NCBI GenBank assembly: GCA_021825925.1
Contig: JAKAFP010000003.1
Location: 372,001-436,000, forward strand
DNA: 64,000 nt
From: Chloroflexota bacterium
Lineage (GTDB): Bacteria > Chloroflexota > Anaerolineae > Anaerolineales > Anaerolineaceae
Direction: 5' to 3'
How positions within the stretch are numbered: position 1 is the stretch's first letter; the number at the start of each line of letters is the position of its first letter. Position numbers and translations under genes: made by a program. Positions 1 through 64,000 of this stretch are shown piece by piece. A model generated the notes under the pieces. The model saw nothing but the letters and a program-made list of their open reading frames with translations, was not told where the DNA came from and made no database searches.

Positions 1-1951
1 CCCGAGTGAGCAGGGAGTTTACCTGCTCCTGCAGGTCGCGGTACTTGCGTTCGAGGTCCGACAGGTCCGGGGAGGACGAGAGACTCTCGTTCAACTTCTG
101 GCTGGCGGATCGGTATTCAATCTCGAGGGTCTCGAGGTGTTTTTCAGCGGCATCCACGGATCCTTCGAGGGTTTCGATCTCGCGTTCAAGCGGCACCAGA
201 GCGGCGCGAGCCTGCTCGAGCGACAACAATTGCTGCTGAAATTCGCGGCCGGCTACTTCCACGGCGCGTGCCTGGGCGTGAGCTTCGGCATCATAACCAA
301 GTTTTTTGAGTTCACTGTCAATTTCAGCCAGTTTGGAGCGGGCTTCGGCGGCATAATCTTCGTTTTTCAAACTTGTGCGCAGCGTTTCGATACGGTTGAG
401 GCCGTCGGCCTGCCATTTCTCGATCTCGGCCTGGTCGCGGGCAAGTTCCTCGGATTTCAAATCGAGCAGGCGCTGTTGGAGTTTCAGATCTGCATCCACA
501 CGCTGCAGGGAGGCCAGCGCGGTTTCTTTTTCTTTATACTGGGCATCCACCCCTTCAAAGAACTTGAGGTTCTTGCGGTAGATCTCCGCTTTTTGGGTGC
601 CACGGGCGGTCAGATCGTCAATGATGTGCTGCTTTTCGGCTTCCTGGAGCGGTTTTTCGCAGGTGGGGCAGTTGGCGCCGTGGATCTCCTGCAGTTCCTT
701 GCGATGGGCGGCGAGTTCGTCCATTTCAACTTTGAGGACGGCGTTCTCGGCCTTGGCGCGGGCTTTTTCGGCCTGCAGTTCCTGCATGTCCTTTTCAAGT
801 ACCGTCCGCATTTGCAGCTGAGCTTCATCCGCTGCAACGGCCTGGCGGGCTTCTTCGACCTGTTTTTGCAGTTCAGGCAGACGGCTTTGCAGACTGGCAA
901 TTTCGGTTTCCTTGCTGCTGAGTGCGTTAAACTCGGCCTGCAGGCTGGCGCGTTCTCCCTCGATATTCAAGAGGGGCGCCTGACGTTTGGATTCGTATTG
1001 GTGGAAATTGACGGCCTGGGCATCCAACTCAGCAAGCTTTTTCTGTTGTTCAAGCCAGGCGGCGTGCCCGGCCCGGATTTGCGCCTCATTGGCGATCTGC
1101 ATGCGGAACGCTTTTTGTTCTTCTTGGCGTTCGCGCAGGGCGTCCAGCTTTTGATCCAGTTCGGCTTGCAGGCGTTTGATCTCGGCGGACTGCTTTTCGA
1201 GCAAGGCCTTGTCGTTCTCGAGGCGGTCAGCGATCAGGCGCTGCTGGTCGAGGATCTGTTTGCTGGCCTGGGCCAGTGCGTTTTGGGTTTCGTGCTCCTG
1301 CTGCAGCGTTTTGAGGGCAGCCTTGCGTTCCTCCGCTTCGTTCAGCTCGGAGGCATATTCCGCGAGGATGCCTTCGACATTGGCCAGCTCGAGTTCATGG
1401 GCGCGGCGGCGTTTAAGGGCTTCGTCTTTGTACTCTTCCCAGATTTCGAGGCCGAGGATGCTGGCGAGGATGCGTTTACGGTCGGCCGGACGCTGTTGGG
1501 CGAACTGGTCGGCCTTGCCCTGCAAAAAGAAGGAAGCGTTGATGAAGGTCTCGTAATCCAGGCGCAGGGTCAGGCGGATGCGTTCCTCGGTGGCCCGCAA
1601 AGTGGCTTCGGTGAGCGGACGCCAACTGTCATCCTCGGCGCGGATAAAGAAATCCAGTGCGGCGGTCTTGTCTTTTTGTTTGCTGCGCTGCACACGGTAG
1701 CGTGAATTTTCGTAATCAAAATCGAGGATGACTTCGGCGGGTTTGTTTTCTTTTTGGGTGCGGTGGTTGATGACGGCGTCGTCGCGGCGGCGGGCTTCAC
1801 CAAACAGCACCCAGGTGATGGCATCCAGCAGGGAGGATTTGCCGGCGCCGTTCGAGCCGGAGATGCAGGCCATGTCGAAACCGGCGAAGTCGAGATCCAC
1901 TGGATCGTGATAAGAGAGAAAGCCCTTGATCTGCAGGCGGACAGGGATCAT
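1..1951 (-). CDS. sbcC: SbcC/Rad50-type SMC ATPase (partial, C-terminus off the left edge)
   Basis: This is the ATPase subunit of the SbcCD (Mre11-Rad50) nuclease that processes DNA ends and hairpins. The frame stays open from ATG 1951-1949 to base 1, giving about 650 residues of the N-terminal part. Walker A GSNGAGKS lies at residues 32-39. A long coiled coil follows, with the zinc-hook CPTC at residues 428-431 (bases 659-670), then the start of the returning coiled coil. The C-terminal Walker B and signature motif lie outside the window. The ATG overlaps the stop of the upstream CorC-like gene as ATGA, so the two are translationally coupled. sbcD is two genes upstream. The large open frame on the opposite strand is a shadow of this high-GC coiled-coil gene. 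Confidence 0.95.
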   Translation of the reverse strand, partial: MIPVRLQIKGFLSYHDPVDLDFAGFDMACISGSNGAGKSSLLDAITWVLFGEARRRDDAVINHRTQKENKPAEVILDFDYENSRYRVQRSKQKDKTAALDFFIRAEDDSWRPLTEATLRATEERIRLTLRLDYETFINASFFLQGKADQFAQQRPADRKRILASILGLEIWEEYKDEALKRRRAHELELANVEGILAEYASELNEAEERKAALKTLQQEHETQNALAQASKQILDQQRLIADRLENDKALLEKQSAEIKRLQAELDQKLDALRERQEEQKAFRMQIANEAQIRAGHAAWLEQQKKLAELDAQAVNFHQYESKRQAPLLNIEGERASLQAEFNALSSKETEIASLQSRLPELQKQVEEARQAVAADEAQLQMRTVLEKDMQELQAEKARAKAENAVLKVEMDELAAHRKELQEIHGANCPTCEKPLQEAEKQHIIDDLTARGTQKAEIYRKNLKFFEGVDAQYKEKETALASLQRVDADLKLQQRLLDLKSEELARDQAEIEKWQADGLNRIETLRTSLKNEDYAAEARSKLAEIDSELKKLGYDAEAHAQARAVEVAGREFQQQLLSLEQARAALVPLEREIETLEGSVDAAEKHLETLEIEYRSASQKLNESLSSSPDLSDLERKYRDLQEQVNSLLTR

Positions 1952-3276
1952 GCTTTTTCCACCTTGTGAGACTTGGGGGTGTCGTATTTGCTGAGAAGCA
2001 CTTTATCCACACGGCGGTCGTCCATATCCACCACTTCAAATCTGTAGTTTAGCAGGTGGAAATGCTGTCCCGCCACAGGGATGGAGCCGATCTGGTTCAT
2101 GATAAAACCACCGACGGTCTGGTAACCGACTTTGTCTTCTTCGGGCAATTCGTCCACGTCGAGCAGTTCCTTGAGTTCGTCAATCGGCAGCAGGCCATCA
2201 AGCAGGTAGCTGCCGTCTTCGCGGATGATGATCTCGGATTCCGAGCTTTCATCCGCGCTGGGAATCTCACCGACGATGGATTCGAGAATATCGAACAAGG
2301 TTGCCATGCCCTGCAGACCGCCGTATTCATCCACGATCATGACCTCATGCACACCAGCCTCACGCACCATTTCGAGCATACGCATGGCGGGGGTGTTCTC
2401 GGGCACCCACAGCGGTTTTGTAACCAGATCCAGCAGATTGAAGGGGGTGTTGGTGACGAATTTTTCGAGCACATCCTTGGCGTTCAAAATGCCGACTACG
2501 TTATCCAGGGAGGATTGGGCGACCGGAAAACGTGAATGGCTGCTGGCCATGATCTGTTTGAGCAGTTGTTCGGGGGTGTCGTTGGCGTCCAGCCATTCGA
2601 TCTCGGTGCGCGGGGTCATGATGGCGTTGATCGAACGGTCGTTCAAGCGGAAGACGCCCTCGACCATATCCTGTTCAACGGCGTCAAAAACGCCCACCTG
2701 GGTGCCCTGTTCGATGAGACCCTTGATCTCGTCCTCGGTAATGGGAGGATCCTTGGAGGGAGACATGCCCAGCAGTTTGAGCCCCAAATCCGTGGAGGCC
2801 GCCAGCAGATGCACGATGGGCGCCATGGCTTTGGAGAGGAATCTCATAAAACCTGAAACGCGCGAGGCGATCTGTTCGGGGTTGTTCATGGCCATGCGTT
2901 TGGGGATCAATTCGCCGATGACAAGGGAGAAATAAGTGGTGAGTATGACGACCACGAAAATGGCAATGCCAGAGGCGTAAGGCACCAGCCAGGGGACTTT
3001 GGCCAGCCAGATCGCGAAGCGATCTGCCAGGGTGGCGCCGCCGAGTGCGCCGGTGAAGATGCCCACCAGGGTGATGCCGATCTGGGTGGAAGAAAGCAAA
3101 CTGCTGGAAGATTTAAGGAGTTCAAGCGCGGTTTTGGCGCCCTTGTCGCCGTCATCCGCGCGTTGTTCAAGGCGCACCTTGCGGGCGGAGATGAGGGCCA
3201 GTTCTGACATGGCGAAAAAGCCGTTGATCAGGATCAGCAGAAAGATGAAAATTATCTCGAGGGCTACGGAGTTCAT
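1948..3276 (-). CDS. CorC/HlyC-type CNNM transporter with CBS pair (hemolysin family)
   Basis: 442 residues. The N-terminal CNNM/DUF21 membrane domain (about residues 1-200) has several hydrophobic segments. A CBS pair follows at about 210-335 and a CorC_HlyC domain at about 350-430 (the EEDKVGYQTVGG region). The family is linked to magnesium/cobalt efflux or membrane-stress tolerance; the substrate cannot be read from sequence. The start ATG at 3276 overlaps the stop of sbcD by 4 nt, and its own stop overlaps the start of sbcC by 4 nt. It is therefore embedded between the two halves of a nuclease complex, an unusual place for a transporter. Confidence 0.93.
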   Translation of the reverse strand: MNSVALEIIFIFLLILINGFFAMSELALISARKVRLEQRADDGDKGAKTALELLKSSSSLLSSTQIGITLVGIFTGALGGATLADRFAIWLAKVPWLVPYASGIAIFVVVILTTYFSLVIGELIPKRMAMNNPEQIASRVSGFMRFLSKAMAPIVHLLAASTDLGLKLLGMSPSKDPPITEDEIKGLIEQGTQVGVFDAVEQDMVEGVFRLNDRSINAIMTPRTEIEWLDANDTPEQLLKQIMASSHSRFPVAQSSLDNVVGILNAKDVLEKFVTNTPFNLLDLVTKPLWVPENTPAMRMLEMVREAGVHEVMIVDEYGGLQGMATLFDILESIVGEIPSADESSESEIIIREDGSYLLDGLLPIDELKELLDVDELPEEDKVGYQTVGGFIMNQIGSIPVAGQHFHLLNYRFEVVDMDDRRVDKVLLSKYDTPKSHKVEKA

Positions 3277-4535
3277 TCCATTTCTCCCGACTGTACGTCA
3301 ACTTCGGCCATGCCCGAGACTTGCTGAATGATCGAGGCGGCCAGGGTTTGCAACGGCTCGGTATTTCCAGGCTCAAGTTTGGTCATTCCCCAATACCTTT
3401 TTAATAAATCCAAAGGGTTGAGATTTGTCACAGATTCATCAACGGAGAATCGAGTTCGAGCTTCCTCTTGAGGAAGACGAACCAAGTGAAATTCAAAAGC
3501 AGTTTCACATTTTTCACGTATGATGGTTTCATCAAGAAAAGGTTCCATTTCACGGGGGTACTCGACGACTAGACGTACTAATGAACCTTTCAGTAATTGA
3601 TCACTAGGAAGCCTTCCTAGTATCGTTTCCATCATATTGTCGTTTTTTGAAATTTTTACTCGTAAAGGTATAAATTGTCGACCAATTAATCTTCGTTTTT
3701 CAATAGTAGTATTGCCTTTTTCAATTTTTGCGATAACAAAATACTTTTTATCTTTTGCTTCACCAAAATCTATTCTTTCAATAGAACCAGAATAAACCAC
3801 TGGAGGATGATGAAATTCATTTAGATTTTGAAAAGTATGCAAATGCCCAAGCGCAACATAATCTAATCTTTCATCTTTTACTACACGTGGCGGAATTTTA
3901 AAGTCATTTCCGAGCATAACTGACCGTTCAGATCCAAATTGTGCACCTTGAATTGAACCATGACCAATGAAAATTGTAGGGATATTTTTATCAATTTCAT
4001 TCAACCAACTATCAACAACAAATGAAATATTATTATTAAATCGGTCGTCAATTTGTTCATTTTCTTTTAATGGTAGGTCCAACGATGCATAAAGACTAGT
4101 GCGAAAAACCCACGGCAGTCCGATAACTTGTACAGGTAGGTTCCACAGGTCAGCAGGTTTGAGGAACTCGGGTTTGTTGATCACGCGTACGAAGGGAACG
4201 GCCAGGGTGTCAAATTCCTGCAGGGTGTGGGCGCGTCCACTGGCCGGGCTGACGTCGTGGTTGCCGGTGAGCAGAAGGGTGGGAATTTTGGCTTCGGAAA
4301 GCCGCATGATACGCTTGCCCCATTCGCGTTGATAGGTGGGGGAAGGCAGACGGTCTTTGTAGGCGTCCCCGGCGAAGATCACCAGATCCACTTTTTCCGA
4401 GATGGCGGTGTCAATGATGTGGTCAAGGGATTTAAGAAAATCCAGGACGCGCAACGGCAGCCCTGAAACGGCGTCATGCTTTCCGTGGCTGGCGATATCA
4501 ATATGCGCGTCGGCAAAATGCAATACTTTAATCAT
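3273..4535 (-). CDS. sbcD: SbcD/Mre11-like DNA exonuclease (metallophosphoesterase)
   Basis: 420 residues. The calcineurin-like phosphoesterase motifs occur in order: DAH near residue 9, a GD motif (FAGDAYKDR), GNHD (LLTGNHD), GHG and GHLH. These are the two-metal ligands of the Mre11/SbcD family. A capping/C-terminal region follows. It is the first gene of the sbcD-corC-sbcC overlap operon. The gene is a mosaic: roughly bases 3400-4130, encoding residues of about 135-380, are strikingly AT-rich, while the 5' part and both neighbours are GC-rich. The reading frame and motifs are intact across both boundaries, so the protein should be functional. Confidence 0.93.
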   Translation of the reverse strand: MIKVLHFADAHIDIASHGKHDAVSGLPLRVLDFLKSLDHIIDTAISEKVDLVIFAGDAYKDRLPSPTYQREWGKRIMRLSEAKIPTLLLTGNHDVSPASGRAHTLQEFDTLAVPFVRVINKPEFLKPADLWNLPVQVIGLPWVFRTSLYASLDLPLKENEQIDDRFNNNISFVVDSWLNEIDKNIPTIFIGHGSIQGAQFGSERSVMLGNDFKIPPRVVKDERLDYVALGHLHTFQNLNEFHHPPVVYSGSIERIDFGEAKDKKYFVIAKIEKGNTTIEKRRLIGRQFIPLRVKISKNDNMMETILGRLPSDQLLKGSLVRLVVEYPREMEPFLDETIIREKCETAFEFHLVRLPQEEARTRFSVDESVTNLNPLDLLKRYWGMTKLEPGNTEPLQTLAASIIQQVSGMAEVDVQSGEME

Positions 4536-4562
4536 CGGTTGCCCCGACCGTCCGTGAGATGT

Positions 4563-5882
4563 CTATGGCGTGACACCCAACTGCACCAATTGTTCATAAC
4601 TGGGTGCGAACCCGGGATGAACTCTCAGCGCGTTTTCAAAATCTGCGATGGCGGCGTCTTGCTGACCCAGCTGCAGTTCGGCCATGGCGCGCCAGTGGTA
4701 ACTTTCTTCAAGGATGTGTTCGACTTCGGCATCCAGGGTGGTGGTAGCCAGGCTGACCACGTCTTGATAACGGGCAGTGTAGTAATAGGCATAATAGGGG
4801 CCGGTCTGATACCAAAGCATACGGTAGGGCCGGTGCGCTTCGTCAATGGTTGGATAGAGCGCAAAGGCTTTATCGTATGCAGCGGCTGCGCCGGTGTAAT
4901 CTGCGAGCTTGACCAGGCTGGTGCCGGCGTTGTACCAGGCAAAATACTGATCACGGGCAGCGGTGAGAGAGGCGGCTTCGGCAGCAGCGCGGTCCGCGGC
5001 GATGCGGTAGGAGTTGGTTTCATCCGCCAGGGGACCGAGTGCATTCAGCACGTCGTTTTCCATATCAGGCGGGTAGATCACGATAAAGACATCGTTGAAA
5101 GCGCGCCAATTGCTGGTCATCTCGTCGTAGGTTACTTTAAAGCCCCTGGCTGAAGGCCTTTCGGCTGGTTTGAGCAGTGCCAGCAGATAAGAATCCTGGG
5201 TGGTGAATTCCTGTTTGGCATCATCGTAACCGATCACCAGGTTGTAGTGGCCCATCCAGCCTTCGGCGGCCAGATTGGCAGGTTCAAACCCTTTTTCGAC
5301 CAGCACCGGAAAGCCGGCGTTGAGCAGGGCCTTGATGGTGTAGAGGTCACCGCCCATGCGCATGATGGCGCGAAAGTCAGTTTGCTCGTTGACGTAATCC
5401 AGCATTTCGTAGGGCATGACGTTCTTGTCACGCGGATTGGGTTTGAGAATGGCGGCGGTGTCTTCCTGATTGCCGCCGGTCCACTGCCAGTAGGATAGCG
5501 CCATCGAAAGAGTAGCCGGACCGCAGTTGTTCCACATTTGGGCTTCAGTGCGAACCCCGGCCAGGTAAACGCTTGGTGGCAGCGGCATCTGGGTTGGCGT
5601 GGGGGCAAGGGTAGGTTCCGGGGTGGGGGTGTTGATGGCCACAGTGGGGGAAACCATGGCGTTCATGGTGGCTTGAACTGCAGTGGCCATTTCATCCGGC
5701 GTGGACTGAACCGGGTTGAAAATCACATCCTGCGGCGGATTGATCTTGTAATAGAGGGTGGTGTAGAGTTGGCGGGCATAATAACTGACCCGCGACCAGA
5801 CCGGCGGCAGGGCGAGGATGATGCCGCCAAGGACCAGCAAGGCTAATAATCCTAAAAAGAGTTTCTTTTTGTTTTTTCGCAT
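4563..5882 (-). CDS. Membrane-anchored C39-like peptidase/TPR protein
   Basis: 439 residues. An N-terminal basic stretch and one hydrophobic segment (about 8-27) anchor it, followed by a Thr/Pro linker at about 85-103. A peptidase C39-like domain comes next, with Cys120 in NNCGPATLSMAL, His212 in GHYNLVIGYDD and Asp230 in TTQDSY as the presumed triad. From about residue 315, TPR-like helices are visible (AAAYDKAFALYP, AAIADFENALRVHP). Proteins of this layout are common extracytoplasmic proteins in Anaerolineae; the substrate is unknown. TATAAT (minus strand, 5889-5894) lies 6 nt before the ATG and no Shine-Dalgarno sequence is visible, so the mRNA may be leaderless. Confidence 0.85.
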   Translation of the reverse strand: MRKNKKKLFLGLLALLVLGGIILALPPVWSRVSYYARQLYTTLYYKINPPQDVIFNPVQSTPDEMATAVQATMNAMVSPTVAINTPTPEPTLAPTPTQMPLPPSVYLAGVRTEAQMWNNCGPATLSMALSYWQWTGGNQEDTAAILKPNPRDKNVMPYEMLDYVNEQTDFRAIMRMGGDLYTIKALLNAGFPVLVEKGFEPANLAAEGWMGHYNLVIGYDDAKQEFTTQDSYLLALLKPAERPSARGFKVTYDEMTSNWRAFNDVFIVIYPPDMENDVLNALGPLADETNSYRIAADRAAAEAASLTAARDQYFAWYNAGTSLVKLADYTGAAAAYDKAFALYPTIDEAHRPYRMLWYQTGPYYAYYYTARYQDVVSLATTTLDAEVEHILEESYHWRAMAELQLGQQDAAIADFENALRVHPGFAPSYEQLVQLGVTP

Positions 5883-5924
5883 AAGGGGATTATAACATTT
5901 TTACCTTATGACCTTTTTCGAAGG

Positions 5925-6941
5925 TTACCAATCAGGTTCCCTTGACCAGAATCCTCCGCGATCAATCAGTACCTGCAGAGAAGATCCGTCAGGATGTACA
6001 ACGCACACCGCTTCTGTTGTCTCAGGTGTGATACATCCGACAGCCAACCATTGACCATCAGAGGACCAGGAAAGGTCAATCGTCAAACCGATTTCAGTGC
6101 TCCCACCTTGGTTGGTGATTTTCTGTACGTTTGAACCGTCCAGGTTCATGATATAGATCTCGTTATACGCACTCCGATTCGACAGAAAAGCGATCTGTTG
6201 GCCATCCGGAGACCAGGTGGGGTGAGTATCTTGCATTTTATCGTTGGTTAACCTGACAAGACCTGTACCGTCATCATTAACCCTGTATATTTCCCAGTTG
6301 CCATCTCTCCGGGAAGAAAAAACGATCTGGTTTCCAACCGGCGACCATTCAGGATCGTTATCGTTTTCAGGATTTTCGGTCAGCGGTAGAATGGATGAAC
6401 CGTCTGAATTCATTGTATAGATTTCGCGGTTTCCTTCTTTTTCATGCATAAAAGCAATGCGTGTGCCATCTGGAGACCAGGAGGGTTCGCGGTCCTGAGC
6501 CGGATCATCAGTAATTTCCACAGGGTTGGACCCGTCAGCGTTGATCACAAAAATTTCCTGGCGATTGGTTTGAGATATGTCGCTGGAAAAGGCGATTTGA
6601 CAATAATTTGGCGACCACGAAGGATTGCCGTCCCAAAAGGAATTGTTTGTTATTTGCACAACGTTTGACCCGTCCGCTGAGGCCGAAAAGATCTCAAAAC
6701 TTTTATCGTCCCCTTGAACGGTTTGCGAAGCAAACAACAGCTTGCCGATATTTTGCGGGCAGGTGGAATTTTCGTCGGGTAGGGTTTCTGCAGCCTGGGA
6801 CGGAACGATTTTTGAGGGTTCCACGGGTTCGAGTGTTTGAGTGTTTTTATCTTTATTGAACAAGGTACCGATAAACGGGATGGAACAACTTGTTGTAACC
6901 AAGAGGGCTGTGATGAGTAAAACCAATCGGATCGTGCGCAT
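5925..6941 (-). CDS. PD40/TolB-like beta-propeller lipoprotein
   Basis: 338 residues. A lipoprotein signal with lipobox LVTTSC ends at about residue 19. At least five repeats of the type W-S-P-D/N-G-x-x-I-A-F-x-S...E-I-Y/F-x-x-N-x-D-G-S follow, which is the WD40-like PD40 beta-propeller signature also seen in TolB. It is expected on the outer face of the cytoplasmic membrane. The start has a strong ribosome-binding site (GAGGAGG). Function beyond a propeller scaffold is unknown; no Tol-Pal genes are nearby. Confidence 0.85.
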   Translation of the reverse strand: MRTIRLVLLITALLVTTSCSIPFIGTLFNKDKNTQTLEPVEPSKIVPSQAAETLPDENSTCPQNIGKLLFASQTVQGDDKSFEIFSASADGSNVVQITNNSFWDGNPSWSPNYCQIAFSSDISQTNRQEIFVINADGSNPVEITDDPAQDREPSWSPDGTRIAFMHEKEGNREIYTMNSDGSSILPLTENPENDNDPEWSPVGNQIVFSSRRDGNWEIYRVNDDGTGLVRLTNDKMQDTHPTWSPDGQQIAFLSNRSAYNEIYIMNLDGSNVQKITNQGGSTEIGLTIDLSWSSDGQWLAVGCITPETTEAVCVVHPDGSSLQVLIDRGGFWSREPDW

Positions 6942-7003
6942 GGTCTTCCTCCTCTTTAAAATCCTAACATCTAATGGTGGATACCAATCAAATCTCCTGA
7001 ACC

Positions 7004-7717
7004 TTAATCAATACACATGCCATCCGTCTTGGGGTCGCTGAAGGCACCCAACGGCTCGGAAAGAGTGAAGGAACCATCCTGCTGAACTGTGACGGTGACC
7101 ATTGAGACAATGTGCGGACCGCATCCGCACAGGTAATCGTCGTAGAGGTTGACGGTAAACTGTTTTCCGTCAAAGGTGGAGTGGCTTTCGATCAGCGGCC
7201 GGGTATAGCGTTTGTAAAATGGATGAGCATTCAGGTCGTTGAGCGGGGTGAGCCCGGTGACGGCCACGGCATAGCTCAAGGCTTCATCCTCGGATTCGAT
7301 GGGGGCATAGAGTGCCTTGAGCCCTTCGGCAGAGTCAATAAGCCGCATTTCTCCATCCACTTCAACCAGGTAACGCACGTAATAAGTGCCCATGCAGCCC
7401 TTGGTGAAAACCGACGGAATCACCGGGTCTTCAGCGAATCCCATGTTGCCGGCCTGGGCCATGGGAAGTTTGGGGTCAAGGCCGCCGTAAGCATTATCCA
7501 GTGGGTAGATCCAATCCACCGGGAACTCGATCGCCTTGAGATCATCAGGCAGGCAATCAGGCGTATTAAAACAACCCAGTTCTGTAAAACGGGTGTTGTC
7601 GAACGTAAATTCAGGCGCAGGGTATTCTTCGACGCTTTTAAATGGATTGATCTGTGAAAGCCGACAGGATGCCAGGAGCAGCACGGTAAAACTGATCAAA
7701 GCCAGGGCGCGTTTCAT
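7004..7717 (-). CDS. Lipoprotein of unknown function
   Basis: 237 residues from ATG 7717, chosen because GGAGGT lies just upstream and it gives a normal signal peptide with lipobox LLLASC. A longer frame to 7834 would only translate repeat-like intergenic DNA. The mature part has scattered Cys residues, including a CGCGPH motif near the C-terminus that could bind metal or form disulfides. I do not recognise a family. It lies between the propeller lipoprotein and the esterase pair, all on the minus strand. Confidence 0.75.
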   Translation of the reverse strand: MKRALALISFTVLLLASCRLSQINPFKSVEEYPAPEFTFDNTRFTELGCFNTPDCLPDDLKAIEFPVDWIYPLDNAYGGLDPKLPMAQAGNMGFAEDPVIPSVFTKGCMGTYYVRYLVEVDGEMRLIDSAEGLKALYAPIESEDEALSYAVAVTGLTPLNDLNAHPFYKRYTRPLIESHSTFDGKQFTVNLYDDYLCGCGPHIVSMVTVTVQQDGSFTLSEPLGAFSDPKTDGMCID

Positions 7718-7756
7718 TTTTACCTCCGTAACACTTGAATTTCCATTTTTAAACCA

Positions 7757-7830
7757 TTCTCTCGCAAAGAACGCAATCCCTCTCGCAAATTCAGCTCGGG
7801 GACGCAACAACCGCGAGCTCGCAAAGAAAA
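7757..7830. repeat. Relic of CGCAAAG-type repeat (solo GxxExxY element end)
   Basis: The stretch contains TTCTCTCGCAAAGAACGCAA and a second CTCGCAAAGAAAAT in the same orientation, plus CTCGCAAATTC between them. This matches the arms of the GxxExxY element at 24948-25451 but there is no GxxExxY gene here. It is probably a decayed or deleted copy. Confidence 0.55.
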
Positions 7831-7889
7831 TCATTTATCAGAAAACCGAATTGTCAGTCGTAGAAACATCCGAACCTCCCGCAGTAAGC

Positions 7890-8822
7890 CTAATTGCTCG
7901 CCGGCAACGGATGCTGCTCAAAAAATTGCCACATGAGCGCTGTGGCGTCAATCTGTTGGGTGGTGTAGCCCCAGGTGGGCGTGGCTGCCGGGGTGTCACC
8001 AGGCCAGGTGTGCCCTCCGCCGTGGATGGTGTAGAGCACCACGTCCGCATTTTGGGCGCAGTGTGTATATTTCGTGATGCTGATCTCACCTTCTTGAGGG
8101 GTGGATTCGGTCTCAGTACAGTTGTTGCTCGAAGCCCAGTTTTCGGCAAACAGGGGCAGCGAAGGATAATTGAAACCGAATGCCATGCCGCCGTCGTAGG
8201 GAATGGTGGGATCATCTGAGCCGTGAAATGCGATCAGGGGGACCGGTCTGGAGGGGGTGCAGAGGTCTGCCGGAAAGGAATATGCACCGGCAACACTGCC
8301 AACGGCAGCCAGACGATCAGCCAGGTGACAGGCCAAAACGATGGTCATTCCGCCACCGTTGGACATGCCATTCACATAGATCCGGGTAGGATCAATTTTG
8401 TATTTATTTTCGAGCTGTGAAATGATGTCGGAAATAAATTGGACGTCCATCATGGCGCTTTCAGTGGAATAAGTGCTTCCAGTGGTGCGCCAGTAGGTTG
8501 GGCTGCCGTGAGCCAACGGGTAAACCGCAATAAAGCCTTCACCATTGGCAAGATCGTTCCAACGGGTGGAGTAGATCATGTCTGAGGGTTTGGAAGAGTA
8601 CCCGTGCAGACTGATGACCAGCGGTGCGGGCATTGAAGGATTAACACTTTTGGGAACATAAAGATCGTAGGAACGGTTTTCACCAGAAGAAGTCAGTTGA
8701 ACCGTTGTGGTTTCGGCGGTCCACGCCTTGATCTTAATGAACAGGAACACGCCCAGTGCGATGACAAGGAGAATCGCCAGATCGCGGATGTATTCCTGTG
8801 TGAGTGTTAGTTTTCGCCCCAT
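7890..8822 (-). CDS. PHB-depolymerase/LpqC-like esterase, copy 1
   Basis: 310 residues from ATG 8822, which is preceded by AAAAGGAA; an upstream TTG at 8849 is also possible. One N-terminal membrane segment is followed by an alpha/beta-hydrolase domain of the esterase PHB-depolymerase/feruloyl-esterase type: oxyanion-side VISLHGY, nucleophile elbow GMSNGGG, acid in HGSDDPTIPYDGG, and His in HGGGHTWPG. It is probably a membrane-anchored carboxylesterase acting outside the cell. It is a tandem paralogue of the next gene; substrate unknown. Confidence 0.87.
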   Translation of the reverse strand: MGRKLTLTQEYIRDLAILLVIALGVFLFIKIKAWTAETTTVQLTSSGENRSYDLYVPKSVNPSMPAPLVISLHGYSSKPSDMIYSTRWNDLANGEGFIAVYPLAHGSPTYWRTTGSTYSTESAMMDVQFISDIISQLENKYKIDPTRIYVNGMSNGGGMTIVLACHLADRLAAVGSVAGAYSFPADLCTPSRPVPLIAFHGSDDPTIPYDGGMAFGFNYPSLPLFAENWASSNNCTETESTPQEGEISITKYTHCAQNADVVLYTIHGGGHTWPGDTPAATPTWGYTTQQIDATALMWQFFEQHPLPASN

Positions 8823-8858
8823 TTGGTTTCCTTTTGTAATACTTTGCAATTCATCCTT

Positions 8859-9782
8859 TTATTTATTCAAAGGATGCTGCTCAAAAAACTGCCACATGAC
8901 CCGGGTGGCATCAATGGCCTGCGAGGTCTTGCCGACGATCCAGGCGGGGATGGGATTGCCGCCCGGCCAGGAATGTCCGCCGCCGGCGATGGTGTAAAAG
9001 GTGACATCCGCGTTCTGGCTGCAATCCGTCCAGGCGGTGCCGCTGATCTCACCGTCTTGTGGAATTGGGGTCTCGGTCTGGCATTGGTTGCGCTCTGCCC
9101 AATCCTTTACCCACACCTGGATAGAAGGAAAGGGGATTTCGAACGAGTGCGAGGGTCCGCCGAGGTAGGGTACGATGGGGTCGGCATCGCCATGGAAGGC
9201 GATCAGGGGCACAGGGCGGGCGGGTGAACAAAGATCGGACGGGTAGGTGTAAGCCCCGGCCACGCTGCCGATGGCTGCGATGCGGTCTGACAATTTGCAG
9301 GCGAGCAGATAGCTCATGCCGCCGCCATTGGAAAGTCCGTTGGCGTAAATGCGCGCCGGATCAATGTTGTATTGTGTTTCAAGCCGGTCCATCAGGTCAG
9401 AGATGAACTGTACATCCAGGGCGGGGTCGCCGGGGGAGGAGGTGAGACCTGTGGTGCGCCAGCGTTTAGGAAAATCAGTGCCCGAGGGATAAACGACGAT
9501 AAAACCTTTTTCGTCTGCCAGCTCGTTCCAGCGGCTGATGTGAGCCTGGTGGGCAGGCCATTCTGCGAATCCGTGGATGCTGATGACCAGGGGAGTGGGT
9601 TTTGAGGGGTCGTAAGTCGGTGGAACGTAGAGCAGGTATTGGCGTTTTTCTCCTGAAGAGATGAGACTGCCATTGGTTTTGTTGGCCACCATAAAGGCAA
9701 CCCCAACAAAGATGACGAACAGCAATGCTGCGCCAAAAAGACTTGCTAGAACAATAAGGATGGTTCTCAATATATTACTCAA
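8859..9782 (-). CDS. PHB-depolymerase/LpqC-like esterase, copy 2
   Basis: 307 residues with one N-terminal membrane helix (about 7-32) and the same motifs as its neighbour: VISIHGF, GLSNGGG, HGDADPIVPYLGG and AGGGHSWPGG. It is the upstream member of a tandem pair separated by about 40 nt, so the two are probably cotranscribed. Similarity covers the whole domain, which suggests local duplication followed by divergence of the N-terminal anchor. Substrate unknown. Confidence 0.87.
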   Translation of the reverse strand: MSNILRTILIVLASLFGAALLFVIFVGVAFMVANKTNGSLISSGEKRQYLLYVPPTYDPSKPTPLVISIHGFAEWPAHQAHISRWNELADEKGFIVVYPSGTDFPKRWRTTGLTSSPGDPALDVQFISDLMDRLETQYNIDPARIYANGLSNGGGMSYLLACKLSDRIAAIGSVAGAYTYPSDLCSPARPVPLIAFHGDADPIVPYLGGPSHSFEIPFPSIQVWVKDWAERNQCQTETPIPQDGEISGTAWTDCSQNADVTFYTIAGGGHSWPGGNPIPAWIVGKTSQAIDATRVMWQFFEQHPLNK

Positions 9783-9854
9783 CAGAAATCCACTTTTTTC
9801 GTTCGAGAATTTTGGTGTAGTTCGTGGTTAAAAATCTTAAAACTATTATACGAA

Positions 9855-9881
9855 AACTGCGCCCTTATGGGGGGCGCAGTT
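9855..9881 (-). terminator. Intrinsic terminator after the 38-aa gene
   Basis: AACTGCGCCC / GGGCGCAGTT form a 10-bp GC-rich stem, followed by a short T tract on the minus strand. Confidence 0.75.
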
Positions 9882-9900
9882 CAAAATTGGTCAGGTAAGG

Positions 9901-10017
9901 TTACTCGGATTTTTTCTTGGCTTCGTTTTTCTCTTTCCTTTTTTCCTTCTGAGTCATCTTGGGTTTCTTTTTTTGTTCCTTTTTGCCTTTATCGGCCTTG
10001 CCACCATTTTCTCCCAT
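9901..10017 (-). CDS. Lys-rich 38-aa basic microprotein
   Basis: A 38-residue frame starts at ATG 10017 behind a strong AAAGGAGAT and ends at TAA 9901. About 15 of 38 residues are Lys, arranged as KKK and KEKRKEK runs, with several Glu. It is probably disordered or helical and could bind nucleic acid, but that is inference. An extended -10 (TGCTATACT, minus strand, about 10062-10070) lies upstream. Terminators on both sides make it a separate transcription unit. Confidence 0.7.
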   Translation of the reverse strand: MGENGGKADKGKKEQKKKPKMTQKEKRKEKNEAKKKSE

Positions 10018-10108
10018 TGTCTCATCTCCTTTGTTCATTTACAGGATTCGGCGTTGCCTCAAGTATAGCACTTTCAACCCAAATCGCGATTATTTTTGTG
10101 AAATTAAA

Positions 10109-10142
10109 CACAAAACGCATACGGATCTGTATGCGTTTTGTG
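10109..10142 (-). terminator. Terminator of the microprotein array
   Basis: CACAAAACGCATAC and GTATGCGTTTTGTG form a 14-bp stem with a 6-nt loop, just after the last microprotein gene on the minus strand. A T-rich stretch follows. Confidence 0.75.
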
Positions 10143-10165
10143 CAAGGGGAAAGAATCAGAAACGG

Positions 10166-10399
10166 TTAACAGGGTTGCGTTACAGCGACACAATCCTGGG
10201 TTCTGCCACTAAAGAGCGGTTGATAGTCTTTCTCAAACCTATAATTCCAGGTGAAGATGGTTTTGTATTCGATCCGGCAGGGGCCGGGCGCCATGGAATC
10301 TTCCATGGCAACCGAGATGCGGTGGGTCTTGCGCTGTTCGGTCTCAAATTCCAGTCTTCGTTCCCAAAGGACAACATTGTTGATCATATTTTCGTACAT
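10166..10399 (-). CDS. Microprotein array member 4 (77 aa, extended)
   Basis: 77 residues from ATG 10399, preceded by GAGGAG. The first 17 residues, MYENMINNVVLWERRLE, match the pattern of the three 24-aa neighbours (M-[FY]-x-x-x-[IL]-x-x-V-[VI]-L-x-E-R-x-L-E), and the protein then continues for about 60 more residues with several aromatics and two Cys. A degenerate operator half (TGCAACCGG at 10418-10426) lies 18 nt upstream of the start. The downstream terminator at 10109 closes the unit. The family is not recognised. Confidence 0.7.
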   Translation of the reverse strand: MYENMINNVVLWERRLEFETEQRKTHRISVAMEDSMAPGPCRIEYKTIFTWNYRFEKDYQPLFSGRTQDCVAVTQPC

Positions 10400-10457
10400 G
10401 GTAATTCTCCTCTGTCGTGCAACCGGCGGAATGCCGGACTATGAATGGGGTAATGGA

Positions 10458-10532
10458 TTACCTTTTTGGGTTTACTGTTTCGAGTTTTCGTTCCAACAAA
10501 ATGACATAAGTGATGAGCTGGGTACTAAACAT
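10458..10532 (-). CDS. Microprotein array member 3 (24 aa)
   Basis: 24 residues from ATG 10532, behind AAAGGAG. It begins MFSTQLITYVILLERKLE and ends NPKR. It is nearly identical in layout to members 1 and 2: a hydrophobic helix-forming N-terminal half followed by a charged E-R-K-L-E segment. No intact operator palindrome is visible in its leader. Conservation of length, start context and protein sequence across the three copies is the main argument for coding. Confidence 0.72.
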   Translation of the reverse strand: MFSTQLITYVILLERKLETVNPKR

Positions 10533-10579
10533 GGTATTGCTCCTTTCTGTTTCCGTGAACCATTTGATCCGGGATACGA

Positions 10580-10654
10580 TCACCTTTTCAGGTTTTGAGC
10601 TTCGAGCTTTCTTTCCAACAAAATGACATAACTGATCAATTCAGTGCTGAACAT
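10580..10654 (-). CDS. Microprotein array member 2 (24 aa)
   Basis: 24 residues from ATG 10654, with AAAGGAG in front. It begins MFSTELISYVILLERKLE and ends NLKR. The leader carries the near-perfect operator TGCAACCGGTTGCG (10671-10684), exactly 16 nt before the ATG. Substitutions relative to member 1 are largely conservative (Q/E, T/S, V/I), as expected for coding sequence under selection. Confidence 0.75.
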   Translation of the reverse strand: MFSTELISYVILLERKLEAQNLKR

Positions 10655-10670
10655 GGGGCGCTCCTTTCTT

Positions 10671-10684
10671 TGCAACCGGTTGCG
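10671..10684 (-). promoter_or_regulatory. Presumed LacI-family operator before microprotein 2
   Basis: TGCAACCGGTTGCG matches the 14-bp palindrome upstream of lacI at 13 of 14 positions and lies 16 nt before the ATG of microprotein 2. Confidence 0.7.
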
Positions 10685-10713
10685 ACCGGTGCCTAAAAAA
10701 AAGATGATGACGG

Positions 10714-10788
10714 TTACCTTTTCAGGTTTTCAGCTTCGAGCTGTCTTTCCAACACGACGACGTAGGTGATCAATTGAGTACTGAACAT
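10714..10788 (-). CDS. Microprotein array member 1 (24 aa)
   Basis: 24 residues from ATG 10788, behind AAAGGAG. It begins MFSTQLITYVVVLERQLE and ends NLKR. It is the first gene after lacI on the same strand; the 62-nt gap contains a T8 tract and a perfect operator palindrome (10805-10818) 16 nt before the ATG. The sequence suits a short amphipathic helix with a hydrophobic N-terminal half. It could associate with the membrane, form a coiled coil or bind a partner protein; none of this can be decided from sequence. Confidence 0.75.
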   Translation of the reverse strand: MFSTQLITYVVVLERQLEAENLKR

Positions 10789-10804
10789 GGTTTCTCCTTT
10801 AAGT

Positions 10805-10818
10805 TGCAACCGGTTGCA
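10805..10818 (-). promoter_or_regulatory. Presumed LacI-family operator before microprotein 1
   Basis: TGCAACCGGTTGCA is a perfect 14-bp palindrome, identical to the one at 11878-11891, with the same 16-nt distance to the start codon. Confidence 0.78.
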
Positions 10819-10850
10819 GCCCGGTCTAAAAAAAACGATCAACGGCTGTC

Positions 10851-11861
10851 TTAAGCCGACTTTCTCACAACGAGTTCCACAGGGACGGTGACATGGGTGA
10901 CCACGCCGGTCTTGATGGATTGCACCAGGTTTTGGGCCAACAGTTTACCCGACATCTGGATGTTCTGCCTGACGGTGGTGAGGGGCAGGTTATTAAAGGT
11001 GGCGATGGCCAGGTCATCATAGCCCACCACGGCTACATCTTCGGGCACACGTCTGCCGCTGCTCTGGATCACATCAATGGCACCAATGGCCATGACGTCG
11101 CCGCACACAAACACGGCATCCAGGTCAGGTGTTTTTTCAAGCAATTGTTTCATACCGGCCACACCTGAATCGAGCAGATAGTCTCCGTTGACCATCAGAT
11201 CGGGATCTATCTTGCGCCCGGCGTTTTGCAATGCGGTCTCATAGCCTTTCATGCGTAATTGACCTTCGAGATCGTACTCAGGTCCGCCAAGAATGGCAAT
11301 TTTCTTTCTGCCGATGCGAATCAAGTGCTCGGTGGCCAACATGCCGCCGCTCAAATTGTCACCGGTAACCGTGCAGCAATTGACGTCGGGGTCAGGCACA
11401 CCCCAAATAATGCACGGCGCGCCCATTTCAGCGAGCAGTTTTGCATAATTATGGCCGCGTCCGGTTTTCATCATGATGAAGCCGTCCACCCGTCCGCTGT
11501 CAAAGTACTGGTGCGCCCAACTGGTGTCGCGCGGTTTCATGTGGATGAGCAGCAGATCGTAGCTCAGTTCATCCAGCCCGGAACCGATGGCGCTCATGAT
11601 CTCGAGACCAAACATGTCTTCGACGGTAAAGCCGCATTGGTGGCTGTGGGTGACGAAGCCCACGGTGCAGCTCTGGCGCCGACTGAGGTTGCGGGCGGGC
11701 AGGTTCATGCAAAAATTATGCTCTTCCGCGATGGCCTTGATACGGTCCCGCGTTTCAGGGTTGATCAGGGAACTGTCATTTAAAGCCCGGCTGACCGTGG
11801 ACTTCGAGACGTTGGCCAGCTTGGCGATATCTTCAATGGTTTTTACTGTTTTAGTTCCCAT
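10851..11861 (-). CDS. LacI/GalR-family transcriptional regulator
   Basis: 336 residues. The N-terminal LacI helix-turn-helix (TIEDIAKLANVSKSTVSRAL) spans about residues 8-28, with a hinge region (PARNLSRR) near 55-62. A type-I periplasmic-binding-protein-like effector domain with dimerisation follows (GPEYDLEGQLR, VFVCGDVMAIGAIDVI, VVGYDDLAIATFNNLPLTTVRQ). A perfect palindrome with the central CCGG typical of LacI operators overlaps its own start region, so autorepression is likely. No sugar transporter or catabolic gene is adjacent; the only visible operator-linked targets are the microprotein genes downstream. The effector is unknown. Confidence 0.92.
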   Translation of the reverse strand: MGTKTVKTIEDIAKLANVSKSTVSRALNDSSLINPETRDRIKAIAEEHNFCMNLPARNLSRRQSCTVGFVTHSHQCGFTVEDMFGLEIMSAIGSGLDELSYDLLLIHMKPRDTSWAHQYFDSGRVDGFIMMKTGRGHNYAKLLAEMGAPCIIWGVPDPDVNCCTVTGDNLSGGMLATEHLIRIGRKKIAILGGPEYDLEGQLRMKGYETALQNAGRKIDPDLMVNGDYLLDSGVAGMKQLLEKTPDLDAVFVCGDVMAIGAIDVIQSSGRRVPEDVAVVGYDDLAIATFNNLPLTTVRQNIQMSGKLLAQNLVQSIKTGVVTHVTVPVELVVRKSA

Positions 11862-11877
11862 TTTTCATCCTGTGTAT

Positions 11878-11920
11878 TGCAACCGGTTGCATTATAGCAT
11901 TAATCAAATGGGCTTGTCAA
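11878..11920 (-). promoter_or_regulatory. lacI promoter and operator
   Basis: On the minus strand TTGACA (11915-11920), an 18-nt spacer and TATAAT (11891-11896, extended as TGCTATAAT) form a near-consensus promoter. The operator TGCAACCGGTTGCA (11878-11891) abuts the -10 and would cover the start of transcription. Confidence 0.82.
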
Positions 11921-11965
11921 GGGGTCTAAAACCAGTGTTTGTTAGAAATAAATTAATCTTTTCCA

Positions 11966-12814
11966 TCAGATACGTTCAGCCACCAGGATGGTCTGATTGC
12001 CGCCCACCTTGTTTCTGACACGTCCGCGGGCATCTGTGAAATAGGTTTTCTCAAGGGTCTTGGCGTCCTGGCAATCTGAAAGGCGGTAGCCGGACTCGGA
12101 CAGCAAGAGGTTGACCACCTTCTCGTTCAACCCGAATTTCAACTGCTCAACGCCGCTTTCGAGCCAGTCGGTCATGCCTGTTTCGCCGTATTCGAGGATC
12201 AGTCGGCTGCCAGAACCAGTCAACCCCAGGATGGAGGCCATGGTTTCGCGCACCAGTTCAGGTTTGAGATACTGCACCGCGCCTTCGAGCAGCAGCAGCG
12301 TTTTGGCGCCCTTGATGAAACCAGCTCTTTCCAACTTGGCAGTGACCGATTCCATCTCGAAATTGATGGGGATGAAGGTGACATTATCGGGCACGATAAT
12401 GCCCCGTTTGACATATTGGATGGTTTTCATGAGCTGGGTTGTGCCTGAATCCAACTCAAAAACCCTGGCTTTGGCGAGTTCCTTGTGAAAACGAACTGCG
12501 CGCGAATCAAACCCTGCGCCGAGGATGACAACCTGGCTGAATGTATCAGCACCGGCTTTTTCAAACAAGTTGTCAATGTATTTGGTGCGGGCGATCACCC
12601 ATTCATAGACGCCCCTGGGGCCGAGCAGAGCTCTGAGCAGTTTGTCGGCGTAGGGTATTTTGAGCAGGGTTTGCACCTGTTTGGGCAGGAGCATGGGGGC
12701 GACCCAGTCTTCACTTTTTAAAAAGGGATTGGACTCGTAAAAGGAAATGGCACGGCAGCCGCAGGTAATGTCTGCCGTTCTGGAGGCTCTGGTTTCTATC
12801 CGGTGTGTTGGCAT
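11966..12814 (-). CDS. Class I SAM-dependent methyltransferase (LCM/PF04072 type)
   Basis: 282 residues. The SAM-binding glycine motif VVILGAGFDSRAVRF lies at about 94-108, and the motif-II region VFELDSGTTQLMK about 20 residues later, both typical of the leucine-carboxyl-methyltransferase-like family. Bacterial members modify polyketides or unknown small molecules; no biosynthetic genes are adjacent, so the substrate is open. A CGCRAI sequence occurs near the N-terminus. Confidence 0.85.
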   Translation of the reverse strand: MPTHRIETRASRTADITCGCRAISFYESNPFLKSEDWVAPMLLPKQVQTLLKIPYADKLLRALLGPRGVYEWVIARTKYIDNLFEKAGADTFSQVVILGAGFDSRAVRFHKELAKARVFELDSGTTQLMKTIQYVKRGIIVPDNVTFIPINFEMESVTAKLERAGFIKGAKTLLLLEGAVQYLKPELVRETMASILGLTGSGSRLILEYGETGMTDWLESGVEQLKFGLNEKVVNLLLSESGYRLSDCQDAKTLEKTYFTDARGRVRNKVGGNQTILVAERI

Positions 12815-12827
12815 AGTTATTACCCTT

Positions 12828-12944
12828 CTAATAATCTTCTTTCACAACTCTGTATACGAGCTTGTCGTTGTAAAGTTTCAAAGGTGTTACCGCATCTTTA
12901 ACAGCGCCATGTTGTATGGCGTTGATCTGTTGTTCGATCCTCAT
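12828..12944 (-). CDS. Possible 38-aa small protein directly after the Nudix gene
   Basis: A 38-residue frame starts at ATG 12944, 21 nt after the Nudix stop codon and in the same frame as the Nudix gene. It begins MRIEQQINAIQHGAVKDAV and ends LVYRVVKEDY. No good ribosome-binding site is visible, so it would depend on reinitiation or stop-codon readthrough (TAG). The sequence looks protein-like, with a possible beta-hairpin at the C-terminus. No family is recognised; it could also be a remnant. Confidence 0.45.
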   Translation of the reverse strand: MRIEQQINAIQHGAVKDAVTPLKLYNDKLVYRVVKEDY

Positions 12945-12965
12945 GTCACGATCTATGGATGATGA

Positions 12966-13415
12966 CTATTGTGTTTTGTACCAATCCAAAAGCGAATCCG
13001 GTACCAGGCGGAGGGTACCATCCAGGCAGTCTGACCGCTTGACCCACATAGCCTGCCAGTGACTGCCGTCCGCTTCGATCAATTCGAAGTTTTTTCTCTC
13101 ATAAAAACGCTTATCCACAAATTTGCATGGATAGAAATAATCAATTTCGTGACCGGCTTCACCATCGCAGGTGAAGAGGTTTTCGAGGATCAGGGGAGTG
13201 CCAGTGATTTCGATTTCGGTATTCAATTCCTCACGTACTTCACGCTGAACCGTATTGATGGCCAACTCTCCAAACTCAACCGAACCGCCAACCGGACGAT
13301 AGTAATCGTCTTTTTTCACTTTGTCTGTCATTTTGACCACAAACAGCGAATCGCCATCTACGATCCAGGCCAGGGACTTCACGCGAATACGGGGTTGTTT
13401 TTCCATGGGTGTCAT
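12966..13415 (-). CDS. Nudix hydrolase
   Basis: 149 residues with a complete Nudix box (GGSVEFGELAINTVQREVREEL, about residues 43-64): the G-x5-E-x7-R-E-x-x-E-E signature that binds the catalytic metal. It hydrolyses an unknown nucleoside-diphosphate-linked substrate. The ribosome-binding site is weak. It is separated from dnaK by a strong terminator. Confidence 0.9.
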   Translation of the reverse strand: MTPMEKQPRIRVKSLAWIVDGDSLFVVKMTDKVKKDDYYRPVGGSVEFGELAINTVQREVREELNTEIEITGTPLILENLFTCDGEAGHEIDYFYPCKFVDKRFYERKNFELIEADGSHWQAMWVKRSDCLDGTLRLVPDSLLDWYKTQ

Positions 13416-13425
13416 TTTAACCTAA

Positions 13426-13453
13426 AAGGCGCATCTCATTTGAGATGCGCCTT
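13426..13453 (-). terminator. dnaK terminator
   Basis: AAGGCGCATCTCA and TGAGATGCGCCTT form a perfect 13-bp inverted repeat, followed by TTTT on the minus strand. Confidence 0.85.
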
Positions 13454-13469
13454 GACTTGGTCTTTTAGG

Positions 13470-15362
13470 TTATTTCTGTTCGGTGAATTCGCCGTCAATC
13501 ACATCTCCGTCCGGTTTGGGGGCTTCACCCGCATCCGGAGCGGTGCCGCCCGGAGCCTGTTGGGTCTGGGCATTGGCGGTCATGACCTTGCTGTATTCCG
13601 CCTGAAGATCCTCGGTCAGGCTCTTGATGCGGCTGACATCTTCACCCTTCAAGGCATCTCGCAGTGCCTGGGCTTTGGCTTCAACGCTGGCTTTTTGGTC
13701 CGTGGGGAGCTTGTCGCCGGCTTCCTTGACGGCCTTTTCGACCTGGTAGGCGGCGTTGTCGCCGATGTTGCGGGCTTCGGCCAGTTCCTTGCGTTTGAGG
13801 TCTTCGGCTTCATGGGCTTTGGCTTCTGAGACCATGCGTTCAATATCGTTCTTGGCCAGGTTGGTTGAGGCGGTGATGGTCACCTTTTGTTCGCGGCCGG
13901 TGGCTTTATCCTGTGCGGTGACGTTGAGGATGCCGTTGGCGTCAATGTCAAAAGTAACTTCGATTTGAGGAATGCCGCGCGGGGCGTTGGGGATGCCCTC
14001 GAGGCGGAAGCGTCCGAGGGACATGTTATCCGAAGCCATCGGGCGTTCACCCTGCAGCACATGGATATCCACGGCGGTCTGATTATCATCCGCGGTTGAG
14101 AAGATCTGCGATTTGCGGATGGGGATGGTGGTGTTGCGTTCGATGACCGGGGTCATGACGGCGCCCATGGTTTCGACACCCAGAGAGAGCGGGGTGACGT
14201 CCAGCAGCAGAATGTCTTTGACTTCACCGCCGAGCACACCGCCCTGGATGGCCGCACCGATGGAAACGACCTCGTCAGGATTGACACCCTTGTTGGGCTC
14301 CTTGTTGATCAGTTTACGCACCATTTCAACGACTTGAGGCATGCGGGTGGAACCGCCGACCAGCACCAGTTCATCAATATCGGTGGGTTTCAAACCGGCG
14401 TCCTTGAGGGCGCTTTCGAAAGGCTTGTTGCAGCGGGCCAACAGGTGAGCGGTCATCTGCTCAAATTTGGAGCGGCTGAGTTTGAGCATCAAGTGCTTGG
14501 GGCCGTTGGCATCCGCGGTGACGTAGGGCAGGTTGATCTCAGTTTCCATCACTGTGGAAAGTTCGATCTTGGCTTTTTCAGCTGCTTCACGCAGACGCTG
14601 CAAGGCTTGGCGGTCTTTGCGCAGGTCAATGGCCTGGTCGCGTTGGAACTCATCCGCGGCCCAGTTGACGATCACTTCGTCCCAGTCATCGCCGCCCAGG
14701 TGGGTGTCGCCGCTGGTGGATTTGACTTCGAAGACGCCTTCGCCTACTTCCAGTACGGAGACGTCAAAGGTGCCGCCGCCCAGGTCGAAGACGAGGATTT
14801 TTTCGTTCTTCTTTTTGTCGAGTCCATAGGCCAGCGCGGACGCGGTGGGTTCGTTGATGATGCGCAGCACTTCAAGACCGGCGATCTTGCCGGCATCCTT
14901 GGTGGCCTGACGCTGGCTGTCGTTAAAGTAAGCCGGGACGGTGATGACAGCCTGGGTGACTTTTTCTCCCAGGAAGGACTCGGCATCCGCTTTTAACTTG
15001 GCGAGGATCATGGCCGAAATTTCCTGCGGGGAGTAGTCTTTGCCGGTGGCCGGGATGCGTACCTGTGCGTCTTTGGACGGGCCGGAGATGACTTCGTAAG
15101 GCACCATCTTGCGTTCGGTGCCAACTTCATCAAAGTGACGTCCCATAAAGCGTTTAATGGACGAAACGGTATTCTCGGGGTTGATGACGGCCTGGCGCTT
15201 GGCGGTTTGTCCCACCAGGCGTTCGCCGTTCTTGGTGAAGCCTACAACGGATGGGCACAGGCGGCTGCCTTCTGCGGTGGTGATGACCACCGGGTCACCG
15301 CCCTGCATCACGGAGACAACAGAGTTGGTGGTACCAAGATCAATTCCAATAATTTTAGACAT
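13470..15362 (-). CDS. dnaK: Chaperone DnaK (Hsp70)
   Basis: 630 residues, full length. The N-terminal phosphate loop is [17 protein letters not shown]. The ATPase domain shows [45 protein letters not shown] and GGSTRMPQV. The substrate-binding domain starts near [12 protein letters not shown] and a charged lid ends in a Gly/Pro-rich tail. GGAGG precedes the start. No grpE or dnaJ is adjacent and no CIRCE element is visible upstream. The gene folds nascent and stress-damaged proteins with ATP in the cytoplasm. Confidence 0.98.
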
Positions 15363-15474
15363 AGTAAAACCTCCAAGATTTCAAAGGGATTTGTTGCATT
15401 AAAGTAGTAATACTATATCCCCTGAGTATTAAAAGAATGTAAACAAAGCATTTGATTTTCGTTGGAGGAAAACC

Positions 15475-16152
15475 TTTTTAACCACGAAAGACACAAAATC
15501 ACTAAAAAGAAAGGAAATAAACCAAAACCTCTTTACCACGAACCACACGAAATACACAAAAAATGAAATCAATAAACTAATGTAAAAAAACATTTTGTTT
15601 TGAATACTTGAAATATTCAGAATAAAAAAAATTATTTAAAGGACGATTCTTTCTACAGTTGCACGTGGATAATGACCAAAATTAACAAGGAGTCCAAGAT
15701 GCAGCTTTGTAACTTTTAAATAATTATGAAGTTGTGCTTTGTGTTCTTCAACAGTTTCCTTAACCGCTTTGAGTTCAAGAATAATCTTTTCATAACAAAC
15801 AAAATCAGGCCGATAAACTTGATTGAGGATAATGCCTTTATATGCGATTGTCATTTCAGATTGTGCCTTAAAGGGGATATTTCTTAATGAAAACTCTTTT
15901 GCAAGTGCTTCCTGGTAGACTGCTTCTACAAAACCACAACCCAATTCGCGATATACCTCAAAAATCGCTCCTTGGATCAAAAAACTCTCTTCCTTAAGCA
16001 GGAGTCTGTTTTCTGCCTCGGAATTCATAATTCCCTCCTAGATAATGATTTTGTTTCTTGCCTTTCTTTTAGTGTATTTAGTGTGTTTCGTGGTTAATAA
16101 GGATTTTTTGATTTTCTTTTTTATTTCATTTATGTCTTTTGTGGTTAATTAG
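15475..16152. mobile_element. GxxExxY element A with nested inverted repeats
   Basis: A GxxExxY gene is enclosed by AT-rich repeat arms. Left outer arm 15475-15523 (TTAACCACGAAAGACACAAA..AAAGAAAGG) is the inverse of right inner arm 16061-16101 (TTAACCACGAAACACACTAA..AAAGAAAGG). Left inner arm 15532-15576 (TTTACCACGAACCACACGAA..AAATGAAAT) resembles the inverse of right outer arm 16111-16152 (TTAACCACAAAAGACATAAATGAAAT). The right end lies 2-3 nt from the stop codon of the next gene. This suggests a nested or double insertion. Confidence 0.65.
15636..16028 (-). CDS. GxxExxY family protein (PD-(D/E)xK nuclease-like), copy A
   Basis: 130 residues. The family signature is G32-F-V-E35-A-V-Y38. A PD-(D/E)xK-like core is visible: Asp75 in YRPDFVCY, then Glu85 and Lys87 in ILELKAV, and the closing helix/strand AQLHNYLKVTKLHLGLLVNFG. 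The biochemical role of this family is not established as far as I know; the fold suggests nuclease chemistry. The gene is AT-rich against GC-rich dnaK and PAP2 neighbours and is framed by inverted repeats, so it was probably acquired. Confidence 0.85.
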   Translation of the reverse strand: MNSEAENRLLLKEESFLIQGAIFEVYRELGCGFVEAVYQEALAKEFSLRNIPFKAQSEMTIAYKGIILNQVYRPDFVCYEKIILELKAVKETVEEHKAQLHNYLKVTKLHLGLLVNFGHYPRATVERIVL

Positions 16153-16154
16153 AA

Positions 16155-16613
16155 TTACTTGGGCCAGATGAGCCACATGATCAGGGCGGTGGCGAGGCCA
16201 GTGAGCACGCCGCCGACGACTTCAATGGGGGTGTGGCCGAGCATTTCCTTGAGTTTTTTCTGTTCTTCGGTGGGGGTCTTGGTGATGATGAACCAGTCAT
16301 CCAGCATTCTGTTGAGGGCTTCGGCGTGATAGCCGGCTTCGCGCCTCACACCTGCGGCGTCGTAGACCACGATCATGGTGATGGCCACGGCGATGGCAAA
16401 AGCCGGGGCGTCAAATCCGCTGAAGAGGCCGATGGCCAGGGTGGTGCCCGACAGGGTGGCTGCGTGTGAACTGGGCATGCCACCGGTGCCGAAAGCCAGT
16501 TTGACGTTGAATTTGCGGTGCATCAAGAAAAACACAGGGATCTTTAAAATGGACGAGACAATCCAGGCAACGATACAGGTGATCAGTTCGGGATAATTGA
16601 CAAGGAAAGACAT
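16155..16613 (-). CDS. Divergent PAP2 family membrane protein (YuiD/DUF212-like)
   Basis: 152 residues with four or five hydrophobic segments. The motifs KLAFGTGGMPSSHAA (phosphatase motif 2, SSH) and VVYDAAGVRREAGYHAEALN (replacing motif 3) define the divergent PAP2/DUF212 group. It is presumably a membrane phosphatase-like protein of unknown substrate. The stop codon abuts the right arm of GxxExxY element A. It follows xseB within a few bases and is probably in the xseA-xseB transcription unit. Confidence 0.88.
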   Translation of the reverse strand: MSFLVNYPELITCIVAWIVSSILKIPVFFLMHRKFNVKLAFGTGGMPSSHAATLSGTTLAIGLFSGFDAPAFAIAVAITMIVVYDAAGVRREAGYHAEALNRMLDDWFIITKTPTEEQKKLKEMLGHTPIEVVGGVLTGLATALIMWLIWPK

Positions 16614-16616
16614 GGA

Positions 16617-16847
16617 CTAATCCTCTTTGTCGAGTGTGGATTTTGAGGCGTTGAGTTCCTTGATGCGCAGTTCGGCGTTATCCAACAGGGAGGTGCAGTA
16701 CTGTGAGAGTACCTGTCCACGCTCGAAAAGCCTCATGGTTTCGTCGAGGGGCAGTTGCTGGTTTTCCATCGCTTCCACAATGGATTCGAGCTCACTGAAC
16801 GCCTGTTCATAGGTTAACTCTAATGGGGTTTTATCCGTTTTCGCCAT
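16617..16847 (-). CDS. xseB: Exodeoxyribonuclease VII small subunit
   Basis: 76 residues from ATG 16847, chosen because AAGGAGG lies 8 nt upstream; a GTG at 16856 is too close to that site. The conserved pattern LTYEQAFSELESIVEAMENQQLPLDETM..FERG is diagnostic of XseB. It overlaps the 3' end of xseA by 17 nt, so expression is coupled. With XseA it degrades single-stranded DNA to oligonucleotides. Confidence 0.95.
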   Translation of the reverse strand: MAKTDKTPLELTYEQAFSELESIVEAMENQQLPLDETMRLFERGQVLSQYCTSLLDNAELRIKELNASKSTLDKED

Positions 16848-18075
16848 GGGTACCACCTCCTTGAATTGCGATCACCTGGGTTTGAATCGTGCCATCCGAA
16901 ACTTTAATTGAAACTTGATCTGTTTGTTCGACCTGCTGAACGCTGTTGACCACTTTGCCCGCGGAATCGCTGACGATGGCGTAACCGCGTTGCAGCACGG
17001 CAAATGGATTGAGCGAAGCCAGCCGGGTTTGCAGGCTTTTCACCTGGCTGTGCTGCATGCGTAGTTCGTGATTTATTGCCTGTTCTGTGCGGCTTGAAAG
17101 CTCATCCAGGCGCTGGCGGTCGTTGCGCACCAACCAAAGCGGAGAGAGGCTGTCGAGGCGGTGATTGAGGTCCATCAGATCCACGGCGGCCTGAGAAGTG
17201 GCGGCCTGCAAGGCGTAACCAAGTCTCGTGGATAACGAAGACAGCCCTTCAAACAGTTCGGCCCGGTCGGGGGTGCATAATTCCGCGGCGGCGGTGGGGG
17301 TGGGGGCACGCAGGTCCGCGGCAAAGTCCGAAAGGGTGAAATCCGTCTCATGGCCGACGCCGGTGACCACGGGGGCGCGAGAGGCGGCTACGGCTCTGAC
17401 CACGCGTTCATCGTTGAAGGCCCACAGGTCTTCGAGCGACCCGCCACCACGGGCCATGAGGATCACGTCAATATCGCCGAGGTCGTTGAGGCGTTTGAGT
17501 GAAGCCACCAGGGCTGGCGGGGCTTCATCCCCCTGGACGGGGGTGGGCGCCAGCACCACTTCGGCCAACGGATAGCGGCGGCGCAAGGTGTTGAGCATAT
17601 CCTGCAGGGCAGCACCGGTGGGGGAGGTAACGATGCCGATACGTTGGGGCATTTCAGGCAGCGCACGTTTACGGGAAGTTTCAAACAGACCTTCCCCTTC
17701 AAGGCGGGCTTTGAGGCGCATAAATTCCTGGTAGAGGGCGCCCTCGCCAGACATACGTACCGCGTCTACATATAACTGGTACTGGCCGTCGCGCTCGTAA
17801 ACGCTGATGGCGCCGTGGGCTTCAATGGCCATGCCGCTCTGCAGAATCAGCGGCAGGCGGGCGGCGTTCATCTTCCAGATCACGCATTTGAGGGCGGAGG
17901 TCGGGTCTTTGAGGGTGAAATAAATGTGGCCGGAGGACGGCCGCGACAGGTTGGAGATCTCCCCGCGGATCCAGACGTCACGCAGGATTTCGTCACTGTC
18001 CATCAGTTCGCGCAGGTAGCGCGAAATGTCGCTGACGGTCAGGGAAGTGATCTGAAAAAGGGAGGGCTGCCGCAT
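16831..18075 (-). CDS. xseA: Exodeoxyribonuclease VII large subunit
   Basis: 414 residues. An N-terminal OB-fold (LTVSDISRYLRELMDSD, VWIRGEISNLSRPSSGHIYFTLKD) is followed by the catalytic domain (RIGIVTSPTGAALQDML, VILMARGGGSLEDLWAFNDE, PVVTGVGHETDFTLSDFAADLRAPTP) and a C-terminal helical region that binds XseB. TATATT ends 7 nt before the ATG and no ribosome-binding site is evident, so a leaderless transcript is possible. Confidence 0.97.
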   Translation of the reverse strand: MRQPSLFQITSLTVSDISRYLRELMDSDEILRDVWIRGEISNLSRPSSGHIYFTLKDPTSALKCVIWKMNAARLPLILQSGMAIEAHGAISVYERDGQYQLYVDAVRMSGEGALYQEFMRLKARLEGEGLFETSRKRALPEMPQRIGIVTSPTGAALQDMLNTLRRRYPLAEVVLAPTPVQGDEAPPALVASLKRLNDLGDIDVILMARGGGSLEDLWAFNDERVVRAVAASRAPVVTGVGHETDFTLSDFAADLRAPTPTAAAELCTPDRAELFEGLSSLSTRLGYALQAATSQAAVDLMDLNHRLDSLSPLWLVRNDRQRLDELSSRTEQAINHELRMQHSQVKSLQTRLASLNPFAVLQRGYAIVSDSAGKVVNSVQQVEQTDQVSIKVSDGTIQTQVIAIQGGGTHGENG

Positions 18076-18135
18076 ATCAAATAATATAACATACCCTCCC
18101 CTTTTTGTTGTTAATCACACCTTTTTTATATCGGC

Positions 18136-18918
18136 TTAAGGAGTACCCAAAGCTGTTGCGGTTTGCGTGCCGGCTGCGTTGGCTGTTGCCACAGAATCAG
18201 GTGTGGGTGTAACCGTTGGAGCAGAGGCTGTTTGAGCATAAGAGGTCGCTGCAGCATAAGCCGTGTTGAGGGCATTTGCTGTGGAGGTCAGGTTCGCAGT
18301 CGGCGTGATTGTGCCGGTGGTGGTGGCGGTCAATGAGGTGGATACGTTGATCACGACTGTAAAAGTGGTTCCAAAGGTTTTACCAGCCCCGTTTTGCAGC
18401 GTCCAGGTGCCGGTGTAGGTGCCTTTGGTTAATGGGGCAACAAGGGTCACTGAGACATTATCTGCGTGGGTGGAGGTGATGGCAGGGATGGCGGTGGATA
18501 CGCCCCCCATGGCGGTACCGCTGACGAATACGACCTTATAAGAAGTGGTCCAGTTGCAGGTGCCGACGTTCTTGATGGACCAGGTCTTGGTGAAGGTTTG
18601 ACCAGGGGTCATGACGGTGTTGTCAGGGATGGTCACATCAGCCAGGAACAACGAGTTGTCACAAACTGCCTGGGTGATCTTGAGGGTAGGCGAAGGAGCC
18701 ATGGTGTTGGTAACCATTGGGGTGATCGTGGCCGTGGGCGATGGCGTCATGGAGGGCTGCGGAGTGACCGTGGGCATGGAGACCGCCAGGGTTTGAACCA
18801 CGGAGGTATAGAGCGCGTTAACAGTGGCTTGCGTGTCAGGCGTAGGTGTGTTTGGTACGCAGGCACTCAAAGCCAGTACGCAGCAAACAACAAGAATGAC
18901 TATTCGTTTTTTTAACAT
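18136..18918 (-). CDS. NBR1-type Ig-like domain lipoprotein
   Basis: 260 residues from ATG 18918 (AAGGA upstream). Lipobox LALSAC at about residue 19 is followed by a Thr/Pro-rich linker. One Ig-like domain at about 95-205 has the NBR1 signature TKTWSIKNVGTCNWTTSY and a closing GTYTGTWTLQN. The tail is Ala/Thr-rich and low-complexity. It is probably surface-exposed and possibly carbohydrate- or peptide-binding; the ligand is unknown. Lipoproteins of this type are frequent in Anaerolineae. Confidence 0.85.
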   Translation of the reverse strand: MLKKRIVILVVCCVLALSACVPNTPTPDTQATVNALYTSVVQTLAVSMPTVTPQPSMTPSPTATITPMVTNTMAPSPTLKITQAVCDNSLFLADVTIPDNTVMTPGQTFTKTWSIKNVGTCNWTTSYKVVFVSGTAMGGVSTAIPAITSTHADNVSVTLVAPLTKGTYTGTWTLQNGAGKTFGTTFTVVINVSTSLTATTTGTITPTANLTSTANALNTAYAAATSYAQTASAPTVTPTPDSVATANAAGTQTATALGTP

Positions 18919-19295
18919 AGGAGTGATCCTTTTTATTTCAATTTTGAAATTTTTTTGATTTTTAAAATTGGCAAGTGCTGCCATCCCCAATGATAAACCC
19001 GATTATACATACTTAACCGAAGAACCTGTCAAGAGCGGACTTAAAATTGGTATGAGCAAACTACGTCAGAAATTTCACCTGTTTTCATCTTAGCCCTCTC
19101 CCCTGCGCCCCTCTCCCAGGCTTGGGAGAGGGGAAAGGCCGCACGCGAAGCGTGGGCCGGGGGTGAGGGAAAAATGCTTGATAACTCTAGTTTTTGTAGA
19201 TATCTACGGGAAAACCTTTCTTTTTTGCTAGAAACAAATATATTACTTTACCAAAAGCATGTAGAATTAAGGCATTAATGGATAAGGATTGAGCA
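18919..19295. other. Intergenic region with a GC-rich palindromic repeat
   Basis: It separates a minus-strand lipoprotein gene from the plus-strand HIT gene and must hold both promoters. The only clear structure is the palindromic repeat at 19094-19169. The sequence before the HIT gene is AT-rich, with TAGAAT near 19262 as a weak -10 candidate. Confidence 0.5.
19094..19169. repeat. REP-like palindromic repeat, copy 1 (with inserted hairpin)
   Basis: The repeat starts CCCTCTCCCCTGCGCCCCTC, contains the stem CTCTCCCAGGCTTGGGAGAG and ends GGGGGTGAGGG. It carries an extra hairpin (GGCCGCACGC gaa GCGTGGGCC) that copy 2 at 46031-46083 lacks. This type of dispersed palindrome occurs in many bacterial genomes. 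Confidence 0.8.
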
Positions 19296-19775
19296 ATGGA
19301 AAACCTTTGGTCCCCCTGGCGGATGAAGTACGTGACTGACAATGAAAAACCTGGCGAGTGCATCTTTTGCAGCTACCCGAAGATGGCAGACGGCGTCGAA
19401 AACCTGATCGTGCACCGTGGAAGTACCGCGTTTGTGATCCTCAATCGCTACCCCTACACCAGCGGGCACGCCATGGTGGTGCCCTATCAGCACGTGGCTT
19501 CGATCGAAGAATTGACACCAGCGGTGCGCGCGGAAGTCATGGAAATGGTTAACGAGACGCTGGGCGTGCTGCGCAAGGTCTACCAGCCGGAGGGGTTCAA
19601 CGTGGGCATCAACATGGGGTCCGCGGCGGGGGCGGGGATCGCGGAACACGCGCATGTGCACATCGTGCCGCGTTGGGGAGGCGACACCAACTTCATGTCC
19701 ACCACGGGCGAGACACGCGTCATCCCCGAGGACCTGCGGGTGACGTATAAGCGAGTTGCAGGGGCGTGGGGATAG
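19296..19775 (+). CDS. HIT family hydrolase/phosphorylase
   Basis: 159 residues. The N-terminal LWSPWRMKYV and a C-x-x-C-like ECIFC lead into the HIT domain, which ends in the histidine triad HAHVHIVPRWGGDTNF. This form resembles Ap4A phosphorylase/FHIT-like HIT proteins that cleave dinucleoside polyphosphates or adenylates. AAGGA precedes the start. It stands alone between intergenic regions. Confidence 0.93.
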   Translation: MENLWSPWRMKYVTDNEKPGECIFCSYPKMADGVENLIVHRGSTAFVILNRYPYTSGHAMVVPYQHVASIEELTPAVRAEVMEMVNETLGVLRKVYQPEGFNVGINMGSAAGAGIAEHAHVHIVPRWGGDTNFMSTTGETRVIPEDLRVTYKRVAGAWG

Positions 19776-19830
19776 TAATTATTTAGCTAGATCCATATGT
19801 AAAAAATAAAAAATTGATTGGGGAGGAATT

Positions 19831-20277
19831 ATGTTTTCCATTTTCAAGAGAAAGTCTGGAGTTTTTCCAGTTGAATCGAAATGGGTGTTATATCAAGGGC
19901 AAAATGATGGTAAGCCTTTGTTTGTCCGGCGAAATGACTCTGCCAAGCAACTCATGGTAAATTCAAATTATGATACGATAATTGGAATAGCTGTCCCTTT
20001 TTTTAATCCAACGGATGAAGGATTTGCCAAAGAAGAAGAACTGTCAATTTTTGGTCATATTGAAGATGAGTTATTTGCTCAATTTGAAAAAGACATGGCA
20101 GCAATTGTTGTTCTTATAATCACAACCGGTGGAATGCGTGAATTCATTTCTTATGCTCAAACGCCAATGCTAATTGAAGAACGAATAAATGAGATTAAAC
20201 AGAAATTTCCAGAATATGATTTCCAGGTTTATATTGAAGAAGATAAAAAATGGAACCTGTATCAACAGTTTAAATAA
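19831..20277 (+). CDS. DUF695-like protein
   Basis: 148 residues. The layout fits the DUF695 family: ESKWVLYQGQNDGKPLFVR at the N-terminus, a central acidic segment (EEELSIFGHIEDEL) and a C-terminal GMREFISYAQ. Function is unknown; no catalytic motif is seen. A good GGGAGG site precedes the ATG. The gene is much more AT-rich than the HIT gene before it and the CPBP gene after it, suggesting transfer. A strong terminator follows. Confidence 0.65.
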   Translation: MFSIFKRKSGVFPVESKWVLYQGQNDGKPLFVRRNDSAKQLMVNSNYDTIIGIAVPFFNPTDEGFAKEEELSIFGHIEDELFAQFEKDMAAIVVLIITTGGMREFISYAQTPMLIEERINEIKQKFPEYDFQVYIEEDKKWNLYQQFK

Positions 20278-20393
20278 ATTGCCATAGTCGGAGAAAAACC
20301 TTTGACAGTCTACACTTAACTATTTCATGCCCTCGCCGATTGGGAAATCAGCAAAGCCGTAACAAGAATGGCACTTTGTTATTAATTCATTTG

Positions 20394-20426
20394 GGAACAT
20401 CTTGAAAATCAAGATGTTCCTTTTTT
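20394..20426 (+). terminator. Terminator after the DUF695-like gene
   Basis: GGAACATCTTG aaaat CAAGATGTTCC forms an 11-bp stem followed by TTTTTT. Confidence 0.9.
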
Positions 20427-20502
20427 AAATCATTGATTGATTTTTTTTGTAAATCATGTACACTATTATTTTCCATTATAGATTTAAGGAACATGAAACG
20501 CG

Positions 20503-21291
20503 ATGGAATTGCAGACTTCGAAGCAAAACAAAAATGTGACGCCTGTTATTATCGTTACTGCCCTCCTGCTGCCCATCCTCTTTTTTGCCGCCATCAAGGC
20601 CTTTAACTTGAGTGGTTTGCCGCTGTATTTTGCCCAATTGGGACTTTACACCCTTTTCTTTGTGCTGGCTTTTTGGGGGATGAAGCAGAGCCAGATCAGG
20701 CTGACCTTCAGCGGAAGCAAGGTACTCATGGCGCTCGCAGTTACACTGGCTAGCTGGCTGTTGTATGCTGTGATCATAAGCACCACGGGCATCATCCGCC
20801 TGCCAGAAGAGATGGCTGTACTGCGCTCGATCGAAGCGTGGAAGGTGTGGGCGCAGATCCTCAGCACCTGGGTGTTCGTGGGCATCGGCGAGGAAGTGCT
20901 CTTCAGGGGTTATTTCTTGAATAAATTACTGGCTTTATATCAGTTTAAGGCCGTTAAAAATGTCACCCTGGTGGCTGTGGCTGTATCAAGCGCTTTTTTC
21001 TCTGTGTGGCATTTGCCGGTGAGGCTCTTTTCATTGATCAATGGCGAAATGGGCATTGGCTTGATCTTGCTCAGCCTGGTCATGCTCTTTTTGTTGGGGG
21101 CAGGTTTTGCATGGCTGTACCTGCGGAGCGGCAGCATCCTTCTCGTGGGGCTTGTCCACGGGTTGAATGACTACCCTCTGATCGGCAAAGACAGCCAACT
21201 TTCATTCATCATCCTGATCGCAGCGATCGGCTTGGTGGAGTTTTTCCGACTGGTAGAACATAGAAGAACCGCAACCTTTCATCATAGCTAG
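20503..21291 (+). CDS. CPBP family intramembrane metalloprotease (CAAX protease-like)
   Basis: 262 residues with about eight hydrophobic segments. The three conserved ABI/CPBP motifs are present: EEVLFRGYFLNKL (double Glu plus Arg), FFSVWHLPVRLF (His) and GLVHGLND (His). The family includes Rce1-like CAAX proteases and bacteriocin self-immunity proteins. No bacteriocin genes are nearby, so its role is open. Confidence 0.92.
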   Translation: MELQTSKQNKNVTPVIIVTALLLPILFFAAIKAFNLSGLPLYFAQLGLYTLFFVLAFWGMKQSQIRLTFSGSKVLMALAVTLASWLLYAVIISTTGIIRLPEEMAVLRSIEAWKVWAQILSTWVFVGIGEEVLFRGYFLNKLLALYQFKAVKNVTLVAVAVSSAFFSVWHLPVRLFSLINGEMGIGLILLSLVMLFLLGAGFAWLYLRSGSILLVGLVHGLNDYPLIGKDSQLSFIILIAAIGLVEFFRLVEHRRTATFHHS

Positions 21292-21344
21292 ATTATCGTC
21301 AGTATTACCCTGCAGGAAAAATTCCATCTTCAGCAAGGATAAGA

Positions 21345-21875
21345 ATGATAACCAAAAAACCGGTTGTTTTGATCTTTATGGTTGTGGCTGTCTTGTTGGT
21401 TCTTCCCCTGACCATCCTCAAACTGAGCGCCATTTTTCACCGGCGAGGGAGTTTGCCTGCTGGTATAACAAGAGAAATATTCATGCCGTTGCCCGAACCA
21501 GGGAAAGACCTTGACTTTATCCAGGCTCATGCCGAGATCAGAATTCCGCCGAGCGCGAGTGAGATCCATGCCTGCATCGGCTGTATCAATCCGTTGGATA
21601 CTCGTGTGCGTTTCAACCTGCCGCCGCCTGATTTTCCGCTGTTCATAAGAAGCACTTACTGCGACCGGCCGTTTAGTACGATCAATCCACGGGATTTGCG
21701 TTGTGAAGAACACGACCCGGATTGGTGGCGCCCAGGGGAGGCAAGCGAGTTGGAGGAGTGCACTGGCGGCAACGCTTATATTAGTCAGCAGATCCTCCTG
21801 GATAATTCCGATCAACGCTCCATGGTCATTTACGTGCTAACATTGATGGAGGCGTTCGAAACACCTGAACAATAA
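21345..21875 (+). CDS. Membrane-anchored protein of unknown function
   Basis: 176 residues with one N-terminal membrane helix (about 6-28) and an extracytoplasmic part. The latter has a CIGC motif, a DPDWWRPG segment and a C-terminal QQILLDNSDQRSMVIYVLT. AAGGATAAG precedes the ATG. It lies 53 nt after the CPBP protease on the same strand. I do not recognise a family. Confidence 0.7.
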   Translation: MITKKPVVLIFMVVAVLLVLPLTILKLSAIFHRRGSLPAGITREIFMPLPEPGKDLDFIQAHAEIRIPPSASEIHACIGCINPLDTRVRFNLPPPDFPLFIRSTYCDRPFSTINPRDLRCEEHDPDWWRPGEASELEECTGGNAYISQQILLDNSDQRSMVIYVLTLMEAFETPEQ

Positions 21876-21920
21876 GTTATTAACTGAAATAATGTTGTTT
21901 GCCGAATCAGGATTAACCCT

Positions 21921-23036
21921 ATGAAAATCGCTAATTTTGCCACGGAACATTTCTTTGCCAAATACGAGTTCAACACGCCCTACCAATTGTGCAATTCAGA
22001 TTGCGAGACGCTGTCGGTGGAGGAACTGCTCAAGATGGCAAATGTACCCCTTGCGGACTTTGGCAAGCTTTCGCTGGGCTATACCGAGTCCCTTGGCAAT
22101 CTTCCGCTGCGAGAGAGCATCGCGGCCGGGTACAAGTACATCTCAGCCGAGGAAGTGATCTTTTTAGGTTCGCCTATCGAAGGTATTTACCTGGCTGCGC
22201 GGGCGATCCTTGAAGCCGGGGATGAGGTGATCGCGCTCAGCCCGGCTTATGATGCACTGGTGAATATGTTCGAGCACGTCGTCGGAGCAGAGCGGGTGCG
22301 CAAGTGGTGTTTTAAACCCAGCAATGGTCAATGGGAACTGGATTTTGACGAGTTGGAAACCCTGATCAACGACAAGACAAGGCTGATCGTGGTGAACTTT
22401 CCGCATAACCCTACCGGGTTTCTGCCCACCAAAGCCCAACTGGATCAATTAATAAACAGTGTATATTTACATAATTTGTTTTTGTTTTGTGATGAAATGT
22501 ACTTTGACCTGGCCCATGAAGGAACGCCTAATATTCCTTCTGCGGCAGAGTTGAATCCGCGGACGGTGGTGCTTTCGGGGCTTTCAAAGACTTACGGCTT
22601 GCCGGGCTTGCGGAGCGGCTGGCTGATCGTGCAGGATAAAGCCTTGCGCGACGAGATCATCAACTGGAAGTTTTACACCAGCATCTGTCCGCCGGCCCCC
22701 ACGGAATTTCTGACTGCCGCGGCGCTCAAGGTCAAGAACCAACTGAGAGACCGCAGCCTGGCGCAGATCGAGGCCAACCTCAAACTGGCGGATGACTTTT
22801 TCGCACGCTGGCCAGAGCTGTTCACCTGGCGGCGTCCGCTGGCCGGGTCCACGGCGCTGGTGGAGATGCATGTACCCTCCGTGGAGGTGTTTGCCGAAAA
22901 AATGGCGCGCGACGCGGGCGTGCTCATCCAACCCGCGACCACCCTGGGCTGGGATGACCAACATTTCAGATTGGGACTGGGAAGAGCCGCATTCGGGGTG
23001 TCGCTGCAGAAGTTTGAGGAGTACTTGCAAAAATAA
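21921..23036 (+). CDS. PLP-dependent class I/II aminotransferase
   Basis: 371 residues. The fold-type I landmarks are NFPHNPTG (Asn contacting the pyridine ring), DEMYFDLAHE (Asp) and SGLSKTYGLPGLRSGW, with the PLP Schiff-base Lys in SKTYG. A C-terminal FRLGLG Arg would bind the substrate carboxylate. It resembles capreomycidine synthase-like or ornithine/tyrosine aminotransferase-like enzymes, but the amino donor cannot be assigned. No pathway genes are adjacent. Confidence 0.9.
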   Translation: MKIANFATEHFFAKYEFNTPYQLCNSDCETLSVEELLKMANVPLADFGKLSLGYTESLGNLPLRESIAAGYKYISAEEVIFLGSPIEGIYLAARAILEAGDEVIALSPAYDALVNMFEHVVGAERVRKWCFKPSNGQWELDFDELETLINDKTRLIVVNFPHNPTGFLPTKAQLDQLINSVYLHNLFLFCDEMYFDLAHEGTPNIPSAAELNPRTVVLSGLSKTYGLPGLRSGWLIVQDKALRDEIINWKFYTSICPPAPTEFLTAAALKVKNQLRDRSLAQIEANLKLADDFFARWPELFTWRRPLAGSTALVEMHVPSVEVFAEKMARDAGVLIQPATTLGWDDQHFRLGLGRAAFGVSLQKFEEYLQK

Positions 23037-23121
23037 GCTTTTTTGCGCACCAGTTTTTTTGTGAAATTATTGTGAGGTAAAATTCTTTTCATCCAAAAAA
23101 ACTGTTGAAGGGCGGGGAATC

Positions 23122-24927
23122 TTGCGCTATAAGCTATTTAAAATCATTGCCACACTCTTTTGTGAACTGACAGGAATTGCCTGCCTCTTTGTGGCATTTT
23201 TCGCCTTCCAATTGGGGTTAGACAACAACATCACACTTGGGACGATGAGGAAAATCCTGGCCAGTTTTGGTGGATTTTTGGTGGTCTTGCCCTTGCTGGT
23301 CGTTTTATTTAATCAGATAATCTTGCGTACTCCATTTTTTGAGGCTTTGAGAGAAAAAAGTAATGCAAAAACCAGGGGTGTAAAACCGTCTGTTTCCAAA
23401 AAGCTTCAGAGCACTAAAGTCTCGGGGATTAGATCGTTTTTCAATTCGAAACCCGTGTTTTGGAGTTTCATGGGGGTAATGATCGTGGTTTTGGTTTCGG
23501 TCTGGTATATGACCAACGGAACCATGACCCGCTTCAATTACTACTCAAATTATTATGATTTGCAAGCAGATGGATTTCTGGCTGGAAAAACATCCCTGCT
23601 GGTTGAGCCAGCCAAAGAACTTTCGATATTAGCTGACCCGTATGATTGGAAATCAAGGACGGGCATCCATATTATTTGGGATGCTTCTTATTACCAGGGC
23701 AAGTATTTTATTTACTGGGGACCAGTGCCGGCGGTGCTTGCGGCTCTGGTGAAGTTGATCAAACCTGGGATGGTAGAAGACCAATATTTGTTGTTGTTTT
23801 TTGTCTGCGGTCTGAGTGCGGTTTTTGCAAGTCTGCTCCACTATGTGCGGAAAAGATACTTCACCAATGTTCCCGCCTGGACGTTATTGTTTTTCACAGC
23901 ATTAATGGGGCTTTCTACGCCGCTGTTATTTTTGGTCAGCCGGCCAAATGTGTATGAAACGGCCATTGCGTCCTGCCAGTTCTTCCTCTTTCTTGGCCTC
24001 TATGGTGTGGTGAGAGGATTGACGTCTTCGTCCAACCAGTGGAAGTGGTTGGCGTTGGCCGGTATTGCGCTTGGGGCAGCGGTGGGCTCGAGAATGAGCG
24101 TTGTGTTTACCATTTTCTTTATCGTTGGCGTGATCCTATCGGTTCTACTTCGCAAGATTTCAAAGGAAAGTATCAAGGCAGCTACCGCGTTATTGGTCCC
24201 TCTGGCGCTGATTGCGTGTGGAATATTCTGGTTCAATTATGTCCGTTTTGGCAGTCCGTTCGAGTCGGGCATGCGTTTTCAATTGACAGGCGAGGCTTTG
24301 CCCACGGATTTTTCACAATTATTTGCTTTGAGATATATCATCCCGAATACTTACTTGTCTCTGCTGCAGCCTTTTCAATTTACGCCCCATCAATTCCCGT
24401 TTATTAATGCGACCACAGATAATAGCTGGACAAGATTCATCAGGATGCCAGCTAATTATTATTTTGCAGAACAAGTTACCGGTATTCTCTATACAATTCC
24501 ATTCTTGTGGTTTCTGGTTCTTCCATTCTTCCGCGTTTTGCAAAAGGGATGGCATTGGGTCAAAGATACTCCTTCGCCTTCGGGAGACTCAGATATCAAG
24601 CGGATTCCTAACTGGATGTGGGTATTGATCGCCGGATCCTGTCTGGTGATCTTTGCGACCAACATGATGTATATCTTAACCACCATGCGTTATCTGGCGG
24701 ATTTTTCACCGTTATTCTTGTTGTTAACTTCAATATTCGTGATGAAAGAAATTGACCACGCCCGGTATTCACCGTCAATTCGAGTAATTCTGCTGATCGG
24801 TATCATTATTCTTGGGCTGTTGACCATTGTGATTTCGTTTTTTATCAATTTCACGGTTGGTGATCGGCGTATGCTCAATGAAAATCCGGCTTTATACGCC
24901 AGGCTTGAAGAGTTTTTTAATCGATAG
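23122..24927 (+). CDS. Polytopic membrane protein, glycosyltransferase-like
   Basis: 601 residues with about twelve predicted hydrophobic segments and a large loop near 130-205 (DPYDWKSRTGIHI, YYQGKYFIYWGPVPA). The layout is like the GT-C superfamily, but a clear catalytic DE/DD motif is not obvious. Translation probably starts at TTG 23122 behind a purine-rich GAAGGGCGGGG; the next in-frame Met would remove the first membrane helix. Substrate unknown. Confidence 0.65.
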   Translation: MRYKLFKIIATLFCELTGIACLFVAFFAFQLGLDNNITLGTMRKILASFGGFLVVLPLLVVLFNQIILRTPFFEALREKSNAKTRGVKPSVSKKLQSTKVSGIRSFFNSKPVFWSFMGVMIVVLVSVWYMTNGTMTRFNYYSNYYDLQADGFLAGKTSLLVEPAKELSILADPYDWKSRTGIHIIWDASYYQGKYFIYWGPVPAVLAALVKLIKPGMVEDQYLLLFFVCGLSAVFASLLHYVRKRYFTNVPAWTLLFFTALMGLSTPLLFLVSRPNVYETAIASCQFFLFLGLYGVVRGLTSSSNQWKWLALAGIALGAAVGSRMSVVFTIFFIVGVILSVLLRKISKESIKAATALLVPLALIACGIFWFNYVRFGSPFESGMRFQLTGEALPTDFSQLFALRYIIPNTYLSLLQPFQFTPHQFPFINATTDNSWTRFIRMPANYYFAEQVTGILYTIPFLWFLVLPFFRVLQKGWHWVKDTPSPSGDSDIKRIPNWMWVLIAGSCLVIFATNMMYILTTMRYLADFSPLFLLLTSIFVMKEIDHARYSPSIRVILLIGIIILGLLTIVISFFINFTVGDRRMLNENPALYARLEEFFNR

Positions 24928-24947
24928 ATTGGTCTAGTTTAAACATA

Positions 24948-25451
24948 TTCTCGCAAGTTCGCCAAGTAAAGGTACGCAAAGAGCATAAAGAAAATCTTAT
25001 TAGAAAATCTTAAGACCATTAGCAATTCTGGTGATCCCATCTTTAATCAGTGGAACATTAAAATTTATGAGTAACCCTAAACGAAGATCAGATATCTTTA
25101 GATAGGTTAACAATTGCTTCTTATGAATGTCCATTACTTTTTCTATTGATTTGAGTTCAACAATAACGGATTTCTCGATCAATAAATCAGCCCGATAACC
25201 AACATCTACTTTAATGCCATCGTATTGGGCAGGCATGGGTCTTTCTGACTCTACAAATAATCCCCTCTTCGTCAATTCATGAAAAAGAAACGCCTGATAT
25301 GCAGATTCCAAAAGGCCAGGTCCAACTGTTGAATGAATTTTAAATGCAGCATCCACCACAATCTTGGCAATCTCATTTTCATTCATTTTTCCTCCCTATA
25401 TTGTTTTCTTTGAGGTCTTTGCTCCACTTCCTTTGCGAACTTCGCGAGAAA
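24948..25451. mobile_element. GxxExxY element B with CGCAAAG-type inverted repeats
   Basis: Left arm 24948-24995 (TTCTCGCAAGTTCGCCAAG..CGCAAAGAGCATAAAGAAAA) and right arm 25404-25451 read on the opposite strand (TTCTCGCGAAGTTCGCAAAG..GCAAAGACCTCAAAGAAAA) are imperfect inverted repeats about 45 nt long, enclosing a single gene. The right arm ends about 6 nt from the gatB stop and the left arm starts 20 nt after the upstream stop. Confidence 0.65.
25000..25386 (-). CDS. GxxExxY family protein (PD-(D/E)xK nuclease-like), copy B
   Basis: 128 residues. The signature is G24-L-L-E27-S-A-Y30. The nuclease-like core has Asp67 in GYRADLLIE, then Glu77 and Lys79 in VIVELKSI, followed by KKQLLTYLKISDLRLGLLINFN. 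It is more divergent from copies A and C than they are from each other. The gene is AT-rich between a GC-rich membrane protein and gatB, and is bounded by its own inverted repeats. Confidence 0.85.
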   Translation of the reverse strand: MNENEIAKIVVDAAFKIHSTVGPGLLESAYQAFLFHELTKRGLFVESERPMPAQYDGIKVDVGYRADLLIEKSVIVELKSIEKVMDIHKKQLLTYLKISDLRLGLLINFNVPLIKDGITRIANGLKIF

Positions 25452-25457
25452 AATCTG

Positions 25458-26912
25458 TTATCTTAACAACTCTTCCAATATTTGTTTCGCCTTGGCTGCG
25501 TCGGCTTTGCCGCGCATCTTTTTCATGACGCCGCCCACAAACCACCCGATGAGGGTAACCTTGCCGCCCTTGTAAGCTGCCACTTCGTTGGGGCTTTCGG
25601 TTAGCACTTCCTGGCACACGGCGCGGATGGCGGAATCGTCACTCACCAATCCCAGGCCTTCGTCAGCCACGATCATTTCAGGGGATTTGCCGCTTTGCTG
25701 CACTTTTTGCAGCAGGCTCTTGCCGGTGTTGATGTTGATGGTGCCGGCATCCACCAGCTTTAGGATGGAGGCCAGTGCGGCGGGGGTCAACGACATCTCG
25801 GCAGGGTTGAGCTCCTGGTCATTGATCATGCGCAGCACTTCGTTCATCAGCCAGTTGGAGACTTTTTTCGGATCCCCGGCGTAGGCTTTGACGGTGGCTT
25901 CATAATAATCGGAGAGTTTGCGCTCCGAGGTGAGGATCTCTGCATCGTACTCTGGCAGGCCGTACTGTTCGATGAAGCGCGCACGGCGTTCCAGTGGCAG
26001 TTCGGGGAAGTTGGCCAGGATGGCATGCTTCCACTCGTCCTCAAGACGAATGGGCAGCAGATCGGGTTCTCTGAAGTAGCGATAATCGGCTTCGGTCTCT
26101 TTGGAGCGCATCTTCTTGAGGGTGTTGGTGTCCTCGTCCCATTCGAGCGTCCAAGCTTCGATGCGGTTACCGGCTTCAGTCTCGCGGATCTGGCGTTCGA
26201 CTTCTTTGAGGATGGACTCACGCACGGCGTCAATGGAGTTGACGTTCTTGATCTCGGTCTTGGAGTTGAGAATGGTCTCGCCCTTCTTGCGGATGGAGAC
26301 GTTGGCGTCACAGCGCAGGTGGCCCTTTTCCATATCGGCTTCGGAGATGCCGATCCAGCGCAGAAGCTGGCGCAAGCGGGTAAGGTATTGGGCGGCTTCG
26401 TCCGCGGTGCGCAGGTCGGGGGCGGTCACCATCTCGACCAGCGGCACGCCGCAGCGGTTAAAGTCAATCAGGCGACGATTGCCCGCGGTCTTGGTCTTGC
26501 CGGCATCTTCTTCGATGTGCATCTTCCAGATACCTACGCGGCGGATGTAAGCCTGTTTATCCAGCGAGGCATTGGCTGGAACCGGCAGATCGAGGTATCC
26601 GCCCTTGCCAATGGATTGATCAAATTGGGAGATCTGATATCCCTTGGGCAGGTCGGGGTAGAAATAATTCTTGCGGTCGAAGTATGAGATCGGACGAATC
26701 TCGGAGTGCATGGCGTTGGCCAACAGGGTGGCCTTTTCTACCACAGCTTTGTTGAGCACTGGCAGCACACCCGGCAAGCCGCAGCACACCGGGCAGATAT
26801 TGGTGTTGGGCTCGTCGTACCAGGAATCCGCTTTGCAGGAGCAAAACACCTTGGTGGTGGTATTCAATTGAATGTGTGTTTCAAGTCCGATCACTGCTTC
26901 GTATTCTGTCAT
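25458..26912 (-). CDS. gatB: Asp/Glu-tRNA amidotransferase subunit B
   Basis: 484 residues from ATG 26912 (AGAGG upstream); a longer in-frame extension to 27020 lacks homology. Landmarks are YEAVIGLETHIQL, FCSCKADSWYDEPNTNICPVCCGLPGVLP with the zinc Cys pairs, DFNRCGVPLVEMVT and KGHLRCDANVSIR. The C-terminal GatB/YqeY helical domain ends in VGGVMKKMRGKAD. With GatA and GatC it converts misacylated Glu-tRNA(Gln) or Asp-tRNA(Asn). Confidence 0.97.
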   Translation of the reverse strand: MTEYEAVIGLETHIQLNTTTKVFCSCKADSWYDEPNTNICPVCCGLPGVLPVLNKAVVEKATLLANAMHSEIRPISYFDRKNYFYPDLPKGYQISQFDQSIGKGGYLDLPVPANASLDKQAYIRRVGIWKMHIEEDAGKTKTAGNRRLIDFNRCGVPLVEMVTAPDLRTADEAAQYLTRLRQLLRWIGISEADMEKGHLRCDANVSIRKKGETILNSKTEIKNVNSIDAVRESILKEVERQIRETEAGNRIEAWTLEWDEDTNTLKKMRSKETEADYRYFREPDLLPIRLEDEWKHAILANFPELPLERRARFIEQYGLPEYDAEILTSERKLSDYYEATVKAYAGDPKKVSNWLMNEVLRMINDQELNPAEMSLTPAALASILKLVDAGTININTGKSLLQKVQQSGKSPEMIVADEGLGLVSDDSAIRAVCQEVLTESPNEVAAYKGGKVTLIGWFVGGVMKKMRGKADAAKAKQILEELLR

Positions 26913-26949
26913 TTTGCCTCTGAAAAAGAAAGATATCAAAGATAGAAAA

Positions 26950-27720
26950 TTATTGTCGTGCAAAATCCACGGTAAAGTAACCTTCGTGCTGGCTGTTGGG
27001 ATCGCACCAGTAGCCGACACCCATCTGTGTATAGGTAGAGCTGAGCATCTGGTCGCGATGGCTTGGGCTGTTCAGCCAGGAGGAGATCGCGGAATCCGCG
27101 GTGTTGTAAGAACCGGGTCCTGCATAGAGGATCTCGCCAACTGCAGTGTAAGAGCCTGATGAGTTGATACGGCTCCAGATGTCGCCGTGGCCAAAAAAGC
27201 TGTTCTCTGCCATGGACTTGCTGTAACTGCGGGCGATGCCCGCCAGGGTGGATGAGTTCGACAATGATCCCAGCCCGGCGCTGGAGCGCTGGCTGTTGAT
27301 CATGCTGAACACGGAAGATTCCATGGAACTGTTCGCACCGTTGCATCCGTCTCCGCCGCCTCCTTCGCTGACAGGTCCACCTTCACCTCCGCCACCTTCA
27401 GAAGATGTGGGGGTCTTGGTGGGTTTTGGGGGAGCTTTTGTTAAAGTTCTGGTCGGCCGGGGTGTGCTGGTTTGGGTGGCCGTGGAGGTCGGTGTTTCTG
27501 TAGCGGTTGCCGTTGCGGTATTGGTGACGGTTGAGGTTTGTGTGGGCGTCACCGTTGGTGTCAAAGTAGCGGTGGCAGTTGCTGTGTTGGTCGAGGTAGC
27601 GGTACTGGTAAGGGTGGGTGTTTCAGACGCCATCATCCTGCTGATCGTGTTTGTAAATGCACAAGCAGAACTAAACCCAACCATTAAAATCAATATAAGA
27701 ACCGCTAATAATCGCTTCAT
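26950..27720 (-). CDS. CAP-domain (SCP/PR1) lipoprotein
   Basis: 256 residues from ATG 27720. A lipoprotein-like signal ends near SSAC. A long Thr/Ala/Ser/Val low-complexity linker follows at about 33-105 (imperfect ACNGC-type repeats at DNA level), then a Gly-rich spacer and a CAP domain at about 133-256. The CAP domain shows MINSQRSSAGL, a His-containing GHGDIWSRI, VGEILYAG, SPSHRDQMLSS and MGVGYWC. The His/Glu cleft of CAP proteins appears present. It sits between gatA and gatB on the same strand, with short spacing. Confidence 0.88.
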   Translation of the reverse strand: MKRLLAVLILILMVGFSSACAFTNTISRMMASETPTLTSTATSTNTATATATLTPTVTPTQTSTVTNTATATATETPTSTATQTSTPRPTRTLTKAPPKPTKTPTSSEGGGGEGGPVSEGGGGDGCNGANSSMESSVFSMINSQRSSAGLGSLSNSSTLAGIARSYSKSMAENSFFGHGDIWSRINSSGSYTAVGEILYAGPGSYNTADSAISSWLNSPSHRDQMLSSTYTQMGVGYWCDPNSQHEGYFTVDFARQ

Positions 27721-27750
27721 CAACAAATAAACTGTTTACTCCAAGAGGGA

Positions 27751-29337
27751 TTACCTCAATACCTGTGGTTTGATCTGACGCCATTCAGCCGATTCTGTGG
27801 CATGTTCATAGGCACGACCGATGCGGAACAACTTGTCTTCGCAGAAATCAGCACCCAGGAGTTGGATACCGATAGGCAGTCCGCTTTCGTCCAACCCGGC
27901 GGGGAGGGAAATACCCGGCACACCTGCATGATTGGAGGAAACGGTCAACTGATCGGCGTACTGCATCAAGACGGAATTACCGTAAACGGCTTCCATGGCG
28001 AAGGCGGTGGTGGGGGTGGTGGGGGTTAACAGCGCATCGAGCCGGTATTTGCCGTTGGGGTCATAAGCCGCTTCAAAATCGCGGCGGATAAGGGTGCGCA
28101 CACGCAGGGCGCGCTTGTAATACTCCTCGCTGTACTGGGCGGCGCTCACATACATGCCCATCAAGATGCGCAGTTTGGGTTGCAAGCCGAAGCCTTCATT
28201 GCGCGATTGCCGGTACATTTGGGTGAGATCCGCGGTTGGAGCCTTCGTGCGCAGTCCGTATTTGACACCGTCGAAACGGTGCAGATTTGAGGCAGTTTCG
28301 ACGCGGCTGATGACAAAATAGGCCGGGATGCCGAAACGGGTATTTGGCATGGGCACATCCTCAATAATTTCGGCTCCCAGGGCGGCCAGTTTTTCAGCAG
28401 CCTGGCGCACGGATTTTTCAATTTCCGCTGGCAGTGATTGGATCAGCAGCTCCCCGGTTTGAGGGTCAGGGTAAGTAATGCGGAAATAATCGGGCGATAG
28501 GCCAATGCGCATGCCTTTGACACCGTTTTCAATGGTCGAAAGATAGTCGGGGGCAGGGGTGGGCGCCGAAGTGGCGTCGTGTTCATCTGCACCGCTGATG
28601 ACCTGCAGCATGGCGGCTGCGTCACTGACCGTGCGCGCCACCGGGCCTGGGCAATCCAGCGAGGAGGCGAAGGCGATCAAGCCGTAACGGCTGACGCGGC
28701 CATAGGTGGGTTTGACGCCCACCACACCGCAGAAAGCGGCGGGCTGGCGGATCGAACCGGCGGTATCCGTGCCAAGTGAAAGCGGCACTTCACCGGCTGC
28801 CACTGAGGCGGCGCTGCCACCCGAAGAACCACCCGGCACCCGGGAGGTATCCCATGGATTGCGCGGACTGGGTTGAAAGGCGGAGGATTCGTTTGAAGAG
28901 CCGTGTGTAAATTCATCCAAGTTCACTTTGCCGATCATCAGCGCGCCTGCGTTATCCATTCGGGACACGGCGGTGGCGGTGTAAGGCGCGTTGAAGTTTG
29001 CCAGGATGCGCGAGGCAGCCGTGGAGGGTGTACCGCTGACGCAGAAGATGTCTTTCACTGAGAAGGGCACCCCCGCCAGCGGACCGGGGTCTTCGCCTCT
29101 GGCGATCTGCTGGTCAATTTTTTGTGCGTGTTCCAAGGCTCGGTCATCGGTGAGGGTGATGAAAGCGTGAACTTTTTGCTTGTCTTCTTCGGTGAGGGGG
29201 CCGGCATCCAGGGTGCCGCTGCGGCCATCCACACTACCGATGCGTTCCAAGGCGGACTCAAGGATTTCTACGGCAGAAGTTTTCTTTTTACGCAGCAGCT
29301 GAGTTAATTCAAGAGCAGAAAGATCGCAGAGTTCCAT
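27751..29337 (-). CDS. gatA: Asp/Glu-tRNA amidotransferase subunit A
   Basis: 528 residues, somewhat longer than usual because of small insertions near residues 33-55 and at about 365-400. The amidase Ser-cisSer-Lys triad is visible: Lys in PFSVKDIFCV, the Ser pair in VPGGSSGGSAASVAAG and SLGTDTAGSIRQPAAFCG. It releases ammonia from glutamine for tRNA transamidation. It follows gatC by 6 nt. Confidence 0.97.
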   Translation of the reverse strand: MELCDLSALELTQLLRKKKTSAVEILESALERIGSVDGRSGTLDAGPLTEEDKQKVHAFITLTDDRALEHAQKIDQQIARGEDPGPLAGVPFSVKDIFCVSGTPSTAASRILANFNAPYTATAVSRMDNAGALMIGKVNLDEFTHGSSNESSAFQPSPRNPWDTSRVPGGSSGGSAASVAAGEVPLSLGTDTAGSIRQPAAFCGVVGVKPTYGRVSRYGLIAFASSLDCPGPVARTVSDAAAMLQVISGADEHDATSAPTPAPDYLSTIENGVKGMRIGLSPDYFRITYPDPQTGELLIQSLPAEIEKSVRQAAEKLAALGAEIIEDVPMPNTRFGIPAYFVISRVETASNLHRFDGVKYGLRTKAPTADLTQMYRQSRNEGFGLQPKLRILMGMYVSAAQYSEEYYKRALRVRTLIRRDFEAAYDPNGKYRLDALLTPTTPTTAFAMEAVYGNSVLMQYADQLTVSSNHAGVPGISLPAGLDESGLPIGIQLLGADFCEDKLFRIGRAYEHATESAEWRQIKPQVLR

Positions 29338-29343
29338 GGGCGC

Positions 29344-29664
29344 CTACTTCAAGGTGGTGTGGGGAATGTCGGGTACGATAATGTAACCGTCATCCACTTG
29401 TGGAGATTGAGCCAGGATGGACCTGGGATCTGGGAAGGGCTTGTGAATGTCTTCGCGGGGTAGTGCACTGGAAGCTTTTTCATATGGCACCCCGTGCAGG
29501 TTGATGGGCACATTTTCGTCCAGGGGGATGGCCTTGAGCTCATCAATGACCTTTAATTGGTTGTTGAGCTGGGTGCGCAGATAATCTGCCTGGTCGGAGG
29601 TCAGCTCAAGGGCTGCCAGTCCCACCAGATGGTTGAATACATCCACAGAGATTGAATCGCTCAT
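29344..29664 (-). CDS. gatC: Asp/Glu-tRNA amidotransferase subunit C
   Basis: 106 residues from ATG 29664; ATG 29676 is an alternative. VFNHLVGLAALELT near the N-terminus and the C-terminal PREDIHKPFPDPRSILAQSPQ match GatC, which belts GatA and GatB together. It is the first gene of the gatC-gatA-(CAP)-gatB set. Confidence 0.94.
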   Translation of the reverse strand: MSDSISVDVFNHLVGLAALELTSDQADYLRTQLNNQLKVIDELKAIPLDENVPINLHGVPYEKASSALPREDIHKPFPDPRSILAQSPQVDDGYIIVPDIPHTTLK

Positions 29665-29821
29665 AGTCACTCTCATCAATAAAATGGTTTACTGTGTGGA
29701 TTGTATCACGTCACGTCAATGCAAATGAGCTGGTTTTTTCCGTCGTTTTGGTTCACTCCATCAAGCACCTCGATAAAGAAATAACCTGCACATGCTATAA
29801 TTTTGAGAGCGGGTAATATCC

Positions 29822-32128
29822 ATGGATAAACCAGACCCTGAACTTCCCCTCCCAAGTGATCATGGCAGCCCTGCTGTACCGGCTGAACATCAAATCAACC
29901 TTGAAGCAAGATCAAGACTGAAAACGACCGTCAATATCACACTAGAAGCCGGAGCCTCCCTGGACCTGGTGGTAAGGCAGGTTGACGCGGATGGCACCCC
30001 TGTATCTCTCCAACGAAAAAGTTTCACCAATCCCATTGAACCACATGAAGCATCTGAACCTGAACGGGAACAGCCCCAGCCCGCAGCCCGGGAACAGGTC
30101 GAAAAACGACTCCCGTTGAACAAACCTGACTGGCAGGTATGGCTGATCTCGTTGACCCTGGTGGTCTACCTGGCAACCCGCTTCATTGGCCTGGATTCCT
30201 ATCCCATTTATTTCTTTACCGATGAGGCAGTGCAGACCGTGCTCGCCGCGGATATGGTGCGGGACGGGTTCCATAACTATCAAGGCGAATTGCTGCCCAC
30301 CTACCTGGTGAATGGAGGGCAGTACAACTTGGGCACTTCCGTTTACGCCCAGGTGCTGCCCTGGCTGATGTTTGGCAAATCCATTTGGGTGACGCGAGGA
30401 ACTTCCGTGTTGATCACACTGCTGGCGGCGCTGGCGGTTGGATTGATGCTCAAGAATAACTTGAAATCCAATTATGCCTTCGCAGGGATATTGATCCTGT
30501 GCATCACACCAGCCTGGTTCCTGCATTCGCGCACGGCGTTTGAAGTGGCCGAGGCCGTCTCTTATTACGCGGCTTTTCTTTACTGCTATCTACAATACAG
30601 GCAGGGAAAGCCAAAATACCTTTTTGCCGCGGTGGGTTTTGGGGCACTTGCATTTTACAGCTATAGCCCCGCCCAGATGGTGATGGCGGTGACTGCGGTG
30701 CTTCTTTTGTTCACTGATCTGCGTTGGCATCTCAAAAACGGGAAAACCGTTTTGATCGCGTTGGGGATCACCCTGCTGCTGGCAATCCCCTATGTTCGTT
30801 TCATCATTTTGCATCCAGAAGAGAACCTGCGCCACCTGCAAATTTTGGATTCCTACTGGGTCCAGGGCATTCCCTTCAGTGAAAAGTTGGGCATTTATTT
30901 TAAGGAATATCTCAAGATGCTCAATCCGTTTTATTGGTTCATACCCAATCAAATGGATATAGAGCGTCACGTCATGAAGGGTTATGGTCACCTGCTGCGC
31001 TGGACCCTGCCGTTCTTTGTTCTCGGTTTTGGGGTTGCGCTGCGCAAGCTGGCCAAACCAGAATACCGCATCTACCTACTTGCCATACTGGCGGCACCGG
31101 CCGGTGCGGCCATGGCGGGGATCGCTGTGACCCGCTCCCTATTTATGGTCATCCCGGCAGTCATGGTGACCGCCATCGGGTTGGATCAACTGCTGCAGTG
31201 GATCGAAAAACTAAAGGTCAGCAGGGTTGTGCCCGTTGCGATCATTTTTGTTGGTTTAACCACCTTCAGTGGTTTTATGACGTGGGACGCATTGGTCAAC
31301 GGTCCGTTTTGGTTTTCCAATTACGGGTTGGGTGGGCAGCAATACGGCGCCAGACAGATCTTCGGCGAGATTGAGCAAATGCTCAAAGAGAATCCGAAGC
31401 AGGAAATTTTCCTCTCCCCTTCGTGGGCAAATGGCACGGATGTGCTGGCACGTTTCTTCTTTGACGACCCGCTGCCTTTTGCCATGGGCAGTATTGACAG
31501 TTATCTGTACGAAAAACGCGATATTGCTCCCGATAAGATTTTCATCCTGATCCCTGAAGATATGGATAAGGCGGTGGCAAGCAACAAATTCACCACCATC
31601 AAACCTTTTAAAACCCTCGATTATCCGAACGGTGAGCCGGGCTTCTTTTTTACCCATTTAAAATACACTGACAACGTAGACCTTATTTTTCAGGAAGAAG
31701 CCTTGCAGCGGAAAATACTTCTTGAAACCGAGATCATTGATCCGCAGGGGCGGGCGCTTAAGGTCAGTTATCCGCATCTGGATATAGGTGAGATTATCAA
31801 CGCTTTTGACGGGGACGGCAACAGTCTCATCCGCACACTTGAAACCAACCCCATGTTGTTGAAGATCGAACCGGTTAAAGCATTCTTGCTGAACCAGGTC
31901 ACCATTCGCATCGGAGGAACAGCATCTGCTGTTACAATTCGTTTTACTCCGGCAGACGGATCTGCCGTTCAGGAATTGGTCAAGGAATTACCGGAATCCA
32001 ATGAAATTCGCGATGTCGTTTTTACCCTTGAAAATCCGGTAGACGTGAGCAAAATTGAGATTGATCTCCTGAACGTCAACGACGACGACCGTGCACACGT
32101 TCATTTGTGGGAAGTGAGTTTTAATTGA
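29822..32128 (+). CDS. GT-C family glycosyltransferase-like membrane protein
   Basis: 768 residues. A soluble N-terminal region of about 100 residues precedes about eleven membrane segments. The first large loop carries FFTDEAVQTVLAADM, with the Asp-Glu pair typical of ArnT/PMT-like GT-C enzymes that use polyprenyl-phosphate sugars. A soluble C-terminal part (about 500-768) ends in a beta-sandwich-like domain. An extended -10 (TGCTATAAT, 29793-29801) lies 20 nt before the ATG. Confidence 0.78.
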   Translation: MDKPDPELPLPSDHGSPAVPAEHQINLEARSRLKTTVNITLEAGASLDLVVRQVDADGTPVSLQRKSFTNPIEPHEASEPEREQPQPAAREQVEKRLPLNKPDWQVWLISLTLVVYLATRFIGLDSYPIYFFTDEAVQTVLAADMVRDGFHNYQGELLPTYLVNGGQYNLGTSVYAQVLPWLMFGKSIWVTRGTSVLITLLAALAVGLMLKNNLKSNYAFAGILILCITPAWFLHSRTAFEVAEAVSYYAAFLYCYLQYRQGKPKYLFAAVGFGALAFYSYSPAQMVMAVTAVLLLFTDLRWHLKNGKTVLIALGITLLLAIPYVRFIILHPEENLRHLQILDSYWVQGIPFSEKLGIYFKEYLKMLNPFYWFIPNQMDIERHVMKGYGHLLRWTLPFFVLGFGVALRKLAKPEYRIYLLAILAAPAGAAMAGIAVTRSLFMVIPAVMVTAIGLDQLLQWIEKLKVSRVVPVAIIFVGLTTFSGFMTWDALVNGPFWFSNYGLGGQQYGARQIFGEIEQMLKENPKQEIFLSPSWANGTDVLARFFFDDPLPFAMGSIDSYLYEKRDIAPDKIFILIPEDMDKAVASNKFTTIKPFKTLDYPNGEPGFFFTHLKYTDNVDLIFQEEALQRKILLETEIIDPQGRALKVSYPHLDIGEIINAFDGDGNSLIRTLETNPMLLKIEPVKAFLLNQVTIRIGGTASAVTIRFTPADGSAVQELVKELPESNEIRDVVFTLENPVDVSKIEIDLLNVNDDDRAHVHLWEVSFN

Positions 32129-32589
32129 AATCCAAACGGCCTTTTTTGGTGTATGTGTTAACCATCCTTTTCTTGCTGGCGGGTGTTACTTCATTGATCG
32201 GAACAACAGGCGTCTTTGATGCCTGGAACTGGCTCTTGTCTTTTACTTCGCTCAAGTCGCTCGTGTTACAGGTTTTTTTGGGGATTTTGATCACTCTGGC
32301 CTGGTTTTCTGCCGCAGTGATTCTGTGGATGAGACTGCAGTGGGCAATTTTGTACTGCAGCTGCGTGGTGATCCTCACAACCGTCTGGGGTTGGATCGAG
32401 CGATTGTTCCTGACCTCAAACCCCCAGCCATTCAATCGGCATGCACTGGCGTTGACCATCACATGTATTTTCTTGCTCTTTATTTTTAGCGCGCTTTATC
32501 TTGTCGCGCCATCCATGAAGCCATTTCCATCCTTGCAAAACGACCGCGGCAGCACTTCCATTCAACCCACAGGTGATAAAAATGAATAA
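32125..32589 (+). CDS. Small membrane protein, unknown
   Basis: 154 residues with four hydrophobic segments. It starts at TTG 32125, overlapping the stop of the glycosyltransferase-like gene by 4 nt, so the two are coupled and probably work together. No family is recognised. Confidence 0.65.
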   Translation: MKSKRPFLVYVLTILFLLAGVTSLIGTTGVFDAWNWLLSFTSLKSLVLQVFLGILITLAWFSAAVILWMRLQWAILYCSCVVILTTVWGWIERLFLTSNPQPFNRHALALTITCIFLLFIFSALYLVAPSMKPFPSLQNDRGSTSIQPTGDKNE

Positions 32590-33208
32590 TACACCGCTCG
32601 AAGTTGAAATCAAGTTCTACCTGACCGACATGCCCTCATTTGAGAAAAGGGTGCGCAGCATAGGCGCCTCCCTGATCCGCCCACGGACACGTGAAGTGAA
32701 TTACCGTTTTGACACACCGGATATGGCGCTCGCGCGCGAGCATAAGGTGCTGCGGCTGCGGCAGGATAATTCTATCTTGTTGACCTACAAGGGACCGGCA
32801 GAAGTCAAGGACAATGTCAGCGTGCGCCCGGAAGTGGAACTTGAAGTGAATGATTTTTCGGCGGCTACCAACCTGCTTGAATCGCTGGGATTCCGTATGA
32901 GTCTGAAGTATGAGAAGTGGCGTACCATCTATCAGTGGGGTGATATTGAAATTGCCCTGGATGAAATGCCTTACGGAAATTTCACCGAACTTGAATGCGC
33001 TGACACCGCTTTGATCCGCAAGACGGCCAGTTTGCTTGCCCTGGATTGGTCCACAGGCATCACCGACAGCTACCTGCTGCTCTTTGACCACATGAAAAGC
33101 AGCAAAAAACTCGAGATCAACGATCTTACTTTTGAAGCACTCAGGAACATGGCCGTCACGCCCAAAGAGCTGGGGGTTAAGCCCTCTGATCTGCCAAAGT
33201 TTCTGTAA
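32582..33208 (+). CDS. CYTH domain protein (class IV adenylate cyclase/ThTPase-like)
   Basis: 208 residues from ATG 32582, with AGGTGA upstream. The ExExK motif of the CYTH superfamily is EVEIK at the N-terminus. Further strands have conserved charged residues (NYRFDTPD, VLRLRQDNSILLTYKGP, RPEVELEV, YEKWRTIYQW, IALDEMPYG.FTELE). These enzymes act on triphosphorylated substrates (ATP, thiamine triphosphate, tripolyphosphate) with metal ions. It overlaps the previous gene by 8 nt. Confidence 0.9.
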   Translation: MNNTPLEVEIKFYLTDMPSFEKRVRSIGASLIRPRTREVNYRFDTPDMALAREHKVLRLRQDNSILLTYKGPAEVKDNVSVRPEVELEVNDFSAATNLLESLGFRMSLKYEKWRTIYQWGDIEIALDEMPYGNFTELECADTALIRKTASLLALDWSTGITDSYLLLFDHMKSSKKLEINDLTFEALRNMAVTPKELGVKPSDLPKFL

Positions 33209-33240
33209 GGTTAAGGGCACGATAAAATCTCTGATGTGGC

Positions 33241-33269
33241 TTGTCTGACAGGGCCAATCATGATAAAAT
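33241..33269 (+). promoter_or_regulatory. Promoter of tRNA-Ser genes
   Basis: TTGTCT (33241-33246), a 17-nt spacer and TAAAAT (33264-33269) lie 22 nt before the first tRNA. Confidence 0.6.
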
Positions 33270-33291
33270 TTCAGTTCGATAAGGCTAATAT

Positions 33292-33379
33292 GGAAGGGTG
33301 GCCGAGCGGTTTAAGGCGCCTGTCTTGAAAACAGGTTTGGTGAAAGCCAACGTGGGTTCGAATCCCTCCCCTTCCGCCA
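33292..33379 (+). tRNA. tRNA-Ser(TGA)
   Basis: The acceptor stem GGAAGGG/CCCTTCC, discriminator G and encoded CCA are present. The anticodon loop is CTTGAAA with anticodon TGA. A long variable arm and the GGTTCGAATCC T-loop mark it as a class II serine tRNA. Confidence 0.95.
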
Positions 33380-33407
33380 GACCTGTCGCATAAACAATTG
33401 AATACCC

Positions 33408-33500
33408 GGGGAGGTGCCGGAGTGGCCGAACGGGATCGCCTGCTAAGTGATTGTCGGGCTTTAAACTCGACCGAGAGTTCGAATCTCTCCCTCCCCGCCA
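33408..33500 (+). tRNA. tRNA-Ser(GCT)
   Basis: The acceptor GGGGAGG/CCTCCCC is followed by G and CCA. The anticodon loop is CTGCTAA with anticodon GCT. A long variable arm and AGTTCGAATCT T-arm are present. It lies 28 nt after tRNA-Ser(TGA), probably cotranscribed. Confidence 0.95.
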
Positions 33501-33504
33501 GAAA

Positions 33505-33545
33505 TAAACCACATAAATGAAACCCGTTATGTGGTTTATGTTTTA
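33505..33545 (+). terminator. Terminator of the tRNA-Ser pair
   Basis: TAAACCACATAA and TTATGTGGTTTA form a 12-bp stem, followed by TGTTTTAA. Confidence 0.8.
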
Positions 33546-33596
33546 ATGGTTTTCATGAACTAAATTCACCGACTGATAACTTGGAGGGTGATCAAA

Positions 33597-34148
33597 ATGA
33601 AATTTGTATTTTTAATTGGGGATACCGCTGTTGGCAAAATGACCGTTGGTCAAGAACTGATGAAAATTACCGGACTACGGTTATTTCATAATCATATGAC
33701 CATTGAACCCGTGCTCGAGCTATTCGGCGAGTTCAATGGAAAAGCAATCTCCCGTCTCAGAGACGTCATCTTTGAGGAATTTGCAGCGACAGATCACTAC
33801 GGGATGATATTTACCTATATCTGGGCATTCGATCTAAAATCCGATTGGGATTGGGTTGAACACGTAAAAGAAATATTCGCCCCATATCAAACTGAGTTTT
33901 ATTATGTCGAACTTGTGGCGCCGCAAGAGGTAAGACTTCAGAGGAACGCCACTGAAAATCGTTTGTCTCAAAAAAACTCAAAGCGGGACGTGGAGATATC
34001 AAACCAAAGATTAATTGATACCGACCTTAAATACCGATGCGTAAGCAACGAGGGTGAGATCCCCTTCGACAATTATTTGAGGATTGATAATTCAAATCTC
34101 AGTGCTGAAGCTGCTGCGCAACACATTAAGCAATACTTCAATTTATGA
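33597..34148 (+). CDS. P-loop kinase-like protein (shikimate-kinase-like AAA)
   Basis: 183 residues from ATG 33597, chosen because TTGGAGG lies upstream. The Walker A variant GDTAVGKMT is at about residues 8-16, followed by LFHNHMTIEP. An adenylate/shikimate-kinase-like fold is likely, with a lid region NATENRLSQKNSKRD. Similar proteins are single-domain ATP-binding proteins of unknown substrate. It is AT-rich relative to flanking genes, suggesting acquisition. Confidence 0.72.
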   Translation: MKFVFLIGDTAVGKMTVGQELMKITGLRLFHNHMTIEPVLELFGEFNGKAISRLRDVIFEEFAATDHYGMIFTYIWAFDLKSDWDWVEHVKEIFAPYQTEFYYVELVAPQEVRLQRNATENRLSQKNSKRDVEISNQRLIDTDLKYRCVSNEGEIPFDNYLRIDNSNLSAEAAAQHIKQYFNL

Positions 34149-34352
34149 ATCATCAACATGATCAGGTGAAGATCGTTTCACTCTAAAAAATGTTCCTTTT
34201 AAACCTTCACTTATTTAGAGCAAAAAGGTTTGCAAAAAACAGCCTTCTAATTCGAAAAATAACAATGGAGGACTCTTTGATTGAAGAGTGCCCGGTAACG
34301 ACCGAGCTGCAAGCTGTTTAAGGTATAATCTATCCAGAATAACGGAGGTTGC

Positions 34353-35021
34353 ATGGAAATTACGTGGTACGGACATTCTTGCTTCAGATTGACAGAGCGC
34401 GGGCTGGCGACGGTAGTGACAGACCCCTATGATCATAAAACCGTGGGGTATGAGCCGCTGAAACTCAAAGCGGATATCGTCACCATCAGTCACAACACCC
34501 CCGGGCACAATAATCTTTCTGCGGTAAAGGGTGATCCCCATTTGCTGGACGGACCCGGCGAGTTCGAAATTGGCAACGTCTTCATTACAGGCATCTATTC
34601 AAACGGACACACCAAAAAGACCGCCAATGAACCACGGAATACCCTCTTCCTATTTGACTACAACGGGATCAACGTTTTACACCTGGGGGATCTGAACCGG
34701 GTTCCCACACAGACCGAAGTGGAAGATTTTGGTCCGATCCATATCGCCCTGGTGCCGGTGGGTGCAGGCGGAAGCCTGAACGCCATCAAGGCCATTGAAG
34801 TGATCAGCCTGCTCGAACCCAGCATCGTCATCCCGATGCACTATGCCACTGAGGCTTCCATCAAGACTGCCACCCCCATGGAACCCCTGGCGAAGTTCCT
34901 GAAAGAAATGGGGCTCGGACACGTGGAAAGCGTTCCCTCTTTGAAAGTTCAAAATGTCAGTTCATTGCCTGATGAAACCAAGGTGGTGGTGCTGGATTAT
35001 CAAAAGAACAACGGTGCATAA
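34353..35021 (+). CDS. MBL-fold protein, UlaG/UPF0173-like, with a degenerate metal site
   Basis: 222 residues. The metallo-beta-lactamase fold is seen in ITWYGHSCFRLTERG, the HLGDLNRVPTQ segment and IVIPMHYATEAS. The canonical HxHxDH motif is replaced by SHNTPGHNN, which removes several zinc ligands. It may bind metal differently or have lost hydrolase activity. AACGGAGG precedes the ATG and TATAAT is at 34324-34329. The stop overlaps the start of the next gene (TAATG). Confidence 0.85.
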   Translation: MEITWYGHSCFRLTERGLATVVTDPYDHKTVGYEPLKLKADIVTISHNTPGHNNLSAVKGDPHLLDGPGEFEIGNVFITGIYSNGHTKKTANEPRNTLFLFDYNGINVLHLGDLNRVPTQTEVEDFGPIHIALVPVGAGGSLNAIKAIEVISLLEPSIVIPMHYATEASIKTATPMEPLAKFLKEMGLGHVESVPSLKVQNVSSLPDETKVVVLDYQKNNGA

Positions 35022-35335
35022 TGACAGAGACTCAGCAGGTTAAGCTCTTAATGACCTGGGATATCATTCCCGAACACGAACAGGAATACTTTGAGTTCGT
35101 GATTCGGGATTTCATCCCTGGGGTGCAGAGGCTTGGCTGCGAGTTGTCTGATGCGTGGGCCACGGTCTACGGAGACCAACCCCAGATCCTGGTCGGGGCG
35201 GTCATTCCCAGCCTGAATCGGGCCAGACAGTTGATCAGCTCACAAGGCTGGACGGACCTGAACCTGAAATTGCTGGAATACGTCCATAATTACGAACAAA
35301 AGATCATCCCCGCCAAAACCGGTTTCCAACTTTAA
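35021..35335 (+). CDS. Conserved small protein, possible dimeric alpha-beta barrel
   Basis: 104 residues. The strand/helix order (VKLLMTWDIIPEHEQEYFEFV, then WATVYGDQPQILVGAVIPS, then LLEYVHNYEQKI) suggests a ferredoxin-like alpha-beta barrel, but no specific family is assigned. It overlaps the MBL gene by 1 nt and is 7 nt from mutY, so it is in a three-gene operon. Confidence 0.65.
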   Translation: MTETQQVKLLMTWDIIPEHEQEYFEFVIRDFIPGVQRLGCELSDAWATVYGDQPQILVGAVIPSLNRARQLISSQGWTDLNLKLLEYVHNYEQKIIPAKTGFQL

Positions 35336-35342
35336 ATCCTCC

Positions 35343-36404
35343 ATGAACGCTGAATTCGGCCGGCTGCTTTTATCCTGGTATGCCATCCATGCCCGCCAGA
35401 TGCCGTGGCGCGGCAAAACGGACCCCTATGCCATCTGGGTTTCGGAGATCATGCTGCAGCAAACCCAGGTTAACACCGTCATGCCCTATTACGATCGTTG
35501 GATGCGACTCTTCCCTGGCGTACAGGCGCTGGCTGCCGCCGATGAGCAGGATGTGCTGAATGCCTGGGAAGGGTTGGGATATTATTCCCGCGCGCGTAAC
35601 ATGCTTAAAGCGGCACGACTGGTGTGTGAAAAGTACCAGGGTCAATTCCCCGCGACTGCGGAGGAGTTGTGCAAGCTGCCGGGGATAGGAAGGTACACCG
35701 CTGCGGCCATCAGCTCCATTGCTTTTGGGGCAGACGAGGCCGTACTGGATGGTAATGTTAAGAGAGTACTGGCGCGTGTTTTTGCGTTTTTGGAAGCCGT
35801 GAACACCCCCGAAGGTGAGAAGAAGCTATGGCTGTTGGCCGCGGAGCTTCTGCCCAAGGGTGAGGCTTCTGCCTATAATCAGGCGGTCATGGATTTGGGA
35901 GCGACCATCTGCACACCCAAGTCACCTGACTGCGCGAAATGCCCCGTCAATTCCATTTGTGAAAGCTTCAAACAAGATCGTCAGGATCAATTTCCGGTGA
36001 TGCGTGAAAAACAGCCGGTACCGCACATTGATGTGGTAGCAGCCATCCTCCGCCAAAACGGTTTGGTGTTGATCGCCAGACGCCCTTCAAAAGGGCTGTT
36101 GGGTGGGCTGTGGGAATTCCCCGGCGGCAAACTCGAAGAGGGTGAAAGCCATGCCGAAGCGCTGACAAGGGAGATCCGCGAAGAACTGGGTGTCGAAGTC
36201 GAGGCGATCAAAAAGTTCGGGGTTTACCGGCATGCCTACACTCATTTCAAAGTGACGCTTCAAGCCTGGTTCGCCGATCTCAAAGGGCAACAGCCCACTG
36301 CGCTTGAGGCCAGCGAGATCCGCTGGGTCAAGATCGAAGAACTGGGAGACTATCCCATGGGAAAGATTGACCGCTCCATTTCGAATGATCTACTTAAAAA
36401 TTAA
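35343..36404 (+). CDS. mutY: A/G-specific adenine glycosylase with C-terminal Nudix domain
   Basis: 353 residues. The MutY core has WVSEIMLQQTQVNTV (catalytic Glu35), HhH LPGIGRYTAAAI, LDGNVKRVLARVF (catalytic Asp) and the 4Fe-4S ligands in CTPKSPDCAKCPVNSIC. Instead of the usual weak MutT-like domain the C-terminus has an intact Nudix box (GGKLEEGESHAEALTREI..EELG). It removes A opposite 8-oxoG; the Nudix part helps recognise 8-oxoG and, being complete, may keep hydrolase activity. Confidence 0.95.
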   Translation: MNAEFGRLLLSWYAIHARQMPWRGKTDPYAIWVSEIMLQQTQVNTVMPYYDRWMRLFPGVQALAAADEQDVLNAWEGLGYYSRARNMLKAARLVCEKYQGQFPATAEELCKLPGIGRYTAAAISSIAFGADEAVLDGNVKRVLARVFAFLEAVNTPEGEKKLWLLAAELLPKGEASAYNQAVMDLGATICTPKSPDCAKCPVNSICESFKQDRQDQFPVMREKQPVPHIDVVAAILRQNGLVLIARRPSKGLLGGLWEFPGGKLEEGESHAEALTREIREELGVEVEAIKKFGVYRHAYTHFKVTLQAWFADLKGQQPTALEASEIRWVKIEELGDYPMGKIDRSISNDLLKN

Positions 36405-36416
36405 CTAAGCAAAGGC

Positions 36417-36448
36417 AGACCCCCGCGTTTTACAAACTGCGGGGGTCT
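36417..36448. terminator. Bidirectional terminator between mutY and rnj
   Basis: AGACCCCCGC and GCGGGGGTCT form a 10-bp stem with a 12-nt loop between convergent genes. Confidence 0.85.
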
Positions 36449-36472
36449 ATGTTAGACGTAAATAAACAGCGT

Positions 36473-38140
36473 TTAGTTCTTGACGATGTTGACGAACACC
36501 ATCGGGCGGCGGTGGGTTTCGCTGTAAAGGTAGTTGCCAACGGCCTGTTCCACGTCTTTTTGGATGTTGCCATTGGCTTTGGCTGCAGTGTCAAAGACCT
36601 TCGCGCGCAAACCGTTGAAGATGTCGCCGGCGTCATCCAGTGTGATGAATCCGCGGCTGATGATCTCGGGCATTCTCATGGGTTTGCCGGTCAGCTTATC
36701 CATGACAATGTTGACCACCATCACGCCTTCCTGGGCGAGGATCTCACGATCCTTCATGACGTCCTTGCTGACGTCGCCCACACCTGAACCGTCCACGTAA
36801 ACATACGAAACGGGGATGCGTTCGCCTTTACGCATTTTGCCTTCAACAAATTCGACACTCTGTCCATTGAGGATGACCGAGATGTTATCTTCTGGAATAC
36901 CTACCTGGTGAGCCAGCTTGGCGTGCTGTTTCAACTGGCGCAGTTCACCGTGGATGGGAATGAAATAATCCGGCTGGGTGAGGTGCATCATCAGTTTCAT
37001 TTCTTCCTGGCTGGCATGGCCTGAAACATGAACTGCTGCGATGCTGTCGTAGATCACATTGGCGCCGCGTTCAAGCAGGCGATTGATGGTGTGAGAAACA
37101 CTTTCCTCGTTGCCGGGGATGGGATGGGCGGAAAGCACGATGGTGTCGCCTTCCTTGACGTCAAAGGTGCGATGGTTGCCCATTGAAAGACGCCCAAGGA
37201 TGGAGGTGGGTTCCCCTTGGGAACCGGTGACCATGATGACCACATTCTTGTCGGGTAGTTTCAACGCTTCATCAAGGCTGATGATCAGGTCGTCTTTGGG
37301 TTTCAGGTAATTGAGCTTGGTGGCGATCTTGGCGTTATCCACCATGCTGGTGCCGGCGAAGGCCATTTTACGTCCGTAGCGTGCAGCGGCATTGGCCACC
37401 TGCTGCATACGAGAGATCAGAGAGGCAAAACTGGCAATGACAATGCGGCCTTTGGCTTCACGGAACACCTTGTCAAAGCCGTCGTCAATTACCCGTTCAG
37501 AGGGCGTCCAGCCTGGACGTTCTGCGTTGGTGGAGTCGGCCAGCAAAGCCATGACGCCGCGGCGTTGAAATTCGGCCAATTTGGCGTAATCGGTCGGCCA
37601 GCTATCCACGGGGGTGTGGTCGAACTTGTAGTCGCCGGTGTGGACGATCAGGCCGGCGGGGGTGTCAATGCCCAGGCCGACAGCATCCGGGATGGAATGA
37701 CAGACATGGAAGAAATCCACTTTGAAAGGACCGATCTTGCGTGTGTCTCCGGCGTGGATGGTTTCCATCTTGACTTTGGAAGCCAGACCGTTCTTGGCCA
37801 GTTTGACTTCCAGCAATCCACGGGTAAGGGGGGTGGCATAAATGGGGGCTTGAATTTCTTCAAGCACGTGGTGAATGGCGCCGGTGTGGTCTTCATGTCC
37901 GTGGGTGATGATGATGCCGCGCACCTTGTTGCGGCGTGCACGTAGATACGTGATATCAGGGATGATGTAATCAATGCCCAGCATATCGTTTTCAGGGAAC
38001 ATCAAACCGGTATCCACCAATAAAATATGACCCTCGTACTCATAGACCATCATATTGGCGCCGACTTCTCCGAGTCCGCCCAATGGAATGATCTTGAGCA
38101 CACCAGGTTGGTTGCTCTGTGTATTATTTTTTTGTTTCAT
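36473..38140 (-). CDS. rnj: Ribonuclease J
   Basis: 555 residues. The MBL catalytic motif is HGHEDHTGAIHH near residue 79. The beta-CASP domain shows FASLISRMQQV and the RNA-metabolising motifs (VTGSQGEPTSIL, LSAHPIPGNE, HVSGHASQEE). The C-terminal domain of RNase J follows (IPIHGELRQLKQHAKLA). It is a 5'-3' exo/endoribonuclease for mRNA decay and rRNA maturation. Confidence 0.96.
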   Translation of the reverse strand: MKQKNNTQSNQPGVLKIIPLGGLGEVGANMMVYEYEGHILLVDTGLMFPENDMLGIDYIIPDITYLRARRNKVRGIIITHGHEDHTGAIHHVLEEIQAPIYATPLTRGLLEVKLAKNGLASKVKMETIHAGDTRKIGPFKVDFFHVCHSIPDAVGLGIDTPAGLIVHTGDYKFDHTPVDSWPTDYAKLAEFQRRGVMALLADSTNAERPGWTPSERVIDDGFDKVFREAKGRIVIASFASLISRMQQVANAAARYGRKMAFAGTSMVDNAKIATKLNYLKPKDDLIISLDEALKLPDKNVVIMVTGSQGEPTSILGRLSMGNHRTFDVKEGDTIVLSAHPIPGNEESVSHTINRLLERGANVIYDSIAAVHVSGHASQEEMKLMMHLTQPDYFIPIHGELRQLKQHAKLAHQVGIPEDNISVILNGQSVEFVEGKMRKGERIPVSYVYVDGSGVGDVSKDVMKDREILAQEGVMVVNIVMDKLTGKPMRMPEIISRGFITLDDAGDIFNGLRAKVFDTAAKANGNIQKDVEQAVGNYLYSETHRRPMVFVNIVKN

Positions 38141-38458
38141 TTTTTACTAAAAACCTTTCTTGTTCCCCATTACGAAGAACTTCATTACAATAAAATAAAC
38201 TGCCTTTGGCAGCATTAAGTGCGAGATTTTAGAAAAATCCCCGGCAATACATAGGCCAGGGATCGTTGAATATTCAATGTTTTGTAACACTGCCCCTATT
38301 TGAAGGGGAAAATCCATCTACTGCTGTCCAAACTGATTGTCTCATCAAAATAATTCACATATCCTGTGATCCAATAAGTATTATCAGACAATTATACTCT
38401 ATTTTTTGGGGAATTAAATAAAGGAAATTGATAATAATTCAAAAGTCAAGCGACTGCA
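38141..38458. other. dnaA-rnj intergenic region
   Basis: It is AT-rich. On the minus strand a terminator-like hairpin lies at 38233-38264 after dnaA, followed by a short CTGCC/GGCAG hairpin (38201-38213) in the rnj leader. No gene is seen. Confidence 0.5.
38233..38264 (-). terminator. Probable dnaA terminator
   Basis: On the minus strand CCCTGGC ctatgtatt GCCGGGG is followed by ATTTTTC, about 200 nt after the dnaA stop codon. Confidence 0.6.
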
Positions 38459-39814
38459 CTAAAAAATACTTCGTTGCCCATTCAGCTGTTCACGTATCTG
38501 CACGATCTGGCGGCGCAGCATCTCGTCCTTTTCGATGAGGTCGGCTACTTTTTCGCAGGCATAGATGACGGTGGTATGGTCGCGTCCACCGAGCACCTGT
38601 CCGATCTGGGGAAGTGAAACGTTGGCTTCCTGGCGCAGCAGGTACATGACCACCTGCCGGGGCAGGGCGGCCTCGCGGGTGCGGTCGCGTCCGAGCAGTT
38701 TTTCGGTGCTGATGCCAAACACTGAAGCCACCACGTCTACAACGCGGGAAGGTTCAAAGGTGTTGCGCTGCGGGATCAAGTCGGTGAGGGCCACGTTGAC
38801 CAGGTCTTCGGTCAAAGGCTTGCCGCGTAATTCTGCATAGGCCACGACACGGGTGAGAGCACCTTCGAGCTCACGGATGTTGGAGGTGAACTGCTTCGCG
38901 ATCTGTTCCAGGATGATCTGGGGAACCTGATGGCGGGATTTGTGCGCTTTTTCGCTGAGGATGGCAATGCGCGTCTCGAGGTCCGGCGATTGAATATCCG
39001 CGGTGAGACCCCATTCAAAGCGGGAGCGCAGGCGTTCTTCAAGCGTCCCCATGGCCTTTGGCGGGCGGTCCGAGGAGATCACGATCTGTTTATCCTGACC
39101 GTGCAAAGTATTAAAGGTGTGGAAGAATTCTTCCTGGGTGGATTCCTTGCCGGCGATGAATTGGATGTCGTCTATCAGCAGGATGTCAATGCGGCGATAG
39201 CGTTCGCGGAAAGCTGGCGTGTTATGGGTGCGGATGGCGTTGATCAGGTCGTTGGTGAATTCTTCTGATGAAACGTAAAGCACCTGTTTGCCGGTGGTGC
39301 GGGCATGGTTGCCAATGGCGTGCAGCAAATGAGTCTTTCCAAGCCCGACACCGCCGTAAAGGAACAGCGGGTTGTAAGCCTGGGCAGGATTCTCAGCAAC
39401 GGCCAGGCAGGCAGCGTGCGCCAGACGGTTGGAGGAACCCACGACATAATTATCAAAGTTATATTTTGAGTTAAGTGAGCAGGATACAACCGGTTGTGAA
39501 ATTGACACCACCGGAGTTTGTTGAGGGACTTCCTTGGTTTTTTCTTCGGTAACCTGAGGCTGGTAATCTTTGTGCCAGACGATGAACTTGATCTCCTGTG
39601 GACCTTCCATCAAGCCGGTCAGGATTCTTACGATGGTTGAAGTCAAACGGGATTCGAGCCAGTCACGGGCATAGGCATTGGGCACACCAATGGTAAATGC
39701 GTTGTCTTCATAAGACACCAATTCGGTGCTGCGCACCCAGGTGTCAAACGAAGCTTTCGACATTTCCATTTGCAGTTGGCCAACGGCCGCTTGCCATGCT
39801 TGCTGCGAATTCAT
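38459..39814 (-). CDS. dnaA: Chromosomal replication initiator DnaA
   Basis: 451 residues. Domain I (WQAAVGQLQMEMSKASFDTWV) is followed by a linker, the AAA+ domain with Walker A GGVGLGKTHLLHA and Walker B ILLIDDIQFIAGKE, and domain IV with the DnaA signature GGRDHTTVIYACEKV. It binds DnaA boxes to open oriC. No cluster of DnaA boxes is seen in the adjacent gaps and dnaN is not next to it. Confidence 0.97.
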   Translation of the reverse strand: MNSQQAWQAAVGQLQMEMSKASFDTWVRSTELVSYEDNAFTIGVPNAYARDWLESRLTSTIVRILTGLMEGPQEIKFIVWHKDYQPQVTEEKTKEVPQQTPVVSISQPVVSCSLNSKYNFDNYVVGSSNRLAHAACLAVAENPAQAYNPLFLYGGVGLGKTHLLHAIGNHARTTGKQVLYVSSEEFTNDLINAIRTHNTPAFRERYRRIDILLIDDIQFIAGKESTQEEFFHTFNTLHGQDKQIVISSDRPPKAMGTLEERLRSRFEWGLTADIQSPDLETRIAILSEKAHKSRHQVPQIILEQIAKQFTSNIRELEGALTRVVAYAELRGKPLTEDLVNVALTDLIPQRNTFEPSRVVDVVASVFGISTEKLLGRDRTREAALPRQVVMYLLRQEANVSLPQIGQVLGGRDHTTVIYACEKVADLIEKDEMLRRQIVQIREQLNGQRSIF

Positions 39815-40315
39815 TTAATAAGACCTCGTACAAGGATTAATTTGTAGAGCGGATATGGCAGTGCCTAGCCACCGGTAAAAAGGAGGTTGAAAAGGTGTTG
39901 CTGGTAATAAGTTTTAATGGCGTTTGAAGTTCAATCCCGATTAACTTCAAGAAATCATTAACGACAATTCTAGCAGAAACAAACTTGGCAGACAAGACGA
40001 TTACCCTACGCTGGGTTAAAAAAAGTTCATTATTTAAGGAATGAAAAACTTAAATAATCCAGTGAAAATCAGAAATATGAAAGAAACATTCCGATTATTT
40101 TTGACACCAGAAGCGCGTGAAACAAATTTTCGATTACGGTATATATGGTGTTTTAATGGCTAATTGTGGCATAACTACCAAATATTGGTTGGGTTTTCAA
40201 AAAAAATGTCCCGCGCTCCAAGAAAGAAAAAAGCCAACTCTCACACGAGATTTGGCTTTCGGATTTCTTAATATTTTTAATCTTTACTGCAACTATTTTT
40301 CCAAAAATCAAATTG
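39815..40315. other. AT-rich region upstream of dnaA
   Basis: 500 nt without a convincing gene. It holds an inverted repeat TTGAAGTT / AACTTCAA (39926-39952) about 110 nt before dnaA, which could be regulatory, and the FAD-gene terminator at 40226-40259. A 71-codon plus-strand frame (40117-40332) has no ribosome-binding site and runs through the terminator. No TTATCCACA cluster is seen, so oriC is not supported here. Confidence 0.5.
40226..40259 (-). terminator. Terminator of the FAD oxidoreductase operon
   Basis: On the minus strand AAAGCCAA...TTGGCTTT is followed by a T run; an inner CTC/GAG pair extends the stem. Confidence 0.8.
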
Positions 40316-41626
40316 TTATTTTTGAAGGGTAGAAATTATTTGGGCAGCAGCCTTGCGTGCAATTTCCACTGCGAAATTGGTACCCCTATCCCACGGATAA
40401 ACCTGCGACATGCTGGCAAAAAAGATGCCGGGCAATGGGGTCTGGATGTCTGGGATGTTTTTGGAATGGTTGAGCAGTGGTACCGGCTGGGCATAATTGG
40501 ATCGGGTCAGCCAGGTGCGGTTTACCCACTCGGGCTTGAAATCCGGGTTGACCTTGGTAAAGCTGGGTAGAAAACGTTCAAGCAGTTCTTCTTTTGTCAA
40601 TTTGAAATACTCGTGATCGGTTTCAAGGTAATCGCCGCAGTAGATCAAATGTTCGCCGCCGTATTTTTCCTTGGGCAAAAAGTTGGTGTGTTCCACCAAG
40701 GCCAGGAAGGGGAAACCGGCAGATTTGGGCAGGTTGTACCAATAGTACCCTTCACGGGACAGTTGATGTTTGAGCGAGATCAATAAGACCACGGCGCCAA
40801 TGCTTTTCAGTTCCAGCAATCCCTTCAAGTAATCCTGGGGCAGTTGAGGCGTCATGGCAGCCATTTGACCGGGTGAAAGGGTTACAAGTATGCGGTCAAA
40901 AGTTTCTTCACCACTTTTGAGGGCGACCTTGACCGACTGATCTTTTTCAGAGGAGATCTTGTCAACAGCAGTGTTGTAGCGGATCTCGACGCCCATCTTT
41001 TGCAGAATGGCAGCAAAGTCATCCGCAAAAGCCTGGAAACCGCCTTCATACGTAACCAGTTTGGTGCTGCGGGTGTGCAGGCGTGCCCACATCCAGGCCA
41101 TGTTGACCTTTTCAGCGTAGTTCTCGCCGAACTTGCCCACGACCATGGGTTCCCACATTTCGGAATATACCTTATCGCCTGCCCATTTGCGCATCCACTG
41201 CGCCACAGTGGTCTGCTCCATGGGCTTCCAGTTTTTGGTCAGGCGCAGGTAGACTCCCACCAATCCAAAACGGATCTTGTTGATGCCATATCCCAGGCCG
41301 GGATAGAGCAGGGCGCTGATGATGGAGTCAAAGGGATAAAATTTGCCCTTGGTATACATGACGGTCTTGGGGTTGCGTACCATCACTTTGGCGTCCAGCC
41401 CGAGTTCGTGGATCAAACCGAACATGTGCTTATCTGAGGTGAACCAGTGGTGATAGAACTTTTCCACGGTCCAATCCCAGCCGGATTCCTTGTAGCCTGC
41501 GGCCAGACCGCCGGGGGTTGCTGCGTTCTCAAAGATGGTCACCTGGTGGCCGGCTTTAACCAGGTCATAAGCGGCAGACAAGCCGCCAAAACCGGCACCC
41601 ACGATCGCGATTTTCTTCTTATCCAT
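40316..41626 (-). CDS. FAD-dependent oxidoreductase (protoporphyrinogen-oxidase/phytoene-desaturase-like)
   Basis: 436 residues from ATG 41626, set by GGAGGAAT immediately upstream; the frame upstream of this is out-of-frame shadow of the neighbouring gene. The Rossmann dinucleotide motif is KIAIVGAGFGGLSAAYDLVKAGH at the N-terminus, followed by FENAATPGGLAAG. The C-terminal FAD segment is PLPGIFFASMSQVYPWDRGTN. The substrate may be a carotenoid, lipid or sugar nucleotide. It is encoded 38 nt after a flippase-like gene, so a role in a cell-envelope lipid or glycan pathway is possible. Confidence 0.88.
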   Translation of the reverse strand: MDKKKIAIVGAGFGGLSAAYDLVKAGHQVTIFENAATPGGLAAGYKESGWDWTVEKFYHHWFTSDKHMFGLIHELGLDAKVMVRNPKTVMYTKGKFYPFDSIISALLYPGLGYGINKIRFGLVGVYLRLTKNWKPMEQTTVAQWMRKWAGDKVYSEMWEPMVVGKFGENYAEKVNMAWMWARLHTRSTKLVTYEGGFQAFADDFAAILQKMGVEIRYNTAVDKISSEKDQSVKVALKSGEETFDRILVTLSPGQMAAMTPQLPQDYLKGLLELKSIGAVVLLISLKHQLSREGYYWYNLPKSAGFPFLALVEHTNFLPKEKYGGEHLIYCGDYLETDHEYFKLTKEELLERFLPSFTKVNPDFKPEWVNRTWLTRSNYAQPVPLLNHSKNIPDIQTPLPGIFFASMSQVYPWDRGTNFAVEIARKAAAQIISTLQK

Positions 41627-41664
41627 ATTCCTCCAGCCCAGACCGGGCGGTCTTGGGAGTGATG

Positions 41665-42690
41665 TTATTCCGCTTGAGGTTCGGTGGTTTCTGTTTCCTT
41701 GCGCATGGAGTCGTTCCACTTGATGCCCTCGCGGGTCATAAAGTAGGCCCCCAGCAGGGTGATGGGCAGCCACAAAGCCACATGCAGCACGATGGCGTAA
41801 CCCAAGGCTTCGCCGCCTGGAACGTTGTATGCCACAAGCACCGCTTTGGTCACTGCTTCCCAGGTGCCAATGTAACCCGGTGCCGCAGGGATGATGGTAA
41901 CCAGGTTTGCAATACCGTTGAGCAGCATCAAGGCAAAGAAGCTGACGGTGAATTTGAAGGCATGCATGACGAACCAATATTTCACGGTTTCAAGCAGCCA
42001 GATGATGACGGAAGTGACGAAAACCATCAAGACGTTGGCAGGGGAGCGCAGTGAAGCCAATCCGTCTAGAAATTTGAGGGTAATACCGGTGGTCTTTTCC
42101 CTGATCTTTTGAGGCAACAGGTGGTTAATGAGCCAGATGCAGAGGATCTCAGTCCGTTTTGGGAACATGGCTGCCAGTAAAAAGATGACCAGTGCTCCTA
42201 AAAAGATGCCCATGCCGATAAAAGCAAGTTGTTGAATGTTGCCGGCAAAACCGGAATCAAATTTGGCAACCTTGGCCAGCTCGGGCAGGTTGACGAACAC
42301 AAAAGCCAGCATTACCACGGCATCAAAGACACGTTCCACAATGATCGTGGCGAGTGAGGCTGAAATGGGAACGCCTTCTTTGCGTTTGAGCACCACGGCA
42401 CGCAATACTTCTCCTGCACGGGCGGGGTAGATATTGTTACCCATGTAGCCAATGCAGGTGACAGGAAACATGACGCTGGTTTTGATTTTTTTGATGGGTT
42501 TAAGAAGGTAATGCCAGCGCCAGGCTCTTGCCCAGACGCCGATAAAATAAACTGCAATACCCGGGAAGATCCACCAATAGTTGGCAGATTTTATTGCGCT
42601 CCAGAAATCTCCCAGGTTTAACCCGCGAAGGGCAAAATATAAGAAAACTGCACTGATTGCGATCCCCAGCCAAAACTGCCATTTTTTCAT
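41665..42690 (-). CDS. Lysylphosphatidylglycerol-synthase-TM/UPF0104 flippase-like membrane protein
   Basis: 341 residues with about eight hydrophobic segments. Family motifs are RAWRWHYLLKPIKKIKT, GYMGNNIYPARAGEVLRAVVLKRK and TIIVERVFDAVVML. This membrane domain moves lysyl-phosphatidylglycerol or other lipids across the membrane in related proteins; the catalytic lysyl-transfer domain is absent. It is the first gene of a pair with the FAD oxidoreductase. Confidence 0.9.
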   Translation of the reverse strand: MKKWQFWLGIAISAVFLYFALRGLNLGDFWSAIKSANYWWIFPGIAVYFIGVWARAWRWHYLLKPIKKIKTSVMFPVTCIGYMGNNIYPARAGEVLRAVVLKRKEGVPISASLATIIVERVFDAVVMLAFVFVNLPELAKVAKFDSGFAGNIQQLAFIGMGIFLGALVIFLLAAMFPKRTEILCIWLINHLLPQKIREKTTGITLKFLDGLASLRSPANVLMVFVTSVIIWLLETVKYWFVMHAFKFTVSFFALMLLNGIANLVTIIPAAPGYIGTWEAVTKAVLVAYNVPGGEALGYAIVLHVALWLPITLLGAYFMTREGIKWNDSMRKETETTEPQAE

Positions 42691-42722
42691 AGTTGAAATT
42701 CTACCATGAGAGCCGCTTTCAC

Positions 42723-42752
42723 TTGCAACCTGTTAGCGGTTTTATATATAAT
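42723..42752 (+). promoter_or_regulatory. Promoter of the ATL-ADP-ribosylglycohydrolase operon
   Basis: TTGCAA (42723-42728), 18-nt spacer, TATAAT (42747-42752), 24 nt before the start codon. Confidence 0.7.
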
Positions 42753-42776
42753 CGTATTGCATGTTTGGAGGTCCAA

Positions 42777-43127
42777 ATGGCAGAAGAACCCAGGCTTTAC
42801 GATCTGATCTATGCTGTGATCCGGCAGATCCCGGCGGGAAAAGTGGCCAGCTACGGCCAAATTTCGCGCATCGTCGGACGCTGTTCCGCGCAAATGATCG
42901 GTTTTGCCCTGGCCGCGCTGGGCAAGCAGCCTAACGCTGAGGATGTGCCCTGGCAACGGGTGGTCAACGCCAAGGGGCACATCAGTCCGCACGGCTACGG
43001 GTTTGGCACCAACATGCAGCGGGTTTTATTGGAAGAAGAAGGGATAGTGTTCAACCTTGAAGGGGAAATTGATTTTGATAGATTCGGCTGGGATGGGATT
43101 TCAGCCGGGAACCGGAAGCAGGAGTAG
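42777..43127 (+). CDS. Alkyltransferase-like protein (MGMT family without the active Cys)
   Basis: 116 residues from ATG 42777 (TTGGAGG upstream). The MGMT DNA-binding domain shows IPAGKVASYGQISRIVG and a recognition helix, but the reactive PCHRV motif is replaced by PWQRVV with Trp59. Such ATL proteins bind O6-alkylguanine and hand it to nucleotide-excision repair instead of repairing it directly. The next gene starts 2 nt later, indicating an operon. Confidence 0.93.
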   Translation: MAEEPRLYDLIYAVIRQIPAGKVASYGQISRIVGRCSAQMIGFALAALGKQPNAEDVPWQRVVNAKGHISPHGYGFGTNMQRVLLEEEGIVFNLEGEIDFDRFGWDGISAGNRKQE

Positions 43128-43129
43128 GT

Positions 43130-43897
43130 ATGCTTGGCGCCATTGCGGGAGATATTATCGGTTCGGTATACGAGTGGCACAATATCAAGACCACGGATTT
43201 TGAGCTGTTTTCAACTGGCTGCCGCTACACCGATGACACCGTACTGACAGTTGCCCTGGCCGATGCCATCCTTAACGGCACGGATTATACTAAAAAGATG
43301 AAAGAATACTTCCAACGCTATCCCAATGCCGGGTACGGCGGGCGGTTCGCAGACTGGGTAATGTCGCATCCGAGCTTTCCGTACAATTCGTGGGGCAACG
43401 GTGCCGCCATGCGCATCAGCCCGGTGGGTTATGCTTACAGCACGCTTGAAGAGACCCTCTCCAAAGCTGAGTTTTATACTGAAGTGACACACAACCATCC
43501 CGAAGGGATCAAAGGTGGCTGCGCCACGGCTGCGGCTGTGTTTTTGGCGCGTAAGAGAAGCTCCAAAGCCGAGATCAAGGCTTACATCAGTTCCACTTTT
43601 GGCTATGATCTTGAGCGTACCTTGGATGAGATCAGGCCGACCTATCATTTTGATGTCTCCTGCCAGGGGACCGTGCCACAGGCGATCATCGCATTTTTGG
43701 AATCGGTGGATTTTGAAGATGCCATCCGCAAAGCGATCTCGCTGGGGGGTGACAGTGATACGCTGGCCTGCATCACCGGCGGCGTTGCCCAGGCTTTTTA
43801 CGGTGGAGTGCCTGAATTAATATCCGAGAAGGTGTATTCCATTTTGGATGAGCCGTTGGGACGGGTGACTGGGCTGTTTATGCAAAAGTATAGTTAG
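43130..43897 (+). CDS. ADP-ribosylglycohydrolase family protein
   Basis: 255 residues. The two metal-binding motifs of the DraG/ARH family are present: YTDDTVLTVALADAI (Asp35-Asp36) and SLGGDSDTLACITGGVAQAFYG. It removes ADP-ribose from proteins or nucleic acids, or hydrolyses related linkages; no ADP-ribosyltransferase gene is visible in the window. Being in an operon with an alkyltransferase-like protein suggests a DNA-damage context. Confidence 0.93.
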   Translation: MLGAIAGDIIGSVYEWHNIKTTDFELFSTGCRYTDDTVLTVALADAILNGTDYTKKMKEYFQRYPNAGYGGRFADWVMSHPSFPYNSWGNGAAMRISPVGYAYSTLEETLSKAEFYTEVTHNHPEGIKGGCATAAAVFLARKRSSKAEIKAYISSTFGYDLERTLDEIRPTYHFDVSCQGTVPQAIIAFLESVDFEDAIRKAISLGGDSDTLACITGGVAQAFYGGVPELISEKVYSILDEPLGRVTGLFMQKYS

Positions 43898-43955
43898 ATT
43901 TCACATTCTGAATTCTGAACAATAAAATTGGGATGTTTTTTTCTTGAGTTAATAG

Positions 43956-43999
43956 AGGTCACCTTGACAAGGTTTTTACCAACCTTGTCAAGGTGACCT
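43956..43999. repeat. 19-bp perfect palindromic hairpin
   Basis: AGGTCACCTTGACAAGGTT, a 6-nt loop, and its exact complement. It lies between convergent genes and may act as a terminator, but its CCTTGACAAGG core recurs at 44077-44109, which suggests a dispersed repeat. Confidence 0.8.
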
Positions 44000-44036
44000 A
44001 ATCGAATTAATTAATAGAGATTGGTTTAATATAAAT

Positions 44037-44062
44037 CCCCGAACTTTTTTCCAAAGTTTGGG
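44037..44062. repeat. Short inverted repeat
   Basis: CCCGAACTTT and AAAGTTTGGG pair with one G-T, between two larger palindromes. Confidence 0.55.
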
Positions 44063-44076
44063 AACAATTAAAATGC

Positions 44077-44109
44077 AACCCTGACAAGGTTTAAAACCTT
44101 GTCAGGGTT
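44077..44109. repeat. 16-bp palindromic hairpin
   Basis: AACCCTGACAAGGTTT and AAACCTTGTCAGGGTT are exact complements around one base. It serves as terminator for the DUF4173 gene or is a repeat-family copy. Confidence 0.78.
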
Positions 44110-44132
44110 TGATCGATTTACTTTTGAGTAGG

Positions 44133-45710
44133 TTAATCCATAAAACCAAATGGCCCACAGTAGATATCTTCGCCATCTTTGACGTAGTACCATCCGCGGT
44201 CATCGTCGCCTAGTAATTTGTATTTGGCAATCGCCGACTTGTTGGCTTGCAGCAGATTCCAGGCCTGGTTGGTGCTGATGTTGAACATCTGCCAGGGAAG
44301 GGTTGCCGGGTCATCCATCAAGGCGGTGCGGCAGGCCAGTGCGTAACCCAAATCGCTTTTGACTGCCTTGGGGGTGGCGGCATCATTGAATTTTTCGATG
44401 ATGGTCGGCACGGCATCTGAAGATAGCTCAACCAGGTAAGGCACATCCAGTTCTTCGCCGGATATGGCTCTGGCCACATTTTTGTTGGTAATAAAACCGT
44501 TGACATTCATTACTGCCAGGGTGGCGCCAAACCCAAGGGTCATTACCAGCAAGACCAGGGCGAAATGTCCGCGGCGGCGGAAGAGTTCGAGAAAAACGGT
44601 GACCACGATCAGCGCAGCCAGCCAGTAGATGAACACATGGGTGTAAGTGCGCAGTTGAGAGAAGCCATAGGCATCTTCATAAAGCAGCAGACGCTGCATG
44701 GAGGAAGCCAGAATCACCAGCACATTAGCCATCAGCAGGATGGTGAGGGCTGAAAAGCCGATCTGTGAACTCTTGCTTTCGCGTTTTGAAACAGTATGCA
44801 GCACCAGGTACAATCCCAGACTGAGCACGGCCACAGCCACCAGTTCACCGAATCCGCGGCGCGCGTAATCGGAGTAGGTGAAGCCGGTTTCGTTGATATT
44901 GGCTGTTCCACCAAAAAGGTAGCGCATTTGAATGAAGACGAAAGCCATGAAGAGCAGGTCCACGGCTGCCAGGATCACGGCGGTTTCCGTCCATCCCAGG
45001 AAGGGTTTCATCCAGGCTTGATTGGGGTCAGGGCGTTCTTCCGTTTTATTTGGGAGGACTGCGTGCAGGTAGATGCCCACCAAAATGCCGCCAATTGCCA
45101 GGATGTAGAAGGCTCTGAAAAGATACTCGGGCAATTTTTCAAGATTGAAGACTTTGGTCAACCAATCGCCAAACACGGGATCCGCCTTGGTCAGCAGCAG
45201 CGCCAAAATGGCGACAATGGGCAGGGCGATCAGCAATCCGCGCAAGACGGCCCACACTTTTTTACCACCAGATTTTTTCTGAGTTTCATCAAGGGGTGGA
45301 GGAGTTGGGTTTTTTGCTCCCAGGAGGATGGCGCGTGAAAGACCTCCACCAATGGCGGAAAACAAAGCTTTGAAGTAATCCACCATTTTATAGAAAGGCC
45401 AGTTGCCGTTCAGGAAAGTGGCGGATAACAGCAGCAATCCACCCAGGGTCAGCATGACACTGAAAAACCTGGTGAAGGGTTCGCTGCGCCAGGCTGGAAC
45501 AAAGGCAAAGCCCAGGGTCAACAGGGTAATGATGATGCTGGCGGCGGCAGGTTTCTTGCCCTCCCGCCAGGCCAACAAATAGCCGATGATGATCAGGGCT
45601 GCAATCCAGATCAAAAACGATATTCCAAGATTCTTTTTCCAAAAAAGAAAATCAAAGAAGCAGGCTGCTGCGAATGCGGCAAGCCAAAACCAGTTCTTAT
45701 GTTTAGGCAT
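44133..45710 (-). CDS. DUF4173 membrane protein
   Basis: 525 residues with about twelve hydrophobic segments and a short soluble C-terminus. The conserved segment MQRLLLYEDAYGFSQLRTYTHVF is typical of DUF4173/DUF4153 proteins; function unknown. It is 10 nt downstream of a 49-aa membrane protein and probably coexpressed. The terminal DRGWYYVKDGEDIYCGPFG looks like an added extracellular tail. Confidence 0.83.
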   Translation of the reverse strand: MPKHKNWFWLAAFAAACFFDFLFWKKNLGISFLIWIAALIIIGYLLAWREGKKPAAASIIITLLTLGFAFVPAWRSEPFTRFFSVMLTLGGLLLLSATFLNGNWPFYKMVDYFKALFSAIGGGLSRAILLGAKNPTPPPLDETQKKSGGKKVWAVLRGLLIALPIVAILALLLTKADPVFGDWLTKVFNLEKLPEYLFRAFYILAIGGILVGIYLHAVLPNKTEERPDPNQAWMKPFLGWTETAVILAAVDLLFMAFVFIQMRYLFGGTANINETGFTYSDYARRGFGELVAVAVLSLGLYLVLHTVSKRESKSSQIGFSALTILLMANVLVILASSMQRLLLYEDAYGFSQLRTYTHVFIYWLAALIVVTVFLELFRRRGHFALVLLVMTLGFGATLAVMNVNGFITNKNVARAISGEELDVPYLVELSSDAVPTIIEKFNDAATPKAVKSDLGYALACRTALMDDPATLPWQMFNISTNQAWNLLQANKSAIAKYKLLGDDDRGWYYVKDGEDIYCGPFGFMD

Positions 45711-45720
45711 TTTTCCTCTA

Positions 45721-45870
45721 CTATTTCATCACCAATGCCAGCACCATGGTCAGAACCAGGATTATCCCCACCACTGCCATAAAGATTTGCTGGCGGCGCA
45801 TTTTTTTCTGCACGGAAGACACCCGCGGTTTAATCTCCCGGCTGCTTGCTTTTGCATTTTTACTTGCCAT
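45721..45870 (-). CDS. Small basic single-span membrane protein (49 aa)
   Basis: 49 residues from ATG 45870 (GAGG upstream). A highly basic N-terminal half (KNAKASSREIKPR, KKMRRQQ) precedes a hydrophobic helix at about 30-48. The charge pattern places the N-terminus in the cytoplasm. It precedes the DUF4173 gene by 10 nt. No family is recognised. Confidence 0.65.
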   Translation of the reverse strand: MASKNAKASSREIKPRVSSVQKKMRRQQIFMAVVGIILVLTMVLALVMK

Positions 45871-45921
45871 AACTTGCCTCACGTGATGTGTAGAGTGTAT
45901 TTTTGAGAACCTATCAAAAGC

Positions 45922-45953
45922 TATCAACGGCCTGACATAAGCTATCAGCGTTG
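45922..45953. repeat. 32-bp direct repeat, copy 1
   Basis: The unit begins TATCAACGGCCTGACATAAG and ends CTATCAGCGTTG, identical to 46089-46120. Inside, CAACG..CTGA pairs with TCAGCGTTG as a hairpin. Confidence 0.85.
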
Positions 45954-46030
45954 GATTTGCGTATTCTTAACTATGTTTTTTCTATACATATCTTACAACC
46001 TTGAAAAATAGGACGATATTTTTTTGTTCA

Positions 46031-46083
46031 CCCTCTCCCCTGCACCCCTCTCCCAAGCCTGGGAGAGGGGACGGGGGTGAGGG
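46031..46083. repeat. REP-like palindromic repeat, copy 2
   Basis: It matches the copy at 19094-19169 (CCCTCTCCCCTGC.CCCCTC, GGGAGAGGGG, GGGGGTGAGGG) but lacks the inserted hairpin. Confidence 0.82.
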
Positions 46084-46088
46084 CATAA

Positions 46089-46120
46089 TATCAACGGCCT
46101 GACATAAGCTATCAGCGTTG
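46089..46120. repeat. 32-bp direct repeat, copy 2
   Basis: Exact copy of 45922-45953, 167 nt further on, with the REP-like palindrome between the two. Confidence 0.85.
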
Positions 46121-46141
46121 TAACGCCACAATCATAATACA

Positions 46142-46168
46142 AATACTCCCGGCCGCGCCGGGAGTATT
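46142..46168 (-). terminator. FmdB gene terminator
   Basis: AATACTCCCGGC cgc GCCGGGAGTATT, a 12-bp GC-rich stem just after the stop codon. Confidence 0.85.
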
Positions 46169-46190
46169 GAGGAGTATAAATTGTTTTGGA

Positions 46191-46538
46191 TCAAGATTTT
46201 TCTTTGGTGGGAGCGGCTGCGGGTTTGGCGGGTTCAGTGGGCTTGGCGGCAGGTGCTTCGGTACTACTGGTGGCACTTGTTGTGCTGGTTGAATCTGCCT
46301 TGGTTTCGCCAGCTTTTTCTTCTTTTTTATCAGAAGCCCAACTGTTTTGGCCTGATGGGGAGCGGTGATCGGTAGCGTAAAAGCCAGAACCCTTGAAGAC
46401 GATGCCAACCGGCGTGTAAACCTTTTGCAGGGTGTTCTTTCCGCATTCGGGGCACTTGGTCAGGGGATCATCTGTAAATTTTTGGGTCTGGTCAAACTGG
46501 ACACCGCAATTTCCGCACCGATAGGTATATACCGGCAT
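46191..46538 (-). CDS. FmdB-type zinc-ribbon protein
   Basis: 115 residues. An N-terminal zinc ribbon has Cys8, Cys11, Cys29 and Cys32 (YTYRCGNCGVQF, CPECGKNTLQKV), as in the FmdB/CxxC_CXXC_SSSS regulatory-protein family. A low-complexity tail rich in Ala, Lys, Thr and Pro follows. GAGGTG lies before the ATG. A near-consensus promoter is at 46576-46604. Function unknown; a regulatory role was proposed for relatives. Confidence 0.92.
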   Translation of the reverse strand: MPVYTYRCGNCGVQFDQTQKFTDDPLTKCPECGKNTLQKVYTPVGIVFKGSGFYATDHRSPSGQNSWASDKKEEKAGETKADSTSTTSATSSTEAPAAKPTEPAKPAAAPTKEKS

Positions 46539-46575
46539 ACTAACACCTCTGTTTCATCGAGCAATAATCTTGCCC

Positions 46576-46604
46576 ATTATAGTCTGATTAAAGAGCATGG
46601 TCAA
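46576..46604 (-). promoter_or_regulatory. FmdB gene promoter
   Basis: On the minus strand TTGACC (46599-46604), 17-nt spacer, TATAAT (46576-46581). Confidence 0.78.
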
Positions 46605-46657
46605 GCACAGGTCAGGCAACTCTAATAAAAAATTAATCACCGTTATATTCAAAACAC

Positions 46658-46686
46658 TTGAAAATGCTACGGCAAAGCCGTATACT
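46658..46686 (+). promoter_or_regulatory. Toxin-antitoxin promoter with internal operator
   Basis: TTGAAA (46658-46663), 17-nt spacer, TATACT (46681-46686). The palindrome TACGGCaaaGCCGTA (46668-46682) sits between the hexamers, as expected for autorepression by the antitoxin. The -10 ends 6 nt before the toxin ATG. Confidence 0.75.
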
Positions 46687-46692
46687 TTAATT

Positions 46693-47004
46693 ATGGAGTT
46701 TATTGAATCCATCGCCTTTACCAAATATGTATCAGATTATCTTTCTGACGATGAGTATGCGGGTTTTCAAAGTTATTTACTCAAAAATCCCGATTCTGGA
46801 AAAATAATCCAAGGTTCCGGAGGAATCAGAAAAGTCCGTTTGGCAGCGACCGGTAAAGGAAAAAGTGGTGGGGTTCGGATAATTTATTATTACAAAAAAG
46901 CCAATTATGAAATTTGGCTTTTAACAATTTATTCAAAAAGAACTGTGTCCACCATTCCAGCCCATATTCTAAGACAAATAGCAAAGGAAATTGAAAATGA
47001 CTAA
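46693..47004 (+). CDS. RelE/HigB-type toxin
   Basis: 103 residues from ATG 46693. The RelE/ParE-superfamily pattern is visible: FTKYVSDYLSDDEYAGFQSYL, IIQGSGGIRKVRLAATGKGKSGGVRIIYYY and IWLLTIYSKR. It is probably a ribosome-dependent mRNA endonuclease. No Shine-Dalgarno sequence precedes the ATG and the promoter is so close that the transcript would be leaderless. The gene overlaps the antitoxin gene by 8 nt and is AT-rich. Confidence 0.9.
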   Translation: MEFIESIAFTKYVSDYLSDDEYAGFQSYLLKNPDSGKIIQGSGGIRKVRLAATGKGKSGGVRIIYYYKKANYEIWLLTIYSKRTVSTIPAHILRQIAKEIEND

Positions 47005-47284
47005 ACGTGATATTGGTAAAGAAATACTGGATGGTATTCAAGATATAAAGGATTTTAAAGCAGGAAAAAAGAATCTAGTTGTTCGAGAATTAAAGGAACC
47101 CGAAGCCCCACAGGTCATTCGTGGAAAGCTAAAACTGTCGCAATCCGCGTTTGCTGGTTTAATGGGCGTCAGTCTACGGACGGTTCAAGATTGGGAGCAA
47201 GGAAGGCGCAAGCCAAGTGGCCCAGCCTTGGCGTTACTACGTATTGCAGAGCAAAAACCTGATGTATTTTTGCAATTAAGGTAA
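46997..47284 (+). CDS. XRE-family antitoxin (NadS/HigA-like)
   Basis: 95 residues from ATG 46997. The C-terminal helix-turn-helix is KLKLSQSAFAGLMGVSLRTVQDWEQGRRKPSG, and the protein ends with ALLRIAEQKPDVFLQL, typical of NadS-type antitoxins partnered with RelE/HigB toxins. The N-terminal part should neutralise the toxin. It overlaps the toxin gene and should repress their shared promoter. Confidence 0.92.
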   Translation: MTKRDIGKEILDGIQDIKDFKAGKKNLVVRELKEPEAPQVIRGKLKLSQSAFAGLMGVSLRTVQDWEQGRRKPSGPALALLRIAEQKPDVFLQLR

Positions 47285-47291
47285 CCGCAGT

Positions 47292-47852
47292 TTATCCCAA
47301 TAAGTGACTTATTAACACGCGCAAGCCGATGCCGATCAGCACCAGGCCGCCGATGAGTTCCATGCGTTTGCCGAACTTGCAGCCCAACTTGCCGCCGATG
47401 AAGAGACCGAGCACCGAAAGCAGCAGGGAGGTGGCACCGATCACCAGGCTTGATACCAAAATCGAACCATCCACCAGAGCCAAGCTCAAACCCACTGCCA
47501 GGGCGTCAATGCTGGTGGCAACCGAAAGCATGACCAGCGTCTTTCCGCGCGACGGATTGCAGGGATCCTCTTCTTCATTTTTGGATAGACTCTCACGGAT
47601 CATTCGTGCTCCCACGAAAGCCAAAAGTCCAAAAGCGATCCAGTGGTCGAAATTCGAGATCAGGTGGGCAATGGTGCTGCCTCCCAGCCAGCCTAAAAAG
47701 GTCATCATGCCCTGGAACAGGCCAAAATGGAAGGAGATGCGGAAGTAGGTGCGGAAATCTTTAGGGGTGGGCGAGCAGCCGATTCCAAGCGAAACGGCGA
47801 AACAATCCATGGCCAGGCCAAGCGCAATCAACAAAATGGTGATGATATCCAA
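47292..47852 (-). CDS. mntP: Manganese efflux pump MntP
   Basis: 186 residues from TTG 47852, chosen because AGGAG lies upstream and this gives the usual family length with MntP starting LDIITILLIALGLAMDCFAV. Six hydrophobic segments and the repeated motif ALGLAMDCFAVSLG / ATSIDALAVGLSLA (Asp in helices 1 and 4) are present. It exports Mn2+. No yybP-ykoY riboswitch is evident upstream. Confidence 0.93.
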   Translation of the reverse strand: MDIITILLIALGLAMDCFAVSLGIGCSPTPKDFRTYFRISFHFGLFQGMMTFLGWLGGSTIAHLISNFDHWIAFGLLAFVGARMIRESLSKNEEEDPCNPSRGKTLVMLSVATSIDALAVGLSLALVDGSILVSSLVIGATSLLLSVLGLFIGGKLGCKFGKRMELIGGLVLIGIGLRVLISHLLG

Positions 47853-47981
47853 AGTCGAGGTCTCCTGTAAGTAAACCCGATGATTATATCGTGAGTTTTT
47901 GGGTTTTAAGTCTTTTTGTCTTGCCAGCATTCATGCGATTTCGTATAATTCAAACAAATGTTCGATAACTGAAAGGCTGGC

Positions 47982-49136
47982 ATGCCGGTTAATTTCCTGA
48001 ATCTGAAATCCCAAATCCAAGAGCTGGCAGAAACAGCAGTTTCGCGCCGATCCGATCTTTTACAGAAACGGACGGATTGCTTTGCACTTCTCGTGAAATA
48101 TGCGCAGGATCTGGTCCTCTTACAGAAATCAGTCGAAGAAGCGGCTGCGCAAAACAAAGGCTTGCGCTGTGCAGTACCGGTGAACGAATCACTGACCCTG
48201 CACAATTCTGTGGTTCTGCCGGCTCCGGCTTGTTCCATCCTGGGGGCGGATGGATCGCAGATCAACCCTGACCCGCATGGCTCGGCACTCTACGGGCTGG
48301 TCAACGTGGGTGTATTTACCATCAAACCTGGCTGCGGACTGGCTCCCGAGATCAAAACCTATTCCAAATTACTCTTTGATGAAGACCTGCATCCCTCAGG
48401 CGGACTTGCTTCAGAAGATCTGATCGCCCTGATGCGCGATGTGTGGGAACGAAAGATCCTGGCTGAGCTGGCACAAAATGAATCCGCGCCGCTGGTTACC
48501 CTCACGGATGGTCCGCTCGAGCTTTATCACGAACCGCGCCAGGAAAAAGAATTTGAGCATTACTTCAAGCAATATCTTTCCGCATTGGATGACCTGGCGC
48601 TCAATCAGGTGATCACGGCTGGTTATGTGGACCGTCCGCGCGCCGACCTGGTGGTCAAGCTGCTGGAACTGGTAGCCCCCGAGCACGATTCCAGCGGTAG
48701 ACCCTTTGCGGGGGTCACGGATTTGCAGTTGTTTGAAACAATACTCAACCCCGGAGAACGCTCGGCGGTATTCAAATTACAATCCAGTTCAGCGGATGCC
48801 TTCTCCAACAAAAAGGCACTGCATTTCTTTTATATTAACGTAGGCAGCGAAGGCCAACCGGCTTTGGCGCGGGTCGAAGTACCGCTGTGGGTGGTTGAAG
48901 ATTCTCAAGCCATGACCACGCTGCAGGCGGTACTGGTGGAGCAATCCCGCCTGGCAGGGACGCGACCGTACCCCTATCCGCTGATCCGCGCCCACGAGAT
49001 CGCCGTGGTCAAGATGGATGATCACGACCAGATCAGCCAGATGATCGAAAGCGAATTGTTGAACCGCGGACTGCCGCCTTCATTTAATTCCAACAAACAA
49101 TCACACAAACAGCACCAGGCAAGAGGAAGGATGTGA
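47982..49136 (+). CDS. nurA: NurA-domain 5'-3' nuclease
   Basis: 384 residues. The metal-binding Asp is in ILGADGSQINPDP (Asp90). A second acidic site is in TLTDGPLELY, and the C-terminal PYPYPLIRAHEIAVVKMDDH is typical of NurA. It is the nuclease partner of the HerA translocase in archaeal and some bacterial end resection. GAAAGGCTGGC precedes the ATG. It is 1 nt from the next gene in a nurA-(HAS-like)-herA operon. Confidence 0.93.
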   Translation: MPVNFLNLKSQIQELAETAVSRRSDLLQKRTDCFALLVKYAQDLVLLQKSVEEAAAQNKGLRCAVPVNESLTLHNSVVLPAPACSILGADGSQINPDPHGSALYGLVNVGVFTIKPGCGLAPEIKTYSKLLFDEDLHPSGGLASEDLIALMRDVWERKILAELAQNESAPLVTLTDGPLELYHEPRQEKEFEHYFKQYLSALDDLALNQVITAGYVDRPRADLVVKLLELVAPEHDSSGRPFAGVTDLQLFETILNPGERSAVFKLQSSSADAFSNKKALHFFYINVGSEGQPALARVEVPLWVVEDSQAMTTLQAVLVEQSRLAGTRPYPYPLIRAHEIAVVKMDDHDQISQMIESELLNRGLPPSFNSNKQSHKQHQARGRM

Positions 49137-49137
49137 G

Positions 49138-49728
49138 ATGAGCTCAATCGCGATCGGACGTTTACTCAGGGCCAATACTTCAGGCTGCGTGATCGGCTGC
49201 CAGGTTTCTCCGCTTGAAGCGCCTGTCTTTGGGCAGATGGTGCGCATTCCGCTTGAAGATGGAAGCCAGATCTATGGATTGGTGCATGAGATCCACATTG
49301 ATGATGATGGGCTGGTGCGCCAATTGGTTTCGGCCACCAATCTCTCTGAAGAAGTGATCGAAGATAACCGCAAGAACCGCAATATGCCAGTTGAAATGAG
49401 CGTGGTCTTCATCGGTTGGCAGCAGGGCATCACCATTTCACAAACTCGTCCGCCCAGGCCGCCGCTCTCGCTTGACAAGATCTTCCCCTGCGAGCTGGAC
49501 GAAGTTGCGACCTTTTGCGCCAGCGGCAGGTTCGGCTACTTCCGCGCATTGCTGCGCAATATCGAGCTGCCTGCCGCAGATCTGCTGACCGCGCATCTCA
49601 GGCAGGTGCTGCAAACCAGCGCCGCCGGACAGATCGAAAGCGCTTTACGTGAAGTAATCGCGCTGCTCAAGGATGATTACCCGCAGTTGATGGATGTACT
49701 CAGTGCGGTTTCTGAAGTCACGGTGTAA
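49138..49728 (+). CDS. HAS-barrel-like protein between nurA and herA
   Basis: 196 residues. The first 70 residues (AIGRLLRANTSGCVIGCQV, VRIPLEDGSQIYGLVHEIHI) match the pattern of the N-terminal HAS barrel of the HerA next door (GLKANLFVRLTVP, FYGLVTDLQL). No ATPase motif follows; the C-terminal half is helical and ends in a Leu-rich segment. It is probably a third subunit that docks onto NurA or caps the HerA ring; this is inference from position and barrel similarity. Confidence 0.75.
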   Translation: MSSIAIGRLLRANTSGCVIGCQVSPLEAPVFGQMVRIPLEDGSQIYGLVHEIHIDDDGLVRQLVSATNLSEEVIEDNRKNRNMPVEMSVVFIGWQQGITISQTRPPRPPLSLDKIFPCELDEVATFCASGRFGYFRALLRNIELPAADLLTAHLRQVLQTSAAGQIESALREVIALLKDDYPQLMDVLSAVSEVTV

Positions 49729-49741
49729 GGGAAGGTGAACG

Positions 49742-51469
49742 ATGAGCGATATGAGTAAATTGATCAACAATAAATCCAGCGATCAGCCCATTGGATACGT
49801 GGTGGGCGGTGGTCTTAAAGCCAACCTCTTTGTGCGTCTCACCGTCCCCTCGGACCAGGTTCAGGAGGGTGGATTTGTCGTGCTCGAAAGTGGAAACTGG
49901 CAGTTTTACGGGCTGGTGACCGATCTGCAACTCGGCGCTTCCGATCTGCGCTATGCCGAGAAACCGGCTGATAACAGACTCTCGCCAACGATCACTCGTC
50001 TGCTCAATGAACAGACCCTGTATACCAACCTTGAAGTGCTGCCCGCACTTATGCTCGAACGAGGTCCCGAGCTGGATTCACCCGATTACGAAGCCTGGGC
50101 AAAGGCACATCAGAACGAGAACCTGCCCCGTCCACTGCCGATCAAGACCGTGCCTGCGCACCATGCGCTGGCGCGGTTGGCCTCCGCCGGGGACGTGGCC
50201 GAGATCTTCGGTGAACCCGGTCATAAGGGATTCTTCGAGATCGGCAAGACCCGAGAACAGAACCATCCCGTGTGCATCAACCTGGACAAGTTCGTGCAGC
50301 GCAGCGCAGGCATCTTTGGTGCCACCGGCTCGGGTAAGTCATTCCTGACCCGCATCATCCTGGCGGGATTGATCGAACACAACGCTGCCTCTGTGCTGGT
50401 TTTTGATATGCACAATGAGTACGGGTTTGACGACATCGCCTCGGATACCGGTCAGCCGGTGGTGGGCTTGCGCAGCAAGTTCGCTTCACGCGTGCGCGTG
50501 GTTGGGTTGGGGCGCAAGAGCACCATCCGTGGCAAGACGCCCGACCTGACGCTTGAGATCAACGAATCCGACATTCAACCCGCGGATATTGAACTACTGG
50601 CGCGCGAACTTAACCTGCGCGACACCACCTCCACCACGTTGGACGCACTGATCCATTCGTTTGGAGCGGCCAAATGGTTCAGCGAATTCAAAAAGATGGT
50701 GGTGGGCGCCATGGAAACAGACGACGATGGCAAGAAGGTGCCCGCCCCTGACAGCGTGGCTTTTTGGGCCAACCAGGTGGGGGTCAACGTGGCCGCCGCG
50801 GAAGGCCTGCGCAGCAAGTTGGGACGTGTCTTTACTCGTCCTTATATTGTTGAAGAAACTGCCGGCGTTGATCCACTTAAGAACGTGATCGAAGCGTTGC
50901 AAGCCGGACAGCATGTGATCTTGTCGTTTGGTGACTATGAATCCGACCTGGATTACCTGTTGGTCTCAAACCTGCTGACACGCAAGATCCGCGACGCGTG
51001 GGAGGAAAGAACCAATGACTTCCGCAGTCACGGCAAGGCTGAGCCGCGTCCGCTGGTGATCGCGGTGGAAGAAGCCCACAAACTGCTCAACCGTGAGATG
51101 GCTTCGCAAACCTCGTTCAGCACCATTGCGCGCGAGATGCGCAAGTATTACGTCACCCTGCTGATCATTGACCAGCGGCCATCGCAGATCTACGACGAAG
51201 TCATGTCCCAACTGGGCACGCGCGTCTCCGGCTGGCTCGGAGATGAGAGCGACGTGGCCGCGGTGCTCTCCGGTTTGGCTGGGAGGGATGCCCTGCGTGG
51301 AATGCTGGCTCGCCTGCAGCCCAAAGAGGAAGTTGTTCTGTTGGGCTGGGGTGTGCCGATGCCCATCCTGGTGCGTTCACGGCGCTATGACCAAAAATTC
51401 TGGGATGAACTGTTGCCTCGATTGGGCGGCAAGAGTGTAGATCAGAACCTGAAAGATTTAGGTTTTTAA
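49742..51469 (+). CDS. herA: HerA hexameric DNA translocase
   Basis: 575 residues. An N-terminal HAS barrel (about 19-70) is followed by the FtsK/HerA ATPase core: Walker A FGATGSGKSFLTR (193-200), VLVFDMHNEYGFDD, Walker B PLVIAVEEAHKLLN near 437-450 and a C-terminal arginine-finger region QRPSQIYDEVMSQLGTRV. It drives DNA into NurA. The stop codon is 4 nt from the left arm of GxxExxY element C. Confidence 0.95.
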   Translation: MSDMSKLINNKSSDQPIGYVVGGGLKANLFVRLTVPSDQVQEGGFVVLESGNWQFYGLVTDLQLGASDLRYAEKPADNRLSPTITRLLNEQTLYTNLEVLPALMLERGPELDSPDYEAWAKAHQNENLPRPLPIKTVPAHHALARLASAGDVAEIFGEPGHKGFFEIGKTREQNHPVCINLDKFVQRSAGIFGATGSGKSFLTRIILAGLIEHNAASVLVFDMHNEYGFDDIASDTGQPVVGLRSKFASRVRVVGLGRKSTIRGKTPDLTLEINESDIQPADIELLARELNLRDTTSTTLDALIHSFGAAKWFSEFKKMVVGAMETDDDGKKVPAPDSVAFWANQVGVNVAAAEGLRSKLGRVFTRPYIVEETAGVDPLKNVIEALQAGQHVILSFGDYESDLDYLLVSNLLTRKIRDAWEERTNDFRSHGKAEPRPLVIAVEEAHKLLNREMASQTSFSTIAREMRKYYVTLLIIDQRPSQIYDEVMSQLGTRVSGWLGDESDVAAVLSGLAGRDALRGMLARLQPKEEVVLLGWGVPMPILVRSRRYDQKFWDELLPRLGGKSVDQNLKDLGF

Positions 51470-51473
51470 GAAC

Positions 51474-51995
51474 AAAACCACGAAAGGACGAAAAGCACGA
51501 AAAATTCTTTAATAAATTCAAAAACCATAATATTTTCATAGGGAGGAAAATATGAGCAACTATATGCACATTGAGATCAATAAGATCCTCTTTAAAGAGG
51601 AGAGTTATGCCATTCAAGGCGCTGTTTTTGAAGTGTATAAAGAAATTGGAAGTGGATTTCTGGAACCCATTTATCAGGAATGCCTCTTAAGAGAACTTAA
51701 TTTTAGAAAAATCCCTTTTCTGGCACAACCTGAAATGCGACTTAGTTATAAAGGCATTCTGCTTGATCAAGTCTATCGCCCTGATTTCCTGTGTTACGAC
51801 TCAATCATGCTTGAGTTAAAGGCAACCAAGGTTCTCACTGATGATTTTCGGGCGCAATTATTTAATTACCTGAAGATTTCAAAATTGAGACTTGGTTTGT
51901 TGATTAATTTTGGCCACAATCCGCGCGTTGAAATCGAAAGGATCGTTCTTTAATAAAGAATTTTTTCGTGTATTTCGTCCTTTCGAGGTTTAAAA
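51474..51995. mobile_element. GxxExxY element C with near-perfect inverted repeats
   Basis: Left arm 51474-51515 (AAAACCACGAAAGGACGAAA..CACGAAAAATTCTTTAATAA) and right arm 51951-51995 read in reverse (TAAACCTCGAAAGGACGAAA..CACGAAAAAATTCTTTATTAA) differ at about four positions and one gap over 43 nt. They enclose only the GxxExxY gene. This is the best-preserved of the three elements. Confidence 0.72.
51552..51953 (+). CDS. GxxExxY family protein (PD-(D/E)xK nuclease-like), copy C
   Basis: 133 residues. Signature G35-F-L-E38-P-I-Y41. The core has Asp78 in YRPDFLCY, Glu88 and Lys90 in IMLELKAT, and AQLFNYLKISKLRLGLLINFGHNPRVEIERIVL. It is clearly closer to copy A than to copy B. GGGAGG lies before the ATG. 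The gene is AT-rich between GC-rich herA and nfeD. Confidence 0.87.
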   Translation: MSNYMHIEINKILFKEESYAIQGAVFEVYKEIGSGFLEPIYQECLLRELNFRKIPFLAQPEMRLSYKGILLDQVYRPDFLCYDSIMLELKATKVLTDDFRAQLFNYLKISKLRLGLLINFGHNPRVEIERIVL

Positions 51996-52018
51996 TGATT
52001 TTGCATTGTTGCTATAAT
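51989..52018 (+). promoter_or_regulatory. nfeD promoter reaching into element C
   Basis: TTTAAA (51989-51994), 18-nt spacer, TGCTATAAT with -10 at 52013-52018. The -35 lies inside the right arm of element C. The -10 ends 6 nt before the ATG. Confidence 0.65.
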
Positions 52019-52024
52019 GTGAGT

Positions 52025-53350
52025 ATGAATAAAAAACGTACTCTCTCCATTCTACTATTTACGCTACTTGCGTTGTCTTTCATCCCTGTTACATCAAAAC
52101 CTGTCGCCGCCCAGTCGGACAGTCCCGTGGTGATTTCCATGAACTTCAACGGACCGCTTACCCCCGTCTGGCGGACGTATTTGCAGCGCGGGATTGACCA
52201 GGCGGTCAACCTCGATGCGGAACTGATCGTGGTCGAGCTCAACACTCCCGGCGGTTCGATCGAACTGATGAACAACCTGGTCCAGCAGATCCTGGCCAGC
52301 CCGGTGCCAGTGGCTGTATATGTATCTCCGCAAGGGGCTATGGCTGCTTCGGCAGGGACGCTGCTCGTCCTTGCCGGGGATTATGCCGCCATGAGCCCGG
52401 ATTCGGTGATCGGCGCGGCCAGCCCGGTGGGTTCGCAGGGCGAAAACATAGCCACCACTGAAGAAGCCAAAGTGAAGGAGATCCTCAAAGCCAGCGTACG
52501 TGCCATGGCAGAACGCCGCGGCGCGGACGCCGTGACCCTAGCTGAATCCGCGATCCAGGATGCCAAGGCGGCCAGCGCCAAAGAGGCGCTCACCGTTCAT
52601 CTGGTGGACTTCATTGCCAAGGACGTAACTGACCTTCTCACCCAGATCAACGGACAAACACTGACCTTGGACGGCAGCAAAGTGGTAGTGCATACCACCA
52701 ATGCCAGGGTGGTGGAGGTCAAAGCCTCTTTTATTGAAAATTTGGTGGGCACGTTGGTGAACCCCAATATCGTCTTTGTGCTTTTAGCGTTGGGGGTTCA
52801 GGCCATTTTGATCGAACTGTCGCATCCCGGCGGTTGGGTGGCGGGTTTCATCGGGGCCATCCTGCTGGCACTGGCGGGTTACGGCCTTGGCATTTTGCCG
52901 GTAAACTGGTTTGGACTGGTTTTGATCGGTATCTCGTTTATCTTATTTATTTTGGATATCAAGGCGCCCACCCACGGTGCATTAACCATTGCGGGCGTCG
53001 CGACCTTTATTACCGGGGCACTGGTACTCTTCAATTCTGCCAAAGTGCCCATTTTCGGACGTGTCTCCGTGCCTCTGGTGGTGGGCATGGGATTGTTCAT
53101 CGGCGCCAGCTTCTTCGCCATAGTCATGATCGCCGTCCGTGCGATGAGAGCGCCGGTCATCACCGGGCAATCCGCACTGGTGGGGCGCAACGGATTGGCT
53201 GTGACCGAGGTCAATCCGACCGGCATCGTACAGGTGGCGGGTGAACGCTGGTCCGCAAAACTGGCGGAGGGTGAAGATCCGATCCAGGTGGATGAGCGGG
53301 TGGAGGTGGTCAAGACTGAGGGGGTCAAGGTGGTGGTTAAGAAGAGTTAG
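52025..53350 (+). CDS. nfeD: NfeD family membrane serine protease (ClpP class)
   Basis: 441 residues from ATG 52025. A signal peptide is followed by a ClpP/crotonase-fold protease domain (VVELNTPGGSIELMNNLVQQIL; catalytic Ser in GAMAASAGTLL; a Lys in the following helix), four or five membrane helices and a C-terminal OB-fold NfeD domain (VGRNGLAVTEVNPTGIVQVAGERW). It processes stomatin-like membrane proteins; no stomatin gene is adjacent. No ribosome-binding site is visible, in line with a leaderless transcript. Confidence 0.92.
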   Translation: MNKKRTLSILLFTLLALSFIPVTSKPVAAQSDSPVVISMNFNGPLTPVWRTYLQRGIDQAVNLDAELIVVELNTPGGSIELMNNLVQQILASPVPVAVYVSPQGAMAASAGTLLVLAGDYAAMSPDSVIGAASPVGSQGENIATTEEAKVKEILKASVRAMAERRGADAVTLAESAIQDAKAASAKEALTVHLVDFIAKDVTDLLTQINGQTLTLDGSKVVVHTTNARVVEVKASFIENLVGTLVNPNIVFVLLALGVQAILIELSHPGGWVAGFIGAILLALAGYGLGILPVNWFGLVLIGISFILFILDIKAPTHGALTIAGVATFITGALVLFNSAKVPIFGRVSVPLVVGMGLFIGASFFAIVMIAVRAMRAPVITGQSALVGRNGLAVTEVNPTGIVQVAGERWSAKLAEGEDPIQVDERVEVVKTEGVKVVVKKS

Positions 53351-53754
53351 TTTCCCTGGCTTATTGTATTGGTGCGCAATGAGATCAGCCACTTCATGGC
53401 CAACTCTTCTTCGTAAAATAGTTTAAGTATCTGGGCGTTGTTTGAGGTGACGCTATCCAAAAAATCAAAGTCTTTTTGACCTGGCTTAATCAGGATGGCT
53501 CGGCGCATTTTTTTGGCATCAATCCCCATTTTTGCGAACTCTTCAGCTATTTTGCGCGGGGTTTCATAGATCTTGGTTGTGGACATGGTGACGTTAGAGC
53601 GGCGAAAATCAATAAAGATCAGGTTTGTTCCGCTTTGGAGAATATGTTTTCCGATTTCGGGAATCATGGTTTCAACCAGGTTCCAGTCGAAATTGCAGTG
53701 TACCCTGGATTCAACAATTTGAGTCTTTTCATTAAACGTTACTTTAAAGTTCAT
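53347..53754 (-). CDS. STAS/SEC14-like protein
   Basis: 135 residues from ATG 53754 (GAGGGG upstream). The pattern of a beta strand (NLIFIDFRRSNVTMS), a helix (PRKIAEEFAKMGI) and KKMRRAILI suggests a STAS/SpoIIAA-like or SEC14-like fold; no conserved phosphorylated Ser can be named. It overlaps the end of nfeD by 4 nt on the opposite strand and is AT-rich. Confidence 0.6.
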   Translation of the reverse strand: MNFKVTFNEKTQIVESRVHCNFDWNLVETMIPEIGKHILQSGTNLIFIDFRRSNVTMSTTKIYETPRKIAEEFAKMGIDAKKMRRAILIKPGQKDFDFLDSVTSNNAQILKLFYEEELAMKWLISLRTNTISQGN

Positions 53755-53866
53755 CCGCCCCTCGCTAACACTAATAATTAATACAATTGTATACAAAATA
53801 ATTTAAATGTTACATAAAAATCACGTTATTCTCAATTCGAGTCTCTTATTATAAGAAGTTAAAAAC

Positions 53867-53895
53867 TTGATTTGAACTCCCGCTACTGCTATAAT
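53867..53895 (+). promoter_or_regulatory. Promoter of the DUF1761 gene
   Basis: TTGATT (53867-53872), 17-nt spacer, TGCTATAAT with -10 at 53890-53895. Confidence 0.75.
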
Positions 53896-53935
53896 GTGGA
53901 TAAAAATAGTCTAAATATAAAAGTAGAGGTATAAG

Positions 53936-54361
53936 ATGAGCATTTTTTCAATTAATTGGTTGGCGGTTTTGGTCGGAGTGATCCTCAGTATGTTGAGCGG
54001 ATCGTTGTGGTACAACCCCAAGACCTTCTTCCCGCCGTGGTGGAAGGGTATCGGAAAGGGGGATGAGACACCGGGCGGCGGCAAGAATATGGGTTTGGTC
54101 TGGGGCTTGACCATTCTTACCTCTGTTTTTCAAGTGGTCGGGCTGGCGGTGATCCTCAATGTGGTGGCGAAAGCCTTTGGCGGCGTGAATATTGGAACAG
54201 GCGCCCTGACCGGTGCGCTGGTCTGGCTTTTCATCATTGCGCCTACCAACCTGACCAACAAGCTTTTTGCAGGTTTCCCGTTCAAAGTATGGTTCATCGA
54301 AGCAGGCAATCATCTGTTGAATTTTGTACTTTTTGGAGCCCTGCTTGGAGTGTGGCGATAA
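53936..54361 (+). CDS. DUF1761 membrane protein
   Basis: 141 residues with four hydrophobic segments. The N-terminal INWLAVLVGVILSMLSGSLWYNP and the C-terminal KVWFIEAGNHLLNFVLFGALLGVW are diagnostic of DUF1761. Function unknown. A terminator follows at 54434. Confidence 0.88.
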   Translation: MSIFSINWLAVLVGVILSMLSGSLWYNPKTFFPPWWKGIGKGDETPGGGKNMGLVWGLTILTSVFQVVGLAVILNVVAKAFGGVNIGTGALTGALVWLFIIAPTNLTNKLFAGFPFKVWFIEAGNHLLNFVLFGALLGVWR

Positions 54362-54676
54362 CAGGAATGTAATGATGACCTATCGTCCAGAAAAAACACA
54401 ATAATTTACTGTAATAAAATGGTTCAACTCCTCAAACGACGGTCATATTTATGGCCGTCGTTTGACTGTTAATTGGATAAAAACCCTGACTCGATGGTTA
54501 TAGTGCGCTTTTGAACTTAAGAATACATTAATCCGCTGCTGTAATAATATCTGTAAAGTAAAAAAACAGATATAATTTCGTAACATTTTTCAGGAACAAG
54601 ACTATATTGACTGACAATACTACTATCGTGCTCCCGGCATGGTGGATTAAGACAAAGAAAGCTGCATATTGACAAA
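54362..54676. other. Intergenic region before the response regulator
   Basis: It holds the DUF1761 terminator, then an AT-rich stretch with an inverted repeat ATATCTGT / ACAGATAT (54547-54573) that overlaps a TATAAT (54571-54576). This may be the regulated promoter of the response regulator. Confidence 0.5.
54434..54463 (+). terminator. DUF1761 terminator
   Basis: AAACGACGG and CCGTCGTTT form a 9-bp stem. Confidence 0.75.
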
Positions 54677-55177
54677 ATGGATAACTGTATTTTGGTAATA
54701 GATGACAATTCAAACGACCTTGCTCTTATTGTAAAAGCTTTTGAGAACAATGCCTTTAGAACCAATATTTTGTGTATGGATAATGGAGATGAAGCATTGG
54801 CTTATTTAATGGGTGACGGTGTATTTGCAGACCGAAAACAAAATCCCTATCCTTCCATGTTGATCACCGACATCAATATGCCTGGCGTGGATGGGTTTGA
54901 GATTCTGGAATATCTTCAAAGTAATCCGGCTAAAGAAATCATTCCCACGATCGTGCTCTCGTCTTCTGAGGATCCTGATGATATTCGGGTTGCATATAAA
55001 TTGGGCGCCTTTTCATACCTTGTCAAACCGTTCAGGTTTGATGACCTTTGTACGCAAATCGGGTCTTTGATCAATTACTGGCGGATCAATAAGGCGCCGT
55101 TAAGAGAAGAATCCGGTAAACAAGTACAAACGGATTCCAAAGGGAAGCTCGGAGAACGATTTTCCAGACTTAGTTAA
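54677..55177 (+). CDS. Single-domain response regulator (CheY-like)
   Basis: 166 residues. The receiver domain has the acidic pair in LVIDDNSND, the phospho-acceptor Asp in LITDINMPGVDGFE, Ser/Thr in IVLSSSEDPDD and the Lys in YLVKPFRFDDL. The tail of about 25 residues is not a DNA-binding domain. No Shine-Dalgarno sequence is obvious. It points toward the two chemoreceptor genes downstream, which are on the other strand, and no histidine kinase is nearby. Confidence 0.93.
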   Translation: MDNCILVIDDNSNDLALIVKAFENNAFRTNILCMDNGDEALAYLMGDGVFADRKQNPYPSMLITDINMPGVDGFEILEYLQSNPAKEIIPTIVLSSSEDPDDIRVAYKLGAFSYLVKPFRFDDLCTQIGSLINYWRINKAPLREESGKQVQTDSKGKLGERFSRLS

Positions 55178-55187
55178 GTTAATTACC

Positions 55188-55218
55188 AGAGCGGATTGAT
55201 CTTTGATCAATCCGCTCT
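55188..55218 (+). terminator. Response-regulator terminator
   Basis: AGAGCGGATTGATC ttt GATCAATCCGCTCT, a 14-bp stem. Confidence 0.8.
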
Positions 55219-55251
55219 GATTTGTGGGCAGGAGGATCCGCCCAACAATCC

Positions 55252-55764
55252 TTACAGCTTACCGAACGCGACTCCTTTATAGACCCAACCGCAGGCCAAC
55301 GTCATATCTTGAATCGGCTTTTTCAACTCATTACTGTTGAATTTGTATTTGTAAACCTGCCCCGGCGCCAGGGTTTCGGTGAATCCAAAAGCCTGACCAA
55401 ACTCCACCGAGGTGGATTGACCCTTGAAAGAGCTGACTGCCAGACTGAGGTTGGGAACCCCGGCCGACCACTCCACGCTGTATTCACGGTCCATGGCGCG
55501 CAATTCATGTGATGCTTCATCCATCTTCATGTAAATGCGAAAGACTTTGTTAAGCCCGGCTTTGCCAAATATTTCGTACCATTGGGCATCCACGATCTTC
55601 CACTCAGCGATCAGGTCCACTTTTTCAGCGGCGCCGTCTATGATCTGCCACGGGGCAGTTGGACGGTTTAACCCCAGCAGACGTTCGCGCAAACCGGGGG
55701 CAGGCAGCGCGGGGGTGCCAGCTGCGGGTCTTTTTGTTCCAGTCAAGAAGTCAAATCCTGCCAT
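55252..55764 (-). CDS. Conserved protein of unknown function
   Basis: 170 residues from ATG 55764, with ATGGAGATT upstream. A proline-rich start (PAAGTPALPAPGLRERLLG) is followed by a compact mixed alpha/beta region with many aromatics (AQWYEIFGKAGLNKVFRIYMKMDEASHELRAMDREYSVEW). No signal peptide or membrane segment is seen. The family is not recognised. Confidence 0.7.
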   Translation of the reverse strand: MAGFDFLTGTKRPAAGTPALPAPGLRERLLGLNRPTAPWQIIDGAAEKVDLIAEWKIVDAQWYEIFGKAGLNKVFRIYMKMDEASHELRAMDREYSVEWSAGVPNLSLAVSSFKGQSTSVEFGQAFGFTETLAPGQVYKYKFNSNELKKPIQDMTLACGWVYKGVAFGKL

Positions 55765-55850
55765 ATTAATCTCCATTTCAACAAATAATTTTATGATTTT
55801 ATATTAGCACGAAAAAGAGCATTATTGTGGCATTTGTAAAACGTTAATAA

Positions 55851-55888
55851 AAAGATCATCCCTGTCTTTTTTGGCGGGGATGATCTTT
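55851..55888 (-). terminator. Terminator of the first chemoreceptor gene
   Basis: AAAGATCATCCC and GGGGATGATCTTT form a stem followed by TTTTTATT on the minus strand. Confidence 0.8.
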
Positions 55889-55917
55889 ATTTCATGAACA
55901 ATTCTTGTAGAAACTGA

Positions 55918-58050
55918 TTATTCCAGTTTAAACTGTGCCACGATCTGGTCAAGCGCTTTGGCCATATTGGAAAGTGAAACCGCCGCTTCGGTCACTTCAG
56001 CGATCTGAGCGCTCATTTCTTCGGTGCTTCCGCTGACCTCTTCAACCTCTGCGTTGTTTTGCTGGGTGGAACTGGAAATGTGTTCAATGGATTGCGCTAC
56101 TTCATTTGAGGTGGCGGCCATTTCTTCGGTGGCAGCAGTGTTCTGTTCCACGATCTGCGAAACAGCATCCACGGCGGTGACCAGTTCTTGAGAAGCCTGT
56201 TCCATACGGGCGGTGGCTTCTGAAGCCAGGGCAGCTTGTTTGTTTACGGCTTCGGTGGCGGCAAGAATGTCAGTTAGCGCCTTGCCTGCCTGGTTGGCGT
56301 TTTCAACCCCCTGCTTGACTTCGGTTGAACTTTCTTCCATGGCCTGGACGGCTTCAGCAACCGTGTTTTGAATGCCTTTGATGAGAGAGGCGATTTCTTT
56401 GGTTGCAAGAGAAGAACGTTCTGCCAATTTACGGACTTCATCTGCTACGACGGCGAAACCCTTGCCCTGTTCTCCGGCACGAGCCGCTTCAATGGCTGCG
56501 TTGAGTGCCAGAAGGTTGGTCTGAGAGGCAATGTCTTCAATGGTTTCAACGATGGCGCCAATTTCTTGTGACCGTTTTCCCATTTCTTCGATCTTTAGCG
56601 AGGCAGCGCCAACCTTGGTTTTGATGGTTTGCATCCCTGACAAAGTCACTTCAACAGTCTGGGATCCCTTTTTGGCTGCTTCAGCCGCAGAAGCCGAATC
56701 GGTTGAAACGGCATTGGCGTTCTGTGCAACCTGACGGATGGCAGTGCTGATCTGGTCGGTGATCTCGGTTGCTTTTGAAACCGACATGCTTTGTTCCTGG
56801 GCGCCCCTGGCCACCCCCTCGATCGCGTTTGCCATTTGATCCACTGAATTAGAGGTTCTGGCAACAACGGAAGATTGCTCTTGCGAACTGGCTGCCATTT
56901 GCTGCATGGATGAAGTGATCTGATCAGTGGCAGCCCTTGCTTGAAGGGATGCGTCAGAAAGTTCCGATGCGGATTGGTTCAATTCTGCTGCGTTGGTGGC
57001 AACATTAGAAACGGTCTGTCTTAAACTAAGGACCATTTTCTTGAAGGCATTGCCCAGATCGTCATTGGCTGATTTTGGTTCAACCTCCACACTGAGATTG
57101 CCGGCAGATATTTCTTCTGCAAGATCGGCCATGTCATTCAAAGAGCCAATTAATTGATTGAAAGAGTCAGACATCTGTCCGACTTCATCCTGGTATCGGG
57201 TGATGGAGCGTTGTGAGAGATCTCCTTCGCGAGCGATCTTTTCGGCCACGTTCACAATTTCAAGCAGCGGATTGGTGATGAAACGGGACAGCCAGGTTGA
57301 GGCAACGGCTGCCATGATGATTGCAAATTGAGATCCCAACAGGTACCAGGTGGAAAAAATTTTGATGGTCATGAATCCGGCGGTGGTCTTGCTTTCAAGA
57401 ACACTTGAGATGATTACGCCGAGGATATTGAGCAGGTAAACTGACATGGCGGTGATGGCCAACACCAGCTTGGCAGTAACTGGGTATTTTGAAAATCTTG
57501 CAAACAATAAAGCGGTCAATCCGATGGAAATAACGCATAAAAGAAGTACCTGTGCGTCGCCCAGATTAATGGCGTAATGAACGGTTTTTGGAAAATAATC
57601 AGTAAGAGAAATAAAAGCGCCGCCGATAAAGGCCACAAAGATTCCTCTGCCCATCCACTCTGCAGGCATTAATTGAATGACGATCAGTGAAAGCAGCAAA
57701 CTGACGATCAGTCCCAATAACCAGCCAATATTGATCGGGTTAACCAGACACATCGTTAAGAGGGCAATAACAGCCACAACGATGGTGGTCAATGTGGCAG
57801 GGATTGGCTTTCTTTTCTTCATGTAAGCTTCACCAAAAATCAGGATAATCAATGCAGCTGAAAAGCGAATGACCATGCTGATGTATTCACCGAGACTGGT
57901 TTTAGTGGAAAAGGATGTTACCAGGTCAAGAATGCTGCTGGCGAATAAAGCAATATACGTTAAGCGAATTAACCAGGTGCCGATTTTCCACTGACGAGAC
58001 GATGAAATGGCATCAACGTGAGCCGTTGACACCGTTTTTGGTGTATTCAT
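55918..58050 (-). CDS. Methyl-accepting chemotaxis protein, copy 1
   Basis: 710 residues from ATG 58050. Six or seven membrane segments occupy residues of about 20-240 with no large periplasmic domain. A HAMP domain follows ([23 protein letters not shown]), then the long signalling coiled coil with the hairpin tip [47 protein letters not shown]. It should sense a membrane-linked or cytoplasmic signal and control a CheA kinase encoded elsewhere. It is a tandem paralogue of the next gene. Confidence 0.94.
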
Positions 58051-58184
58051 ATTGACCTGCCTTAACAATAAGAATTTGATGCGTTTCTAATTGATACAAC
58101 AGTTCTCGTTGAATTAGTATAAATACCACATAAAATATATAAATATGATTATTAATTAATCAGATTAGCATGTGATTTGATTAT

Positions 58185-60326
58185 TTATTGGTCTCGCGTT
58201 AATTTAAAACTTACCACGATTTGGTCCAGCGCTTTGGCCATTTTGGATAATGAAGCGGCGGCATCTGTCACTTCCGCAATTTGGGCGCTCATTTCTTCTG
58301 TGCTGGCGCTTACTTGTTCAACTTCAGCGCTGTTCTCTTCACTGGCACTGGCTATATGCTCAATGGCTTGTGAAACCTCGGAGGAGGTGGCAGCCATCTC
58401 CTCCGTGGAGGCTGTGTTCTGTTCCACGATTTGAGAGACCGCATCTACGGCAATGACCAATTGTTGAGAGGCTTGTTCCATGCGGGCTGTCGCTTCCGAG
58501 GCGAGCGCTGCTTGTTTATTTACCGCTGTGGTGGCACTTAAAATATCATCGAGGGCTTTGCCTGCCTGGTTGGCCTTGGTCACACCTTCTTCCACTTCTC
58601 TTGAACTTTCATCCATGGCCTGAACCGCATCCGTAACAGTGGATTGAATTCCTGCGATCAAAGAGGCAATTTCTTTTGTCGCTAATGATGAACGTTCGGC
58701 TAATTTTCGCACCTCATCGGCGACTACGGCAAAACCCTTGCCGTGTTCACCGGCTCGGGCGGCCTCGATGGCTGCGTTCAGAGCCAGAAGATTGGTTTGA
58801 GAAGCGATCTCTTCGATCGTTTCCACAATGGCGCCAATTTCAAGTGACCGTTTGCCCATTTCTTCGATTTTTCCTGACGCGGCGTCCACTTTGTTTTTAA
58901 TGGTCTGCATGCCCGAAAGGGTACCTTCGACAATTCGGGAACCATTTTTTGCGGCTTCGGCGGCTGAGGCGGAATCAATTGCCACCGCACTGGCATTTTG
59001 AGCCACCTGACGAATGGCAGTGTTGATCTGATCGGTGATCTCCGTGGCTTTGGCAACCGATTGGCTCTGCTCTTGAGAACCGTGAGCGACTTCTTCAATG
59101 GCTTTGGCCATCTGTTCGACGGCGTTCGTAGTGGCGGCCACTGCGGTTGTTTGGTTTTGTGAACTTGAAGCCATCTGCTGCATGGATGAGGTGATTTGAT
59201 CTGTGGCAGCCCTGGCCTGCAATGATGCTTCTGATAGTTCTGTGGCTGATTGGCTTAATTCCGTGGCATTCGAAGCTACACTTGATACCGTAACCCGCAA
59301 ACTGGACACCATTTTTTTAAAGGCATTGCCAAGATCGTCACGGTCAGATTTTGGCTTTACTTCCATGGTTAAGTCGCCGTTGGAGATCTCTTCAGCGATA
59401 TCGGCCATTTCATTAAGTGATCCGATCAGCTGATTGAACGAATCTGACATCAAACCTACTTCATCTTGATACCTGGTGATGGAGCGTTGTGAGAGATCGC
59501 CTTCATGCGAAATCTTATCCGCCACATCCACGATCTCAAGCAGTGGTTTGGTGATGAATCGCGCCAGCCCTATGGCTGCAATAGCTGAAAAGATGACAAA
59601 GAGTTGGGATCCCAACAAAAACCAGGAAGATATGGCACTAATGGTTTCCGGGAGAATATTTTGCGTATTAAGCAAAACACTTGAAACAATGATTCCCAGG
59701 ATGTTAACCCCATAAACGACCAATGACGCAATGGCCAGCACCAATTTAGCGGTCACAGGATACTTTGAATACCTGGCGAAAAGCAGAATACTTAAGCCAA
59801 TAGCCATGGCGGTCAGCAATAAAGCCTGTGGATCATTCACGTTGATCTGATACTTAACAGTTTTCGGCAATACGTCGGTTAAAGCAACCAATGCTCCACC
59901 TACAAAGGAAATGAAAATGCCTTTTCCCATCCAGGAGGGGGGCATCAATTGAATAACGAGCAAGGAGAGCAGAAGACTGATGATGATCCCCAACAACCAG
60001 GCGATTGCCAGCGGACTGACAATGCACATAAAAAACAAGGCGATCTCAGAAACAATGATGGTGATCAAAACGGCGGGAATGGGTTTGTTCTTCCTGAGTG
60101 AAGACTCGCAAAAGAGGGTGATAATCGCCACGGCTGCCAACCTAATAAATAGACTTGTCCAATCCACCCAATCAAATTTGTCGGTAAATCCTAAAATGAT
60201 ATCAATAACGCAGCTTAGTGAAAGGGCGATATAGGTCACACGAATCAACCAGACCCCGATAAGCCATTGCCTGGTTTTTTGGGGTTTTAATAAATTCGTT
60301 TCGCCAAAATTTGTTGAGGCAGCCAT
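58185..60326 (-). CDS. Methyl-accepting chemotaxis protein, copy 2
   Basis: 713 residues from ATG 60326. It has the same layout and near-collinear sequence as copy 1: multi-span N-terminus ([20 protein letters not shown]), HAMP ([23 protein letters not shown]) and hairpin tip [19 protein letters not shown]. The signalling domains are far more alike than the membrane parts, consistent with duplication and sensory divergence. About 135 nt of AT-rich DNA separates the two genes. Confidence 0.94.
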
Positions 60327-60434
60327 AAACACCTTCCTCGAAGGGAGAAATTTTTACAGGATAGATGATAGATTTATTTCTTCCGAAAATAAATAAATAC
60401 CAATCAAAAAGAGCATAAAACGCACATAAATAAA

Positions 60435-60468
60435 CAGCAAAAGGATCAGATGAGAAACCCTTTTGCTG
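60435..60468 (-). terminator. MFS gene terminator
   Basis: CAGCAAAAGG and CCTTTTGCTG form a 10-bp stem between the MFS and chemoreceptor genes. Confidence 0.75.
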
Positions 60469-60519
60469 TTGGTCTGGTTAACGTTTTATTGATCTATTGA
60501 CTATTAAAGGTAACGTTTT

Positions 60520-61710
60520 TTACACCAAATCTCGTTGGTTCTTGTTCTTCTTTGATAATTTCATTCCCATATACAAAGCTAACATGGCGACGATAATGAA
60601 CGTTTCAAATATCACAAACACCAACGGAGTTTGTTTTTCCAAAATCAACCCGGCTAGCCAGGGCAGGGTCAAGCCACCAATACTGCCAAATGTAGAAACC
60701 AATCCCACCGCTTTCCCCTGGTCATGGATAAATGTATCCGAAGTAAAGGCGATGGTGGAGGGGTAAACAGTACCAAAACAGAAACCGATGAACATAATGA
60801 TTCCAATTGCGGCAGCGGTTGTACCAGTAAACACGACCAGCCCGACTCCACCGAAGAAAGCCCCGATAGCGGCCAGCCCTAATAACTGAAGGGAACTAAA
60901 TTTCCGGCTTAGCACCAGACCGGCCAACCTGCCCAGGGTGATAAACCCCCAATAAGCAGAGGTCACGAGGGCGCCCTGCTGGATGGGCAGACGAGCTGAC
61001 ATCTCCATGAAGGTCGTGGACCAACTTCCAAGGCCAAACTCGACGCCAACATAGGTTAATAACATCCCGCCGGTTAACCATAAGAGCGGAGAGCGATAGA
61101 CACTTGCAGTCAAGGTTTTGTTTTCTGCCAGGTGCGGGGAGGTTGATATCGGTTTATTGGTATACAGGATAATGAACAACACGGCGAGAGTGGCAAATAA
61201 CACGGCTGCGAACCATAAGACAACTTTGCCGGATATGTCATTTGAAATGGCAAGACTGGTGATCGCCGGACCGGAAAAAGCACCAAATCCATAAAAAAAG
61301 TGAAGCAGATTCATGATCCCTGTGTTGTTCTCGGGGAAAGCATCCGCCACTACCAGGTTGCCGCTTACTTCCATTCCACCCTGACCCAGGCCGGTAAAGA
61401 AGAAAAAGAAGAACATCAGGGGTAACGAATGCGCGTTACAAAGCCCGATGAGGCCTGCGGATAGAAAGAAAAGCGAAATCACCATCACGATTTTTTTACC
61501 AACCCGGTCGGTCAATGGGCCGGCGACAAACATCGAAATGAGAGCCCCCATAAACAGAAAGGTTAATACGCCGCCAATGGCTCCCAGGGTGGAATGGGTC
61601 TGGGCGGATAATTCCTTTACGATCGGGCCAATGGACCCATTGAACAAGCCAAAAACCAGGAACACCAGACAGGTCATTGCAACGATGAACTTCGGAGACA
61701 CTTTTTTCAT
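60520..61710 (-). CDS. MFS transporter
   Basis: 396 residues with about twelve membrane segments. The MFS loop 2-3 motif is seen as AGPLTDRVGKKIVM, and GLGQGGMEVSGNLVVAD and NLLHFFYGFGAFSGPA resemble the FucP/sugar-like branch. Substrate unknown. The next upstream gene is a TauE/SafE permease on the same strand, 37 nt away. Confidence 0.92.
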   Translation of the reverse strand: MKKVSPKFIVAMTCLVFLVFGLFNGSIGPIVKELSAQTHSTLGAIGGVLTFLFMGALISMFVAGPLTDRVGKKIVMVISLFFLSAGLIGLCNAHSLPLMFFFFFFTGLGQGGMEVSGNLVVADAFPENNTGIMNLLHFFYGFGAFSGPAITSLAISNDISGKVVLWFAAVLFATLAVLFIILYTNKPISTSPHLAENKTLTASVYRSPLLWLTGGMLLTYVGVEFGLGSWSTTFMEMSARLPIQQGALVTSAYWGFITLGRLAGLVLSRKFSSLQLLGLAAIGAFFGGVGLVVFTGTTAAAIGIIMFIGFCFGTVYPSTIAFTSDTFIHDQGKAVGLVSTFGSIGGLTLPWLAGLILEKQTPLVFVIFETFIIVAMLALYMGMKLSKKNKNQRDLV

Positions 61711-61747
61711 GGGACCATCCTAATTTATTGGGATACAAATAAGTGGA

Positions 61748-62509
61748 TTATTTGATGAAATAGAGCAATGCCACAACCAATCCGATGCCCACCACCATCC
61801 AACGCAGCACAGAAGCATTGACTTTGCTTGCCAGCTTGCCGCCGGCAGCACCACCGGCCAGGGCGCTGATCATCATGACCAGTGCTACACCCCACAGAAC
61901 CTGACCTGAAAAGAGAAACACAGCTGCTGCGGCGACGTTGGCAGAAAGGGCAATGGCCTGTTTAAGTGCGTTCAACCTTGTCAGTGAATCGTTGTAAAAA
62001 AGGCCAAGCACAGCCAGCACGATCACGCTTAGCCCTGCCCCAAAATATCCCCCATAGGCGGCGGCCAGCCCAACCGGTAAAACGGCAAATATTTTTTCTT
62101 GCTTATTGACCTCACCCTCAGTGGATTTGCGCTTCAGCCACTTTTTGAGCGGTTCTCCCACTGCAAGCAACAAGCTGGCGAGCAGGATCAGCCAAGGGAC
62201 CAACCCCTTGAACAACCGTTCACCGGTGTGCAAGAGTAAGAAAGCTCCCCCCAATCCTCCCAGCAGCCCTGCAGGCACCAACACCCACAAGCGTTTTATC
62301 TGTTTCTTGAGCAGATCACGCTGGGCATAGGTGGCGCCAAAGTAGCCTGGGCAGAGTGCCACCGTGTTGGTGACATTGGCAACCACAGCCGGCAGGCCAA
62401 AAGCAGTCAACAGCGGAAAGGTGATTAAAGTGCCGCCGCCAGCCATGGCGTTCACCATCCCGGCTGCAAAAGCGCCCAACCCTGCCAATGCGTATTGAAG
62501 AAGTGTCAT
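61748..62509 (-). CDS. TauE/SafE family permease
   Basis: 253 residues from ATG 62509. Seven to eight hydrophobic segments; the family motif is AGMVNAMAGGGTLITFPLLTAFGLPAVVAN, and the second half has AAAYGGYFGAGLSV and the typical RLNALKQAIAL. The family exports organosulfonates or sulfite-like anions. The actual substrate is unknown. Confidence 0.92.
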   Translation of the reverse strand: MTLLQYALAGLGAFAAGMVNAMAGGGTLITFPLLTAFGLPAVVANVTNTVALCPGYFGATYAQRDLLKKQIKRLWVLVPAGLLGGLGGAFLLLHTGERLFKGLVPWLILLASLLLAVGEPLKKWLKRKSTEGEVNKQEKIFAVLPVGLAAAYGGYFGAGLSVIVLAVLGLFYNDSLTRLNALKQAIALSANVAAAAVFLFSGQVLWGVALVMMISALAGGAAGGKLASKVNASVLRWMVVGIGLVVALLYFIK

Positions 62510-62545
62510 GTGGTTGTCACCCAATTTGTTTCTGGCTTGTTATTT

Positions 62546-62577
62546 AAAAGCCGTGACCTATTATGCCACGGCTTTTT
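62546..62577 (-). terminator. Aldo-keto reductase terminator
   Basis: AAAAGCCGTG and CACGGCTTTTT form a 10-bp stem with a T run on the minus strand. Confidence 0.88.
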
Positions 62578-62595
62578 GATGAATCCTGTAGAGAA

Positions 62596-63579
62596 TTATC
62601 CGTTCAGGTTTTTCTTGTAATTAGAGAGAATTTCCTCAATGCGATTCATGACATCCGGTGTCAATTTTTCAACTACTTCCATGGCTTTCATATTCTCGTG
62701 CATCTGTTCCACACGGCTGGCGCCGGTGATAACGGTGCTGACATTCGGGTTCTTCAAGCACCAGGCGATGGCCATCTTGGATAAGGAAACACCGATATCG
62801 TCTGCCAATTTTCCAAGCTGCTTTACTTTTTCAAGGGCTTCCTGGTCGGTAAATTTTTCACGCAGCCATTCATAACCTGAAAGGGCGCCACGGGAATCAG
62901 CCGGAATGCCGTTGTTATACTTGCCTGTTAATAAGCCAGCACCTAAAGGGCTGAAGATTGTGGAACCATAACCATAATCTGCAAACAGGCGGGCATATTC
63001 TTTTTCCATGCGATCGCGCCACAAAAGATTGTACTGAGGTTGTTCCATCACTGGCTTATGCAGGTGATGGCGTTCGGCGATCTCGATGGCAGAAACGATC
63101 TCTGATGCGGACCATTCAGAGGTGCCCCAATAAAGCGCCTTGCCCCACTCGATCAGGTTGTGCATCGCCCAGACAGTTTCCTCTATTGGAGTAGTAGGAT
63201 CTGGTCGGTGGCAAAAAATCAGGTCAATGTAATCCAAGTCAAAGCGTTTTAATGAACCGTTCATGGCTTCGATCAAGCGTTTGCGGTTGAGGGTGTCTTT
63301 TTCATTGATCCCATCATGGAGACCCCAGAAGAATTTAGTTGAGACGAGATAACTTCCGCGCCGCCAGCCCAACTTTTTAAGAGCAGCTCCCATCACTTCT
63401 TCGGATTTGCCCCCTGCGTACACTTCAGCGTTGTCAAAGAAATTGACACCGGCTTGATATGCAATGGACATGGATTCCACAGCGGCATCAACGCCAACCT
63501 GGGTGTGAAAGGTGACCCATGAACCGTAAGAAAGGGCGCTGACGCGCAGCCCGGTTTTTCCCAAATGACGATATTCCAT
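62596..63579 (-). CDS. Aldo/keto reductase (KCNAB-like)
   Basis: 327 residues. The AKR barrel has the catalytic Asp/Tyr in [15 protein letters not shown], Lys in LVSTKFFWG and His in [24 protein letters not shown] and the NADP-binding [14 protein letters not shown] region follow. It resembles voltage-gated K+ channel beta-subunit-like AKRs that reduce aldehydes with NADPH. It is a single-gene unit ended by the terminator at 62546. Confidence 0.95.
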
Positions 63580-63654
63580 TAATCCGCTCCTTTTAAGACT
63601 TAATTAGTCTTATTTTATCATCTTCCGATTTGGAAAGCCAAAACAGGTTGGGGT

Positions 63655-64000
63655 TTATTTAACTTCTGCTCTTTTCAATATTTTCTTGATGCGCGTTGCT
63701 TGTGGAGCGGTCATGTGCGGCATTCTTTCCATTAGAATGCCGAGAAATTCCTTGCGGTTGGTGTCGTTTACACATTGCTCTACGCACTCGGCATGTCTGG
63801 GCACGTCGGAGAGTCTGCAGGTGCGCAAGAAGTTCATTAAAAACGGATTCAGTTCGGTCAGAAAAGATGGGGTTGCAGCTGCCACCTGCGACAGGGTTTT
63901 AATACCTGAATCCTGGGTGATGATTGACCCTTGAGAGATGGTTTTGCAGAGCAATTCGCGCTTTTCAAACAGATCCGAAGCAGACAAGGGGGCAATGGTC
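63655..64000 (-). CDS. Unknown protein, C-terminal part (continues beyond the right edge)
   Basis: The frame is open from the right edge to the stop at 63655; about 114 C-terminal residues are visible (SASDLFEKRELLCKTISQG near the start, MTAPQATRIKKILKRAEVK at the end). It is helical, with several Cys. A TTG at 63987 might be mistaken for the start. No family is recognised. Confidence 0.55.
   Translation of the reverse strand, partial: TIAPLSASDLFEKRELLCKTISQGSIITQDSGIKTLSQVAAATPSFLTELNPFLMNFLRTCRLSDVPRHAECVEQCVNDTNRKEFLGILMERMPHMTAPQATRIKKILKRAEVK

Follow-up and report, generated by a model that had tools for sequence, protein, structure and literature searches.

What does the small gene behind gatB do, and does its product read the repeats that flank it? 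The window (the whole stretch of 64,000 nucleotides that was analysed, from a Chloroflexota bacterium) holds here a gene of the GxxExxY family between two arrays of short repeats; we call the whole element B and the arrays its arms. The GxxExxY family is named and has no described function. Its open-access literature (TIGR04256, PF13366) consists of passing mentions that never refer to flanking arrays; subscription papers were excluded. An earlier note on this DNA had claimed that protein and arms seem to have diverged together, as would be expected of a protein that recognises the arms.

Element B is a single gene enclosed by an inverted pair of arms. The upstream arm, on the right in the window, spans about 25405-25451 on the minus strand (CTCGCGAAGTTCGCAAAGGAAGTGGAGCAAAGACCTCAAAGAAAA). 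It carries four units, CGCGAAG (25440-25446), CGCAAAG (25431-25437), AGCAAAG (25417-25423) and CTCAAAG (25408-25414), whose spacing of 9, 14 and 9 gives a 2+2 layout. The downstream arm, on the left and inverted relative to the first, spans about 24950-24993 on the plus strand (CTCGCAAGTTCGCCAAGTAAAGGTACGCAAAGAGCATAAAGAAAA), with units CGCAAG (24952-24957), CGCCAAG (24960-24966), CGCAAAG (24975-24981) and CATAAAG (24984-24990). When the upstream flank is aligned locally with the reverse complement of the downstream flank, the score is 20.0; the 99th percentile of cross-family comparisons is 13.0. The pair was missed by a general repeat search with a 14-nt minimum because the arms are imperfect and too degenerate, and in the genome's own sequence matches to a simple B-type arm pattern stayed at chance level. 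The closest relatives of B, with 85% protein identity and found in the sister genomes G013 and G010, have the identical 2+2 layout with cleaner CGCAAAG words. The host gene gatB lies at 25458-27020 on the minus strand, its stop codon (25458-25460) abutting the element, and the GxxExxY gene follows it in the same direction. Both the inverted arm pair and the 6 nt between the last arm base, 25451, and the gatB stop are as the earlier note had described them.

The GxxExxY protein is a predicted nuclease. Its gene (25000-25386, minus strand) is preceded by a good ribosome-binding site, AGGGAGG, and encodes 128 amino acids that belong to the family by both profiles: TIGR04256 at 140 bits (curated cut-off 35) and PF13366 (PDDEXK_3) at 135.6 bits (curated cut-off 22). 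In the family alignment, the GxxExxY motif and the active-site residues (G24, E27, Y30, D67, E77 and K79) are invariant or more than 90% conserved. A sequence search against solved structures found no relative. The AlphaFold2 model is a confident alpha-beta structure (pLDDT 94.7) with a PD-(D/E)XK fold. In fold comparison its best match is SSO0001 (4ic1, Z 9.6), followed by BpuSI (8.2) and then many at 6-7. The model thus resembles nucleases of this superfamily only generally, and we claim no functional subfamily. Activity is inferred from the conservation of E27, D67, E77 and K79. Relative to its 85%-identical relatives in the sister genomes, the gene has a dN/dS of 0.05-0.06, and across GxxExxY proteins dN/dS values of 0.03-0.10 indicate purifying selection.

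Elements A and C share the architecture of B and use a different dialect of its repeat. The window contains all three family members of its genome (3.4 Mb, 84% complete). The A gene (15636-16028, minus strand) lies between CACGAAA-type arms with a pair score of 34.5. These arms are doubled on both sides: the upstream arm (16061-16151, minus strand) comprises copies at about 16061-16098 and 16128-16151, and the downstream arm (15480-15562, plus strand) copies at about 15480-15510 and 15535-15562. Tandem arm copies likewise occur at several other loci (for example L017 and L007). The C gene (51552-51953, plus strand; pair score 29) also has CACGAAA-type arms, upstream at 51475-51513 on the plus strand and, inverted, downstream at 51957-51993 on the minus strand. 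Element C directly follows the stop of a 575-aa ORF (49742-51469), which we take to be HerA-helicase-like. Of the three proteins, B diverges most, as claimed earlier, with identities of 34% (A-B) and 40% (B-C) against 60% (A-C). The further claim that B combines the same architecture with a different repeat family stands for the architecture only. The repeat is not unrelated: all three elements share the grammar C-R-C-N-R-A-K, within which the free letters differ, CGCAAAG in B and CACGAAA in A and C.

Paired arms are a general property of GxxExxY loci. We sampled loci from 61 relatives and 151 members of the phylum together with 80 loci from other phyla, and used loci of the S23 family as a comparison. 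Each upstream flank was aligned with its own reverse-complemented downstream flank, and scores above 13 were counted. By this measure, arms pair at 167 of 227 GxxExxY loci, compared with 6% of mispaired flanks from the same family and 1% of cross-family flanks. The corresponding figures for S23 are 45 of 56 loci and 2.7% of mispaired S23 flanks. About a quarter of GxxExxY genes have no detectable arms.

GxxExxY arms follow a common word grammar. In about 180 related elements, an arm mostly consists of three to four copies of the 7-nt word C-R-C-N-R-A-K. Anchored on R-C-N-R-A, units are spaced 7-13 nt apart, mostly 8-12 with a mode of 9, and the arm period is 9 (8-10). Neighbouring units within an arm agree at the variable letters, numbered by position, far above expectation: 0.84 at R2 (expected 0.50), 0.66 at N4 (0.36), 0.91 at R5 (0.53) and 0.84 at K7 (0.43). 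Spacer positions, at any spacing, agree at 0.28-0.38 against an expected 0.27-0.30. The word therefore varies among elements and is common to the units of one element. Strict word arrays were absent from simulated windows. Agreement between left and right arms had served to find the arms and is excluded as independent evidence.

This grammar bears on whether slippage produced the arms as simple tandem repeats without any role in recognition. The short period would fit such an origin, as would some arrays that form longer tandem runs (G042). Slippage does not account for a 7-nt word that stays constant while its spacing ranges from 7 to 13 nt and its spacers are random, nor for left and right arms that carry the same word in inverted form, nor for words tied to a residue of the protein (see below). 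We regard a slippage origin as highly improbable, and as a full account it is refuted by the word and spacer grammar together with the sister-pair contrast at residue 7. Constant words separated by free spacers of varying length resemble an array of binding sites, unlike the product of slippage or a plain RNA stem.

Arms track the protein rather than the genome. Among 166 elements with arms, protein identity between elements of different genomes correlates with the 5-mer similarity of their arms (Mantel r 0.44, p<5e-4). Between genomes, arm similarity is 0.09 below 40% protein identity, 0.16-0.22 at 45-60% and 0.64 above 80%. Where proteins are less than 45% identical, pairs within one genome have arms scarcely more alike (0.113, n=62) than pairs between genomes (0.097). 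On the protein tree, the word letters change much less often than in shuffled data: 9 changes against a mean of 41.6 for K7, 17 against 49.6 for N4, 21 against 43.0 for R5 and 25 against 46.7 for R2. This comparison of protein tree and arm types across genomes was the check that the earlier note had proposed; the two agree, and its claim of co-divergence is borne out, dissimilar proteins having dissimilar arms even within a genome. S23 arms also follow their proteins (Mantel r 0.40, p 5e-4), on fewer data and driven by pairs above 50% identity.

Such agreement could in principle reflect linked inheritance only. Arms and gene would then have been copied together and agree by common descent, with no contact between protein and arm. 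Arms and gene are indeed physical neighbours on the DNA, the most similar arms belong to the closest proteins, and in S23 an excess of similarity appears only above about 50% identity. For R2, N4 and K7, common ancestry accounts for part of the signal seen between deeper clades. Common descent alone, however, does not explain why spacers are near chance at 45-70% protein identity while the word letters are kept. K7 matches at 0.77 between proteins 45-55% identical and at 0.23 below 35%, with spacers at 0.27-0.32, so something besides recent ancestry holds the words. Nor does common descent explain why the units of one arm vary jointly, or why a single protein residue is singled out for a single letter once ancestry is removed and again in held-out elements (see below). 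Linkage by itself is in our judgement an improbable explanation.

One residue of the protein predicts one letter of the word. Residue 7 belongs to the N-terminal helix (MNENEIA7K in B), and on 15 of 21 tree branches it and letter R5 change jointly. The expectation is 2.8 (z 8.0), and no other protein column comes close. In the training set, Thr7 goes with G at letter 5 in all 37 elements, and Ala7 or Val7 with A in 41 of 43; Ser7 is ambiguous (40 A and 12 G among 52, and 6 A and 4 G in the test set). The rule was fixed in advance and a frozen pipeline was then applied to more of the family, taken from 44 genomes in other phyla, yielding 43 held-out elements less than 80% identical to any training protein. 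Ala7 goes with A (5/5) and Thr7 again with G (24/24; p 1.5e-7 by Fisher's test of Thr versus all others); in elements less than 60% identical to training proteins, Thr7 goes with G in 14 of 14. Since each of these genomes had also given one training locus, it is the identity cut-offs, and not separate organisms, that make the test independent. The 92 disjoint closest pairs offer a contrast that removes ancestry: a difference at residue 7 accompanies 19 of the 22 differences at R5 and is present in 13 of the 68 pairs with the same R5 letter (p 2e-8, the best among about 125 columns). Residue 11, one helix turn further, ranks second.

A second rule is only suggestive, resting on few independent changes. 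Tyr at residue 18 goes with A or T at K7 (22/22 in training, 8/8 in the test), and His mostly with G. The window follows this putative pattern: A and C have Tyr with CACGAAA, and B has His with CGCAAAG. By inference, positions 7, 11 and 18 share one face of an ideal helix. Two further candidates were rejected. A rule from L25/F25 to N4, set beforehand, failed in the held-out elements, and one from residue 123 to R2 was an alignment-end effect, mostly gap versus N, that reversed in the test set.

We conclude, with considerable confidence, that the GxxExxY protein reads its own flanking repeats, and that this is recognition beyond mere linkage. The earlier claim of recognition thereby gains support from the tie between residue 7 and letter 5. 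That support comes from sequence comparison, and there are no binding data.

GxxExxY elements lie behind host genes in sense orientation and turn over at orthologous sites. The upstream host gene is co-directional in 133 of 154 cases, and the arm edge lies a median of 5 nt from the host stop. At the 3' end of gatB, one genome has the full cassette (G000), two have arms with a broken gene (G007, G005), two and probably a third have arm remnants only (G001, G013, probably G009), and four are empty (G010, G006, G012, G011). The flanks of the filled and empty sites (G000, G010) are recognisable and too diverged to define any target-site duplication. In G013, the closest relative of B lies beyond the neighbouring membrane-protein gene, on its other side. 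The site behind the gene preceding C mostly holds A/C-type elements, and G002 has a CGCAAAG-type element at the identical point. Judging from this comparison, cassettes appear and disappear at orthologous sites between sister species.

Arrays without a gene are also widespread. Across 61 genomes, exact CACGAA triplets form 373 solo arrays, and the reversed control a single one. For CACGAA (p 1.5e-4) and CACAGA (p 0.004), solo arrays are enriched in genomes where a GxxExxY gene with the cognate word is found; CGCAAA solo arrays show no significant tie to cognate genes (p 0.25). These counts include the genes' own arms, which makes the enrichment test generous for rare words. One genome, G042, has 192 of the CACGAA triplet arrays (for example on contigs C2, C9, C20 and C28), many of them long tandem runs, with only two GxxExxY genes. 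Many solo arrays are single, unpaired arms, which a simple paired-end transposition model leaves unexplained.

Several individual loci deserve mention. In G039, three ORFs of 273-282 aa (L094, L095, L096) carry two tandem-fused GxxExxY domains and adjoin AACGGAT-type repeats. In G018, two divergent GxxExxY genes (L098, L099) in similar contexts lack obvious arms and are possible domesticated copies. A cassette with CACAGAG arms (L258) occurs in an archaeal MAG of the Methanosarcinales, which would imply inter-domain transfer if it is not contamination. Carriage by phage was rejected as a general account: only three relatives lie in viral contigs, and the family is mainly chromosomal.

The turnover and the solo arrays bear on the idea of a regulatory cassette, in which the arms are operators or terminators and a domesticated protein controls its own or a neighbouring gene without any mobility. 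Recognition of the arms, purifying selection and the position at gene ends would all suit such a role. A downstream arm is unnecessary for autoregulation, however, and different host genes are involved. Patchy presence at orthologous sites, decayed copies, arm-only remnants and the hundreds of solo arrays in some genomes further count against it, and we give this idea little credence.

Instead, we favour, with moderate confidence, the reading that element B represents one copy of a selfish cassette, widespread and about 500 bp long, in which a predicted PD-(D/E)XK nuclease gene lies between inverted arrays of recognition words. Each arm would present three to four C-R-C-N-R-A-K words at a spacing of about one helical turn. 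The protein would bind its own arms, as DNA or as their RNA, through helix 1, and the 2+2 layout suggests dimers on paired units. It would then cut at or near the arrays, and by this cutting the cassette and its gene-less arrays would spread or home, in much the way that RAYT transposases are believed to act on REPs. Expression would come by read-through from the host gene. The mobility step is an inference that we think somewhat likelier to be right than wrong: no movement or cleavage was observed, and the exact boundary of the cassette is not established.

S23 genes offer a parallel that raises the question of RNA. S23, or four-helix-bundle, genes (TIGR02436) also occur outside rRNA between inverted arms (L104-L133 and L281-L300, including L125 in the genome of the window). 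The genes stand in sense orientation and their arms carry words of 7-nt period such as GCGGTTA, GTAATCA and GGACCAT. The period of 7 recurs at 14 and 21. The upstream neighbour is co-directional in 37 of 41 cases, and the arm starts a median of -2 nt from the stop, often containing the stop codon. In Flavobacterium (L230, L237, L244), an S23 and a GxxExxY element, with arms of 7-nt and 9-nt period respectively, occur less than 2 kb apart. In G013, the site that element A occupies in the window, behind a membrane-protein gene, has a heptamer-type array, GAGAATA (L338): both array classes use the same kind of site. The Coxiella IVS has terminal inverted repeats and tandem GACAGAT heptamers (PMC4990558). 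In the open-access literature on S23 and repeats, subscription papers excluded, these heptamers are the only instance.

GxxExxY elements might accordingly be RNA elements of the IVS type. In read-through transcripts their arms would serve chiefly as a long RNA stem and a substrate of RNase III, and a multimer of the protein would bind the words as RNA. S23 genes of the 23S-rRNA IVS family share the layout with period 7, and the Coxiella IVS has its inverted repeats and heptamers; in both families the element immediately follows a host stop codon in the sense direction; and the arms pair in the predicted fold of the B transcript (z -2.1). A stem, by contrast, needs only complementarity between left and right, not identical words with free spacers. 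The PD-(D/E)XK fold with its conserved active site and the common solo single arms likewise speak against an RNA element, and so does the lack of any rRNA marker: a search of GxxExxY loci for eight short rRNA motifs found none, and B itself lies after gatB. Insertion into rRNA was thus not seen at the loci searched with these motifs. We consider the RNA element unlikely, while noting that the present data do not separate RNA and DNA versions. For the selfish cassette, whether the target is DNA or RNA remains undecided: sense orientation and the S23/IVS parallel favour an RNA step, and the nuclease fold and solo arrays favour DNA.

The parallel also permits a wider proposal, which we offer tentatively and which may well not hold. 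GxxExxY and S23 could both belong, each as one branch, to a so far undescribed class of selfish "word-array" elements, in which the rRNA IVS would be the one member noticed before. In such a class, a small protein would be encoded in sense orientation behind a host stop, between inverted arrays of the word that it reads. The period would be 9 nt for the nuclease and 7 nt for the four-helix bundle, helix-1 residue 7 would specify letter 5, and the protein would scatter gene-less arrays across the genome.

These results provide a first testable function for a common family of "unknown" proteins, found from Chloroflexota to Bacteroidota, Cyanobacteria and one archaeal MAG, and link it to dispersed intergenic repeats. 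They also point to a natural protein-nucleic-acid recognition code with many variants, in which a specificity letter of a 128-aa predicted nuclease changes with one residue. Finally, they suggest a reason for the inverted, heptamer-bearing ends of S23 IVS elements, a question open since the 1990s.

The GxxExxY element resembles three known systems in part. Like insertion sequences with terminal inverted repeats, it places a nuclease gene between inverted ends that are probably recognised by the product; unlike them, it has no known transposase domain and no established target-site duplication, its ends are multi-unit and solo ends are abundant. With the 23S rRNA IVS/S23 elements it shares the size of the cassette (about 430-500 bp) and of its single ORF (about 120-130 aa), and inverted arms built from short direct repeats. 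The S23 genes outside rRNA in relatives of the window's genome agree with it in layout, orientation and position. S23, however, is a four-helix bundle, whereas the GxxExxY protein is an unrelated protein of nuclease fold, with an arm period of 9 instead of 7. In REP/RAYT systems, as described, a gene is flanked by inverted short extragenic repeats, the repeats are dispersed without the gene, and repeat and protein are associated (PMC2817692, PMC3116915, PMC8266576). The likeness lies in these features: the gene of a nucleic-acid-cutting protein, a predicted nuclease in GxxExxY, lies between inverted repeats, and cognate repeats are dispersed without it. But RAYT is a Y1 HUH transposase, and the GxxExxY protein is PD-(D/E)XK by Pfam and by predicted fold. 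A REP is a single imperfect palindrome or hairpin with a conserved tetranucleotide foot, whereas GxxExxY arms are arrays of a non-palindromic 7-nt word, and the GxxExxY gene immediately follows a host stop codon, in the sense direction. The GxxExxY element works like REP/RAYT and is built like the S23 IVS, and it is a member of neither.
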